From the NCBI GenBank assembly GCA_013286485.1, contig JABDFN010000004.1:1-46542 (forward strand): a stretch of DNA of 46,542 nucleotides, in the 5' to 3' direction. This document shows, in pieces, positions 1 through 46,542 of this stretch. Source of the DNA: Bacteroidota bacterium (lineage in GTDB: Bacteria > Bacteroidota > Bacteroidia > Chitinophagales > Chitinophagaceae). Position numbers and translations under genes: made by a program. The notes under the pieces are model-generated. The model had not been told where the DNA came from. It was given only the letters and a program-made list of their open reading frames with translations, and ran no database searches. Positions within the stretch are counted from its first letter, which is position 1. The number at the start of each line of letters is the position of its first letter.

Positions 1-2363
1 AGGTCTGGGGGCAATATGCTATTATAAATGGTTTTGTAAAAGACGAGAATGGTAAACCGGTAGAATATGTGGCAGTGGCTGTTATAGGCACGGAAACTGG
101 GGTTAGTACCAATGCAAAAGGGTATTACTTTTTACAAGTACCGTCAGGAAAAAACATTACAATAGCTTATTCTGCGCTTGGGTATGCAGCTCAAATTAGA
201 ACATTATACCTAAGGGCAGGTGAGAATCACGAATCAAACATTGTTCTTAAGAACCAGTCTAAGGAACTAGGCCCCGTTACTGTAAAAGACGACAGGTCTC
301 GTTACGAAGCGGGTACCATCAACCTCGACCCGAGAGTAGCAAATATCAATCCGAGTACTATTGGTGGCATAGAGGGCATGCTAAAGGTCTTTGTGGGCTC
401 TAATAATGAACTTACATCTCAATACAGCGTTCGTGGTGGAAACTATGATGAGAACCTCGTCTATGTCAATGATTTTGAAATATACCGTCCATTCCTCGTC
501 AAATCGGGGCAACAGGAAGGGTTGAGCTTTATAAATCCTGATCTGGTTTCAACAGTCAATTTCTCCGTAGGTGGTTTCCAGGCTAAGTATGGTGATAAAA
601 TGTCCAGCGTATTAGACGTCGGGTATAAAAAACCAACAGAGTTTTCCGGCTCTTTTATGGCAAGCTTATTAGGTGTGAATCTTCATCTGGAGGGACTTTC
701 AAAGAATAAGAAGCTTACCTATCTGGTAGGTGTGCGTCAGAAAAGCAATCAGTACTTATTGCAATCACAGCCTACAAAAGGTATTTATAATCCTTCATTT
801 ACAGATGTGCAGGCTTTGGTCAATTACCACTTTAATGATAAATGGGAGATGGAAGCAATTGGTAACTATGCAAGGAACAGGTTTATTTTCATTCCGGAAG
901 AGCAAACTACCAGTTTTGGTGTACTCAATCAGGCATATCAGTTGCAGGTGGCGTATAACGGCAGTGAAATGGATCAGTTTGATTCCCGCTTTGCAGGTTT
1001 TTCAACAACCTTTCATCCTAATAAAAAGTTGAAACTAAAATTGCTCCTGTCGGGTTTTCAAACAAACGAACAGGAAACGTACGATATACTCGGAGAATAT
1101 TTATTGGGCCAGTTGCAAACAGATTTGGGTAAGCAAAACTTCGGCCAGATACAGTCGTCACTAGGTACTGGTTTGATACACGACTATGCGCGTAATTTTC
1201 TTACTGTGAATGTGGGTACTGCCGCATTTCGCGGCTCCTACGACGCTAACAAAAACTATATTCAATTCGGGCTTGATGCTACTTCTGTTAGTATTAACGA
1301 CCATATACATGAGTGGGAGCAGCGCGATTCATCTAATTTCAATCAACCATACAATGTCCTCGGAGCTATAACATTAGATACATTTTATCATGGCGAAGCA
1401 GACCTTAATTATATGAGGTACACTGGCTTCATACAGGATAATTTTCGCTTTCACGATTCTTCAGGTGTCACAGGATCAATAGGATTAAGGTATAATTACA
1501 GCACTATCAATAACGAAATGGTTGTAAGTCCCCGTCTGCAACTGGCGCAAAAGCCTCATTGGAAACGTGATGTAGTTTTTAAATTTGCTGCAGGCATTTA
1601 TGCGCAACCGCCATTTTATCGCGAAATGCGTGACCCGCAGGGGAACATTAATACAAATCTCAAATCTCAAAAATCATTTCATATAGTATTGGGCTCAGAC
1701 TATAATTTTAAGTTGTATAATCGTCCATATAAGATCACAACAGAGATTTATTACAAAGGTCTTTGGGACTTAGATCCGTATACTTACGACAATATACAGG
1801 TACGCTATTATGCTAAGAACGATGCAAGAGGTTATGTATATGGTGGCGAAGTAAGGCTATATGGCGACCTGGTGAAAGATGCCACTTCATGGGTAAGTAT
1901 AGGTTTGCTGAAAGCGCAATACAGCATCGAAGATGATAACTTTCCTAAATCCACACCATTACCCAACGATCAGCGCTTTATGCTGGGTATGTATTTTGAA
2001 GATTATCTGCCAACTAATAAGAATTTTAAAGTACAACTGAACGGCATATTTACATCCGGATTGCCTTTTGGCCCTCCCGATAAGCCTGCTTATGCAGATA
2101 CATTACGTATGCCATCATACAAAAGAGTAGATATAGGTTTTTCAGCTTTATTATTAAATGGCGCACGCAAAGAAAAGCCTGTTCACAGCTTCTTCAATCA
2201 TATTCGCAGCATTTGGGGCAGCTTGGAAGTATTTAACCTGCTGGGAATTCAAAATACGCTATCTTATACTTGGATACAGGACCAGAAATCGGGTAATGTA
2301 TACGCAGTTCCCAATCGCCTTACTTCCCGCCTCCTCAATGTGAAACTTATTTTTAATTTTTAA
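1..2363 (+). CDS. TonB-dependent receptor, 5'-truncated by window edge
   Basis: This is an outer-membrane TonB-dependent receptor that would import a substrate I cannot identify, using TonB energy. The reading frame is open from base 3 with no start codon, so the gene begins outside the window. The first visible GTG at 69 lies inside the N-terminal carboxypeptidase-regulatory-like beta-sandwich (pattern G-x-V-x-D-E-N-G-K-P followed by G-V-S-T-N-A-K-G-Y-Y) and is not a real start. A plug domain follows, with a YSVRGGNYDEN stretch and FQAKYGDKMSSVLDV. The remainder is a beta-barrel ending in Phe, as expected for BAM-assembled proteins. No SusD-like partner follows; the next gene is a tRNA. The family is clear, the substrate is not. 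Confidence 0.9.
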   Translation, partial: VWGQYAIINGFVKDENGKPVEYVAVAVIGTETGVSTNAKGYYFLQVPSGKNITIAYSALGYAAQIRTLYLRAGENHESNIVLKNQSKELGPVTVKDDRSRYEAGTINLDPRVANINPSTIGGIEGMLKVFVGSNNELTSQYSVRGGNYDENLVYVNDFEIYRPFLVKSGQQEGLSFINPDLVSTVNFSVGGFQAKYGDKMSSVLDVGYKKPTEFSGSFMASLLGVNLHLEGLSKNKKLTYLVGVRQKSNQYLLQSQPTKGIYNPSFTDVQALVNYHFNDKWEMEAIGNYARNRFIFIPEEQTTSFGVLNQAYQLQVAYNGSEMDQFDSRFAGFSTTFHPNKKLKLKLLLSGFQTNEQETYDILGEYLLGQLQTDLGKQNFGQIQSSLGTGLIHDYARNFLTVNVGTAAFRGSYDANKNYIQFGLDATSVSINDHIHEWEQRDSSNFNQPYNVLGAITLDTFYHGEADLNYMRYTGFIQDNFRFHDSSGVTGSIGLRYNYSTINNEMVVSPRLQLAQKPHWKRDVVFKFAAGIYAQPPFYREMRDPQGNINTNLKSQKSFHIVLGSDYNFKLYNRPYKITTEIYYKGLWDLDPYTYDNIQVRYYAKNDARGYVYGGEVRLYGDLVKDATSWVSIGLLKAQYSIEDDNFPKSTPLPNDQRFMLGMYFEDYLPTNKNFKVQLNGIFTSGLPFGPPDKPAYADTLRMPSYKRVDIGFSALLLNGARKEKPVHSFFNHIRSIWGSLEVFNLLGIQNTLSYTWIQDQKSGNVYAVPNRLTSRLLNVKLIFNF

Positions 2364-2441
2364 AAAATAAAATACTTCATTTCGGCTGAAAGTAGCCACC
2401 ACAAAGGATTTTATTATATGCAGTTTTTTTTATGAAAATTC

Positions 2442-2472
2442 TTTTACTTAAACAACTATATCCTTATCTTTG
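2442..2472 (+). promoter_or_regulatory. Bacteroidota-type promoter for tRNA-Lys
   Basis: TATCTTTG at 2465-2472 matches the Bacteroidota -7 consensus TAnnTTTG exactly. A TTTTAC element 19 bases upstream (2442-2447) is an approximate -33 TTTG box. The predicted transcription start is about 25 bases before the tRNA. Confidence 0.6.
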
Positions 2473-2500
2473 CGCCCTGTTCAGAAAAAGAACATCGATC

Positions 2501-2573
2501 GATCTCGTAGCTCAGTTGGTAGAGCATTACACTTTTAATGTAAGGGTCTTGGGTTCGAGTCCCAACGGGATCA
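2501..2573 (+). tRNA. tRNA-Lys (anticodon UUU)
   Basis: A 73-base cloverleaf can be folded by eye. Acceptor arms GATCTCG and CGGGATC pair over seven bases with one G-T wobble, with discriminator A. The D arm contains the GCTCAGTTGGTAGAGC pattern. The anticodon stem TTACA/TGTAA encloses loop CTTTTAA, giving anticodon TTT. The T arm is GGGTTCGAGTCCC-like. CCA is not encoded. Confidence 0.97.
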
Positions 2574-2577
2574 CTAA

Positions 2578-2623
2578 AATAACTCACTGCAAACCGCTAG
2601 GTTGCAGTGAGTTATTCTTTTTT
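2578..2623 (+). terminator. Rho-independent terminator of tRNA-Lys
   Basis: A perfect 15-bp inverted repeat (2578-2592 and 2602-2616) with a 9-base loop is followed by a T run at 2618-2623. It starts five bases after the tRNA and ends its short transcript. Confidence 0.9.
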
Positions 2624-2725
2624 GTAAAATATTCATGATCTTACGTACGAGAAGTATAAGCTTTTTTTGATTGAGCCAGGAAACCCGTTTATTGATTTGG
2701 TAATTTTATTGTTTCAATATTAGAT

Positions 2726-4063
2726 ATGGTATCCGTTTTAATTATAGATGACGAAGAAAAACTGAGAGCGTTATTAAAGCGGATAATCTCGTTAGAAAGT
2801 TATAAGGTTTTTGATTCTCCTACTATTCATCAAGCAAGACAGATATTAGAAACTCAAACAATTGACATCGTTCTTTGTGACGTAAAACTTCCCGGGGGTA
2901 GTGGTGTAGATTTTACAAAAGAAATAAAGAGCAAACATCCCTACACTGAAGTGATATTACTTACAGCATATGGCAATATACCAGACGGAGTGCAAGCTAT
3001 AAAAAATGGTGCATTTGATTATATAGTAAAGGGAAATGATAATGATAAAATTATCCCTTTATTGAGCCGGGCATCTGAAAAAATAGCATTACAGCAAAAA
3101 GTAACAAGGCTAGAAAAACAGTTAGCGAAGCAATACAGGTTTGATGAAATAATTGGTAGTAGCGTCGCGTTAAAAAATGCAATTCAGTTAGCCGAAAAAG
3201 TTGCTCCTACAGATACTGCTGTTTTGCTTACTGGAGAAACAGGTACTGGTAAGGAAGTATTTGCCAGCGCTATACATTATAATAGCAATCGTTCAAGGCA
3301 AACATTCGTTGCGTTAAACTGCAGCGCTTTTAGTAAAGAATTATTGGAAAGTGAATTATTTGGGCACAAAGCAGGTGCATTTACCGGCGCTACTAAAGAT
3401 AAAAAAGGATTGATAGAAGAAGCTAAAGGTGGAACATTATTTTTAGATGAGATTGGTGAATTACCGCTGGACTTACAGCCAAAACTCTTAAGACTCCTGG
3501 AAAACGGCACTTATATCCGGGTAGGTGACACTAAAGAGCTAAAAGCAGATGTTCGCCTGATTGCAGCAACTAATCGTAGCCTTGAAAAGGATATTGCATC
3601 CGGCCATTTCAGGGATGATGTGTACTATAGAATAGCAGTATTTAGAATTGAACTGCCGCCATTACGTGAACGGGTGAAAGATATACCATTATTAGCTAAG
3701 CATTTTTTGGGTATTTATTCTTCTAAGACAAACAAAAATATATTGTCTATTTCTGATGATGTGATAGAAGTTTTGAAACAAAATGAATGGAAAGGGAATA
3801 TCCGGGAATTAAAAAATATTATTGAACGTGCCGTTATTTTAGAAGACAATAACATACTCACTATGAAAAGTCTACCATTTGAATTGCAAAATAAAGGTGG
3901 AGAACAAACCGGTACTTCAGGAATGAATCTTGCAACAGTAGAAAAAATCCATATTCAGAAAGTATTGAATTTTTCAAATGGTAATAAAGCGAAGGCTGCG
4001 CGTCTTTTAAACATCGGTCTCGCTACGCTTTACAGAAAAATAGAAGAATATCATCTTAAATAA
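2726..4063 (+). CDS. NtrC-family sigma-54-dependent response regulator of the kdp locus
   Basis: This is a transcription activator with three domains. The receiver (about residues 1-120) has acidic residues D8/D9 and phospho-acceptor D52 in VLCDVKLPGG. The AAA+ sigma-54 interaction domain (about 138-370) has Walker A GETGTGKE at 170-177, the GAFTGA loop at 217-222 that contacts sigma-54, and Walker B FLDEIGE near 239-245. A Fis-type helix-turn-helix lies at the C-terminus (KAKAARLLNIGLATLYRKI). It is the first gene of a kdp block and is separated from it by 255 bases holding a candidate -24/-12 promoter. The usual kdp regulator, KdpE, is an OmpR-type protein, so this is a different class. I infer that it is the partner of the histidine kinase at 12185. 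Confidence 0.93.
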   Translation: MVSVLIIDDEEKLRALLKRIISLESYKVFDSPTIHQARQILETQTIDIVLCDVKLPGGSGVDFTKEIKSKHPYTEVILLTAYGNIPDGVQAIKNGAFDYIVKGNDNDKIIPLLSRASEKIALQQKVTRLEKQLAKQYRFDEIIGSSVALKNAIQLAEKVAPTDTAVLLTGETGTGKEVFASAIHYNSNRSRQTFVALNCSAFSKELLESELFGHKAGAFTGATKDKKGLIEEAKGGTLFLDEIGELPLDLQPKLLRLLENGTYIRVGDTKELKADVRLIAATNRSLEKDIASGHFRDDVYYRIAVFRIELPPLRERVKDIPLLAKHFLGIYSSKTNKNILSISDDVIEVLKQNEWKGNIRELKNIIERAVILEDNNILTMKSLPFELQNKGGEQTGTSGMNLATVEKIHIQKVLNFSNGNKAKAARLLNIGLATLYRKIEEYHLK

Positions 4064-4164
4064 AATCCTTCTCAATTTTAGTATTATTTTTCTCATTTTG
4101 ATACGGTTTGACCCCATATTTTAAGTATAACTAAAACCTACATGTATTTACAATCCTTTGTGGA

Positions 4165-4189
4165 CGGTGGTTTGGGCAATAATCCACCG
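4165..4189. repeat. Inverted repeat upstream of kdp genes
   Basis: CGGTGG and CCACCG arms (4165-4170 and 4184-4189) are separated by 13 bases. The repeat lies just upstream of the candidate sigma-54 promoter. It could be an activator-binding site or an RNA hairpin; function is inferred only from position. Confidence 0.35.
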
Positions 4190-4201
4190 CAGCCATTCCG
4201 A

Positions 4202-4217
4202 TTGGTACAGAATTGGG
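4202..4217 (+). promoter_or_regulatory. Candidate sigma-54 (-24/-12) promoter of the kdp operon
   Basis: TTGGTACAGAATTGGG resembles TTGGCAC-N5-TTGC, with the -24 GG conserved and correct spacing, but GG in place of the -12 GC. It is about 100 bases before the first small open reading frame and directly downstream of a gene for a GAFTGA-containing activator, which raises its likelihood. Confidence 0.35.
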
Positions 4218-4318
4218 TAAGTAAGTGTTAACGGATGTTAAAGGTCATTTTAAAATACGACGCACGTCATAAAAGAAGCTTCACATAGTGAATACGTTTG
4301 TAATCATGAATATATATA

Positions 4319-4420
4319 ATGAGAAGAGCGCTATTAATAGTAATTGTTTGGCTCACGGCTCTTTCGATAGTATATATTGTGTATATAAAAATGAAAATAT
4401 TAATTAACCTAAGTAAATAA
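4319..4420 (+). CDS. 33-residue single-span membrane peptide in kdp operon
   Basis: A short open reading frame starts with MRRALLIVIVWLTALSIVYI and stops at TAA 4418-4420. It has two arginines at the N-terminus, one hydrophobic helix (about residues 4-23) and a lysine-containing tail, which suggests an N-in single-pass inner-membrane peptide. It sits upstream of a second tiny peptide with a 6-base gap, in the same orientation as the kdp genes. I do not recognise the family. Its size and composition recall KdpF, but a typical KdpF gene is present separately at 5112. Small size means coding potential needs conservation evidence. Confidence 0.5.
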   Translation: MRRALLIVIVWLTALSIVYIVYIKMKILINLSK

Positions 4421-4426
4421 AAGAAC

Positions 4427-4513
4427 ATGCTTATAACAACTGTTTTGGTAATTGGCGGATTAATTGGTTTCGCCATATTATTTAAATCTATTGATTGGTT
4501 TGAAAAGATATAA
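4427..4513 (+). CDS. 28-residue membrane peptide in kdp operon
   Basis: The open reading frame encodes a peptide beginning MLITTVLVIGGLIGFAILF and ending with a short amphipathic tail (KSIDWFEKI). A glycine-rich hydrophobic helix covers residues 2-19. It lies 6 bases after the preceding tiny gene and 24 bases before the secreted-protein gene at 4538. The helix plus a charged C-terminal tail resembles KdpF-like accessory subunits, which stabilise KdpABC, but I cannot assign it. The tight spacing and the clear membrane-peptide design argue for a real gene. Confidence 0.5.
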   Translation: MLITTVLVIGGLIGFAILFKSIDWFEKI

Positions 4514-4537
4514 TACAACATTTTAAAAGAGAGTAAA

Positions 4538-5104
4538 ATGAAAACAAAATTCTTGTATATAATTATGGCAGTCTTGCTTTTTGCTGGAAACATGTATGCA
4601 AAAGGAAAGAGTGGCATATATGCAAGCGCTGAAGATTATAAACATAACAAACTGACCCACGAAGCTGATTGTAGCAAGGGTAATGAAATACACTTACACG
4701 ATTTTTTTGGAACCAGCCCTAAGTTGACCATTGTGCAGGACGGTAAAAAATACAGCTATAAAAAGCATGAAATCTATGGATTCACGGATTGTGATAATAT
4801 AGTGTACCGGCTATATAAGAATGAGGCTTATGCAATAGCAGAGGCGGGTGATATCTACATCTATACGCAAACTGAAAACATTACGCAGGCCAAAAGCTTT
4901 AAGATAGTGAATGTGTACTATTTCAGTGCATCCGCCGATGGCGAGATTATGAGGCTGACGATTAGCAATTTGAAAAAGACTTTTGCAGGTAATGATAAGT
5001 TCCTGGAATTGTTAGATGTGTCTTTTGCGACAAGTCCACTATCTACGTATGATGAACTGCACAAGCTATATAAGGTGAATTATATATTCTCAAAAGCAAA
5101 GTAA
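4538..5104 (+). CDS. Secreted protein of unknown function in kdp operon
   Basis: The 188-residue product has a signal peptide (MKTKFLYIIMAVLLFAGNMYA, cleavage after about residue 21), so it is exported to the periplasm or cell surface. The mature part is rich in Lys, Tyr and acidic residues, has two cysteines (near 45 and 84), and no motif I recognise. It begins with ATG after a purine-rich AAAAGAGAG stretch that could serve as ribosome binding site. It lies between the tiny membrane peptides and kdpF, with a 7-base gap to kdpF, so it is very likely co-transcribed with the potassium pump. Its role in potassium uptake or osmotic sensing is inference only. Confidence 0.75.
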   Translation: MKTKFLYIIMAVLLFAGNMYAKGKSGIYASAEDYKHNKLTHEADCSKGNEIHLHDFFGTSPKLTIVQDGKKYSYKKHEIYGFTDCDNIVYRLYKNEAYAIAEAGDIYIYTQTENITQAKSFKIVNVYYFSASADGEIMRLTISNLKKTFAGNDKFLELLDVSFATSPLSTYDELHKLYKVNYIFSKAK

Positions 5105-5111
5105 AAATATT

Positions 5112-5189
5112 ATGATAGCATTATTTATTGTTTCGATACTGGTGTTTGTATACATGTTGTATGTATTAATTAAGCCTGAAAATTTTTAA
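5112..5189 (+). CDS. kdpF: KdpF, small subunit of potassium-transporting ATPase
   Basis: The 25-residue peptide (MIALFIVSILVFVYMLYVLI then KPENF) is a single hydrophobic helix with a short polar C-terminal tail. It matches the size and the Y-x-L-I-x-x-E-x-F ending of Escherichia coli KdpF. It lies 12 bases before kdpA, the expected position. KdpF is known to stabilise the KdpABC complex in the inner membrane. The gene is too short for most gene callers. Confidence 0.85.
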   Translation: MIALFIVSILVFVYMLYVLIKPENF

Positions 5190-5201
5190 AAGACTGTTCT
5201 T

Positions 5202-6941
5202 ATGAATGCAGAACTACTTGGAGTTATTGTAATGTTTGTTGCAACTTTACTGCTGTCAGTACCTCTTGGGCGGTATATAGCGAAGGTGTATGCAGGCGAC
5301 AGGATCTGGACGGATGTTATATTTAACCCGGTTGAGAAATTATTCTTCAAATTATCAAGGATAAACCCCACAAAGGAAATGACATGGAAGCAGAGCTTAA
5401 CCGCTATGCTTACCATTAATATGATCTGGCTCTTATGGGCTATGTTTTGCCTTACTAATCAAAGCTGGCTGCCATGGAACCCCGACCATAATCCTTCCCA
5501 AACGCCAGACCAGGCATTTAATACAGCTGTTTCGTTTGTAGTGAATTGCAATCTTCAGGACTACAGTGGTGAAACAGGTGCAACTTATTTCTCACAGGTA
5601 TTTGCACTTATGTTCTTACAATTTGCATCTGCAGGTACGGGTATGGCTGCGGCAGCTGCTGTATTCAATGGGTTAAAAGAAAGAACCACAGATAAGTTGG
5701 GTAATTTCTATAACTATTTTATTAAAAGTTGTATACGGATATTATTACCCATTTGTATACTGATAGCCACAATTCATGCATTTAATGGTACCCCAATGAC
5801 CTTAAAGGGTATGGACACCATTACTACTATGCAGGGAGATACAGTGCATGTTAGTACAGGGCCAGTTGCAGCATTTGTTGCTATTAAACACCTTGGAACA
5901 AACGGCGGCGGTTATTATGGAGCTAATTCTGCACATCCGCTTGAAAACCCGAATTACTTTACCAATATGGTACAGATGATTGCCCAAATACTAATACCGT
6001 TTGCTATGGTATTTGCAATGGGCTTTTACCTGAGAAGAAAAAAACTAGCCTGGGTAATCTGGACTGTTATGACTATTGGATTCCTTTTGCTGGTAATACC
6101 AACTGTCATATCAGAAGTAAACGGTAATCCGCAGATTGCTAAAATGGGCGTTATGCAGCCTAATGGTAATATGGAGGGGAAGGAGGTACGATTCTCGTCC
6201 TATGCAACAGCATTTTGGAGTATTGCGACAACAGTTATTTCAACGGGTTCTGTAAATGGCATGCACGATAGCTTTATGCCTATATCCGGCATGAATATGT
6301 TGCTTGGTATGATGGTAAATTCTTTTTATGGCGGTGTAGGTGTGGGATTTTTAAACTTCTTTGTTTACCTGATCATTGCTGTATTTATAGGTGGCTTAAT
6401 GGTTGGAAGGACTCCTGAGTTTTTGGGAAAGAAAGTAGAAGCTAAAGAAATGAAAATCGCTTCAATCGTTGCCTTGTTACACCCCTTCCTGATATTAGTA
6501 TTCACAGCACTTGCATGTTATTTTGCTTCGCATAATACAAATATGGGCTGGTGGTTTACCGATGCTTCTGGTAAGCATGGTGCGTCGGGCTGGCTCAACA
6601 ATCCATCTTATCATGGATTCAGCGAAATGCTCTATCAATATACTTCTTGCTCAGCTAACAATGGTAGTGGATTTGAAGGACTGGCAGATAATAATCCTTT
6701 TTGGAATATTACTGCAGCAATAGTGCTGTTATTCTCCAGGTTCCTCCCCATAATAGGGCCTGTAGCTATAGCCGGGATATTGGCTCAGAAAAAGTTTATA
6801 CCTGAAAGTGGTGGAACATTAAAAACTGATACAGGTACATTCGGTTTATTGATACTTGCTGTAAAAGTTATTATAGCTGCTTTAGCTTTTTTTCCTGCAC
6901 TAGCACTGGGACCTTTAGCAGAATTTTTTGGAATGAAATAA
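5202..6941 (+). CDS. kdpA: Potassium-transporting ATPase subunit A
   Basis: KdpA is the potassium-selective channel-like subunit of the KdpFABC pump in the inner membrane. The 579-residue protein is close to the E. coli length (557) and has about ten hydrophobic segments. The conserved pore motif GTNGGGYYGANSAHPLENP begins at residue 232 and corresponds to the GTNGGG-FFNANSAHP selectivity loop. Other family marks are NCNLQDYSGE and the C-terminal GPLAEFF. The coding frame is intact. The start follows kdpF by 12 bases, and kdpB starts 12 bases after the stop. Confidence 0.97.
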   Translation: MNAELLGVIVMFVATLLLSVPLGRYIAKVYAGDRIWTDVIFNPVEKLFFKLSRINPTKEMTWKQSLTAMLTINMIWLLWAMFCLTNQSWLPWNPDHNPSQTPDQAFNTAVSFVVNCNLQDYSGETGATYFSQVFALMFLQFASAGTGMAAAAAVFNGLKERTTDKLGNFYNYFIKSCIRILLPICILIATIHAFNGTPMTLKGMDTITTMQGDTVHVSTGPVAAFVAIKHLGTNGGGYYGANSAHPLENPNYFTNMVQMIAQILIPFAMVFAMGFYLRRKKLAWVIWTVMTIGFLLLVIPTVISEVNGNPQIAKMGVMQPNGNMEGKEVRFSSYATAFWSIATTVISTGSVNGMHDSFMPISGMNMLLGMMVNSFYGGVGVGFLNFFVYLIIAVFIGGLMVGRTPEFLGKKVEAKEMKIASIVALLHPFLILVFTALACYFASHNTNMGWWFTDASGKHGASGWLNNPSYHGFSEMLYQYTSCSANNGSGFEGLADNNPFWNITAAIVLLFSRFLPIIGPVAIAGILAQKKFIPESGGTLKTDTGTFGLLILAVKVIIAALAFFPALALGPLAEFFGMK

Positions 6942-6953
6942 AAAGGGAAAATT

Positions 6954-8999
6954 ATGTCAGTACATAGAAGAAGCCAGGGGTTGTTTGATCCTAAATTAGT
7001 GAGTGAGGCTATTGGCCAATCTTTCATCAAATTGAATCCGCGTATTTTGTTCCGCAACCCTGTAATGTTCACGGTTGAAATTGGAACAGTCATTATGCTT
7101 ATTGTGAGCCTATGGACACTGAGCGGCAATGCTCACCAGGGTTCTTTTGCATATAATCTGAGCATATTTCTAATACTGCTATTTACAGTTCTATTTGCAA
7201 ACTTTGCAGAAGCACTAGCTGAAGCAAGAGGTAAAGCACAGGCTGCTACATTACGTAAAACAAGGAAAGATACACCTGCCAAGAAAATAGTATTGATGGG
7301 AGAGATTTTTTTGAATGAAGTACATATAGTGCCTTCTTCGGAATTGAAAAAAGGTGATGTTTTTGTTTGTGAAGTAGATGATATCATTCCTTCAGATGGA
7401 GAAATTATAGAAGGAATAGCTACAATAGATGAATCAGCTATTACCGGTGAATCTGCTCCTGTTATTCGCGAAGCTGGTGGCGATAAATCATCAGTAACAG
7501 GAGGAACTAAGGTTTTGTCTGATAAAATAAAAGTGAAGGTAACAACAGATCCCGGAGAAAGTTTCCTGGATAAGATGATAGCATTGGTAGAAGGCGCCAG
7601 CAGGCAAAAAACGCCTAATGAAATAGCATTGACAATTTTGTTAGCAGCATTTACTATTGTATTTATAATAGTGTGTATAACGCTAAAACCATTTGGTGAT
7701 TATGCAAATACTCCCATAACAATAGCTGCATTTATTTCATTGTTTGTTTGCCTGATACCCACAACAATTGGCGGATTATTAAGCGCCATTGGCATAGCGG
7801 GTATGGATAGGGCATTAAGGGCGAATGTAATTGCAAAATAAGGTAAGGCGGTAGAAACAGCTGGCGATATCGATACACTATTGCTTGATAAGACCGGAAC
7901 CATTACAATAGGGAACAGAAAGGCTACACATTTTTATCCTGCAAAAGGAATTGATGAAAAACATTTTATCCAATGTGCAGTATTGAGCTCTATGGCAGAT
8001 GAAACTCCTGAAGGAAAATCTATTGTTGAATTAGGTGGCGTAAACCCATCTAATTACGAGGTAGAAAATCCGAAATTTATTAAGTTTACTGCAGAAACCC
8101 GTAGCAGTGGTATTGATTTTGGTACTACACACATTCGTAAGGGAGCTTATGATGCGATTAAAGCGATGGTTGAAAAAGTAGGGAATGAATTTCCAATAAC
8201 AACTACCAATGATGTAAATAAAATATCCATTAATGGCGGAACCCCGTTGGTTGTAATAGAGAATAATGTTGTTTTAGGTGCTATAGAATTACAGGATATT
8301 ATTAAGCCAGGAATACAGGAACGTTTTGAACGCCTTCGGAAGATGGGCGTAAAGACAGTAATGGTAACAGGTGATAACCCGCTTACGGCAAAATACATTG
8401 CAGAAAAGGCGGGTGTAGATGATTATATAGCAGAAGCAAGACCTGAAGATAAGCTGGAATATATACGTAAAGAACAGCGTACAGGCAAGCTGGTAGCAAT
8501 GATGGGTGATGGAACGAATGATGCACCTGCCTTAGCACAAGCAGATGTAGGGGTGGCAATGAATAGTGGCACACAGGCTGCTAAAGAAGCGGGCAATATG
8601 GTGGACCTGGATAATGACCCTACTAAATTGATTGAGATAGTAGAAATTGGCAAACAGTTATTAATGACTCGAGGGACTTTAACTACTTTTTCAATTGCAA
8701 ACGATGTAGCTAAATATTTTGCTATTGTGCCCGCATTATTTATTTTATCAATCCCTGCTTTGCAGGGTTTGAATATTATGAATTTGCATAGCCCTGAAAG
8801 CGCAATTTTATCTGCCGTAATTTTCAATGCTATTATTATACCACTGCTAATTCCATTGGCATTAAAAGGAGTAGCATACAGACCTATAGGCGCAAGTGCA
8901 TTATTGAGAAGAAACCTTTTTGTATATGGGGTTGGTGGTATTATCGTGCCGTTTATTGGAATAAAAATAATTGACCTCTTAGTAGGCCTGTTTATATAG
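6954..8999 (+). pseudogene. kdpB: kdpB, potassium-transporting ATPase ATP-binding subunit, interrupted by an in-frame TAA
   Basis: KdpB is the P-type ATPase subunit that hydrolyses ATP to drive uptake. The full frame would encode 681 residues, matching E. coli KdpB (682), but codon 296 (7839-7841) is TAA. Both sides are in the same frame and conserved: before it the A-domain motif TGES and the PTTIGGLL membrane motif, after it [21 protein letters not shown] and [12 protein letters not shown]. The stop sits where homologs read R-A-N-V-I-A-x-S-G-x-A-V-E, at the serine, so one C-to-A change in TCA would explain it. The second half has no ATG before the DKTG motif, only a TTG at 7881, so it is unlikely to be translated alone. 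A sequencing error, a recent null mutation, or readthrough are all possible. The rest of the gene shows no decay. Confidence 0.93.
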
Positions 9000-9015
9000 T
9001 TTAAAAACAAAAAAA

Positions 9016-9579
9016 ATGAAAAAAGAATTGCTTTCTTCCTTATTATTAACACTAGTATGCATTATCTTTTTCTGTGTGGTATATACCGGCATTGTTTATA
9101 TCATTGCATTAATAGGACCAAATAAAGGTGAAGGTGAGAAAATTGCGACAAAGAATGGTAAATACTATTACGCCAATCTAGCACAGTCGTTTTCTGCCGA
9201 CAAGTATTTTTGGTCACGGCCATCTGCAGTAGGGTATAATGCTGCCGGCTCGGGTGGCAGTAATAAAGGGCCCAATAACCCTGATTACCTGGCTGATGTG
9301 CAAAAACGCATAGATAGTTTTATGGCACATAATCCTGACGTCAAAAAATCAGATGTACCTTCTGATCTTATTACAGCAAGTGGTAGCGGCCTTGATCCTG
9401 ATATTAGTATACAAGGGGCTATTGTGCAAATACCACGTATAGCTAAAATAAGAGGTTTATCACAAGAGGCTGTAAAAGAATTGGTGAGTAAGCATATTGA
9501 TAAGCCGCTATTAGGTTTTTTAGGGCCTGAAAAAGTAAACGTCTTAAAGCTAAATATTGATCTCGATAATCTTAAATAA
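9016..9579 (+). CDS. kdpC: Potassium-transporting ATPase subunit C
   Basis: KdpC is the single-span subunit that assists ATP binding in KdpFABC. The 187-residue protein has an N-terminal membrane helix (about residues 8-32), then the family motifs FWSRPSAVGYNAAGSGGSN and SGLDPDISIQGA, with the C-terminal IPRIAKIRGLSQEAV. The length is typical (E. coli 190). It starts 16 bases after kdpB. The intact kdpC and kdpA on each side of the broken kdpB argue that the lesion is recent or artefactual. Confidence 0.96.
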   Translation: MKKELLSSLLLTLVCIIFFCVVYTGIVYIIALIGPNKGEGEKIATKNGKYYYANLAQSFSADKYFWSRPSAVGYNAAGSGGSNKGPNNPDYLADVQKRIDSFMAHNPDVKKSDVPSDLITASGSGLDPDISIQGAIVQIPRIAKIRGLSQEAVKELVSKHIDKPLLGFLGPEKVNVLKLNIDLDNLK

Positions 9580-9599
9580 TTAACAATAAAAACGATAAC

Positions 9600-11045
9600 A
9601 TGAAAATTAAATTTACAACGTTATTCGCAATAAGTGCCATGGTGCTGGCGCAAAATATATACGCTCAAAATGATGAACCTGACATTTCTGATAAAGTCAA
9701 ACTGAGATCAATTGAAGCACCTGCATCAAGTGAGCATATTGAAAAAGTCACGTGGGATGGGTTTGACCAGACCTGGTTAAATGGAAATGACCGCAGAGAT
9801 TCATCTGTATTTCATATACCCCATTTTACCCCTTCTATTTTAATTGATAATAATTTTACACATTCATTTAATGATCCAAATGATCATACCGTTGTTGGTT
9901 CAACAGCTCTTTCGCGTAATGATGAGATGGTAATATCGGCTGTAAACTTTGGAGGAGATTTCGAATATAACGGTGCTAGAGGAAGGATCATGACCCAATT
10001 CGGAGCCCGCTCCCAGGTAGTTCCAAGAAATGATGTGAGCCCATATCGTGGTCAATACGATCTGGCAGACGCTTATCGGTATATGGATGAGGCATATTTA
10101 GGCTATCATTTTAAAAACTGCTTGTATGGCGGCATTAATGTGGACTTCGGCTTGTTTATGTCTTATATAGGCCTTAACTCATACTATCAACAAGAAAATT
10201 GGGAATATCAGGCGTCTTATACTTCCGATAATACTCCATGGTTCTTTAACGGTATCAGGGTGCAGTTATGGATGAGTAAATACTTGAAAATAGAACCGTG
10301 GATCATCAATGGTTGGCAGAGCTATGGTATGTTCAATCAAGCACCTGGTTTGGGATGTAATGTTACATGGTGCCCTAAAGAAAGTATAAAGTTATTAACC
10401 AATGACTATTATGGTACTGATGCTGCTTTACTATCTGGCAGACATAGGTTTCACTCAGATAATAGCTTTTTGTTAAGATATCATCAAGGTTCAAAAACAC
10501 ATGGTATAAACAGAGCTGCATTTTCACTAACGGCTGATATAGGTTTTGAAAAAGGAGATGGTGTGAACGGATTTAATAACAGCGACCCGATAAATAATCC
10601 CGCACAATATTTTGAAAGCTGGATGGTGTATAATCATATTTGGTTTGCTAAAAATAAATTGGGTTGGTATATCGGAGGTGGTTGGATGAAAAATATGGGC
10701 CGCTATTTAGTGCTTGCACCAACAGGCGATGCAAGTCCTTTGCCCAACCCATACAACCCTACTCAAAATGGTGGAACAGTTGGTACGCATCCATTTACTG
10801 AAAATCCCGGCGACTATTTTGAAGGTTGGGATTGCTCTACCGGTATTCGGTGGATGCCTAACCAGAGTGTAGAGTTCAAGGTTGAATGGGTGCATCGTGA
10901 ATCTGCTGTACCATATTTTGCTGGCCCTGGTGGAGTTACATCCCCAACAGGATATACTACTACTCCGGTACCGGCAACAGGTTGGACTCCTGATCTGGTA
11001 ACATCAGAAAACAGGATCATCGCAGCATTTTTGTTTAGGCTATAA
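9600..11045 (+). CDS. Outer-membrane beta-barrel porin of kdp operon
   Basis: The 481-residue product has a signal peptide (MKIKFTTLFAISAMVLAQNIYAQ) and a long aromatic-rich, strand-alternating body ending in FLFRL. This is typical of the OmpL-like porin-2 (BBP2) type found in Bacteroidota. It starts 20 bases after kdpC, and its stop codon directly abuts the KdpD-like gene. Its place inside the kdp operon suggests that it lets potassium or other small ions cross the outer membrane when the pump is induced, which is inference. The porin family call comes from overall appearance and operon position, not from a search. Confidence 0.75.
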   Translation: MKIKFTTLFAISAMVLAQNIYAQNDEPDISDKVKLRSIEAPASSEHIEKVTWDGFDQTWLNGNDRRDSSVFHIPHFTPSILIDNNFTHSFNDPNDHTVVGSTALSRNDEMVISAVNFGGDFEYNGARGRIMTQFGARSQVVPRNDVSPYRGQYDLADAYRYMDEAYLGYHFKNCLYGGINVDFGLFMSYIGLNSYYQQENWEYQASYTSDNTPWFFNGIRVQLWMSKYLKIEPWIINGWQSYGMFNQAPGLGCNVTWCPKESIKLLTNDYYGTDAALLSGRHRFHSDNSFLLRYHQGSKTHGINRAAFSLTADIGFEKGDGVNGFNNSDPINNPAQYFESWMVYNHIWFAKNKLGWYIGGGWMKNMGRYLVLAPTGDASPLPNPYNPTQNGGTVGTHPFTENPGDYFEGWDCSTGIRWMPNQSVEFKVEWVHRESAVPYFAGPGGVTSPTGYTTTPVPATGWTPDLVTSENRIIAAFLFRL

Positions 11046-12185
11046 ATGACTAACGAAGAAAAAAATAAAGAACAAAAAGTTCAGCAGTTTTTGAAGCTTA
11101 ATGAAAAGAGCGACAGAGGTAGGCTGAAGATATACATTGGTATGAGTGCCGGTGTGGGAAAAAGCTATAGAATGCTTCAGGAAACACATGCTCTTTTGCG
11201 AAACGGGGTAAATGTGAAAATTGGATATATAGAAACCCATGGAAGGAAAGAAACCCAGGAACTCATATCAGGACTTCCAATTATTCCCAGAAGAGAAGTA
11301 TTCTATAAAGGAAAGAAACTGGATGAATTAGATGTGCAGGCAATATTGCTGCTTCACCCAGAAATTGTTATAGTGGATGAATTAGCTCATTCCAACATAC
11401 CGGGGAGTAAAAATGAGAAACGTTGGCAAGATGTATTAGATATTTTAGACGCTGGCATAGATGTAATTACGGCAGTTAATATTCAACATATTGAAAGTAT
11501 AAATGAAGATGTAAAAGAAATAACAGGAGTTGAAGTAAAAGAGCGTATACCTGATAAAATATTACAATTAGCAGATGAAGTTGTAAACATTGACCTTACT
11601 GCAGATGAATTAATTACACGTCTTAAAGAAGGTAAGATTTATGATCATGCCAAAGTGCAACAAGCGCTTCAAAATTTTTTTCAACCAGATAAAATATTAC
11701 AACTCAGAGAGTTGGCTTTAAAAGAAGTTGCCGGTCAGGTTGAAAGAAAGGTTGACTATCAAATAACAGCCAGGCAAACCCCATTTAAACATGATAGGTT
11801 TTTAGCTTGTATTTCTTCGAACCATGAAGTAGCGCAAAGGATTATCCGAAAAACTGCTCGTCTAGCTTCATATTATAACAGCCAATGGTTTGTTTTATAT
11901 GTTCAAACACCTAAAGAAGCGTCAGACAAAATTGCATTAGCAGCGCAAAGACATTTAATTAATAACTTTAAGAATGCAACTGAGCTAGGTGCTGAAGTGA
12001 TACGAAAGAAAGAAGAAAACACTGCAAAGGCGATCATAGAAACGGCAGAAGAAAAAAACATTACAACTATTTGTATTGGCAAACCACATTTAAGTCTTTT
12101 TCAGATCATTTTGAAGACAGGGGTCTTTAATCAATTATTAAGAACACTATCAAAAAAGAACATTGATATCATTATCTTGTCCTAA
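11046..12185 (+). CDS. kdpD: KdpD-type sensor protein lacking membrane and kinase domains
   Basis: This 379-residue protein holds only the cytoplasmic N-terminal half of KdpD. The KdpD domain (about residues 24-235) has the Walker-A-like GMSAGVGKS at 32-40 and VDELAHSNIPGS near 110-121, with NIQHIES after it. A universal-stress-protein-like domain follows (about 250-379; DRFLACISS, TTICIGKPH). The four membrane helices and kinase core of E. coli KdpD (894 residues) are absent. Its ATG directly follows the porin stop codon. Its TAA overlaps the next ATG by one base (TAATG), so it is translationally coupled to the kinase at 12185. In KdpD proteins of other bacteria the USP domain can bind c-di-AMP; whether this one does is unknown. 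Confidence 0.93.
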   Translation: MTNEEKNKEQKVQQFLKLNEKSDRGRLKIYIGMSAGVGKSYRMLQETHALLRNGVNVKIGYIETHGRKETQELISGLPIIPRREVFYKGKKLDELDVQAILLLHPEIVIVDELAHSNIPGSKNEKRWQDVLDILDAGIDVITAVNIQHIESINEDVKEITGVEVKERIPDKILQLADEVVNIDLTADELITRLKEGKIYDHAKVQQALQNFFQPDKILQLRELALKEVAGQVERKVDYQITARQTPFKHDRFLACISSNHEVAQRIIRKTARLASYYNSQWFVLYVQTPKEASDKIALAAQRHLINNFKNATELGAEVIRKKEENTAKAIIETAEEKNITTICIGKPHLSLFQIILKTGVFNQLLRTLSKKNIDIIILS

Positions 12186-13885
12186 TGGCAGTATCGGTAA
12201 GAAATAAAATATGGCTGGGTACAGGTTTTCTTTTTATCCTTTTAATATTAACAGGAGGATCTGGTATCTACTTTACTGTGATACTAAAAAAAGAATCAAA
12301 AGCTGTTCTAAAGGCTAATTATGAAACTATTGCCTATTGTCATAAAATGCAGCAACAATTAGATAGCCTACAACTAAATTCAATACAAACAGTTCATCAA
12401 TTTGAAACTGCCTTACAATTACAGGAAAATAATGTTACCGAACCCGGTGAATACGAAGCTACACATGCATTAAGACAAAATTTTGAGAAGCTTAAAACTG
12501 GCGATACAACAAGACAAAATGTTCTAACGATTCAGAGTGAGATCCAAAGAATACTCTACTTGAATATGAATGCAATTCAAAACAAAAATGATAAAGCACA
12601 AAAAACGGCAAGCAATGCAATGACTATCCTCATATCATTGGCAGGCATTGTGTTTCTGATCGCATTTACATTCTCAGTCAATTTTCCTTCTATTGTAACA
12701 CACCCCATTAAAGCTTTACAAGAAGCGATTGCAGCCATTAGCAACAAAAAATACAGCTATCGGATTCGCATAAACAATAAAGATGAATTTGGGCAATTAG
12801 CTGATGCATTTAATAATATGGCTGCTAGGCTTGAGTATTTTGAAAATAGCAATCTTAGCAAGCTAATGTTTGAAAAAAGCCGTGCAGAAGCAGTGATTAA
12901 TAGTTTAAAAGATGCAAGTATAGGCATCGATAAAGATAATATCATTCTTTTTGCTAATTATCAGGCGTTGCAACTTTTGGGTTTAAAATCAGTTGATATT
13001 GTTGGGAAATCAGTTAAAGAGTTAAGCAGCAAAAATGATTTATTTAATTATTTAATTAACAATGAAACATCTGCCCCATTTAAAGTTGTGCTCGAAAACA
13101 GGGAAAATTATTTTACAAAGGAGATCATTGATGTAACACAGGGTGAGGGTAATAGTAAAGTGATTGTTTTGAGGAATATTACATCCTTTAAAGAATTAGA
13201 TGTTGCTAAAACAAATTTTATTGCTACCGTATCGCATGAATTAAAAACACCCTTGGCGGCATCAGATTTTAGTTTAAAACTTTTAGAAGATGAACGAGTT
13301 GGAAAACTTTCTGCTGAACAGAAGGAATTGATCCAAAACCTTAAGCATGATAATCAAAGGGTATTAAAAATAATAAGCGAATTACTCAATATGTCGCAAG
13401 TAGAGACCGGCAAAATACAATTAGATGTACAATTGGTCAATCCTTATCTTATTATTGATAATACAATTGAAACTATTGCATCAAGTGCTAAAGAAAGAAA
13501 TATAAATATTTACAAGCTTCTTCAGGAGCATCTTCCTCTTATACATGCAGACGCTGAAAAAACCACCTGGGTATTAAATAATTTCCTGACTAACGCAATT
13601 AAATACTCAAATGAAGAAAGTAAAATAACTATTACTGTAAAAACGGAGAATAATGCTATTGTATTTTCTGTACAAGATCATGGCCCAGGTATCGCAAAAG
13701 AGTATTTACCCCGTGTGTTTGAACGGTATTTCCAGGTTCCGGGAGCTAAAGCTAAGGGGACTGGTCTTGGATTAGCTATTTCTAAGGACTTTATTGAAGC
13801 TCAAAATGGTACAATATTTGTTGAAAGTGAAATAGGAAAAGGTTCTGTTTTTAGTTTTTCCCTGCCTATTAATGGAGTTATATAA
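12185..13885 (+). CDS. HAMP-PAS sensor histidine kinase of the kdp locus
   Basis: This is an inner-membrane sensor kinase of 566 residues. Membrane helices at about 10-34 and 146-166 flank a mostly helical periplasmic region of about 110 residues. A HAMP domain (about 167-222), a PAS domain (about 230-335), a HisKA domain with phospho-acceptor H351 in SHELKTP, and an ATPase domain follow. The ATPase domain has N-box NNFLTNAIKYS, DHGPGIA and GTGLGLAI. It overlaps the KdpD-like gene by one base. I infer that it supplies the kinase function missing from that protein and phosphorylates the NtrC-type regulator at 2726. Confidence 0.95.
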   Translation: MAVSVRNKIWLGTGFLFILLILTGGSGIYFTVILKKESKAVLKANYETIAYCHKMQQQLDSLQLNSIQTVHQFETALQLQENNVTEPGEYEATHALRQNFEKLKTGDTTRQNVLTIQSEIQRILYLNMNAIQNKNDKAQKTASNAMTILISLAGIVFLIAFTFSVNFPSIVTHPIKALQEAIAAISNKKYSYRIRINNKDEFGQLADAFNNMAARLEYFENSNLSKLMFEKSRAEAVINSLKDASIGIDKDNIILFANYQALQLLGLKSVDIVGKSVKELSSKNDLFNYLINNETSAPFKVVLENRENYFTKEIIDVTQGEGNSKVIVLRNITSFKELDVAKTNFIATVSHELKTPLAASDFSLKLLEDERVGKLSAEQKELIQNLKHDNQRVLKIISELLNMSQVETGKIQLDVQLVNPYLIIDNTIETIASSAKERNINIYKLLQEHLPLIHADAEKTTWVLNNFLTNAIKYSNEESKITITVKTENNAIVFSVQDHGPGIAKEYLPRVFERYFQVPGAKAKGTGLGLAISKDFIEAQNGTIFVESEIGKGSVFSFSLPINGVI

Positions 13886-13928
13886 ATCTTTCAAATCTTC
13901 AATAAAATGGCTCGATATTTGTCTTTGT

Positions 13929-13948
13929 TTTATAAGACCACTTATAAA
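13929..13948. repeat. 20-bp inverted repeat between kdp kinase gene and araC-type gene
   Basis: TTTATAAG and CTTATAAA arms are separated by ACCA. The repeat ends 9 bases before the AraC-type start codon and begins 43 bases after the kinase stop. It could be an autoregulatory operator or a weak hairpin; no strong T run follows. Confidence 0.4.
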
Positions 13949-13957
13949 TCTTAGTTA

Positions 13958-14830
13958 ATGACAAATCAAAAAGACATACCTATACATGATTTTATCGCTG
14001 ATAATAAAGATAGTGTAGCATTTAAATATATTTCATTAGGTGCACTCACTAATTATGATTTTTCTCTTCCACACAGACATAATTATTACGAAATATTTTT
14101 CTTTACAAAAGGTGGAGGCGAACACCTGATTGATTTTAAAAATTATCCAATAAAGGATCATAGTGTTCATTTTATATCACCAGGGCAAGTTCATGTAATT
14201 AAACGGACATCAGATTCATACGGCTGCATTATTCTATTTTCGCGCGACTTTTTTTATTTAGGGACAGATGTCCAATACACTCTTTTTAATTTTCCTTTTC
14301 TTAACAATAGCAATTATCCTGCTCTGGCAACTTCTATACATGAATATCATGAATTTGATATATTGCTGGAGCAAATACAACATGAATATGAAAAACAAAA
14401 TGATGTTTCCACGGAAATAATACGTTCTTATATAAAGGTTGTATTATTAAAGTGCTTGCACCTGTTTAATATGAAATATCCGGAACAGGCTATGAAACAA
14501 GGTTCGATTTTTAATAGCTTCAGGGAAATTGTAGAGAAGGAATATCGTAGGGAGCGACAACCTGCTTATTATTCATCAAAGCTGCATATAACTGAAAAAA
14601 AACTGAATAGTATTTGTAAAGATAATAGCGGGGAAACTGCTGGTGACTATATAAAAACTCGTGTTTTGCTGGAAGCTAAAAGGCTGCTGAACAATACCGA
14701 CCACAACATAAATGAAATTGCCTATTTTCTTGGTTTTGATGACCCTTCCTATTTCAACCGGTTTTTCAAGACTAAAACCGGTATTACTGCCGGTGATTTT
14801 CGTAAAGGAGCAATTAATGCCATAAATTAG
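13958..14830 (+). CDS. AraC-family transcriptional regulator
   Basis: The 290-residue protein has an N-terminal cupin-like sensing domain (about residues 20-110; HRHNYYEIFFFTKGGGEH and the ISPGQVHVI motif). The C-terminal part (about 190-285) is a pair of AraC helix-turn-helix units with INEIAYFLGFDDPSYFNRFFK and the KTGITAGDFRK end, both hallmark sequences. Such cytosolic regulators usually respond to a small ligand; the ligand and target are unknown. It lies 72 bases after the kdp kinase gene, and an inverted repeat in that gap may be its own operator. The T9SS-secreted protein 62 bases downstream is a candidate target. Confidence 0.92.
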   Translation: MTNQKDIPIHDFIADNKDSVAFKYISLGALTNYDFSLPHRHNYYEIFFFTKGGGEHLIDFKNYPIKDHSVHFISPGQVHVIKRTSDSYGCIILFSRDFFYLGTDVQYTLFNFPFLNNSNYPALATSIHEYHEFDILLEQIQHEYEKQNDVSTEIIRSYIKVVLLKCLHLFNMKYPEQAMKQGSIFNSFREIVEKEYRRERQPAYYSSKLHITEKKLNSICKDNSGETAGDYIKTRVLLEAKRLLNNTDHNINEIAYFLGFDDPSYFNRFFKTKTGITAGDFRKGAINAIN

Positions 14831-14892
14831 ACTTTTTGTCCATATTTTTATATAATATTTATTGGAGCTTTGGGTAAACAAAAACCTTATTT

Positions 14893-16137
14893 ATGAACAA
14901 GATATTTCAAATACTTATTGTAGCTATGATATTACAGGTACCTGCCAAAGCCCAATGGAAAATTATTGATACTATAGGTAATGCAAATTATTACAATATC
15001 CATTTCTGGGATTCACAAAATGGCATTATTGGTGGTGAGTTGAAAGGCAGGTTCCTTAAAACCAATAATGGCGGAGCAACCTGGGATACTATTATTTCAC
15101 CCATTGTAAAGGATCACGATCTTTTATCTTACATGCAGTTTGTAAATGATAAATGGGGTTTTGCATGTGGTGGTTCGGGTTTCACATCAGTAAAAACCAT
15201 GCTGATAGGTACTAAAGATGCAGGACTGACTTGGGACTCACTATCGTTCAATACACCCGGCGCTCTTGAATTCAGGAAACTTTATTTCAAGTATGATGAT
15301 GTGATAGGCATACAAGGCATTGTATTTGACTATTACGATGCAATGTTTATAACCTTTGACACAGGCAAAACACTTAGACGTATACCTATGCCAGATACTA
15401 ATTTTTCGATCTTTGATGCGATACTTGTTTCAAATAAAATCGTACTGACGGGAGGGAATCATGTAGGACCTACTAACAGTATATACACTTCAATTGATTT
15501 AGGCTATACCTGGAAGACTGTACTTACTGATTCAATTACAGCAAGTACATTAGGTACATGGAATAATTATGTTTTTGCAGCAGGTGAGTATGGCTATATA
15601 TTCAGATCAACAGATGGTGGTAACACATGGACCAAAAACAAAGCAATAGACAGTAGCGAGGCTATCAAAACAATAAAAATTTATCCCGATGGCAGAGTGT
15701 ATTTATTAGGTACATATCATTTATATGGTTCAGATAATTATGGCCTTACATGGCATAAGAGTTCCCAGGTTGACACCCCATTTAATGGTTTATGGGATGT
15801 TTCTATGCCATCGAAAGATACTGGTTATATTATTTCGAACAGGCGAATTTATAAAACAACTCTTGGGGGAGGAATGGCACTAAGCGTAGCTAATATTTTT
15901 CCGGTAAATGATGAGATAAAGGTATATCCAAATCCAACTAATAGGTTCATGCATATCGATGTTTTGAATGGTATTAAAGTGAAAGCAGTTACTATTTATG
16001 ATATGGCCGGAAGGGTTATTTATCAAATCAATTCGGGTTGGCAGCAGATTGATGTTTCAGGATTCACAAAAGGGGTTTATATAATTGAGATCAATACGGA
16101 TAAATATGTTTCTAAAAAGAAATTGCTGATACAATAA
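14893..16137 (+). CDS. Secreted BNR/YCF48-like repeat protein with T9SS sorting domain
   Basis: The 414-residue protein starts with a signal peptide ending near AKAQ (residue 20). The body has repeats of the form G-G-x-T-W (GGATWDT, GGNTWTK, YGLTWHK) typical of sialidase-type or YCF48-like beta-propellers. The C-terminal part, from about residue 340, is a type A type IX secretion sorting domain (VYPNPTNRFMHIDV ... GVYIIEINTDKYVSKKKLLIQ). It is therefore predicted to be exported across the outer membrane and anchored or released at the cell surface. Asp-box propellers often bind glycans or act as scaffolds; I see no catalytic signature. The T9SS machinery itself is not in this window. Confidence 0.9.
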   Translation: MNKIFQILIVAMILQVPAKAQWKIIDTIGNANYYNIHFWDSQNGIIGGELKGRFLKTNNGGATWDTIISPIVKDHDLLSYMQFVNDKWGFACGGSGFTSVKTMLIGTKDAGLTWDSLSFNTPGALEFRKLYFKYDDVIGIQGIVFDYYDAMFITFDTGKTLRRIPMPDTNFSIFDAILVSNKIVLTGGNHVGPTNSIYTSIDLGYTWKTVLTDSITASTLGTWNNYVFAAGEYGYIFRSTDGGNTWTKNKAIDSSEAIKTIKIYPDGRVYLLGTYHLYGSDNYGLTWHKSSQVDTPFNGLWDVSMPSKDTGYIISNRRIYKTTLGGGMALSVANIFPVNDEIKVYPNPTNRFMHIDVLNGIKVKAVTIYDMAGRVIYQINSGWQQIDVSGFTKGVYIIEINTDKYVSKKKLLIQ

Positions 16138-16164
16138 TAAAAATATTGAGACTTAATTTTTTGC

Positions 16165-16200
16165 ATAAGGATTGCGTATTGTGATCCTTATTTTATTTTA
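16165..16200 (+). terminator. Terminator after the BNR/T9SS gene
   Basis: ATAAGGAT and ATCCTTAT (16165-16172 and 16184-16191) form a perfect 8-bp stem with an 11-base loop, followed by TTTATTTTA. It lies 28 bases after the stop codon at 16137. Confidence 0.7.
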
Positions 16201-16208
16201 CAAAAAAG

Positions 16209-16244
16209 TAGGTAGTTATATTATAATAGTATCATATTAGGTAG
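16209..16244. repeat. Direct repeat TAGGTAG upstream of the YceI/kinase operon
   Basis: TAGGTAG occurs at 16209-16215 and 16238-16244, a 29-base start-to-start spacing, about 90 bases before the first gene of the operon that encodes a LytTR regulator. LytTR proteins bind direct repeats, but usually spaced near 21 bases. A role as operator is speculative. Confidence 0.25.
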
Positions 16245-16332
16245 GTTTTAGTGTAGTATTATTGCGACTAACCTCTTTAAGGATAAATAAAAAAATGAAT
16301 AAAATAAGAACAATATTAATTTTATAACAATT

Positions 16333-16890
16333 ATGCTAAAGGTATTATACTGTTTATTGTTTGGCTGTTTTCTGCTTGTTCCGGGCATAAATAGTGCACA
16401 AACCATAATATTTGAATTGTCGAGTAGCATAGTTAGCTTTCATTCAGCAGCACCAAATGAATTAGTAAGCGCCGCATCTGATAAAATGATGGGCATACTG
16501 GACAATAAGAATTTTTTTCTGTTCAAAGTAGATATACTCACTTTCAAAGGATTTAACAGCCCAGTTCAAAGAGAGCATTTTAATGAAAACTATATGGAGA
16601 CATCTTTATATACTCATGCTTCTTATTCTGGAAAGATCATTGAAGATGTTGATCTTGTGAAAGAGGGGGTGTATGATGTACGTGCAAAAGGTAAATTAGA
16701 TATACATGGTATAAAGCAAGAGCAGATCATAAAAGTGCATATTGTTTCTAAAAATGGGAAACTAGCAATAAAGTCGAACTTTAAAATATTATTAGCAGAT
16801 TATAATATAAAGATACCCAGAATAGTTTCGGACAAATTATCACCCGTAATAAATGTAAAGGTTGACTGTATAATGGTGCTCAAAAAATAA
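16333..16890 (+). CDS. YceI-family periplasmic protein, first copy
   Basis: The 185-residue protein has a signal peptide (to about residue 22, ending NSAQ) and the YceI lipocalin-like pattern: FHSAAP in the first strand, REHFNENYMETSLYTHASYSG in the middle and GKLDIHGIKQEQ near residue 120. YceI barrels bind isoprenoid-type lipids such as polyprenyl chains in the periplasm. A second copy lies at 21412, and the two share HFNE-YME and DYNIKIP stretches, so they are paralogs. It is followed 3 bases later by a large histidine kinase gene, which suggests co-expression. Ligand unknown. Confidence 0.88.
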   Translation: MLKVLYCLLFGCFLLVPGINSAQTIIFELSSSIVSFHSAAPNELVSAASDKMMGILDNKNFFLFKVDILTFKGFNSPVQREHFNENYMETSLYTHASYSGKIIEDVDLVKEGVYDVRAKGKLDIHGIKQEQIIKVHIVSKNGKLAIKSNFKILLADYNIKIPRIVSDKLSPVINVKVDCIMVLKK

Positions 16891-16893
16891 AAC

Positions 16894-19740
16894 ATGTGCA
16901 AATTATTTTTTTTCCTGTTGTTCTGTTCACCTTTAGCGGAGGCGCAGCAACCATTTGTACATGAATACTGGCTGAACGAATATAATACACCTGTTAAAGT
17001 AAATGCAATTATACAGGATATAACAGGATATATTTTTGTAGGAACAGATGCTGGGGTATATAGGTTTAATGGTAGAAGTTTTGTTTTATTATCGGATAGC
17101 ATTTGCAAACCTGTTACAGCTTTGGTTGAGAACAATGGTAAGGTATACGTTGGGTACTCCAATGGTATTATTGCAGAAGTCGATAATGACAGTGTACATA
17201 GGCTTAGAATATATGGTTATGTGCCGGCGACTCCTGTACATAGTATATTAATAGATGGAGATGTTTTATTTGCTACAACAGAAGAAGGGATATTCAGCTT
17301 GTTTCAAAACAGAAGTATATTACTTAATTCGGAAAATGGCATGTCTGATGATTTTGCGTATTGTGTTTACAAGAGGTCAACTAAGCAACTGCTTGTGGGA
17401 ACAGACAAAGGTATCAATTGCCTTTCCCTGGTTAATAATAAACTGCATATTGATATTATAAACTCATCTACCGTAGCCGGCATGGTTGACAATATAGTCA
17501 CAGTTATAGGCCGTGGAAATTTTGCAAACGATTTTTGGATAGGGACACAAAATGGTGGAGTAATGAAAGTAGTGATAAGCAAGAAGAATAAAATATCTGC
17601 AATTTCGGCTATAAAAAATTGGGAGTGGGGACAGGTGAATGACATTCTTCCATATGCTGAAAACAAGGCTTGGGTTGCTACAGAAGACGGGTATATACTG
17701 AATATAGATTTATCAAATAAAACATTACCTGCACAGCCATATTACTTAGGTAAAAGCATAAAAAAAATATTATTGGGCAAAACAGGAAATATATGGTGTG
17801 CTACAACAGATGGGTTGACCATGTTAACTACTCAGTTCCTTACATATATACCACTATTTAAGAATTATTCACTCGGAACTCTTACTAGTATGACTTGTGA
17901 TAAGGAAAATAACCTTTGGTATGCCCAACGTAATAAGTTGTATAAAATGCCATTGAAAGGCATTAATGAACAATCGGAAATTATTTATTCGGCAGCATCA
18001 GATATAACTTCATTATATGCAGATACATTATCAGGGATATGGATAGGTACTATAGATAATGGGTTATGGTATTGGAAAGACAATAAGACTGAACATGTTG
18101 AAAATATACCACGAATTGAAAAAACAAGCATACTAAGTATTGCAGGTAATAAGGATAATATATGGATATCGAGTTTGAATGGTGTAGAGCAAACAAAATT
18201 AATAGCTCCCGGCAAGCTTCAATTGATACAACATCATAGTAAACGATCAGGTGTAGGCAGTGATTATATTTACCAGTTGCATATTGATCGTTTTGGTGAA
18301 GTATGGATGGCTACTGATGGTGCCGGCATTTGTATGTATGATACTGTCTATCATCATTGGGATTCTTCAAATGGCATACAAAGCAAAGTGATATATAGTA
18401 TAACAGAAGATGTTGATACTAACATTTGGATAGGCACGCTTGACAAAGGACTGTATTTTTTTGATGGTAAAAGCTCCTGGATATCTACTCATAAAAAGGC
18501 AGGAACACCTTTAATAAATATTTCTACCCTTGCAGCAAATAATACGGGACAAGTTATTGTTGTGCACCAAAAAGGTATTGATGAATGGTATCCTTTATCT
18601 CATGAATTTAGACACTTTGGAAAGAGGTTCTTAATGCCGATTGATAGTGTTTCTACAGTACTTAATTGTTTTGCAAAAGACACGGCTGGGAATGTATACA
18701 TTCCTTTCAATCTTGGGTTTATGGTATTTAAAAATCAGGATAGTAGGTATGACATAAGTCCAACAGTTTGTATACGTTCAGTAAGTGTATTTCTGCAACA
18801 AATACCGGAAATGCAACATTCTTTTTCTTACAACCAAAATAATATTACCATAGCATACGATGGCATTAATTATACCAGCACAGATCCCGTTCACTATCGT
18901 TATTTATTAGAAGGTTATAATAATAAATGGACATATACAGATGATGAATTGGTTACTTTTCCCCAACTGTCTCCTGGAAAATATACCTTTAATTTAGAGT
19001 CATCACTCAATAAGAACTATTTTAAATCCAGTCGTATTTCATACAGTTTTGTTATTACAATGCCTTTTTGGAAGAGTATTTGGTTTTTATTGTTAGTAGC
19101 TATTGTTATCATTGTACTTGTCATCACTTATATTCGATTGAGGGAAAGACAATTAAAAAAAATATCACAACTCCAGAAAGAACGCATGTTGTATGAATAC
19201 GAACATTTGAAGACACAGGTCAATCCACACTTTCTTTTTAACAGTTTGAATACGCTGGCAAGTCTCATTGAAGAGGATAGAGACGCGGCAATTGATTATA
19301 CTACGCAGTTGTCAGATTTATACAGGCATATGCTAGCATATAGAGAGAGGGACTTGGTATTGCTTGCTGAAGAATGGGAGATATTGCTCGGATATATGTA
19401 TATACAGCAAAGCCGCTTCGGGAAGGCACTCCATATGCAGGCAAATATACCTGCAGATATTTTACGTACTAAGAAAATAGTACCATTATCTTTGCAAATA
19501 GTAGTTGAAAATGCTATTAAGCACAATATAGTAAGTGCGTCTGTGCCATTAACTATATATATAAGTGCAGATGAAAATGAAATAGTAATAAAAAACCACT
19601 TACAACCTAAGATAAGTAAAGAAAGGTCTTCAGGGCTTGGGTTGGAAAATATTAAAAAGCGATACAGATTGCTTTCCAGAAAGGATGTAACTTATGGGAT
19701 TAAGAATAACGATTTCATTATAACATTACCACTATTATGA
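16894..19740 (+). CDS. Two-component-regulator-propeller histidine kinase (LytS/His_kinase type)
   Basis: This 948-residue membrane sensor begins with a signal peptide (ending AEAQ). Two-component-regulator-propeller repeats follow across residues 20-620, seen as repeated I-W-x-G/A-T elements (DFWIGTQNGG, GNIWCATTDGL, SGIWIGTIDNG, NIWIGTLDKG). A Y_Y_Y domain lies at about 655-720 (YRYLLEGYNNKW), a membrane helix at about 728-748 and a coiled linker after it. The kinase domain has His779 in QVNPHFLFNSL and a C-terminal ATPase lobe (VENAIKHN, GLGLENIKKRY). It overlaps the LytTR regulator by four bases (ATGA), so the pair is coupled. Unlike SusR-type hybrids, the regulator is a separate protein. 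Confidence 0.94.
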   Translation: MCKLFFFLLFCSPLAEAQQPFVHEYWLNEYNTPVKVNAIIQDITGYIFVGTDAGVYRFNGRSFVLLSDSICKPVTALVENNGKVYVGYSNGIIAEVDNDSVHRLRIYGYVPATPVHSILIDGDVLFATTEEGIFSLFQNRSILLNSENGMSDDFAYCVYKRSTKQLLVGTDKGINCLSLVNNKLHIDIINSSTVAGMVDNIVTVIGRGNFANDFWIGTQNGGVMKVVISKKNKISAISAIKNWEWGQVNDILPYAENKAWVATEDGYILNIDLSNKTLPAQPYYLGKSIKKILLGKTGNIWCATTDGLTMLTTQFLTYIPLFKNYSLGTLTSMTCDKENNLWYAQRNKLYKMPLKGINEQSEIIYSAASDITSLYADTLSGIWIGTIDNGLWYWKDNKTEHVENIPRIEKTSILSIAGNKDNIWISSLNGVEQTKLIAPGKLQLIQHHSKRSGVGSDYIYQLHIDRFGEVWMATDGAGICMYDTVYHHWDSSNGIQSKVIYSITEDVDTNIWIGTLDKGLYFFDGKSSWISTHKKAGTPLINISTLAANNTGQVIVVHQKGIDEWYPLSHEFRHFGKRFLMPIDSVSTVLNCFAKDTAGNVYIPFNLGFMVFKNQDSRYDISPTVCIRSVSVFLQQIPEMQHSFSYNQNNITIAYDGINYTSTDPVHYRYLLEGYNNKWTYTDDELVTFPQLSPGKYTFNLESSLNKNYFKSSRISYSFVITMPFWKSIWFLLLVAIVIIVLVITYIRLRERQLKKISQLQKERMLYEYEHLKTQVNPHFLFNSLNTLASLIEEDRDAAIDYTTQLSDLYRHMLAYRERDLVLLAEEWEILLGYMYIQQSRFGKALHMQANIPADILRTKKIVPLSLQIVVENAIKHNIVSASVPLTIYISADENEIVIKNHLQPKISKERSSGLGLENIKKRYRLLSRKDVTYGIKNNDFIITLPLL

Positions 19741-20486
19741 GAATAGTAATTATAGAAGACGAAAAACCGGCGTATAACAGGTTATCTAAAATGATAAAGG
19801 AACTGATACCTGATTGCAAAGAAGTCGCACATATGGATAGTGTTGAAGCTTCAAAAAAATGGTTTGAGAATAATGAAATGCCAGATGTCGTTTTGTTAGA
19901 TATACAATTAGCTGATGGTACCGGTTTTGATCTGTTAAAACAGTCTCATATCAATTGTCCCATTATTTTCACAACCGCTTATGACCAATATGCACTGGAG
20001 GCTTTTAAAACAACCGGAATAGAGTATTTATTGAAACCTGTAAAAAAAGATGAATTGGATGCGGCATTTAAAAAGATAGATAAAATAAAAAACTTTTTAA
20101 CAGAGGATGAAAAATTGGTTCCACTTATTCCGCAGGTTAGAGAGTACAAAAAAAGGTTTATTATACGTTTCGGGGAACATATAAAAACATTACAAGCTGA
20201 AGATGTAGCATATTTTTACAGCGAGAATAAAGCAACCTTTGCCCGTACCTTCGAGAATAAGAACTATCCTATGGATTATAATCTTGACGCATTAGAAGGG
20301 GTTCTTAACCCGCAGGATTTCTTTAGAATAAATCGTCAATATCTTATTAATCTTCAGTCCATTGAGGATATGAAAACATATAGCAAAGCCCGTGTAATTG
20401 TAAATCTAAAACCCCCAGTAAAAGAACTACCGGTAGTGAGTTCGGAACGGTCTGCCGATTTCAAACAATGGTTAGGGGGAGATTAA
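19737..20486 (+). CDS. LytTR-family response regulator
   Basis: The 249-residue regulator has a receiver domain (about 1-120) with E7/D8 and phospho-acceptor D55 in VVLLDIQLADG, plus LLKPVKKDEL near the end of the domain. The LytTR DNA-binding domain (about 145-245) shows FIIRFGEHIKTLQAEDVAYFYSE and FFRINRQYLINLQSIEDM, which are typical. Its start overlaps the kinase stop, so phosphotransfer from H779 of the upstream kinase is the obvious pairing. The likely targets are the neighbouring YceI, OB-fold, haem-like and DUF5777 genes, which is inference from position. Confidence 0.95.
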   Translation: MRIVIIEDEKPAYNRLSKMIKELIPDCKEVAHMDSVEASKKWFENNEMPDVVLLDIQLADGTGFDLLKQSHINCPIIFTTAYDQYALEAFKTTGIEYLLKPVKKDELDAAFKKIDKIKNFLTEDEKLVPLIPQVREYKKRFIIRFGEHIKTLQAEDVAYFYSENKATFARTFENKNYPMDYNLDALEGVLNPQDFFRINRQYLINLQSIEDMKTYSKARVIVNLKPPVKELPVVSSERSADFKQWLGGD

Positions 20487-20571
20487 TTTTAAAATAATGA
20501 CAAATTTGTAATTTCAGTATCTTATTTTCCCGATTCGTCTTTTATATAATGTAAAGGTTTATATGCTTCGG

Positions 20572-20579
20572 TATTTTTG
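20572..20579 (+). promoter_or_regulatory. Candidate Bacteroidota -7 element before the OB-fold gene
   Basis: TATTTTTG fits TAnnTTTG and lies 22 bases before the ATG at 20602. No convincing -33 box was seen. If used, 20602-22960 would be a separate transcript from the kinase/regulator pair. Confidence 0.4.
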
Positions 20580-20601
20580 AAATTGGTAAATACGGGGTTT
20601 T

Positions 20602-21006
20602 ATGATTAAAAAGCTCTTATTGTTTATTATTATAGTAGCTGCCGTTGGTGGGACTGTGGCAATTTATCTATGGAATAAACCTCACAAAAAAGTAGAGGAT
20701 ACATCAGCTATACCTATTACTGCAAATGCTCTTTGCAAGGCATTTAGCGATAATAAAACGAATGCTGGTACGTTATATTTAAATAAAGCACTTGAAGTGA
20801 CTGGTGAAGTAATGGATGTAAATACAAACCAGGATGGTGGTAAAATGATACTCCTTAAAACCGGCGATCCTATTTTGGCTATACAATGCACTTGCCGTGA
20901 AAGAAATATTAATGTAGGAAAAGGTAAAATTGTAACGATCAAAGGGTTTTATTCAGATTTTAGCGATATTACAGGTGTATTATTAACAGATTGTGTATTG
21001 AAATAA
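20602..21006 (+). CDS. Membrane-anchored OB-fold protein (tRNA_anti-like)
   Basis: The 134-residue protein has an N-terminal membrane helix (about residues 5-25; LLLFIIIVAAVGGTVAIYLW) and then a small beta-rich domain. That domain (ALCKAFSDNKTNAGTLYLNKALEVTGEV and GKIVTIKGFYSDF) looks like the tRNA_anti-like OB-fold of Bacteroidota envelope proteins. The outward-facing domain probably sits in the periplasm and has a C-x-C pair (CTC, near residue 96). OB-folds bind ligands from metals to nucleic acids; the ligand here is unknown. It lies 15 bases before the haem-like lipoprotein gene and is likely in the same operon. Confidence 0.72.
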   Translation: MIKKLLLFIIIVAAVGGTVAIYLWNKPHKKVEDTSAIPITANALCKAFSDNKTNAGTLYLNKALEVTGEVMDVNTNQDGGKMILLKTGDPILAIQCTCRERNINVGKGKIVTIKGFYSDFSDITGVLLTDCVLK

Positions 21007-21021
21007 AAATAATTAATAGTA

Positions 21022-21399
21022 ATGATGAAATATTTATTCGCCCTGTCATTTTTAATGTTTGGCTTACAGGCATGTTACAATGATAAAGCAGACCAACTGT
21101 ATGGTGTAAAAGCGTCTACAAGCTGTGATACCAGTTCGGTTACTTATTCCAGTACCATTAAAACGATTATGGATCAAAACTGTAGCATTTCTGGTTGCCA
21201 CGATGCAACAACACAGGCAAATGGGTATAATTTTAGTACCTATTCCGGTTTAGCAACTTCTATACAACTCAACAGGTTGTTAGGGGCGATAACCCAGCAA
21301 AATGGGTATTTTGCAATGCCGCAAAGTGGTGGTAAATTGGCAAGCTGTGATATTGAAAAAATTACCGCTTGGGTGCATAGTGGATATCCAAATAATTAA
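21022..21399 (+). CDS. Lipoprotein with CX4CH cytochrome-c-like motif
   Basis: The 125-residue protein has a lipoprotein signal (lipobox GLQAC, lipidated Cys18), then a short linker and a compact domain. It contains C54-S-I-S-G-C59-H60, a CX4CH variant of the haem-binding CXXCH motif, preceded by IKTIMDQN. Further on is FAMPQSGGKLASCDIEKITAWVHSG, where Met99 would be a plausible distal haem ligand as in class I cytochromes c. Cys35 and Cys109 could form a disulfide. Haem attachment at a CX4CH site is uncommon, so function as an electron carrier is uncertain. It sits between the OB-fold and second YceI genes. Confidence 0.75.
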   Translation: MMKYLFALSFLMFGLQACYNDKADQLYGVKASTSCDTSSVTYSSTIKTIMDQNCSISGCHDATTQANGYNFSTYSGLATSIQLNRLLGAITQQNGYFAMPQSGGKLASCDIEKITAWVHSGYPNN

Positions 21400-21420
21400 A
21401 TCTTAATAATAATGAAGGTC

Positions 21421-21969
21421 ATGAAAAAAAATGTCATTATAACAGTATTGTTAACTTGTTGTATCTCCGTTGCTTTTGGGCAAAAATACCTGACACGTAC
21501 AGGACAAATAACTTTCTTTTCAAGCACACCACTGGAGAATATAGAAGCTCGTAATAATGAGGTAGCGGCTATTGTATCGCAGCAGGGAGACATTGTTTTT
21601 CAGGCTCCTATAAAGAGCTTTAAGTTTCAAAAAGAACTGATGCAGGAGCATTTTAATGAAGAATACATGGAAAGTGATAAATATCCTAAGGCGGATTTTA
21701 AGGGTAAGATTGATAATTTATCAAGTGTTAATTTCTCCAAAGACGGTAATTACAATGTAAAAGTAACTGGGAAATTAACAATCCATGGTGTTACAAAAGA
21801 TGTATCAGAACCAGGTACTATAATTATAAAAGGGAATGATATAACTGTAAACTCAAAATTCAGCGTAGCTACTGTGGATTATAACATTAAGATACCAGCT
21901 TTAATGGCTGGGAAAATTGCTAAGAGTATTGAAGTGACTGTAAATTGCATATTGTCCGCCGTAAAATAA
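21421..21969 (+). CDS. YceI-family periplasmic protein, second copy
   Basis: The product is a YceI barrel of about 182 residues. I chose the ATG at 21421, because it gives a compact signal peptide (MKKNVIITVLLTCCISVAFGQ); an in-frame ATG three codons upstream (21412) is also possible. Family marks are ITFFSSTPLENIEARN, MQEHFNEEYMESDKYPKADFKG and GKLTIHGVTKDV. It resembles the copy at 16333 but is closer to the typical family pattern. Its location between a haem-like lipoprotein and a DUF5777 barrel suggests a lipid- or quinone-related role in the periplasm, which is inference. Confidence 0.92.
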   Translation: MKKNVIITVLLTCCISVAFGQKYLTRTGQITFFSSTPLENIEARNNEVAAIVSQQGDIVFQAPIKSFKFQKELMQEHFNEEYMESDKYPKADFKGKIDNLSSVNFSKDGNYNVKVTGKLTIHGVTKDVSEPGTIIIKGNDITVNSKFSVATVDYNIKIPALMAGKIAKSIEVTVNCILSAVK

Positions 21970-21997
21970 TTCCTCACGTTTAGATACATTTTATACA

Positions 21998-22960
21998 ATG
22001 CGTATCAATTTACATGTAATTCTGATGACCTTAATGCTATCTGCAGGCAGCCAGCAGGTATTTGCACAATCTGATACATCTGATAATGACCTGGAAAGAA
22101 TGCTGGATGCAGACAAGAGCGCAACTAAGAAAAGCCAATTTGTATCTGCAACATTTAAAAGCACTCATATTGTAAATGGTCAAAGCATTGAAAATGTTGG
22201 CAAAGGTGTACTCGATTTCAGGATACTGCATCGTTTTGGCACACTCAACACCGGCTCGGAGAATTTCTTCGGCCTTGATAATGCAATTACTAAGCTCGCA
22301 CTTGATTATGGAATTACAAATTGGTTGATGGTAGGTGTTGGGCGTAGTACATTCGATAAAGAGTTTGATTTTTTTACAAAGATCAAGCTGGCGCGCCAAA
22401 AAGAACATAAGGCCATGTCGTTTAGTGTAAGTTATGTTGGGGGTTTGTATATACAATCATTACCTGCTTCTACCTTTCATTTGGATACAGGACAAACCTA
22501 TTACTTCAGCAATAGGGTTTGTTATATGAATCAGCTGCTTATTGCACATAAGTTTAGTAATGCTTTTTCAATGCAAATAATGCCTACTCATATTCATTAT
22601 AACCTCGTAGACAGCAGTAAGAATCCAAACGACCTGTTTGCCTTGGGCGTTGGTGGACGTTTAAAGCTATCAAATCGTATTGCACTGACGGGAGAATACT
22701 ACTATACCCTCAACCCTTTCTCTGAAGCCAATGACTTGCCTGTACACAATGCCTTATCTTTTGGTGTTGATATTGAGACCGGGGGGCATGTTTTTCAACT
22801 TATTTTTACTAATTCCACCGCAATTACTGAACGCGCTGTAATAGGGCAAACCAATGGTGATTGGGGTAGCGGAGATATACATTTTGGTTTTAATATATCC
22901 CGCGTTTTTACTATTGTTCAACCTAAAGAATTCAAAAATTCGAGGAATAAGATCTGGTAA
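21998..22960 (+). CDS. DUF5777-family outer-membrane beta-barrel protein
   Basis: The 320-residue protein has a signal peptide (ending VFAQ, about residue 24) and a barrel-like, aromatic-rich body. The segment VLDFRILHRFGTLNTGSENFFGLDNA, seen near residues 70-95, and the following GITNWLMVGVGRSTF are characteristic of the DUF5777 family of Bacteroidota. It lies 28 bases after the second YceI gene and ends the operon; a terminator follows about 60 bases later. The function is not known. Its co-location with YceI and a haem-like lipoprotein suggests a conserved envelope module. Confidence 0.85.
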   Translation: MRINLHVILMTLMLSAGSQQVFAQSDTSDNDLERMLDADKSATKKSQFVSATFKSTHIVNGQSIENVGKGVLDFRILHRFGTLNTGSENFFGLDNAITKLALDYGITNWLMVGVGRSTFDKEFDFFTKIKLARQKEHKAMSFSVSYVGGLYIQSLPASTFHLDTGQTYYFSNRVCYMNQLLIAHKFSNAFSMQIMPTHIHYNLVDSSKNPNDLFALGVGGRLKLSNRIALTGEYYYTLNPFSEANDLPVHNALSFGVDIETGGHVFQLIFTNSTAITERAVIGQTNGDWGSGDIHFGFNISRVFTIVQPKEFKNSRNKIW

Positions 22961-22983
22961 TGTTTTTTTTATATAAAATAATG

Positions 22984-22991
22984 TATCTTTG
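22984..22991 (+). promoter_or_regulatory. Orphan -7 element TATCTTTG
   Basis: An exact TAnnTTTG match lies 23 bases after the DUF5777 stop, with a T-rich -33 region at about 22963. No coding sequence follows on this strand; the next element is the hairpin at 23022. It may drive a short RNA of about 60 bases. Confidence 0.4.
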
Positions 22992-23021
22992 AAGTGGGTA
23001 TAATTTTCATAAGGTGTAAAT

Positions 23022-23056
23022 GAAGCTTCGGTATTTCTACCGGGGCTTTCGTTTTT
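23022..23056 (+). terminator. Terminator after the DUF5777 operon
   Basis: Arms 23022-23033 and 23038-23048 form an 11-bp stem (two G-T wobbles) with a TTTC loop; a GTTTTT run ends at 23056. It ends the 16333-22960 or 20602-22960 transcript, or a short RNA from the promoter at 22984. Confidence 0.75.
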
Positions 23057-23074
23057 ATATAAGCCAGGGTGCTG

Positions 23075-23108
23075 AAAAAGAAAAACGCCCCGCAAAGCAG
23101 GACGTTTT
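23075..23108 (-). terminator. Terminator of malate dehydrogenase gene
   Basis: On the minus strand, arms AAAACGTCCTGC and GCGGGGCGTTTT pair over 12 positions (two G-T wobbles) around loop TTT. They are followed by TCTTTTT. The hairpin begins 19 bases after the mdh stop codon. Confidence 0.85.
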
Positions 23109-23127
23109 CAAATGTTATAGAAACATT

Positions 23128-24060
23128 TTATGCCAGTGTTGCAAGCACATTATTCATGCTTCTTACTGCATCTGCAGATTTATTAAATAGCGCCAGTTCT
23201 TCAGCATTTAGTTTGTAATCTATTATTTTTTCCCAACCGTTTCTGCCAACTACTACCGGTACTCCCATGCAAATATCTTTTTGTCCGTATTCGCCATCAA
23301 GAGCTACACAACATGGAAAAACCTTTTTTTCGTTTCTAATAATACTTTCTACAAGAGCAGCTCCTGCGGCGCCCGGTGCATACCATGCAGAAGTACCTAA
23401 TAATTTTGTGAGAGTAGCTCCGCCTACCATGGTATCAGCAGCAATTTGTTTCAATTGATCACTGCTAAGCATGTTTGATACGAGTGTACCGTTTACTGTG
23501 GCTAATCTTGTAAGAGGTATCATTGTAGTATCGCCATGACCACCTATAACAACAGCATGCAAATCATTTGATGAGCAATTTAAAGCTTGTTGTATATAAC
23601 ACTTAAAGCGTGCACTATCTAAAATGCCACCCATACCTATCACCCTATTCTTAGGCAAACCTGTTGCTTTTAGGGTCAGATAAGTCATTGTGTCCATTGG
23701 GTTAGAGATAACTACGATAACAGCATTGGGTGAATACTGTAAGAGATTTTTGCTAACGTCTTCAACAATGCGTGCATTTGTTCCTATTAGTTCTTCACGG
23801 GTCATGCCTGGTTTGCGCGGTATGCCTGATGTAATAACTACTACATCTGAATTAGCGGTTCTTGAGTAATCATTGGTAACTCCAACAACACGGGTATCAA
23901 AACCAAGCAAGGAAGCAGTTTGGCTTATGTCTAATGCTTTACCTTCCGCAAATCCTTCTTTAATGTCAACTAATACCAGTTCTTCAACCAGTTCTTTACG
24001 GGCTATATTATCGGCACAAGTAGCGCCTACTGCTCCTGCACCTACTACTGTTACTTTCAT
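23128..24060 (-). CDS. mdh: Malate dehydrogenase
   Basis: The enzyme interconverts malate and oxaloacetate with NAD in the citric acid cycle, in the cytosol. The 310-residue protein is of the lactate-dehydrogenase-like MDH type. It starts with the NAD-binding VVGAGAVGATCADN, then has GIPRKPGMTREELIGTNA (substrate arginine loop), ISNPMDTMTYL, GMGGILDSARF and the catalytic histidine in VIGGHGDTTMIPL. Length and motifs are complete. It is monocistronic, with its own promoter and terminator. Confidence 0.97.
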   Translation of the reverse strand: MKVTVVGAGAVGATCADNIARKELVEELVLVDIKEGFAEGKALDISQTASLLGFDTRVVGVTNDYSRTANSDVVVITSGIPRKPGMTREELIGTNARIVEDVSKNLLQYSPNAVIVVISNPMDTMTYLTLKATGLPKNRVIGMGGILDSARFKCYIQQALNCSSNDLHAVVIGGHGDTTMIPLTRLATVNGTLVSNMLSSDQLKQIAADTMVGGATLTKLLGTSAWYAPGAAGAALVESIIRNEKKVFPCCVALDGEYGQKDICMGVPVVVGRNGWEKIIDYKLNAEELALFNKSADAVRSMNNVLATLA

Positions 24061-24090
24061 TAGTATATGTTTTTATTGTTAAATTCTATG

Positions 24091-24122
24091 CAAAGATAGC
24101 CAACCGAACATTTGGCAGCAAA
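24091..24122 (-). promoter_or_regulatory. Promoter of mdh
   Basis: On the minus strand, a -33 TTTG (24119-24122) lies 20 bases upstream of a -7 TATCTTTG (24091-24098), the standard Bacteroidota arrangement. The -7 box is 30 bases upstream of the mdh start codon. Confidence 0.7.
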
Positions 24123-24259
24123 TGATAAATATCATTTATCTTATATTGATATGAATATTAAACCACTGCTTCTTTTAGTTTTTGGTAGCGTTAGGTATAT
24201 CGGCTATTTTCGCCTTGGCTACAAAGTTTTTTCAACATACATACGTCTTTTAGAAAGAA

Positions 24260-25663
24260 ATGATAAGACTTTATCACTGCATGCTATTTTCAAGCTTATT
24301 CTTTGCAATTACGGGCAAGGCATATGCACAGTCGTTCCAAGGCCTTCAGCATGATAAAAATGTAATTTCAGAGGTATTTAATAATCCGGCTTTAGCTCAA
24401 ACCGATGATGCTTACCAAGTAAACATAGGGGGGATAAGTATTTTGGCAGATAATAATGCCTATGCAGTAGTCAAAAGTGATCTTTTCAATGGTGCAACAC
24501 CGCAAGGCGGAAAAAATTATTTCAAACTTCCCGGAGATTTTCCAAGAGCTATATGGATCAATGCAGATATGTTAGGGCCATCTGTAGCATTTAAAGTAAA
24601 GAAAAAATACAGTTTCGCTATTACTACCCGTGCACGCTATATGATGAATGTAGATAATTTTAGTAATAGTCTTTTTCAATTAATAGATAATAAGGTAAGT
24701 GATACCGGCTACATTTATAAGATCAACAATTTATCATTTACCACACAATTGTTTGCAGAAGTCAATTTCATTTATTCAGGCTATTTGTATCAATCAGAAG
24801 ATTTTAATGTTTCTGCCGGGCTCGGCTTTAAAGTACTTACAGGTATTGCTGCAGTAGGTATTGGTATGCCTAACGGCCAATTTAGATTAGATGCTGATAA
24901 TACGCCTCATGATTTTAAAGGGAGTAGTGTAAATGTAGCTTTTACACCTTATGCTAATACATGGCTAAGTAACGGGCAGCCAACGTCTGCTTTGAGCAAT
25001 GCAACAGCCAATAGAGGGTATGGCTTGGATCTGGGTGTGGTATATAATTATACCCCGCAAACTGGGGTACACGTAAATCATGATGGGTATGTATTTAGAT
25101 TAGCGGTTTCTATTACAGATATTGGCAGCATTAATTATTCTGCATCCAGCACTACAGGGTCTTATAAAAGCAAATCTGATACTTTTAATTATAATAATAT
25201 CAATAAAGATCCTATTCGCACTTATGGCCAAAGTATCGAACAGTTTCTTACAGATTCTGTAATTACACAAACGGGTGCTAAAACAAAATTTAAAATGGGT
25301 TTGCCAACAGCATTGCGAATAAATGCTGATGCAAAAGTTGGTGACAATGGACATTTTAAAAGTTACCTCAATTTCAATTTATTATTAAATTTAAGAAAGC
25401 CATCTGCTGATAATTTCAGTACTCATTATGTCTCTACTTGCAATATTACCCCCAGGTTTTTATGGAAGAGCTATGGCGTAGGCGTGCCTTTTTCTTTTAA
25501 TGCCAACAAACAAGGGTTTTTAGGTGTTGTGCTATATGCCGGTCCTTTTTATATCGGCAGCAGTTCAATAGCTAATTTTCTTATATTGAAGAATATGAAT
25601 GCAGTTGATGGCTTTTTAGGATTTTCTTTCAGATTGCCGGGCAAAAAGCAGGAATTATTTTGA
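24260..25663 (+). CDS. DUF5723-like secreted/outer-membrane protein
   Basis: The 467-residue protein has a signal peptide (ending KAYAQ, about residue 24), followed by VISEVFNNPALAQTDDAYQVNIGG near residue 40, which fits the DUF5723 family. The rest is rich in aromatic, strand-like segments and ends LPGKKQELF, consistent with an outer-membrane barrel. The function is unknown. It is transcribed divergently from mdh and stands about 70 bases before the CBS/cysteine synthase gene. Confidence 0.7.
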   Translation: MIRLYHCMLFSSLFFAITGKAYAQSFQGLQHDKNVISEVFNNPALAQTDDAYQVNIGGISILADNNAYAVVKSDLFNGATPQGGKNYFKLPGDFPRAIWINADMLGPSVAFKVKKKYSFAITTRARYMMNVDNFSNSLFQLIDNKVSDTGYIYKINNLSFTTQLFAEVNFIYSGYLYQSEDFNVSAGLGFKVLTGIAAVGIGMPNGQFRLDADNTPHDFKGSSVNVAFTPYANTWLSNGQPTSALSNATANRGYGLDLGVVYNYTPQTGVHVNHDGYVFRLAVSITDIGSINYSASSTTGSYKSKSDTFNYNNINKDPIRTYGQSIEQFLTDSVITQTGAKTKFKMGLPTALRINADAKVGDNGHFKSYLNFNLLLNLRKPSADNFSTHYVSTCNITPRFLWKSYGVGVPFSFNANKQGFLGVVLYAGPFYIGSSSIANFLILKNMNAVDGFLGFSFRLPGKKQELF

Positions 25664-25733
25664 TTTGAATATGCTTGTAATTGATTAAACAACAGGCAGT
25701 CGCAGTTTTTTTTTACTTTCGTTCCATAATTAC

Positions 25734-27107
25734 ATGAATTTTATGGACCGTGTTTACGAAAATATTCTCCAGACAATTGGCAATACCCCTTTAGTAAGAC
25801 TAAATAAAGTTGTCGCAGACTTGCCTTGTAAAGTATATGCAAAGGTAGAGACTGTAAACCCGGGAAATTCCATAAAAGACCGAATGGCATTAAAAATGCT
25901 TGAAGTTGCAGAGAAAGAAGGAAAAATAAAACCTGGCGGTACAATAATAGAAGGCACATCTGGCAATACAGGTATGGGGCTGGCTTTGGCTGCCATTGTA
26001 AAAGGGTACAAATGTATTTTCGCAACAACAGATAAGCAATCAAAAGAAAAAGTAGATATTCTTAAAGCAGTAGGGGCGCAAGTAATTGTGTGCCCTACAA
26101 ATGTGGAACCCGAAGATCCGCGCTCATATTACCAGGTATCACGACGCCTTGCTAAAGAAATTCCAAATTCGTGGTATGTAAACCAATATGATAATTTGGC
26201 AAACCGCCAGGCGCATTATGAACAAACCGGCCCCGAGATATGGAAACAAACAGATGGTAAAATAACACATCTTGTTGTGGCTGCTGGCACTGGCGGGACA
26301 ATTGTGGGAATTGGAAAATATTTAAAAGAACAAAACCCTAATATACAGGTGTGGGCAATAGATACATATGGTTCTCTTTTAAAGAAATGGTTTGATACAG
26401 GTGAGATAGATATGAAGGAGGTGCATCCGTATATCTCGGAAGGCTTTGGGGAAGACTTTGTACCTGAGAACTACGACAAAACGGCCATAGATCTTTTTGA
26501 AAAAGTAACGGACAAAGATGGCGCTGTGATGGCACGCCGTATTACAAAAGAAGAAGGCATTTTTGTTGGGTATTCAGCTGGCTCTGTAGTTGCAGGATTA
26601 CGCCAACTGAAAGACAAACTAAAAAAAGATGATTTTGTGGTGGTGGTTTTTCACGACCACGGCAGTCGGTATGTTGGAAAGATATATAACGATGAGTGGA
26701 TGCTGGAGCGCGGCTTTTTAGATGTGAAAACAGTTAGGGATCTGTTGGGAGGATTAGGCCGCAGAAGATTAGTTACAATAGATGAAGATGCTAAAGTGAA
26801 TGATGCGATTGAGCTCATGAAAAAATACGATATTGAACAAATACCTGTTATGAAAGATGGAATAGTTACTGGAAGTGTCACACAGGCAGGATTATTTAAG
26901 AGACTTATTGAAGATAATAATGTGCGTGATTATACGATTGCAGATGTAAATGAAGCAGCATTACCTGAAGTGGAAATGAACACTTCTTTAGAACGCCTCA
27001 CTCATTATATAAGTAAAGATAATGGAGCTGTAATGGTTAAAGATGAAAGTGGGCAATATCATATTCTTACCAAGTACGACGTGTTGAATGCATTTTCAAA
27101 AGCATAA
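25734..27107 (+). CDS. PLP-dependent cystathionine beta-synthase / cysteine synthase with C-terminal CBS domains
   Basis: The 457-residue enzyme joins serine and homocysteine, or forms cysteine from an activated serine, using pyridoxal phosphate. The PLP lysine is in NPGNSIKDRMA (K48). The phosphate-binding loop is GTSGNTGMG, with AGTGGTIVGIG and GYSAGS later. Two CBS domains (about residues 335-457) follow, a layout typical of cystathionine beta-synthase rather than plain CysK. An in-frame ATG at 25743 is an alternative start, dropping three residues. It leads a run of three closely spaced genes (25734, 27110, 27457). Confidence 0.93.
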   Translation: MNFMDRVYENILQTIGNTPLVRLNKVVADLPCKVYAKVETVNPGNSIKDRMALKMLEVAEKEGKIKPGGTIIEGTSGNTGMGLALAAIVKGYKCIFATTDKQSKEKVDILKAVGAQVIVCPTNVEPEDPRSYYQVSRRLAKEIPNSWYVNQYDNLANRQAHYEQTGPEIWKQTDGKITHLVVAAGTGGTIVGIGKYLKEQNPNIQVWAIDTYGSLLKKWFDTGEIDMKEVHPYISEGFGEDFVPENYDKTAIDLFEKVTDKDGAVMARRITKEEGIFVGYSAGSVVAGLRQLKDKLKKDDFVVVVFHDHGSRYVGKIYNDEWMLERGFLDVKTVRDLLGGLGRRRLVTIDEDAKVNDAIELMKKYDIEQIPVMKDGIVTGSVTQAGLFKRLIEDNNVRDYTIADVNEAALPEVEMNTSLERLTHYISKDNGAVMVKDESGQYHILTKYDVLNAFSKA

Positions 27108-27109
27108 TT

Positions 27110-27457
27110 GTGCGCAACCTGCAAACTTTTATACGCGACACTATACGCAAACCGCCGGTTCTGTTCCCGTTGTTGGCTGTATTTCATATTGGTATGACCG
27201 TTTACGTCATTTATGCTGACCTGTTAGATAAGCATTTGTGGGCGCAGGTGTTATGGATGCTGGCCTTTTCTTTTTTTTGGTTATTTATTTGCGATCTGCG
27301 TAAATGGGCGGCTATGGGATATTTAATATTAACTTCCATAGATGTTATTCTGTATTTTATTATGCATTCGGAAAAAAGTATTTATGTAAGTAATATGTTC
27401 CTACTCGATGTGTTATTTAGTTTCTTCATTTTTTTGTTCTACAAAAAGTTTGAATAA
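27110..27457 (+). CDS. Small membrane protein of unknown function
   Basis: The 115-residue protein has three or four hydrophobic segments (about residues 18-36, 42-62, 67-85, 91-112) and a basic N-terminus (RDTIRKPP). I recognise no family. It starts at GTG 27110, two bases after the CBS-enzyme stop; no in-frame ATG precedes the first membrane segment. Its TAA overlaps the next gene's ATG by one base. It is therefore coupled to the BtuF-like protein downstream, and a shared role is possible but not evident. Confidence 0.75.
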   Translation: MRNLQTFIRDTIRKPPVLFPLLAVFHIGMTVYVIYADLLDKHLWAQVLWMLAFSFFWLFICDLRKWAAMGYLILTSIDVILYFIMHSEKSIYVSNMFLLDVLFSFFIFLFYKKFE

Positions 27458-28248
27458 TGCTGTCTTCCGTATTTACAGATATGATAGGCAGAAATGTAGA
27501 GGTAAGTTGCCCGCCTCAACGCATAGTATCCATTGTGCCTTCACAAACAGAATTATTATCAAACCTTGGTTTAAGTAAAGAGGTGGTGGGTATCACAAAG
27601 TTTTGTGTGCACCCCGAGGAGTGGTTTAGAACTAAAGATAGAGTAGGTGGTACAAAACAACTACATATTGAGAAGATAAAATTTCTTAATCCTGATCTGG
27701 TAATTGCAAATAAAGAAGAAAATTTGCAGGAGCAGGTAATAGAACTTTCAAAAACGTTTCCTGTTTGGGTGAGTGATATAAAAACACTTGAACAAGCTTT
27801 GCAAATGATGCAGCGTGTTGGATTGCTGGTGGACAAAGAACAGAAAGCTAACAGCTTAGTAAAAGATATTTCGAATGGGTTTAAAAATTTCAATACAGCT
27901 GCTGCGCCCAAAAGAGTTGCTTATTTCATTTGGAAAGACCCATGGATGAGTGTTGGGGGTGATACGTTCATTAGCAATATTATTGAATCAATAGGGTGGG
28001 TGAATGTGCTTTCGAATGAATGCCGGTATCCTGAGATAACATTAGATCAATTGGTAAATTACAATCCGGATATAGTACTTCTATCGTCTGAGCCATATCC
28101 ATTTAAAGAAAAACATATCCCGGAAATTAAAGCTGTTTTGCCGGCCACGGAAGTAGTACTGGTAGATGGTGAAATGTTTAGCTGGTATGGTAGCCGGTTA
28201 CTAAAAGCAGTCACTTATTTAGAAGAGCTGGTTATAAAACTAAAATAA
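27457..28248 (+). CDS. BtuF-like periplasmic-binding-fold protein without signal peptide
   Basis: The 263-residue protein has the helical-backbone metal-receptor fold of BtuF/FhuD. It shows the conserved RIVSIVPSQTELLSNLGL, the CVHPEEWF element and VGGTKQLHIEKIKFLNPDLVIA. No signal peptide or lipobox is visible at the N-terminus (MLSSVFTDMIGRNVEVS), unlike vitamin B12 or siderophore binding proteins. No ABC permease or ATPase gene lies beside it. It may be a cytosolic member of the family. The ligand could be a corrinoid or haem-like compound, which is a guess. Confidence 0.85.
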   Translation: MLSSVFTDMIGRNVEVSCPPQRIVSIVPSQTELLSNLGLSKEVVGITKFCVHPEEWFRTKDRVGGTKQLHIEKIKFLNPDLVIANKEENLQEQVIELSKTFPVWVSDIKTLEQALQMMQRVGLLVDKEQKANSLVKDISNGFKNFNTAAAPKRVAYFIWKDPWMSVGGDTFISNIIESIGWVNVLSNECRYPEITLDQLVNYNPDIVLLSSEPYPFKEKHIPEIKAVLPATEVVLVDGEMFSWYGSRLLKAVTYLEELVIKLK

Positions 28249-28279
28249 TATTTATCTTCAACCCAACAGAGATTGTATA

Positions 28280-29851
28280 GTGCTTCAATTCAGAAAATAT
28301 ATTCCTCCGATAATAACTTCATTATTACTTGTATGTATTATGGTAGTTATCTATCCGTATTACAGGTATTACGTAGACCCTGATGGTACTGCTTACTTTA
28401 CCATCGCTAAAAGATATGCTACAGGCGATTATAGCAGAGCTATTAATGGTTTATGGAGTCCATGGTCATGCTGGTTAACTGCAACTATGCTTAAAATAGG
28501 ATTTGAAGCAATGGTGTCAGCGGTTGTTGTAAATTTTATAGGCGCATTGGCATTTGTCTTTGTTTCAAACGCATTACTTGTTCATTTTAATATTACCTCA
28601 TTACTAAAATGGCCACTTAATCTTGTAATGCTTGTATTTGTCCCATATGCAATATACTTCCAGTTATTTGATGACATATGGCAGGCATTCTTTTTGCTAT
28701 GCATTTTGTTGGTAATGCTTAGAGATGATTATGTAAAGAAACCTGCTTTGTGGGTATTTACGGGCTTTCTTGCTGCACTAGCTTATTTTTCAAAAGCATA
28801 TTCATTTATGTTTTTTGGATTAAATACAATTTTTTGCTCTTTTTTGATTACCCGTGCATGGCAGAGGCCTAATCATAAACAATGGCTTAAAATATGTGTA
28901 GTGTCGGTTATTGCAATGATTGTTTTTAGTTCGCCCTGGATATACTTATTGCATATCAAATATGGAGGTTGGATGACATCCACAGCATTCAAACTTAACA
29001 TGTCATGGTATATGGTCGGACACCCTTATTGGTCGGATAATATTAAATATTTAATACCACCTACATATCCCGGGTCCGTTCATTATTGGGAAGACCCGTA
29101 TTTGGTTAACGGTAAGCTGCCTTATTTCTGGCATTCAATAGCATTTTTAAAAATGGAAGCTATACGTCTTGTGTATATGTTCTTCATTTTGCAAACTGCT
29201 ATGACAGAGGTTAGCTACTTCTTTGTTGCTGTATGGATATTAGCAGTTGGTATCATTTTTTCAAAAAAAATAAGATCATTATTTCCCCAAAAGATTTCTC
29301 TGCTTGCATTAACACTTTTGGTATTTCCCATAGGGCTGATATTTAAAAACGCAGAGTCACGATATATGTGGTATATGTTACCTATAAGCATGGTCATAGG
29401 AGCTTTAGTGTTGCAGCATTTCTTTGCATATATCAATAATCGCGTTCTTAATTGTGTTATAGCATTGGTTTTTGCTATGAGCTATATTTTATGTCCGATA
29501 ATGAATTTAAAACTTATGTTTCGTGAAGGAGAAAACGACCATAACATTGCTATGCAATTAAAACAATTAAATGTGCAAGGTAGTTTTACTGCAAATGCCG
29601 CTTACGGAATACAGGTGCAAAGAAATATTCGAGTGGCTTATTTCTCAGGTAATCCTTATTATAATATTCCCGATCTTGAATTTCCAAACAGCGAGTTATT
29701 GAAAGAACTAAGAAGATATCACATCAAATATTATTTCTTTTATTACCACGAATTAGATAAGCCATCTGTACAATTTAAAAATGAAAGTGGTAATGTATTC
29801 CCGCTTGCTGCCGACTTACCGGGTTTGAAAGTTTACAGTATTAATCCTTAA
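28280..29851 (+). CDS. Multi-spanning membrane protein, glycosyltransferase-like
   Basis: The 523-residue protein has about ten hydrophobic segments and starts at GTG (28280); no in-frame ATG lies upstream. The early YVDPDGTAYFTIAKRYATGDY (an acidic pair followed by aromatic residues, near residue 35) and later WPLNL, AYFSKAY and ESRYMWYMLPI elements are typical of GT-C glycosyltransferases of the ArnT/PMT group. These use lipid-linked sugars on the outer face of the inner membrane. The exact family is not certain. No other glycan genes adjoin it. Confidence 0.7.
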   Translation: MLQFRKYIPPIITSLLLVCIMVVIYPYYRYYVDPDGTAYFTIAKRYATGDYSRAINGLWSPWSCWLTATMLKIGFEAMVSAVVVNFIGALAFVFVSNALLVHFNITSLLKWPLNLVMLVFVPYAIYFQLFDDIWQAFFLLCILLVMLRDDYVKKPALWVFTGFLAALAYFSKAYSFMFFGLNTIFCSFLITRAWQRPNHKQWLKICVVSVIAMIVFSSPWIYLLHIKYGGWMTSTAFKLNMSWYMVGHPYWSDNIKYLIPPTYPGSVHYWEDPYLVNGKLPYFWHSIAFLKMEAIRLVYMFFILQTAMTEVSYFFVAVWILAVGIIFSKKIRSLFPQKISLLALTLLVFPIGLIFKNAESRYMWYMLPISMVIGALVLQHFFAYINNRVLNCVIALVFAMSYILCPIMNLKLMFREGENDHNIAMQLKQLNVQGSFTANAAYGIQVQRNIRVAYFSGNPYYNIPDLEFPNSELLKELRRYHIKYYFFYYHELDKPSVQFKNESGNVFPLAADLPGLKVYSINP

Positions 29852-29895
29852 ATAAGTTTATAAGTAATATTATATAAGTTTTGCACCCCAATTCG

Positions 29896-29903
29896 TACCT
29901 TTG
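29896..29903 (+). promoter_or_regulatory. Candidate -7 element of the aldolase gene
   Basis: TACCTTTG matches TAnnTTTG and lies 26 bases before the ATG at 29930. A clear -33 box at the usual spacing is not visible. Confidence 0.5.
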
Positions 29904-29929
29904 CAAACTATTAAAAAATAACATATTCT

Positions 29930-30988
29930 ATGGCGTCTAAAAAAATACAAGATCTTTTGGCTGACAAAGCTGCGTATTATCTCGATCATACAAGTAACAC
30001 TATTGATAAATCTGTTCTTCATTTGCCTTCACCAAACGCTATTGATAACGTTTGGGCGAATTCCAACCGTAATATCCAGACGATTCGTAGTATACAAACA
30101 TTGATGGGAAATGGCCGTCTTGCCAATTCGGGTTATGTATCTATTCTACCTGTAGACCAGGGTATAGAACATAGTGCAGGTGCTTCTTTTGCACCTAACC
30201 CTATTTATTTTGACCCTGAAAATATTGTTAAACTGGCTATAGAGGGCGGTTGTAATGCTGTTGCTTCCACATATGGTGTATTAGGTTCTGTAGCTCGTAA
30301 ATACGCTCATAAAATACCTTTTATAGTAAAGATTAACCACAATGAATTCCTTTCATATCCTAATAAGTTTGACCAGATCATGTTTGGTACAATAAAGGAT
30401 GCGTGGAACATGGGTGCGGTTGCAGTAGGCGCTACTATTTATTTTGGATCTGCAGAAAGTGATCGTCAGATAATAGAAGTTGCTAAAGCTTTTGAATATG
30501 CACACGAATTAGGCATGGCTACCATACTTTGGTGTTATCTGCGTAATAGTGCCTTTAAAAAAGATGGCGTAGATTATCACACAGCTGCCGACCTTACAGG
30601 TCAGGCCAATCATTTAGGTGTTACGATACAAGCTGATATAATAAAACAAAAATTACCAACTAATAATGGTGGTTACAATGCGCTTAATTTTGGCAAGACA
30701 AGTAAATTGGTTTACGAAAAACTAACTACAGATCATCCGATAGACCTTTGTCGTTATCAAGTGGCAAATTGCTATATGGGGCGTGTGGGCTTGATCAATT
30801 CTGGTGGTGAATCAAAAGGTGCATCAGATATGGCAGAAGCAGTGATGACTGCTGTGGTAAACAAACGAGCAGGTGGTATGGGCCTTATTAGCGGTCGTAA
30901 AGCATTCCAAAAGCCAATGAAAGATGGTGTAGAGTTGCTAAAAACTATTCAGGACGTTTACCTTGACAACACAATTACTGTAGCATAA
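29930..30988 (+). CDS. fbaB: Class I fructose-bisphosphate aldolase (DhnA/FbaB type)
   Basis: The enzyme cleaves fructose 1,6-bisphosphate into two triose phosphates in glycolysis, in the cytosol. The 352-residue protein carries the DhnA-family features [19 protein letters not shown] near residue 73, [13 protein letters not shown] (residues 130-145, around the substrate/Schiff-base region) and [13 protein letters not shown]. It ends with [18 protein letters not shown] and [12 protein letters not shown]. The length is typical. It has a promoter box and a hairpin after the stop codon, so it is probably monocistronic. Confidence 0.93.
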
Positions 30989-31009
30989 AACTATTATAGT
31001 ATTTTATTG

Positions 31010-31032
31010 ATCCCTTCGTAAAACGAAGGGAT
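31010..31032. terminator. Hairpin between aldolase gene and the converging unknown gene
   Basis: ATCCCTTCG and CGAAGGGAT form a perfect 9-bp stem with loop TAAAA, 21 bases after the aldolase stop. The T run after it is weak (TTGTATT). It may serve both converging genes. Confidence 0.65.
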
Positions 31033-31037
31033 TTGTA

Positions 31038-31910
31038 TTAGTGTACTATAATCTCTACATAGTACAAGCCCTCTGATAGGCCACGTTCAAGCGATACTTC
31101 AGCTTTTTCGTTATACTTTTTATGATTAGCATTAATATCGTAAAAATCATTGCCCGGTATTATATATCTTAAATTGTATCCCCATTCATTCTTTTCAATA
31201 TTCTTTTTATATCCTGTTAAACAATCGTCCAGCAACTTTGTTACATCGTTAAATTCTCTATCAGCATCTTTTTTATTGCTTGCATTTCCACATACTGTTA
31301 CATAATATGTGCCGATAATACTATCATTTTGTATAACGTTATTCTTGCCTTGTATTAATTCAACGCTAGGACTGAAATTCTGAATACTATCAGACTGTAT
31401 TTTTCTTTTTTTAAGAAATTCAAAATTGGATCTGGAATTTTCAACGATGTATTTTAATTTGCTACAAAACGGAGTATTAATTTTGAATGTATCCAGATGA
31501 TGATTGTAGTAGAATATTTTAACACTGAATTTTCCGGTTTTGTCTTCTTCTTTTGTTGAGAACCCAAAATAATATACCATAAGGTTGGGGGTCATATATG
31601 GAAATAATACGGTACTTTCTTTGCCTTGTGCCAGCCTATCATCCGCATCTTTCTTTGTTAAATTATTAACACTGTCCTGAACAATTAATTCCGGTATATA
31701 ATCTTTTGATGAGTATGCAATTAAAATCCTGTCACCTTCTTGCATACGTATGGGTATATAAGTAAAGTATTTGCTCTGCAAAGATTTCATTGACTTGTTA
31801 GTCAGCTCATCATAAATTTTTGTGGTTTGCAACAGTGAATCTTGTGCTAATGATATAAATGGTAAAACAAATAACAGGTGTAATAAATAATACTTCATTA
31901 ATGTAGTCAT
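31038..31910 (-). CDS. Exported protein of unknown function
   Basis: The 290-residue protein has a signal peptide (MTTLMKYYLLHLLFVLPFISLAQ; Met at residue 5 is an alternative start). The mature part has a lysine- and aspartate-rich stretch (KKDADDRLAQGKE) and a second (NKKDADREFNDV), with many aromatic residues. I recognise no domain. It converges on the aldolase gene and is 63 bases downstream of the YeiH gene on the same strand, so co-transcription is possible. Confidence 0.75.
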   Translation of the reverse strand: MTTLMKYYLLHLLFVLPFISLAQDSLLQTTKIYDELTNKSMKSLQSKYFTYIPIRMQEGDRILIAYSSKDYIPELIVQDSVNNLTKKDADDRLAQGKESTVLFPYMTPNLMVYYFGFSTKEEDKTGKFSVKIFYYNHHLDTFKINTPFCSKLKYIVENSRSNFEFLKKRKIQSDSIQNFSPSVELIQGKNNVIQNDSIIGTYYVTVCGNASNKKDADREFNDVTKLLDDCLTGYKKNIEKNEWGYNLRYIIPGNDFYDINANHKKYNEKAEVSLERGLSEGLYYVEIIVH

Positions 31911-31973
31911 TTCTTAGAAATAAAGATAGGATAATTGCCACTCTCTTTTATAGATCGATCTGTATTGAATAGG

Positions 31974-32933
31974 TTATATCAAATGCATTACTGCCCATAA
32001 TGCTGTTATGCCAATTGCTATCCAGGTAAGTATGCCTTGTATAAATGGTTTGGCACCAACAGCGCTTATTACTTTTTTAGATAATCCCGCTCCTATCAGG
32101 AATAAAGTAATAGTTAACCCTTGTCGGGCGATAAACACAGCATAATGTCCATATTCGTGTACGAAAAATGTATAGGTAAATAACAACATTGCCAGTATAT
32201 AGCCGCCTATGAACCATGGGATATTTATTTTTTTCGATTTATTTTTAAATACAATGGCTGAAAGAAAAGCAAGCGGTATTATCCATAATGCACGTGCAAG
32301 TTTTACGGTTGTTGCTATTTTTAGTGCATCTGATCCATATTTACTTGCGGCACCAACTACTGAGCTTGTATCGTGAATAGCTATTGCACTCCATATGCCA
32401 AATTGTTCTTGTGTTAAATGCAACCAGTGTCCAATGGGTGGAAATATAAATAGCGCTACTGAATTAAGAATGAATACAATACCCAGCGCTACTGTAATAG
32501 AATGTTCTTCTGCTTGTATTACTGGGGCTACTGCTGCAATAGCGCTCCCTCCACAAATAGCTGTACCTGATGAAATAAGATAAGAAGTTTTCCTTTCTAC
32601 TTTTAATAGCCAGCCGAGTAAAGCGCCAAGTATTAAAGTGCCTGAGATAGAAACTACAGTAAATAAAAAACCTTCTTTACCGGCTTTCATGGCATCATTA
32701 ATATTCATTCCAAAACCAAGACCAACTACTGATATTTTAAGTAAATGATTAGTGGCTTTTCTGTTTAAATGTAAATAAGGATGACCTATTGTAAGTGCAA
32801 TAACAAGCCCCATCAACAAAGCTATTGGAGGTGTTATGAGAGGTGTGGTGCATGCGCCAAGTGCTGCGATGAAAATTATTTTCCGCAACAAAGTGAGCGG
32901 GTCCTTAACAGGAGCATTGTTTGAAGTAGTCAT
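31974..32933 (-). CDS. YeiH-family membrane protein (putative sulfate exporter)
   Basis: The 319-residue membrane protein has about ten hydrophobic helices. It shows the family pattern LLKISVVGLGFGMN near residue 65, SSGTAICGGSAIAAVAPVI near 120-138 and AIAIHDTSSVVGAA near 185. The length is typical for YeiH (about 340). The family is annotated as putative sulfate exporters; the true substrate is not settled. Transcribed away from yraN with 109 bases between them. Confidence 0.92.
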   Translation of the reverse strand: MTTSNNAPVKDPLTLLRKIIFIAALGACTTPLITPPIALLMGLVIALTIGHPYLHLNRKATNHLLKISVVGLGFGMNINDAMKAGKEGFLFTVVSISGTLILGALLGWLLKVERKTSYLISSGTAICGGSAIAAVAPVIQAEEHSITVALGIVFILNSVALFIFPPIGHWLHLTQEQFGIWSAIAIHDTSSVVGAASKYGSDALKIATTVKLARALWIIPLAFLSAIVFKNKSKKINIPWFIGGYILAMLLFTYTFFVHEYGHYAVFIARQGLTITLFLIGAGLSKKVISAVGAKPFIQGILTWIAIGITALWAVMHLI

Positions 32934-33042
32934 GAAAACATTGCCTATCCACAGACGGGCAGTATAAAAGTAAAAAAGAACCCCAAACTTTTCAGATTAA
33001 TATAGTTAATAGGATAACCGCATTTTAAATACAATCAGCGGA

Positions 33043-33396
33043 TTAGAATGCAGCTTCAAAATGCAAAATTTCTTTTACAGCCTCCTTGTCCAGTAGTATG
33101 CTTATAATATCAAATCGTATGTCTGTATGCTGTCGGTGTATTTCTATATAGGCCATAGCAGCCTCACGTAAAAATTCTTGCTTTTTTGTATTAACTGCTT
33201 CTTCTGGGAAGCCAAAATCATAGTTATTGCGGGTCTTTACCTCAGCAATTATTAATATATCATCTTTTTTAGCTATGATATCTACCTCCTTTTTACCATG
33301 TCTCCAATTACGCTCTAGTATTGAATATCCCGAATTTTGCAAAAACTTTACAGCTATTTGTTCGCCTTTTATGCCAGTTTGTTTATGTTTGAACAT
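33043..33396 (-). CDS. YraN-family protein (UPF0102, nuclease-like)
   Basis: The 117-residue protein has a restriction-endonuclease-like core: GIKGEQIAVKFLQNSGYSIL, NWRHGKKEVDIIAKKDD and EVKTRNN, where E-V-D and E-V-K are the metal-binding residues. Its activity is inferred from the fold; no role is proven. I chose the ATG at 33396 because MFKHKQTGIKGEQ is the normal family N-terminus. An upstream frame extension to 33477 would add 27 residues that do not look like the family and would overlap the divergent gene. The start codon is 9 bases from that of the divergent isomerase gene. Confidence 0.9.
   Translation of the reverse strand: MFKHKQTGIKGEQIAVKFLQNSGYSILERNWRHGKKEVDIIAKKDDILIIAEVKTRNNYDFGFPEEAVNTKKQEFLREAAMAYIEIHRQHTDIRFDIISILLDKEAVKEILHFEAAF
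33384..33391 (+). promoter_or_regulatory. Candidate -7 element of the isomerase gene inside yraN
   Basis: TATGTTTG fits TAnnTTTG and lies within the first codons of yraN on the opposite strand. It would start transcription near 33396, giving a leader of about 10 bases for the gene at 33406. A TTCG at 33361 has suitable spacing as a weak -33 box. Confidence 0.4.
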
Positions 33397-33405
33397 TGAA
33401 AAATT

Positions 33406-34401
33406 ATGGAAGCAATAATGAAACAATTGGTTTTGGATTTTCCTACGCAACTTCACGAGGCACTCATCATTGGGCAAAGTTACCGTTTCATTTCACATAG
33501 GAAAGAATTCAGTAATGTTATATTAACAGGGTTAGGTGGTAGTGGCATTGGTGGGAGTATTGTGCAAAATTATGTATCTAGTACATTAGACATACCCTTT
33601 GCAGTCAATAAAGATTATTTTCTACCTGCTTATGTTGGTAAAAATTCGTTGGTTATAGCCTGTTCTTATTCCGGCAATACTGAGGAAACTATAAATGCAT
33701 TGCAGCAGGCATTAAAAGCAAAAGCTACAGTTGTATGTATTACATCTGGTGGCAAGGTAGCTGAAATAGCAAAAAAGAAAAAGCTGGATTGTATTCTTGT
33801 TCCGGCAGGTATGCCACCACGGTCATGTATTGGTTATTCAAGTATACAAATATTATTTACACTCAGGTATTTTGGCTTGATCAACGAAGATTTTATTAAA
33901 AACATCAAGGCATCCATAAAACTATTGCGTGCAGATGAGAAATTTATTCAGAAGAAGGCAGATGTCATAGCAAAGAAGCTTGATGGTAAATTACCTGTAA
34001 TTTATGCTGCTGCTCATTTTGAAGGGGTTGCTACACGCATCCGTCAACAACTGAATGAGAATAGCAAGGTGTTGGGCTGGGAACGTGTGATACCCGAAAT
34101 GAACCACAACGAATTAGTTGGCTGGCGTGATAAAGCAAATGATAAGGCAGTTTTATTTATTCATAACGATGATGATTATGAACGTGTGAATATGCGTATA
34201 CAGATCAATAAAAAAGTTATTCGTAAATACACACCAAATATTATTGATATACAGTCAAAAGGGAAAAGTTATTGGGAAAAGGTTTTTTATATTATTCATC
34301 TCACTGATTGGGTCTCTGTTTATCTCGCAGATATTAGAAAACAAGACGCAATGGAAGTAAAAGTCATAGATTTCCTCAAAGGATCTCTTGCTAAACAATA
34401 A
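33406..34401 (+). CDS. Bifunctional phosphoglucose/phosphomannose isomerase
   Basis: The enzyme interconverts fructose 6-phosphate with glucose 6-phosphate and mannose 6-phosphate. The 331-residue protein has two SIS (sugar isomerase) domains: VILTGLGGSGIGGSIV near residue 37, SYSGNTEETINAL near 88 and VPAGMPPRSCIGYS near 130. The C-terminal PEMNHNELVGW is the mark of the PGI/PMI branch found in Archaea and Bacteroidota. The start at 33406 is preferred; an ATG four codons on (33418) is possible. It feeds the same sugar-phosphate pathways as the aldolase, transaldolase and phosphomutase in this window. Confidence 0.92.
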   Translation: MEAIMKQLVLDFPTQLHEALIIGQSYRFISHRKEFSNVILTGLGGSGIGGSIVQNYVSSTLDIPFAVNKDYFLPAYVGKNSLVIACSYSGNTEETINALQQALKAKATVVCITSGGKVAEIAKKKKLDCILVPAGMPPRSCIGYSSIQILFTLRYFGLINEDFIKNIKASIKLLRADEKFIQKKADVIAKKLDGKLPVIYAAAHFEGVATRIRQQLNENSKVLGWERVIPEMNHNELVGWRDKANDKAVLFIHNDDDYERVNMRIQINKKVIRKYTPNIIDIQSKGKSYWEKVFYIIHLTDWVSVYLADIRKQDAMEVKVIDFLKGSLAKQ

Positions 34402-34472
34402 ATTGTAAAAAAATATCTACCTGCAGTTGATAGGCTTATGACCTTTTGCTATCTACTTACAGCTAAAATATG

Positions 34473-34480
34473 TACATTTG
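34473..34480 (+). promoter_or_regulatory. -7 element of the SRP RNA gene
   Basis: TACATTTG fits TAnnTTTG and ends 4 bases before the predicted 5' end of the RNA at 34485, the expected distance. A TTTG at 34445 is a possible but widely spaced -33 box. Confidence 0.6.
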
Positions 34481-34484
34481 CACC

Positions 34485-34582
34485 CTGGCAAGTCTTATAC
34501 GACCAGCTCCTGCTGAATCCCCCAGGACAGGAATGTAGCAAGGGCGGGCGGTTGTAGCGGTGCGATGTGAGTAACTTGCCAG
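34485..34582 (+). ncRNA. ffs: Signal recognition particle RNA (small bacterial type)
   Basis: A 98-base RNA is predicted in the 272-base gap between two genes. The ends CTGGCAAGT and ACTTGCCAG pair over 9 bases. The middle carries the SRP domain IV signature: GCTGAATCCCCCAGG, then a GGAA tetraloop at 34530-34533 closed by CA/TG, then TAGCAAGGG, as in bacterial 4.5S RNAs. It has a TAnnTTTG promoter box 4 bases upstream and a T run right after the last stem (34584-34591), which acts as its terminator. The RNA works with Ffh to target membrane proteins. Confidence 0.9.
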
Positions 34583-34591
34583 ATTTTTTTT
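34582..34591 (+). terminator. T-run terminator of the SRP RNA
   Basis: A run of eight T bases (34584-34591) directly follows the closing stem of the SRP RNA, so the stem and T run form an intrinsic terminator. Confidence 0.7.
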
Positions 34592-34673
34592 ATTTTATTC
34601 ACATCTGTATTTCTTCTATCTTATTGGTTTGGGATTTAGTTAATTTTACACCCTGTAATAACTACAAACAATT

Positions 34674-35327
34674 ATGAAATTCTTTATTGATACAGCAAAT
34701 ATTGCACAGATAAAAGAGGCGAACGATTTAGGTATATTAGATGGTGTTACTACCAATCCTTCATTAATGGCAAAAGAGGGTATCAAAGGCCATGATGCGA
34801 TTATGAAACACTACAAAGACATTTGCGAAATAGTAGATGGCCCCGTGAGTGCTGAAGTATTCGGTACTACATTCGATGAGATCATAATGGAGGGTAAAGT
34901 ATTGGCAGCTATTCACGAAAATATTGTAGTGAAGGTGCCGATGATAAAAGAAGGCGTAAAAGCAATTAAATGGTTTACTGATAATGGTATTCGTACTAAC
35001 TGCACTTTAGTTTTCTCAGCAGGTCAGGCAATTTTGGCTGCTAAAGCAGGTGCTGCCTTTGTTTCTCCATTTATTGGCCGTATAGATGACAGCAGTTGGG
35101 ATGGTGTGCAACTGATAGAACAGATTGTAGGTATATACAATGCTCAAGGCTACATGACGGAAGTATTAGCTGCATCTATCCGCAACCCCTTACATATTGT
35201 ACGTTGTGCTGAAGCAGGGGCCGACATTTGCACATGCCCTTTAGTTTCAATATTAGGCTTACTAAAGCATCCTTTAACCGATATTGGTTTAGAGCAATTT
35301 CTGAATGATGCGAAAAAGATGCAATAA
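34674..35327 (+). CDS. fsa: Transaldolase of the TalC / fructose-6-phosphate aldolase family
   Basis: The 217-residue protein is a small TIM-barrel enzyme that transfers or removes a dihydroxyacetone unit of sugar phosphates through a Schiff base. It starts KFFIDTANIAQIKEAND and has DGVTTNPSL, catalytic Lys87 in IVVKVPM, and FVSPFIGRIDD. In place of the glutamine found in E. coli FsaA, the residue after VSA is Glu61 (PVSAEVFG). Glutamate at this site marks true transaldolases, so transaldolase activity is more likely. Preceded by the SRP RNA gene and followed by a terminator. Confidence 0.93.
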   Translation: MKFFIDTANIAQIKEANDLGILDGVTTNPSLMAKEGIKGHDAIMKHYKDICEIVDGPVSAEVFGTTFDEIIMEGKVLAAIHENIVVKVPMIKEGVKAIKWFTDNGIRTNCTLVFSAGQAILAAKAGAAFVSPFIGRIDDSSWDGVQLIEQIVGIYNAQGYMTEVLAASIRNPLHIVRCAEAGADICTCPLVSILGLLKHPLTDIGLEQFLNDAKKMQ

Positions 35328-35348
35328 AAATATTTTGACAATTATATG

Positions 35349-35377
35349 AAACCCCGTTTTATGCCGGGTTTATTTTT
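35349..35377 (+). terminator. Terminator of the transaldolase gene
   Basis: AAACCC and GGGTTT (35349-35354 and 35366-35371) flank an 11-base loop region and are followed by ATTTTTA. It overlaps the end of the converging phosphomutase gene and may act in both directions. Confidence 0.6.
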
Positions 35378-36779
35378 ATAGAATTGTTTCCAGCACATCT
35401 CTTAGTATGTCCGCAGTTTCTTCTTTGCTATTACCTTCTGCATATACACGTAATAAAGGCTCAGTCCCAGATGCTCTTAGCATTATCCAGCCGCCGTTAT
35501 CAAGATGATATTTAATGCCGTCTATTGTTTCAATATTATTGAATTTATATTTACCGAAAGCAGTATATCCTTTTGCTGCTGCTTTTAGTATGATCGCATT
35601 CTTTTTATCATTCTCAATATGCAGATCTTTACGGTCATAGAAGAAACTACCCACCACGTCGTATACCTCTTGTATCAGCTGCTTCATCGTTTTGTCTGAT
35701 TGGGTCATATACTCATAGATCACCAGGCCATCATAAATACCATCACGTTCAGGTATATGTCCCTTTACGGCGATGCCGCCACTTTCTTCACCACCCACTA
35801 ATACATCCTCACGTATCATGATCTCACTGATGTACTTAAAGCCAACAGGTGTTACCTCTACAGGTAGGTTATATACCTTACACATTTTCTTTACTCTATC
35901 CGTTACTGAGAATGCTATTACCACTTTACCATTCATATGCTTATACTTATGCAGGTAGTGAATTAGTAGTAGTAAGATATGGTGTGCATCTACAAAATTA
36001 CCATCTTCATCATACAAGCCAATGCGGTCTGCATCGCCGTCTGTAGCCAAACCTATTTTTACTTCAGGTGTTGTAGCTACTGTTTTTGCCAATTCTTGTA
36101 AATTCTTATCAAGTGGTTCGGGAGCTTGTCCGTGAAATCCAGGGTTATTGTCACAATGTAATAAAACTGCACTGGGCAGCAATCTGCGGATCACGTTTTG
36201 CCCTGCCCCAAACATAGCATCGTATGCCAGTTTGAAAGGAGACTTTTTCAGCGCTTCAAAATCAAACTTTGTTTGCAGGTATTCAATATACATATCCTCC
36301 AGGTTTACATATTCCAGCATTCCTTTCAATTCCCAGTATTCCAATGATTCTGTAGGCATATCTACTTCATCAGGTATCATGGCTTCAACAGCCGCAATTA
36401 CTTTTGGACTTGACGGCCCACCATGTGCTCCTTTCAATTTATACCCATTATAAGGTGGTGGGTTATGAGAAGCGGTAATGACAACACCTTGTTGTGCCTT
36501 TAATTTTAAAACACCTAGCGAAACCATTGGTGTACTCACAAAACCCTTAGCCAGTACAATTTTTATTCCATTAGCACATAATACTTTAGCTGCAACACCA
36601 GAAAATAATTCTCCCCCAAAGCGGCAATCATGGCCAATTAATACTTTTGGGTTCTTTCCTTCCTGCAATAGCCAATCTGCAAGCCCTTTGCTTACTCTTG
36701 CTACATTATATACTGTAAAATCCTGCCCTATAATGGCACGCCAGCCGTCTGTTCCGAATTTTATTTTTTCTGTTGTCAT
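35376..36779 (-). CDS. Phosphoglucomutase/phosphomannomutase
   Basis: The enzyme moves phosphate between C1 and C6 of hexose phosphates for cell-envelope sugar supply. The 467-residue protein has the four-domain alpha-D-phosphohexomutase layout: FGTDGWRAIIG at the start, the phosphoserine loop VVITASHNPPPYNGYK with Ser104, the metal-binding TDGDADRIG, the sugar-binding GGEESGGI and the C-terminal phosphate-binding RASGTEPLLRVY. Substrate preference between glucose and mannose cannot be read from this. It diverges from the aldehyde dehydrogenase gene, with a TAnnTTTG box between them. Confidence 0.94.
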   Translation of the reverse strand: MTTEKIKFGTDGWRAIIGQDFTVYNVARVSKGLADWLLQEGKNPKVLIGHDCRFGGELFSGVAAKVLCANGIKIVLAKGFVSTPMVSLGVLKLKAQQGVVITASHNPPPYNGYKLKGAHGGPSSPKVIAAVEAMIPDEVDMPTESLEYWELKGMLEYVNLEDMYIEYLQTKFDFEALKKSPFKLAYDAMFGAGQNVIRRLLPSAVLLHCDNNPGFHGQAPEPLDKNLQELAKTVATTPEVKIGLATDGDADRIGLYDEDGNFVDAHHILLLLIHYLHKYKHMNGKVVIAFSVTDRVKKMCKVYNLPVEVTPVGFKYISEIMIREDVLVGGEESGGIAVKGHIPERDGIYDGLVIYEYMTQSDKTMKQLIQEVYDVVGSFFYDRKDLHIENDKKNAIILKAAAKGYTAFGKYKFNNIETIDGIKYHLDNGGWIMLRASGTEPLLRVYAEGNSKEETADILRDVLETIL

Positions 36780-36847
36780 TCTTAATAACTATACGATTAT
36801 AGATGAAGAGTATGTATATCCTACTTTAACATAATCTTCATGGCCTG

Positions 36848-36855
36848 CAAATGTA
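36848..36855 (-). promoter_or_regulatory. Candidate -7 element of the phosphomutase gene
   Basis: On the minus strand this reads TACATTTG, a full TAnnTTTG match, about 69 bases before the ATG of the mutase gene. The -33 region is only T-rich. Confidence 0.45.
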
Positions 36856-36888
36856 GTAAACCTTAATTTTATTAAAAATTTAAAAAAC

Positions 36889-38262
36889 ATGGCAGACCAG
36901 TTAATATCGGTAGATCCAACTAATGGTGAAACAATTGCATCTTACAATAGCTATGACGAAGCAACTGTTAGTAAGGCGCTCATACAGGCAAGAAAAGCAT
37001 TTGAGATATGGAAAGCCATGAGTCTGAAGGAAAGGGGAACGGTATTGAAGAATATAGCTGCGGAACTTAGACGTCAAAAAGAGAAACTGGCAAAGCTTGC
37101 AACAAAAGAAATGGGTAAGCCTATCCAATCGAGTAGGGAAGAAGTGGAGAAATGCGCAAAAACGTTGGAATATTACGCTAAAGAAGGTCCTAAGTTTTTA
37201 GCTGATGAAATAGTAAAGACTGACGCAAAGAAGAGTTATGTAAGTTTTCAACCATTGGGTGTGGTATTGGCTGTTATGCCTTGGAACTTTCCTTATTGGC
37301 AGGTCTTTCGTGCTATGGCACCCGCGCTTACTGCTGGCAATACCATGGTATTGAAACATGCTTCAAACGTAAGTGGTTGTGCCTTGGCTATGGAAAATGT
37401 TATCAAAAAAGCAAAAGCCCCTAAGGGATTGTTTCAAACTTTATTATTACCCTCTTCAAAAGTGGAAGCATTAATAAACGATCCTGCCATAGCAGCGGTT
37501 ACATTCACAGGTAGCACGGTTGCAGGAAGCAAAATAGCAGAAGCTGCAGGTAGAAACCTGAAAAAACAGGTACTTGAATTAGGTGGCAGCGACGCATATG
37601 TAGTACTAGAGGATGTTGATGTAGATGCTGCTGCTGAATTGTGTAAGAATGGGCGATTGCTAAACAGTGGCCAAAGTTGTGTGGCTGCTAAAAGGTTTGT
37701 TGTGGTGAAGCATGTTCTCAAAGAGTTCGAAAAGCTGATGACAAAGAAAATGGAAGCATCTCCATTTGGTGATCCTATGGATACAAAAAATAAAATAGGC
37801 CCTCTCGCAAGAGTTGACTTGCGTGAAAAGCTGCATGATCAGGTTACAAAGAGTATTGAATTAGGTGCAAAGCTTTTGTGCGGTGGTTATATCCCTGAAG
37901 GGACGGGTGCTTTTTATCCGCCAACAGTACTTACAAATGTGAAGAAAGGTATGCCTGCTTATGATGAAGAGTTGTTTGGCCCTGTTGCGGCAATAATTGA
38001 AGCAAAGAATGAAACAGATGCTATTCGTATAGCTAACGATAGCATCTATGGGCTGGGTGGTTGCATATTATCTAAAAATAAAGCAAGAGCCGAGAAGCTG
38101 GCCGCTACGCAAATGGATGCGGGTAATTGCTTTGTAAATGCTATCGTGCATTCAGATGCGAGGTTGCCATTTGGTGGTGTAAAGCATAGCGGATATGGCA
38201 GGGAATTAGGTATATTTGGCATAAGGGAATTTGTAAACATAAAAACTGTATTCGTTCAGTGA
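36889..38262 (+). CDS. NAD(P)-dependent succinate-semialdehyde dehydrogenase
   Basis: The aldehyde dehydrogenase oxidises succinate semialdehyde to succinate in the GABA or related degradation route. The 457-residue protein has the ALDH motifs MPWNFPYWQVF (oxyanion region), FTGSTVAGSKIA (cofactor site), LELGGSDAYVV with Glu230, and the catalytic Cys264 in NSGQSCVAAKRF, followed by ELFGPVA. The sequence SGQSC-x-A and overall length fit the SSADH branch well, but other aldehydes are possible. Its stop overlaps the next gene start (TGATG), so they are translationally coupled. Confidence 0.9.
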   Translation: MADQLISVDPTNGETIASYNSYDEATVSKALIQARKAFEIWKAMSLKERGTVLKNIAAELRRQKEKLAKLATKEMGKPIQSSREEVEKCAKTLEYYAKEGPKFLADEIVKTDAKKSYVSFQPLGVVLAVMPWNFPYWQVFRAMAPALTAGNTMVLKHASNVSGCALAMENVIKKAKAPKGLFQTLLLPSSKVEALINDPAIAAVTFTGSTVAGSKIAEAAGRNLKKQVLELGGSDAYVVLEDVDVDAAAELCKNGRLLNSGQSCVAAKRFVVVKHVLKEFEKLMTKKMEASPFGDPMDTKNKIGPLARVDLREKLHDQVTKSIELGAKLLCGGYIPEGTGAFYPPTVLTNVKKGMPAYDEELFGPVAAIIEAKNETDAIRIANDSIYGLGGCILSKNKARAEKLAATQMDAGNCFVNAIVHSDARLPFGGVKHSGYGRELGIFGIREFVNIKTVFVQ

Positions 38263-38873
38263 TGTCAAAAAAATTTACTTATCTCGCTTTAGGAGATTCT
38301 TATACAATAGGGGAGCAGGTACCACATGCAGAGAATTTCCCCAATCAAACAGTAACATTGCTTAAGAAACAGGATTTTGATGTTGCAGATCCTGTAATTA
38401 TTGCTGTTACCGGTTGGACGACAGATGAGCTCGCCGCATCTATTCGGGAACACAATTTGCATGAAATCTTTTCTTTTGTTACACTACTTATCGGTGTAAA
38501 TAATCAGTATCGTGGTCGTGATATCGAGAACTATAAAAAAGAATTCCGCGATTTATTAGAACAAGCAATAGTTTTTGCAAATGGTAACCCGCACCATGTA
38601 TATGTACTATCCATTCCTGATTGGGGGGTAACACCTTTTGCAGAAGGGAAGGACAGGCAAAAGATCGCAGCTGAAATTGATGCTTATAATAAAGCTAACA
38701 AAGAAATAACGGAAGAGTACAAATGCTACTACTTATATATTACAGACAGCACCCGTGAAGCTGCGAAGGATAAAACGCTCGTTGCTGGCGACGGTTTACA
38801 TCCTTCGTCTATAGAATATGCTATTTGGGCAGAGCATTTAGCGCCATTAGTTGCGGAGGAATTAAGAAAGTGA
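38262..38873 (+). CDS. SGNH/GDSL-family hydrolase
   Basis: The 203-residue protein carries the block I motif LALGDSYTIGE with nucleophile Ser13, block III-like LIGVNNQYRG, and block V DGLHPSSIEY with the catalytic Asp/His. It has no signal peptide, so it is probably cytosolic. The ATG at 38262 overlaps the upstream stop; a GTG one codon earlier is less likely. Such enzymes hydrolyse esters or thioesters; the substrate is unknown. Its last 12 bases overlap the end of the opposite-strand thioesterase gene. Confidence 0.9.
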   Translation: MSKKFTYLALGDSYTIGEQVPHAENFPNQTVTLLKKQDFDVADPVIIAVTGWTTDELAASIREHNLHEIFSFVTLLIGVNNQYRGRDIENYKKEFRDLLEQAIVFANGNPHHVYVLSIPDWGVTPFAEGKDRQKIAAEIDAYNKANKEITEEYKCYYLYITDSTREAAKDKTLVAGDGLHPSSIEYAIWAEHLAPLVAEELRK

Positions 38874-39254
38874 TTCAATAAGCTTATCAAACTTCTCTTT
38901 ATTAATGATCTTCTGCCATTGAGTTCCTTCGGCAACAATTCTTTCGCCCACCTTGGCGGTAAAATCATTGATCACTTCATTCTTTCTTACTTCTTTTAAA
39001 GTGGCGGTGAATATTACCGCTTCCCCTATAAGGGCCGGAGATATGTGTTTTATATTGATGCCTGTACCAATGCCTTCTTCTCCATCTTCTTTCATTTCTA
39101 ATACAAATAGCCTGCCGCTCCATTCAGCATCACGTGCAAGTGCAAATGTGGCATACACTGGATGCACTTCACCACTTTCAAAGCGTGCAGTGTCAGCTTC
39201 AGTCACTGTGTGAGTAAATATCTTGATGTCAGCTGTTTTAAAAGGATTTTTCAT
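38862..39254 (-). CDS. FlK-like thioesterase, hotdog fold
   Basis: The 130-residue protein resembles fluoroacetyl-CoA thioesterase FlK. It has the conserved HPVYATFALARDAEW with Thr36 and Glu44, and NIKHISP with His70, matching the Thr-Glu-His catalytic set of that family. It would cleave an acyl-CoA. I chose the ATG at 39254 because the family starts near this point; a frame extension to 39380 would add 42 unrelated, basic residues. It ends by overlapping the SGNH hydrolase gene tail-to-tail over 12 bases. Confidence 0.85.
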   Translation of the reverse strand: MKNPFKTADIKIFTHTVTEADTARFESGEVHPVYATFALARDAEWSGRLFVLEMKEDGEEGIGTGINIKHISPALIGEAVIFTATLKEVRKNEVINDFTAKVGERIVAEGTQWQKIINKEKFDKLIESLS

Positions 39255-39336
39255 TGAATGAATTACACAGAATTTAAATTTATCTATTAAAAATAAAAAA
39301 TCAAGAGAATCAAACCTAAAATCAAGGTAATCCTGA

Positions 39337-40596
39337 TCATGTCTTTCTTGGTTTCTTTTTCGCAGCTGGGAACAATACATTGTTCAAAATCAGCCTGTAG
39401 CCCGGAGAGGTAGGGTGCAGGCTTAGGTCTGTCGGAGGATCATAAACAGCATGTTGATAGTCTTCAGGATCATGCCCCCCATAAAAAGTCCATGTTCCTT
39501 TACCATATTCGCCATGTATATATCTTGCTTCATTGGCAGGCTTATAATCACCCATTACCAATACGCTTGATTTCAATGTCTCTTTTCTAAAACTGGTAGT
39601 TTGTCCCATAAAACCTTTTATGGTTGTAGTGTGGTCTTGGGTAAGCATAGCGGGTACGGGGTCAAACTTGGCAGAGAATGTGAATAATGTAAAATAATCT
39701 ACATCCATTGGTACATGGCGGAAATTGGTGTTATCAATAGATGAATATTCATATTCATACGGATTCGTAGTTAGCTGAAAATCTTTGAAAGCAAAACACT
39801 TGCTGAAATCAAGTTTTTGCTGTGCATTTGGATCCATCGGATCTCCGTCAAATGGCACGTCGCATATATCTACACCGTCCGCCGCCAGTGCTATATCATA
39901 GCTGTCGGTTGCTGAACACATTGCAAACATATATCCACCTCCCGCCACAAAATCTCTTATTTTCTTTGCCACAGCCAGCTTAAGTTCTGACACTTTTTTG
40001 TATCCGTGCTTTGCCGCTATGGCTTCCAGTGTTTTTACATCATTCTGGTACCATGCAGCGTTTCTGTATCCTGCCCAAAATTTTCCGTACTGGCCCGTAA
40101 AATCTTCATGATGCAAATGCAGCCAGTCATATTTCGGCAGCTTGTCAGCCAGTACATCATCATCATATATTTTGTCGTAAGGTATTTCAGCATAGGTGAG
40201 CACCAATGTTACTGCATCGTCCCAGGGTTCTTTATTCGGTGGCGTGTATACTGCTATCTTAGGGGCTTTTTCTAATTTTATGATGTCCTCATTCACATCA
40301 GGATTTGCAATTTCTGCCAGCACACCTGCATATTGGTCATCACTCATTACATCATAATCTACTCCACGTAGTTTGCACAAACGTTCTATTGCGTCAGACT
40401 GTAGTATTCCAAAACTTCCGCCTTTATAATTAAGTAGCCAATCTACTTGTATACCTAGTTGCAAAGCCGCATAAGCCACACCATATGCTTTTAGATGATT
40501 ATGTTGTGTTTCTGCGTCCATAGGTATAAATATTCGGGCAGCAAAAACGGGTTGTAAAAGCAATAATAATAAGGCCGTGCCAAGGTACTTTTTCAT
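39337..40596 (-). CDS. Exported protein of unknown function, sometimes labelled asparagine synthetase B
   Basis: The 419-residue protein starts with a signal peptide (MKKYLGTALLLLLLQPVFAA) and then RIFIPMDAETQHNHLKAYGVAY. Similar Bacteroidota proteins are called asparagine synthetase B, as I recall, but I see no AsnB motif: no N-terminal Cys glutaminase domain and no SGGLDSS loop. The region FVAGGGYMFAMCSATDSYDIALA (residues 220-245) and the final FYGGHDPEDYQH look like a class I glutamine-amidotransferase or ThuA-like fold. It carries many aspartates and histidines. A periplasmic hydrolase or amidotransferase-like role is the most I can say. It diverges from the permease gene. Confidence 0.65.
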   Translation of the reverse strand: MKKYLGTALLLLLLQPVFAARIFIPMDAETQHNHLKAYGVAYAALQLGIQVDWLLNYKGGSFGILQSDAIERLCKLRGVDYDVMSDDQYAGVLAEIANPDVNEDIIKLEKAPKIAVYTPPNKEPWDDAVTLVLTYAEIPYDKIYDDDVLADKLPKYDWLHLHHEDFTGQYGKFWAGYRNAAWYQNDVKTLEAIAAKHGYKKVSELKLAVAKKIRDFVAGGGYMFAMCSATDSYDIALAADGVDICDVPFDGDPMDPNAQQKLDFSKCFAFKDFQLTTNPYEYEYSSIDNTNFRHVPMDVDYFTLFTFSAKFDPVPAMLTQDHTTTIKGFMGQTTSFRKETLKSSVLVMGDYKPANEARYIHGEYGKGTWTFYGGHDPEDYQHAVYDPPTDLSLHPTSPGYRLILNNVLFPAAKKKPRKT

Positions 40597-40728
40597 CTGT
40601 TTGTAATTTAGTCATATTAAAGGATATGAAGCTTTATATCATTTTTTTTAACAATTCTCATTCTATTTACCGAATTCTCACCTGCGAATTTCTATTTCAT
40701 CACATACCATCATTACCTTTACCGCTAT

Positions 40729-41829
40729 ATGTCAACCTACAGTAATGCACGCGCTATGCGCGCTATTATTAAAGCAAGTTTGCAGGCAATATTTAAAAGC
40801 CCTTCTGCAGTTGTATTCAGTATTGCTTTCCCATTAATATTTATTTTAGTCTTCGGATTTATTGGGAGTGGCCGTGGGTATCGTCTCAATGTAGCCTCCA
40901 TGCCGGGAAGTGATACAACTTCGCCTTTATATGGTATACTACACCAGGTATCAATACTGAAATGGGTTGATGTGGGCGATACAACTGACCTGCGTTCAGC
41001 TTTAAAAGAAGATAAAATAGTTGCTGCAATTAAAATAGAAAAGCAGGCAGCTGGTATAACCCCCCAATATAAAATATTATTAGAGTCCCCTTCTGCAGAG
41101 CAGGAAAAAGCAAAGCAATTACAATCCATATTGTATGGTGTTGTTCAAGGCATGGACCCCCAAATACAGCAGCGTATTGGTTCGTTGGCAAGTGTTGATA
41201 TTCATTTTGATGAAGTGAGAGATTATAAGATGATAGATTTTATTTTGCCCGGACAGTTGGGTTTTTCATTGTTGGCTGCAGGCGTGTTTGGTACCGCTTT
41301 TGTTTTTTTTAACCTTCGTCAGACCTTAGTACTAAAACGTTTTTTTGCCACACCTGTCAATCGTTCGTCCATAGTATTAGGCGAAGCTATTGCACGTATG
41401 ATATTCCAAATTACAGGTTCAATCGTTATCATTGGTATAGGATATTTTGCTTTTGGTTTTACATTGATCCACGGTTGGCTGACTTTGTTAGAAATGCTGG
41501 TCGTTTGTATGCTCGGCCTCATGGTATTTATGGGTTTTGGATTTATTGTCAGCAGCGTAGCTAAAAATGAATCTTCAATACCGCCTTTTGCTAATCTTAT
41601 TACTATGCCCCAGTTTTTACTAGCAGGTACCTTCTTTTCAATAGATAACTTTCCAAAATGGCTACAGCCGGTATGTAAAATATTGCCACTTACTTATTTA
41701 AATGAAGCATTGCGCAGCATAGCATTTGACGGTTCCAACTTGATTGATGTGAAGATGGATCTGTTGATAGTCTGTGGATGGGGTATTGCTGTTTATATTA
41801 TTGCAGCAAGGGTATTTAAATGGGAATAG
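40729..41829 (+). CDS. ABC-2 type transporter permease
   Basis: The 366-residue membrane protein has one helix near residues 25-46, a large soluble loop (about 50-170) and a C-terminal cluster of five helices. The loop ends in the characteristic MIDFILPGQLGFSLLAAG, followed by RFFATPVNRSSIVLGEA. This layout is that of the ABC2_membrane_3/YhhJ-type permease used in drug or lipid export. There is no ATPase gene on either side, so its nucleotide-binding partner must be encoded elsewhere. The stop is 37 bases before a minus-strand terminator. Confidence 0.88.
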   Translation: MSTYSNARAMRAIIKASLQAIFKSPSAVVFSIAFPLIFILVFGFIGSGRGYRLNVASMPGSDTTSPLYGILHQVSILKWVDVGDTTDLRSALKEDKIVAAIKIEKQAAGITPQYKILLESPSAEQEKAKQLQSILYGVVQGMDPQIQQRIGSLASVDIHFDEVRDYKMIDFILPGQLGFSLLAAGVFGTAFVFFNLRQTLVLKRFFATPVNRSSIVLGEAIARMIFQITGSIVIIGIGYFAFGFTLIHGWLTLLEMLVVCMLGLMVFMGFGFIVSSVAKNESSIPPFANLITMPQFLLAGTFFSIDNFPKWLQPVCKILPLTYLNEALRSIAFDGSNLIDVKMDLLIVCGWGIAVYIIAARVFKWE

Positions 41830-41859
41830 AGCAATATCTGAAATTGATTTCTTTTGCAT

Positions 41860-41885
41860 AAAAAAACCCCTCGAATTTCGAGGGG
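41860..41885 (-). terminator. Terminator of the rpmB-rpmG-DUF4295 operon
   Basis: On the minus strand, CCCCTCGA and TCGAGGGG pair perfectly with a 3-base loop and are followed by seven T bases (41860-41866). It lies about 100 bases after the DUF4295 stop. Confidence 0.9.
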
Positions 41886-41910
41886 GAGTAGTATGGTTAT
41901 AGGCCTTTTC

Positions 41911-41944
41911 TTGGGTTCGCAGTTGTTCTTTTAGCGAACAAGAG
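41911..41944 (-). repeat. Hairpin between DUF4295 gene and terminator
   Basis: GTTCGC and GCGAAC (41915-41920 and 41934-41939) form a stem with a 13-base loop, extended by CTTG/CAAG with a two-base bulge. It would be in the 3' end of the ribosomal-protein mRNA. Function unknown; it could stabilise the transcript. Confidence 0.35.
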
Positions 41945-41981
41945 GCTTTATAGATTCGTGTAGTTTTGTTTATAAGGGCTG

Positions 41982-42155
41982 TTATTTTGCAGCGAAAAAT
42001 TCTTTTATTTTATCCTTATGTACCATTTGTTCTTTAAAGGTATAAGCACCTGTTTTAGGGCTGCGTACCGCTTTAATTACTTTGGTATAATTTTTTGCTT
42101 CTGCCGCTGCTTTTGCATCTTTTGTTTTTATCGCGGTCTTAGCTGCTTTTGCCAT
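41982..42155 (-). CDS. DUF4295 small basic protein
   Basis: The 57-residue protein starts MAKAAKTAIKTKDAKAAAEAKN and ends KEQMVHKDKIKEFFAAK, with a high content of Lys and Ala. It matches the DUF4295 family that follows rpmB and rpmG in Bacteroidota. Its place after two ribosomal-protein genes and its strong basic character suggest a ribosome-linked or RNA-binding role, which is not established. The gap to rpmG is 20 bases. The gene is often missed because of its length. Confidence 0.88.
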   Translation of the reverse strand: MAKAAKTAIKTKDAKAAAEAKNYTKVIKAVRSPKTGAYTFKEQMVHKDKIKEFFAAK

Positions 42156-42175
42156 ATCTTAAAGGTATAATAAAA

Positions 42176-42358
42176 TTATTTAATTTCTTTGTGGAGTGTC
42201 ACTTTTTTCATGATCGGATTGAACTTTTTCAATTCAATACGGTCAGGAGTATTTTTCTTGTTCTTAGTGGTAATGTAACGGCTGGTACCGGGCATACCGC
42301 TGTTTTTATGCTCGGTGCACTCTAATATTACCTGAACGCGGTTTCCTTTCTTAGCCAT
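42176..42358 (-). CDS. rpmG: Ribosomal protein bL33
   Basis: The 60-residue basic protein is a large-subunit ribosomal protein. It reads [21 protein letters not shown], then [24 protein letters not shown], the standard bL33 pattern. The zinc-binding cysteine pairs of the C+ form are absent; only one Cys is present, so this is the zinc-independent form. It lies between rpmB and the DUF4295 gene, all on the minus strand. Confidence 0.96.
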
Positions 42359-42385
42359 TGTATTATTTATTTACTTTATTTGATG

Positions 42386-42622
42386 TTAAATTGCTTGTCC
42401 TTCTTCGCGCATTTGCTTTACAACATTGTAAAGACCTCTTTTATTGATGGTACGTATAGAATCTGCAGTAAGTTTTAATGTTACCCAACGGTCCTCTTCT
42501 GCCAGGAAGAAACGCTTTGTCTGCAAATTAGGCAGGAAGCGGCGCTTTGCCTTCTTGTTAGAGAAAGATATTTTATGACCTGTTACGGGTTTTCTGCCTG
42601 TTACCTGACATACGCGTGCCAT
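42386..42622 (-). CDS. rpmB: Ribosomal protein bL28
   Basis: The 78-residue protein is a large-subunit ribosomal protein. It shows MARVCQVTGRKPVTGHKISFSNKKAKRRFLPNLQ and then WVTLKLTADSIRTINKRGL, typical of bL28, and lacks the zinc-binding cysteine set (one Cys only). It is first in the rpmB-rpmG-DUF4295 operon, 27 bases ahead of rpmG, with a promoter 22 bases upstream. Confidence 0.97.
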   Translation of the reverse strand: MARVCQVTGRKPVTGHKISFSNKKAKRRFLPNLQTKRFFLAEEDRWVTLKLTADSIRTINKRGLYNVVKQMREEGQAI

Positions 42623-42643
42623 ACTTACATTTTTTTAGGACTG

Positions 42644-42674
42644 CAAAGGTCGTATTTTTTTGCTGAAATGCAAA
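42644..42674 (-). promoter_or_regulatory. Promoter of the rpmB operon
   Basis: On the minus strand, TTTG (42671-42674) lies 19 bases upstream of GACCTTTG (42644-42651), which matches TAnnTTTG except for the first base. The spacing is the same as for the tRNA-Lys promoter and one base shorter than that of mdh. Confidence 0.6.
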
Positions 42675-42715
42675 AAAATAATTTCAAATTAATTCAGCGG
42701 CTCAAATATCCTTAT

Positions 42716-43447
42716 TTAAGGTAGTTCAGGCAAAATAAGCGCATCCAGGTTGCTAATACCGGGTATATTTTCAGATATAAACCCTTCGCCATATTTTTTG
42801 CCTATCCGCTTGCCTATCATTGCATCCCTAGCTTCTATTGTTTTTAAAAACCGGTCAGTTGCAAGATAAGTTGGAGGTTCATTGGAGTCAGGGTCATGAA
42901 ATTGGCTTTTAAAGCACTTGATAGCCTCCATTTTTATTTCAAAAGCGTCCGATATATCTACTATAAAGCTGGGCTCGGCAAATCGGTCTTGTATCATATG
43001 AAAAACCCGTCCCGGACGCCATGCTTTTTGTAAAGAACCATCTGCCGTAGTAGCTATTTTACGCAAACCGGATAAAAAACAGGAATCTGAAACAAGTTTG
43101 GCGGCACGTCCATGATCGGGATGGCGGTCAGACAATGAATTGGCAATTATTATATCGGGCTGGTATTTACGTATATAACCGATAAGTATCAACTGGTGTT
43201 CCTGGTCATTACGAAAAAAACCGTCAGCCATACCTGCGTTTTCTCTAACAGCTACTCCCATTCTTTTTGCAGAAGCTCTTGCTTCTTCTATTCGCTGTTC
43301 CGGTGTGCCGCGAGTACCCAATTCACCGCGTGTCATATCCAGTATACCTACTGCATGTCCCATTTGAGCATGTTTTATAAGAGTGCCTGCGCAACTCAAT
43401 TCTACATCGTCAGGATGGGCTGCTATTGCCAAAATCTTAAGCTTCAT
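42716..43447 (-). CDS. bshB1: Bacillithiol biosynthesis deacetylase BshB1
   Basis: The enzyme removes the acetyl group of GlcNAc-malate during synthesis of the thiol bacillithiol. The 243-residue protein is of the PIG-L/LmbE deacetylase family with zinc-binding AAHPDDVELSCAGT (His11, Asp13, Asp14) and the HPDHGRAA motif near residue 110. The element DMTRGELGTRGTPEQR is characteristic of BshB1. It indicates that this organism makes bacillithiol, as many Bacteroidota do. The other bsh genes are not in the window. Confidence 0.92.
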   Translation of the reverse strand: MKLKILAIAAHPDDVELSCAGTLIKHAQMGHAVGILDMTRGELGTRGTPEQRIEEARASAKRMGVAVRENAGMADGFFRNDQEHQLILIGYIRKYQPDIIIANSLSDRHPDHGRAAKLVSDSCFLSGLRKIATTADGSLQKAWRPGRVFHMIQDRFAEPSFIVDISDAFEIKMEAIKCFKSQFHDPDSNEPPTYLATDRFLKTIEARDAMIGKRIGKKYGEGFISENIPGISNLDALILPELP

Positions 43448-43507
43448 ATATGTAGATATGGAGGGGATGTTGTTAAGAACAAAATAAGGGAATAATCAGC
43501 TAAAAAG

Positions 43508-44197
43508 CTAATTGACGTTGTGTGTAGCCTTGTATTGTTGCAATTGTTTTTGCAGTGTTGCTCTTTGTCTTGCTTGTTGTTCAAATTGGTAGCGATGCAA
43601 ATTATAGGCTTCTATTTCCTGCACATATTTTTCTATGTCTTTATCCCTGTCATAAGGATCATATTCGCGTTTCAAATTATTATTAAAAACAAGTGCAACA
43701 GATTGCCAGATGAGTGCATTAAATCCACCTTTTAGTTCTCTGATAATATGAAAGCAATTCTTTCCTGTTTGTCGGTCTATCAATTTTACCAGTATCTGCC
43801 CTTGTTCTATACTCATATCTACCAGCTCTCCTTTAAAGCGGCTGTTCATCTCTTTTTCTAAAGCTTTTAGATAAGCTTTCCGCTCCCTGCGTCTGCCAAA
43901 CTTATCTAATGTATCATCAACGTTCTTCAATAATTGTGCAGCAATAAGTGCATATGGATATACTTTCCAGACATTATATCTCAGTTTTGCCTGCCTTGCC
44001 CGTTCCTCAGCAAACTTCGGATCGAATTGACCGATAATATCCACATCGTTCAGAAATACCATGGCAAATGTATCTTTCCCTTGTATAAAACCCCCTAGCA
44101 AGATGGTATCATTCGCAGAACGCTGTGCTATCGCATGTTTGAACGGAATAAAAGAAACAAGCAATAGCACTAATATGATAATTATTCTATATGGCAT
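43508..44197 (-). CDS. DUF4294-family exported protein
   Basis: The 229-residue protein has an N-terminal signal or anchor (MPYRIIIILVLLLVSFIPFKHAIAQ). The core (KVYPYALIAAQLLKNVDDTLDKFGRRRERKAYLKALEKEM near residue 78, then GQILVKLIDRQTGKNCFHIIRELKGGF) matches DUF4294. The C-terminal part is polar and glutamine-rich (QFEQQARQRATLQKQLQQY), predicted helical. Function is unknown. It sits between bshB1, 60 bases away on the same strand, and a divergent lipoprotein gene. Confidence 0.88.
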   Translation of the reverse strand: MPYRIIIILVLLLVSFIPFKHAIAQRSANDTILLGGFIQGKDTFAMVFLNDVDIIGQFDPKFAEERARQAKLRYNVWKVYPYALIAAQLLKNVDDTLDKFGRRRERKAYLKALEKEMNSRFKGELVDMSIEQGQILVKLIDRQTGKNCFHIIRELKGGFNALIWQSVALVFNNNLKREYDPYDRDKDIEKYVQEIEAYNLHRYQFEQQARQRATLQKQLQQYKATHNVN

Positions 44198-44309
44198 TTT
44201 CCATAGTAAATTTCCTAATTTTTAGCTGTATTCAGGCATACAAATAATTAAATATTGAAAAAAGGACTGTTAAAGTTAGTATTCATTAGTAGCGTAAGTG
44301 TGCGAGACG

Positions 44310-44317
44310 TAAATTTG
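44310..44317 (+). promoter_or_regulatory. -7 element of the lipoprotein/DCC operon
   Basis: TAAATTTG fits TAnnTTTG and ends only 4 bases before the ATG at 44322. TTAG at 44286 is 20 bases upstream and could be a -33 box. The predicted start would coincide with the ATG, giving a leaderless mRNA. Confidence 0.5.
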
Positions 44318-44321
44318 CCCA

Positions 44322-44615
44322 ATGAATAAAATGATTGCGGCATTATTTGCCATAATATTATTATCAGCATGTGGAGATGATAAAAAAAGATCGCTTACAG
44401 AGAGCGCTATACACGCAAAAGTAGATTCGATGGTGGGCGCAAAAATGGAAGATATGAATAAGCAAGCAATGGATGACCTCGATAACCGGATGGCAATAGA
44501 GGTAAAAGCAAAGGCTGACTCTATCGTTGCTGCAAGAACAGGGCATTTGGATACTACGCATCACGCTGTTTCAAGACAGGTATTGCCGCAACCTATGTTT
44601 CATAAGAAAATATAA
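44322..44615 (+). CDS. Small lipoprotein of unknown function
   Basis: The 97-residue protein has a lipoprotein signal with lipobox LLSAC (lipidated Cys17) followed by GDDKK. The Asp after +1 glycine may affect its sorting. The mature chain is helical and charged, with repeating V-D-S-M/I-V-A elements (AKVDSMVGAKMEDM and AKADSIVAAR) that suggest a coiled coil. I recognise no family. Its stop overlaps the start of the DCC-family gene by one base, so the two are translationally coupled. Confidence 0.7.
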   Translation: MNKMIAALFAIILLSACGDDKKRSLTESAIHAKVDSMVGAKMEDMNKQAMDDLDNRMAIEVKAKADSIVAARTGHLDTTHHAVSRQVLPQPMFHKKI

Positions 44616-45031
44616 TGCCCGCCAGCTATCAGCAACCGGTGATATTCTTTGATGGTGTTTGTAATTTTTGCAATTCCATTGTGAGGTTTATTATAAAACA
44701 GGACAAGCAAAAAAAGTTTTTATTTGCCCCCCTGCAATCAACATATGGAATAGAGGCAATGAAACATATTGCACATTCTATTAAAATTGACCCTAAAACG
44801 ATTATACTTCATTATAAAGACAAGTATTATACAAAATTTGCGGCGGCCTTGCAAATAGCATCTGTTTTAGGTGGCATTTGGAAAATATTACTTGCAGCTT
44901 ATATTATTCCGGGTTTTATTCGCAATGGCTTATATGATATCATTGCACGGAATCGCTATAAATGGTTTGGAAAAACTGATACTTGTATGGTGCCGGGTGA
45001 AGATATCAGATCAAGATTTTTAACAGAATAA
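44615..45031 (+). CDS. DCC-family thiol-disulfide oxidoreductase-like protein
   Basis: The 138-residue protein belongs to the DCC (DUF393) family, seen from the FFDGVCNFCNSIVRFI stretch with Asp13 and C16-x-x-C19, followed by FAPLQSTYG. The DxxCxxC motif gives the family its name and suggests redox function. One hydrophobic segment (ASVLGGIWKILLAAYIIPGFI, about residues 89-109) may touch the membrane. It overlaps the upstream lipoprotein gene by one base. Confidence 0.93.
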   Translation: MPASYQQPVIFFDGVCNFCNSIVRFIIKQDKQKKFLFAPLQSTYGIEAMKHIAHSIKIDPKTIILHYKDKYYTKFAAALQIASVLGGIWKILLAAYIIPGFIRNGLYDIIARNRYKWFGKTDTCMVPGEDIRSRFLTE

Positions 45032-45070
45032 TGAGCGAATTATTGCAACTCTCAGTTAATTTTGAAGAAT

Positions 45071-46528
45071 ATGAATCTATTTAAACAAGTACTGGTAGTT
45101 TTTTTATTTTTTGGCTGCAATACTTTCTCCTTTGCACAAGATGTGGCATATTCTCCATACAAGAAATTCGATTTCAGAGGCGGTGATTTTTCTGTAATAG
45201 GGAAAATTGGCGGCAGAGTGTACACCTATAGAAATTCTGTAGAAGGTTCTTACCTGGATGCTTACAATGATTCTATGAAACCAATAGCTACAGTAGTTTT
45301 GGATTTTTTTCCGAAAAAAATATACGAAACAAAATTTATTGCTTACATCGATCAGATCATCATATTATATCAGGCACTGGAAGGAAATAAAATAGTTCAA
45401 TATGCTGCCTTGCTCGACGCAAACGGGAGGTTGAAGAAACAGCCCATAGTATTAGATAACAACAAAACGGGATTATTTGGTCCTAACAGAACTTATTTTT
45501 CTTCTGCTATATCTGATGATAAAAAAACAATTCTTGTGTATAGTAAACGCACAAAGGGTAATGAATTGAGTTTTGACGGAAAATGGATTGACGATCAATT
45601 GAATATCGTAAAGCGAAGTCATGCAGAATTTAGTTCTGTAAACGATCTGGAAACAGGAGAAGCTATTATAGCAAACAACGGTAATTTATATATACCAGCA
45701 TTTACACCCGTAGGCAGTAAAGATTATTCAGATAAATTCTGGTTGCTGTCTTTAAAGAATAATGATACAAAATTCAAAAGCACAGAATTCTTATTACAGG
45801 ATATATATGCCACCAGCATCTATATGAAAATGGATAACGTTAAAAATAGGATATACGTAGGTGGTTTTTATTCTGATAAGAAAAATGGTGATTATAATGG
45901 CATATTGTATGGCTATTACAATGCAATAGACGATTCTTTACAAAACAGGAAAGTAATACCTTTTGATGCGCAATTGTTACAACAGTCTGCTACAGGGAAT
46001 AAAAAACGTGCTTTTAATGATTTTAAAGTCAGGCAGATCATAGTGAAAAATGATGGTGGCTTCGTAATGCTTTCAGAATACTTTTACTTCGCAGTGCGTA
46101 CTACTGCCATGCCCGGATTTGGTTATTATTCTTTTTATTATAGCCCTTACAACACACAGGAAGTTAGAGAATATCATTATAATGATATTATGGCGCTGTC
46201 GTACGATGGAGATGGCAATCGTCAGTGGGATGCATTTGTATATAAAGAACAATATTCTATGGAAGATGCTGGTCTGTTTTCTTCTTATTTGTTAATGAAT
46301 TCAGGGGGGGCACTTGGCTTTTTGTATAATGACTTTAATGAACAAAACTCAAGGGTACAAGTGGCAACTATAGATGCTGCTGGCAAAGTGGAGGTACACT
46401 CATTTTCAGGTTCCGGCAAAAATGAACCTGACTGGATGCCACATTCTGGTAAGCAGGTATCCGCCCGCGAAGTGGTAGTACCTTGTTTACGAAGAAAAGA
46501 AATATGCTTTGCAAAAATTACTTTTTAA
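45071..46528 (+). CDS. Large exported protein of unknown function
   Basis: The 485-residue protein starts with a signal peptide (MNLFKQVLVVFLFFGCNTFSFAQ). I chose the ATG at 45071; a TTG three codons upstream is unlikely. The mature part has strand-rich segments with aromatic and Asp/Gly turns, which suggests a beta-propeller or similar repeat fold, but I recognise no family. A TAATTTTG box at 45057-45064 may be its promoter, with a leader shorter than 10 bases. No sorting domain is seen at the C-terminus (EICFAKITF). Confidence 0.72.
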   Translation: MNLFKQVLVVFLFFGCNTFSFAQDVAYSPYKKFDFRGGDFSVIGKIGGRVYTYRNSVEGSYLDAYNDSMKPIATVVLDFFPKKIYETKFIAYIDQIIILYQALEGNKIVQYAALLDANGRLKKQPIVLDNNKTGLFGPNRTYFSSAISDDKKTILVYSKRTKGNELSFDGKWIDDQLNIVKRSHAEFSSVNDLETGEAIIANNGNLYIPAFTPVGSKDYSDKFWLLSLKNNDTKFKSTEFLLQDIYATSIYMKMDNVKNRIYVGGFYSDKKNGDYNGILYGYYNAIDDSLQNRKVIPFDAQLLQQSATGNKKRAFNDFKVRQIIVKNDGGFVMLSEYFYFAVRTTAMPGFGYYSFYYSPYNTQEVREYHYNDIMALSYDGDGNRQWDAFVYKEQYSMEDAGLFSSYLLMNSGGALGFLYNDFNEQNSRVQVATIDAAGKVEVHSFSGSGKNEPDWMPHSGKQVSAREVVVPCLRRKEICFAKITF

Positions 46529-46542
46529 TTTAGCAGGTATAT

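Follow-up and report, generated by a model that had tools for sequence, protein, structure and literature searches.

In this study, positions 16333-22960 of the window (the whole 46,542-nucleotide stretch of DNA that was analysed, contig C4 of a 1.93-Mb MAG with 60% completeness) were investigated, and seven open reading frames, all on the + strand, were recognized there from the ORF list and Pfam. With reference to the DUF5777 protein, the closest named relatives of the host are Chitinophagaceae, such as Flavipsychrobacter. The genes and regulatory features of the locus are as follows.

16333..16890, +: YceI_S, a secreted YceI of the kinase type (Pfam YceI 26.9 bits, cut-off 23.7)
16894..19740, +: sensor kinase with Reg_prop propeller, Y_Y_Y, one membrane segment and His_kinase (Pfam domains; membrane segment identified by eye)
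19737..20486, +: response regulator with LytTR DNA-binding domain (Pfam Response_reg 55.8 bits, LytTR 65.5 bits)
20512..20541, +: LytTR operator (predicted) with the half-sites TTTCAG and ATTCGT spaced by 21 bp (weight-matrix score)
20572..20579, +: TATTTTTG, Bacteroidota-type -7 promoter box (TAnnTTTG), 30 nt downstream of the operator
20602..21006, +: OB-fold (tRNA_anti-like) protein, membrane-anchored at the N-terminus, two Cys invariant (Pfam 56.4 bits; anchor identified by eye)
21022..21399, +: monohaem c-type cytochrome lipoprotein, CX4CH (assigned from invariant residues, profile and fold match)
21412..21969, +: YceI_E, the effector YceI lipocalin, secreted (Pfam YceI 60.1 bits, cut-off 23.7)
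21998..22960, +: DUF5777 (PF19089) outer-membrane barrel, 12 predicted strands (Pfam 309.4 bits, cut-off 23.1)

The original prediction had described seven same-strand genes with a YceI protein at both ends. All seven genes were recovered, including two YceI that both exceed the curated YceI (PF04264) cut-off, but the second YceI is the sixth gene and DUF5777 is the last. In the sensor half the intergenic gaps are 4 and -3, the kinase and regulator genes overlapping, while in the effector half they are 116 ahead of the OB gene and then 16, 13 and 29. The sole larger gap is the regulator-to-OB interval, and it contains both the operator and the promoter box. The His_kinase and Response_reg-LytTR genes, as identified with Pfam, are adjacent to each other and make up a two-component pair.

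Elsewhere in the window, the kdpB gene of a kdp operon (6954-8999) is interrupted by an in-frame TAA near 7839-7841, its fragments matching E1-E2 ATPase and HAD hydrolase; the split may be a real loss or a MAG error. A secreted BNR/Ycf48-like protein with a type IX sorting tail is encoded at 14893-16137, directly upstream of YceI_S. A similar secreted protein was noticed after the sensor cassette in another genome (G009, L228), preceded by an operator-like site, and the protein at 14893-16137 may belong to the regulon of the module.

Conservation of the gene set

For the neighbourhood survey, the DUF5777 gene was used as the anchor and profiles were built from the window proteins. DUF5777 was detected in 173 of the 198 genomes sampled from the order and in 115 of the 296 sampled from the phylum. 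Among the 80 DUF5777 loci of the order survey (L035-L114), the same-strand partners within 3 kb of DUF5777 were a relative of the cytochrome in 75, a YceI in 63 (a count given with the same-strand radius of 3 kb, and elsewhere with 1.5 kb) and the OB protein in 52; 22 loci from named genomes partly duplicate the other loci. When the same profiles were run on 60 random 16.7-kb stretches of the same genomes, the cytochrome was found in 1, YceI in 1 and the OB protein in 0. The kinase and regulator profiles matched in 4 and 12 of these 60 stretches, respectively, and as both families are common, their presence alone means little. The neighbouring housekeeping genes (recR-, UvrD-, methionine-tRNA ligase-, ribosomal and SecY-like, all named by eye) were set aside, as they differ by lineage.

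Outside the order, 20 loci (one per family) were considered, and the cytochrome was observed in 17 and YceI in 18 of them, usually in the order cytochrome-YceI-DUF5777 as read from the gene strings. This recurrence in other lineages shows that the cytochrome-YceI-DUF5777 core is old and phylum-wide. The original prediction held that these genes belong together and would be undermined by families occurring independently in most genomes; the survey upholds it, as the families are not independently distributed around DUF5777 and the core recurs in other lineages.

The composition is not uniform within the order. By the same 3-kb, same-strand measure, 17 of the 80 loci lack YceI and 28 lack the OB protein. 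The absence of YceI from 17 loci indicates that a lipid carrier nearby is not always required. DUF5777 is accompanied most constantly by the cytochrome, which is retained where YceI is absent.

A proposed sensor lipocalin and a predicted operator

The two YceI proteins of the window belong to different types. Among 100 YceI proteins placed in a tree, the 13 that adjoin a kinase form, with one other member, a clade with a support of 0.995, and the kinase-type YceI share an invariant GFN stretch. A profile built from the 13 kinase-adjacent proteins gave 254 bits to YceI_S and 155 to YceI_E. The sequences thus indicate that YceI_S is not a recent copy of the DUF5777-adjacent YceI. With this profile, kinase-type YceI (at least 188 bits) were found in 21 of the 68 DUF5777 genomes examined, the remaining YceI scoring at most 189 bits, so that one of each type meets at the edge and was placed by its gene neighbours. 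The sensor YceI being present in only about a third of the DUF5777 genomes, the effector core is distributed more widely than its two-component control.

The linkage of this protein to the kinase is tight. YceI_S lies directly upstream of the kinase in the window and in 12 other loci, and the kinase and regulator follow it directly in all six genomes fetched separately, giving 19 of the 21 genomes in total. For the other two, the coordinates in G140 are consistent with the same YceI_S-kinase-regulator order, while in G002 no kinase was recognized between YceI_S and the regulator. The sensor genes of L041, L055 and L071 were linked to the module beyond the edge of the stretch first fetched. On account of this tight linkage, YceI_S is best read as the ligand-binding partner of the kinase. 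A comparable arrangement is described for VtrA/VtrC, where a lipocalin-like gene lies directly beside, and often overlaps, a membrane sensor gene, and VtrC binds bile acid for VtrA (PMC9214523). In VtrA/VtrC the DNA-binding regulator is a membrane protein of the ToxR type, whereas a propeller-kinase two-component system and a YceI are found here.

Ahead of the effector genes, in loci with the sensor cassette, a direct repeat of the LytTR type was observed: RTTCAG is followed 21 bp on by RTTCRG, and a T-run and CC come in front of this second half-site. A weight matrix was made from nine seed sites first chosen by eye in sensor-cassette loci; the seed loci are not evidence by themselves, and leave-one-out scores and non-seed counts were used. 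The window site (20512-20541) scored 27.9 bits as one of the nine seeds and 21.4 bits when left out, the next best position in the window reaching 14.6. Allowing at most three mismatches, the pattern matched once in the window, against 0.07 expected.

Sites of at least 14 bits were found in 8 of 92 non-seed effector promoters (those remaining without the nine seed loci, without L123, which shares a contig with L114, and without stretches shorter than 60 bases), against 5 of 819 control promoters, those of other genes of the same stretches (p 7e-6). Counted by genome, with the best site before any module gene of the locus rather than the first gene only, and with leave-one-out scores for the seeds, such a site was present in 15 of 21 genomes with YceI_S and in 2 of 47 without it (p 1e-8). 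Among non-seed genomes the figures are 9 of 12 and 2 of 47 (p 9e-7); the per-genome comparison covers genomes other than G011 and G047 (loci L038 and L043), and the Fisher values overstate independence, as related genomes share ancestry. The exceptions are the two of 47 genomes that have an operator-like site but no YceI_S, and the three of 12 non-seed genomes that have YceI_S but no site.

The site also stands at a fixed distance from a promoter box. Over 18 sites, the best match to TAnnTTTG, which we take to be a promoter element of Bacteroidota, fell at 30-31 nt after the site, where 11 of the 18 agree at 5 or 6 of 6 positions; the mean agreement has its maximum there, at 3.9, and is about 1.8 elsewhere. 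The spacing of TTCA/TTCG pairs peaked at 21 in control promoters as well, and a free enumeration of 9-mers returned A/T-rich words only.

Published LytTR sites consist of two direct repeats of 9-11 nt with a spacer of 11-13 nt beside a promoter (PMC4847170; PMC6193735). The repeats in the window, of about 9 nt with a 12-nt spacer at the target promoter, have this geometry and resemble the operators of the YpdB, AgrA and LRS systems (PMC4847170; PMC6193735). The RTTCAG...RTTCRG repeat is particular to the module and, unlike known LytTR operators, there is no auto-regulatory site before the sensor genes of the window. Auto-regulation of the sensor genes was considered and rejected, with only one of 13 YceI_S upstream stretches reaching 14 bits (L040, a divergent promoter common to the effectors). 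A pattern search of the MAG for a wider regulon gave four places against three for the reversed control, and so no sign of one.

Taken as a predicted binding site, the repeat indicates that the effector genes carry a conserved LytTR-type operator which tracks the kinase-linked YceI. The original prediction had proposed that the module is under its own two-component control and had named a lack of regulation by the LytTR protein as what would speak against it; on the evidence of the sequences, with the operator distribution in non-seed genomes and the fixed distance to the -7 box, the proposal is supported.

The effector proteins

No Pfam match was obtained for the lipoprotein encoded by the fifth gene, which the original prediction had called cytochrome-like. 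In 20 aligned relatives, the lipobox Cys18, C54, C59, H60, M99 (in Met-Pro) and W117 are invariant, and the haem site of two Cys and a His together with a distal Met, as in class I c-type cytochromes, is present in 20 of 20 rows. Searched against solved structures, a profile of these rows matched cytochrome c6 at E 1.6e-5 and PccH of Geobacter at E 3.9e-5. PccH, a cytochrome of electrode biofilms, was also the best fold match of the cytochrome model (Z 6.9 over 81 residues); Foldseek returned PccH only, at E 0.9, so the fold match is weak by itself.

The canonical spacing CXXCH, which is usual but not strictly defining, is not that of the window protein, which has CX4CH. The spacer between the haem Cys, read from the alignment of 20 rows, is 2 in 11, 4 in six, 5 in two and 6 in one, and among 141 profile matches there were 63 with a single CX2CH, 28 with a single CX4CH and 42 with CX4CH followed by CX2CH. 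The occurrence of CXXCH in orthologues from the same operon shows that the haem-site spacing is not fixed in this family. As CX4CH and CX2CH occupy the same place in homologous domains, the window lipoprotein can be assigned by homology as a c-type cytochrome with predicted haem attachment, and cytochrome c assembly proteins are encoded in the MAG. Orthologous cytochromes with a wide haem-Cys spacing, unusual for c-type sites, were observed at L117:6960-7346 (6 residues), L116:5968-6351 (5) and L120:6956-7351 (5).

A model of the DUF5777 protein made from 22 sequences has 12 strands and a mean pLDDT of 74.7. It matches the barrels FapF, KdgM, NanC, OmpG and OMPLA, with FadL-type channels also among the matches, and no sequence relative of DUF5777 was found among solved structures. 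The modelled fold is that of an outer-membrane barrel; the matches are generic 12- to 14-strand barrels and carry no information on cargo or function. In the OB protein, C96 and C131 are invariant in 17 aligned rows, and the N-terminal segment, read by eye, is predicted to anchor it in the inner membrane. The predicted places of the other parts are the periplasm for the two YceI, as soluble proteins, a lipoprotein for the cytochrome and the outer membrane for the barrel.

Proposed function and alternative explanations

From these data, we conclude that 16333-22960 is a dedicated, regulated envelope module. We propose, with a probability of roughly 45%, that it is a redox system of Bacteroidota and a counterpart of the BcnA/LcoA lipocalin-cytochrome system, in which the ligand, the direction of electron flow and the job are those that we infer. 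The parts supported directly are the gene association, the identity of the cytochrome, the dedicated sensor YceI and the operator. The original prediction, which had hinted at a periplasmic quinone or redox-linked process, is supported in part, quinone binding by the YceI proteins and electron transfer between these and the cytochrome being putative. YceI_S, as a periplasmic lipocalin, would sit with the propeller of the kinase and read out the state of its ligand, a lipid or a quinone; phosphorylation of the LytTR regulator by the kinase would follow, and binding of this regulator to the two half-sites 21 bp apart, upstream of the -7 box, would switch on the OB-cytochrome-YceI_E-DUF5777 genes. 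YceI_E may ferry an isoprenoid, probably menaquinol, through the periplasm and swap electrons with the cytochrome lipoprotein, while at the outer membrane the 12-strand DUF5777 barrel may hold or vent the system, for which the OB protein may serve as the inner-membrane partner. The module would most likely serve to reduce lipids or quinones of the envelope that have become oxidised (peroxidised), its c-type cytochrome taking the position that cytochrome b561 has in BcnA/LcoA.

This lipocalin-cytochrome redox reading draws on BcnA/LcoA, on a fusion protein of Cellvibrio and on a second YceI-cytochrome pair in the MAG. In Burkholderia, the YceI BcnA and the cytochrome b561 LcoA give protection from lipid peroxyl radicals, and isoprenoids or ubiquinone-8 are bound in YceI structures (PMC9113575). 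There, as here, a YceI lipocalin gene is linked to a haem-protein gene, and a role in envelope redox is shown by mutants (PMC9113575). Unlike in BcnA/LcoA, the haem partner in the module is a c-type lipoprotein, and a DUF5777 barrel, an OB protein and a kinase/LytTR pair are added; no cytochrome b561 match was obtained among the window proteins scanned, and the MAG (60% complete) gave 0 matches. In Cbp2D of Cellvibrio, a YceI-like X158 and a c-type cytochrome X183 stand side by side in one protein, which carries a cellulose-binding module and is LPMO-linked, whereas the module here consists of separate envelope proteins and a barrel (PMC12542752). The second pair in the MAG lies at L001:1317-2262, where a metallophosphoesterase gene is followed by a classical YceI gene that overlaps the gene of a dihaem cytochrome, a relative of reaction-centre cytochrome c. 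A peroxiredoxin gene neighbours the module in 9 of 103 loci.

Various explanations compete with this proposal. Porin-cytochrome conduits, such as MtrAB and the fused Cyc2, also have an outer-membrane barrel encoded beside a c-type cytochrome, and the module may carry periplasmic electrons over the outer membrane to redox proteins secreted to the cell surface, the cytochrome acting as the relay and DUF5777 as the component in the outer membrane. Type IX-tailed redox proteins (Reeler with CX4CH, DOMON and giant plastocyanin-like proteins) adjoin the module in various lineages, operators also precede a giant cupredoxin gene (L223) and a cupredoxin gene (L227), and PccH is among the best cytochrome matches. 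Known conduits, however, have a multihaem cytochrome in or beside a large barrel, whereas the cytochromes here have one or two haems and the window protein has one haem motif; a barrel of 12 strands leaves little room for a haem domain, the genes are separate and have YceI and OB partners, and the window has no such surface redox protein, only the secreted BNR-repeat protein upstream. We regard electron export as unlikely. The handling of periplasmic copper or of its oxidative damage, with the kinase sensing it, appears more doubtful still: several loci have CusB-type adaptors (one of them containing a heavy-metal binding domain) and an RND pump immediately upstream, and in three genomes the sensor cassette is followed by giant cupredoxins, but of 103 loci only 11 have HlyD/CusB-like neighbours and eight have RND pumps, most loci, including the window, having none, and inspection by eye of the YceI_E, OB and DUF5777 alignments revealed no conserved Met/His metal motif.

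Lipid transport or outer-membrane maintenance, with the cytochrome merely reporting the redox state, would agree with the lipid-binding fold of YceI and with the phospholipase OMPLA and FadL-type channels among the DUF5777 matches. It predicts the reverse of what was observed, the cytochrome being the most constant partner and persisting without YceI, and is improbable in our view. That the locus is a chance cluster of common envelope genes is hardly credible: all the families are widespread, with YceI in 196 of the 198 genomes of the order, but the random-stretch control, the recurrence outside the order, the YceI_S clade and the distribution of the operator contradict it, and chance clustering was rejected.

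Returning to the redox system of lipocalin and cytochrome, the metal-efflux and cupredoxin genes added in other lineages fit a different job than lipid or quinone reduction, and the loci without a YceI nearby likewise speak against it. A more far-reaching possibility, which we put forward with considerable doubt, is a categorically new system of Bacteroidota: a trans-envelope electron path of lipocalin-borne quinone or lipid, a cytochrome with a spacer of 2-6 residues and the DUF5777 barrel, with the second lipocalin as a ligand-reading subunit of the kinase, into which the lineages plug different surface redox proteins. If this were true, one kind of protein would both carry a redox lipid and report on it.

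In the open PMC literature, with subscription journals outside the scope, no paper naming DUF5777 and no description of a YceI-cytochrome-DUF5777 module was found. DUF5777, a family that has had no function, becomes open to experiment through its ties with the cytochrome, the lipocalin and a defined operator. The operator provides a reporter, the sensor lipocalin points to a ligand to seek, and the effector genes form a short operon; if the sensor reads a lipid or quinone, this would be direct envelope redox sensing for Bacteroidota. In Riemerella anatipestifer, the YceI gene B739_2003 is listed as raised under iron limitation (PMC5429918).

The neighbours of the module vary among lineages. 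Giant secreted proteins of 2224-3168 aa lie between the sensor cassette and the effector genes in L223, L224 and L225, and the one scanned (2351 aa) harbors plastocyanin-like and PKD domains. Reeler proteins with a haem-like motif adjoin peroxiredoxin, and DOMON proteins adjoin ankyrin proteins. In five loci of genomes without a sensor YceI (L053, L060, L064, L084 and L094), a sigma factor-like gene and then a membrane protein gene are found directly upstream of OB-cytochrome-YceI-DUF5777, and the two are perhaps an alternative control of the module. In Flavobacteriaceae and related lineages (L124, L126-L133 and L135), the genes are arranged as OB-DUF5777-cytochrome-YceI, and in several of these loci ankyrin and DOMON genes come before them.
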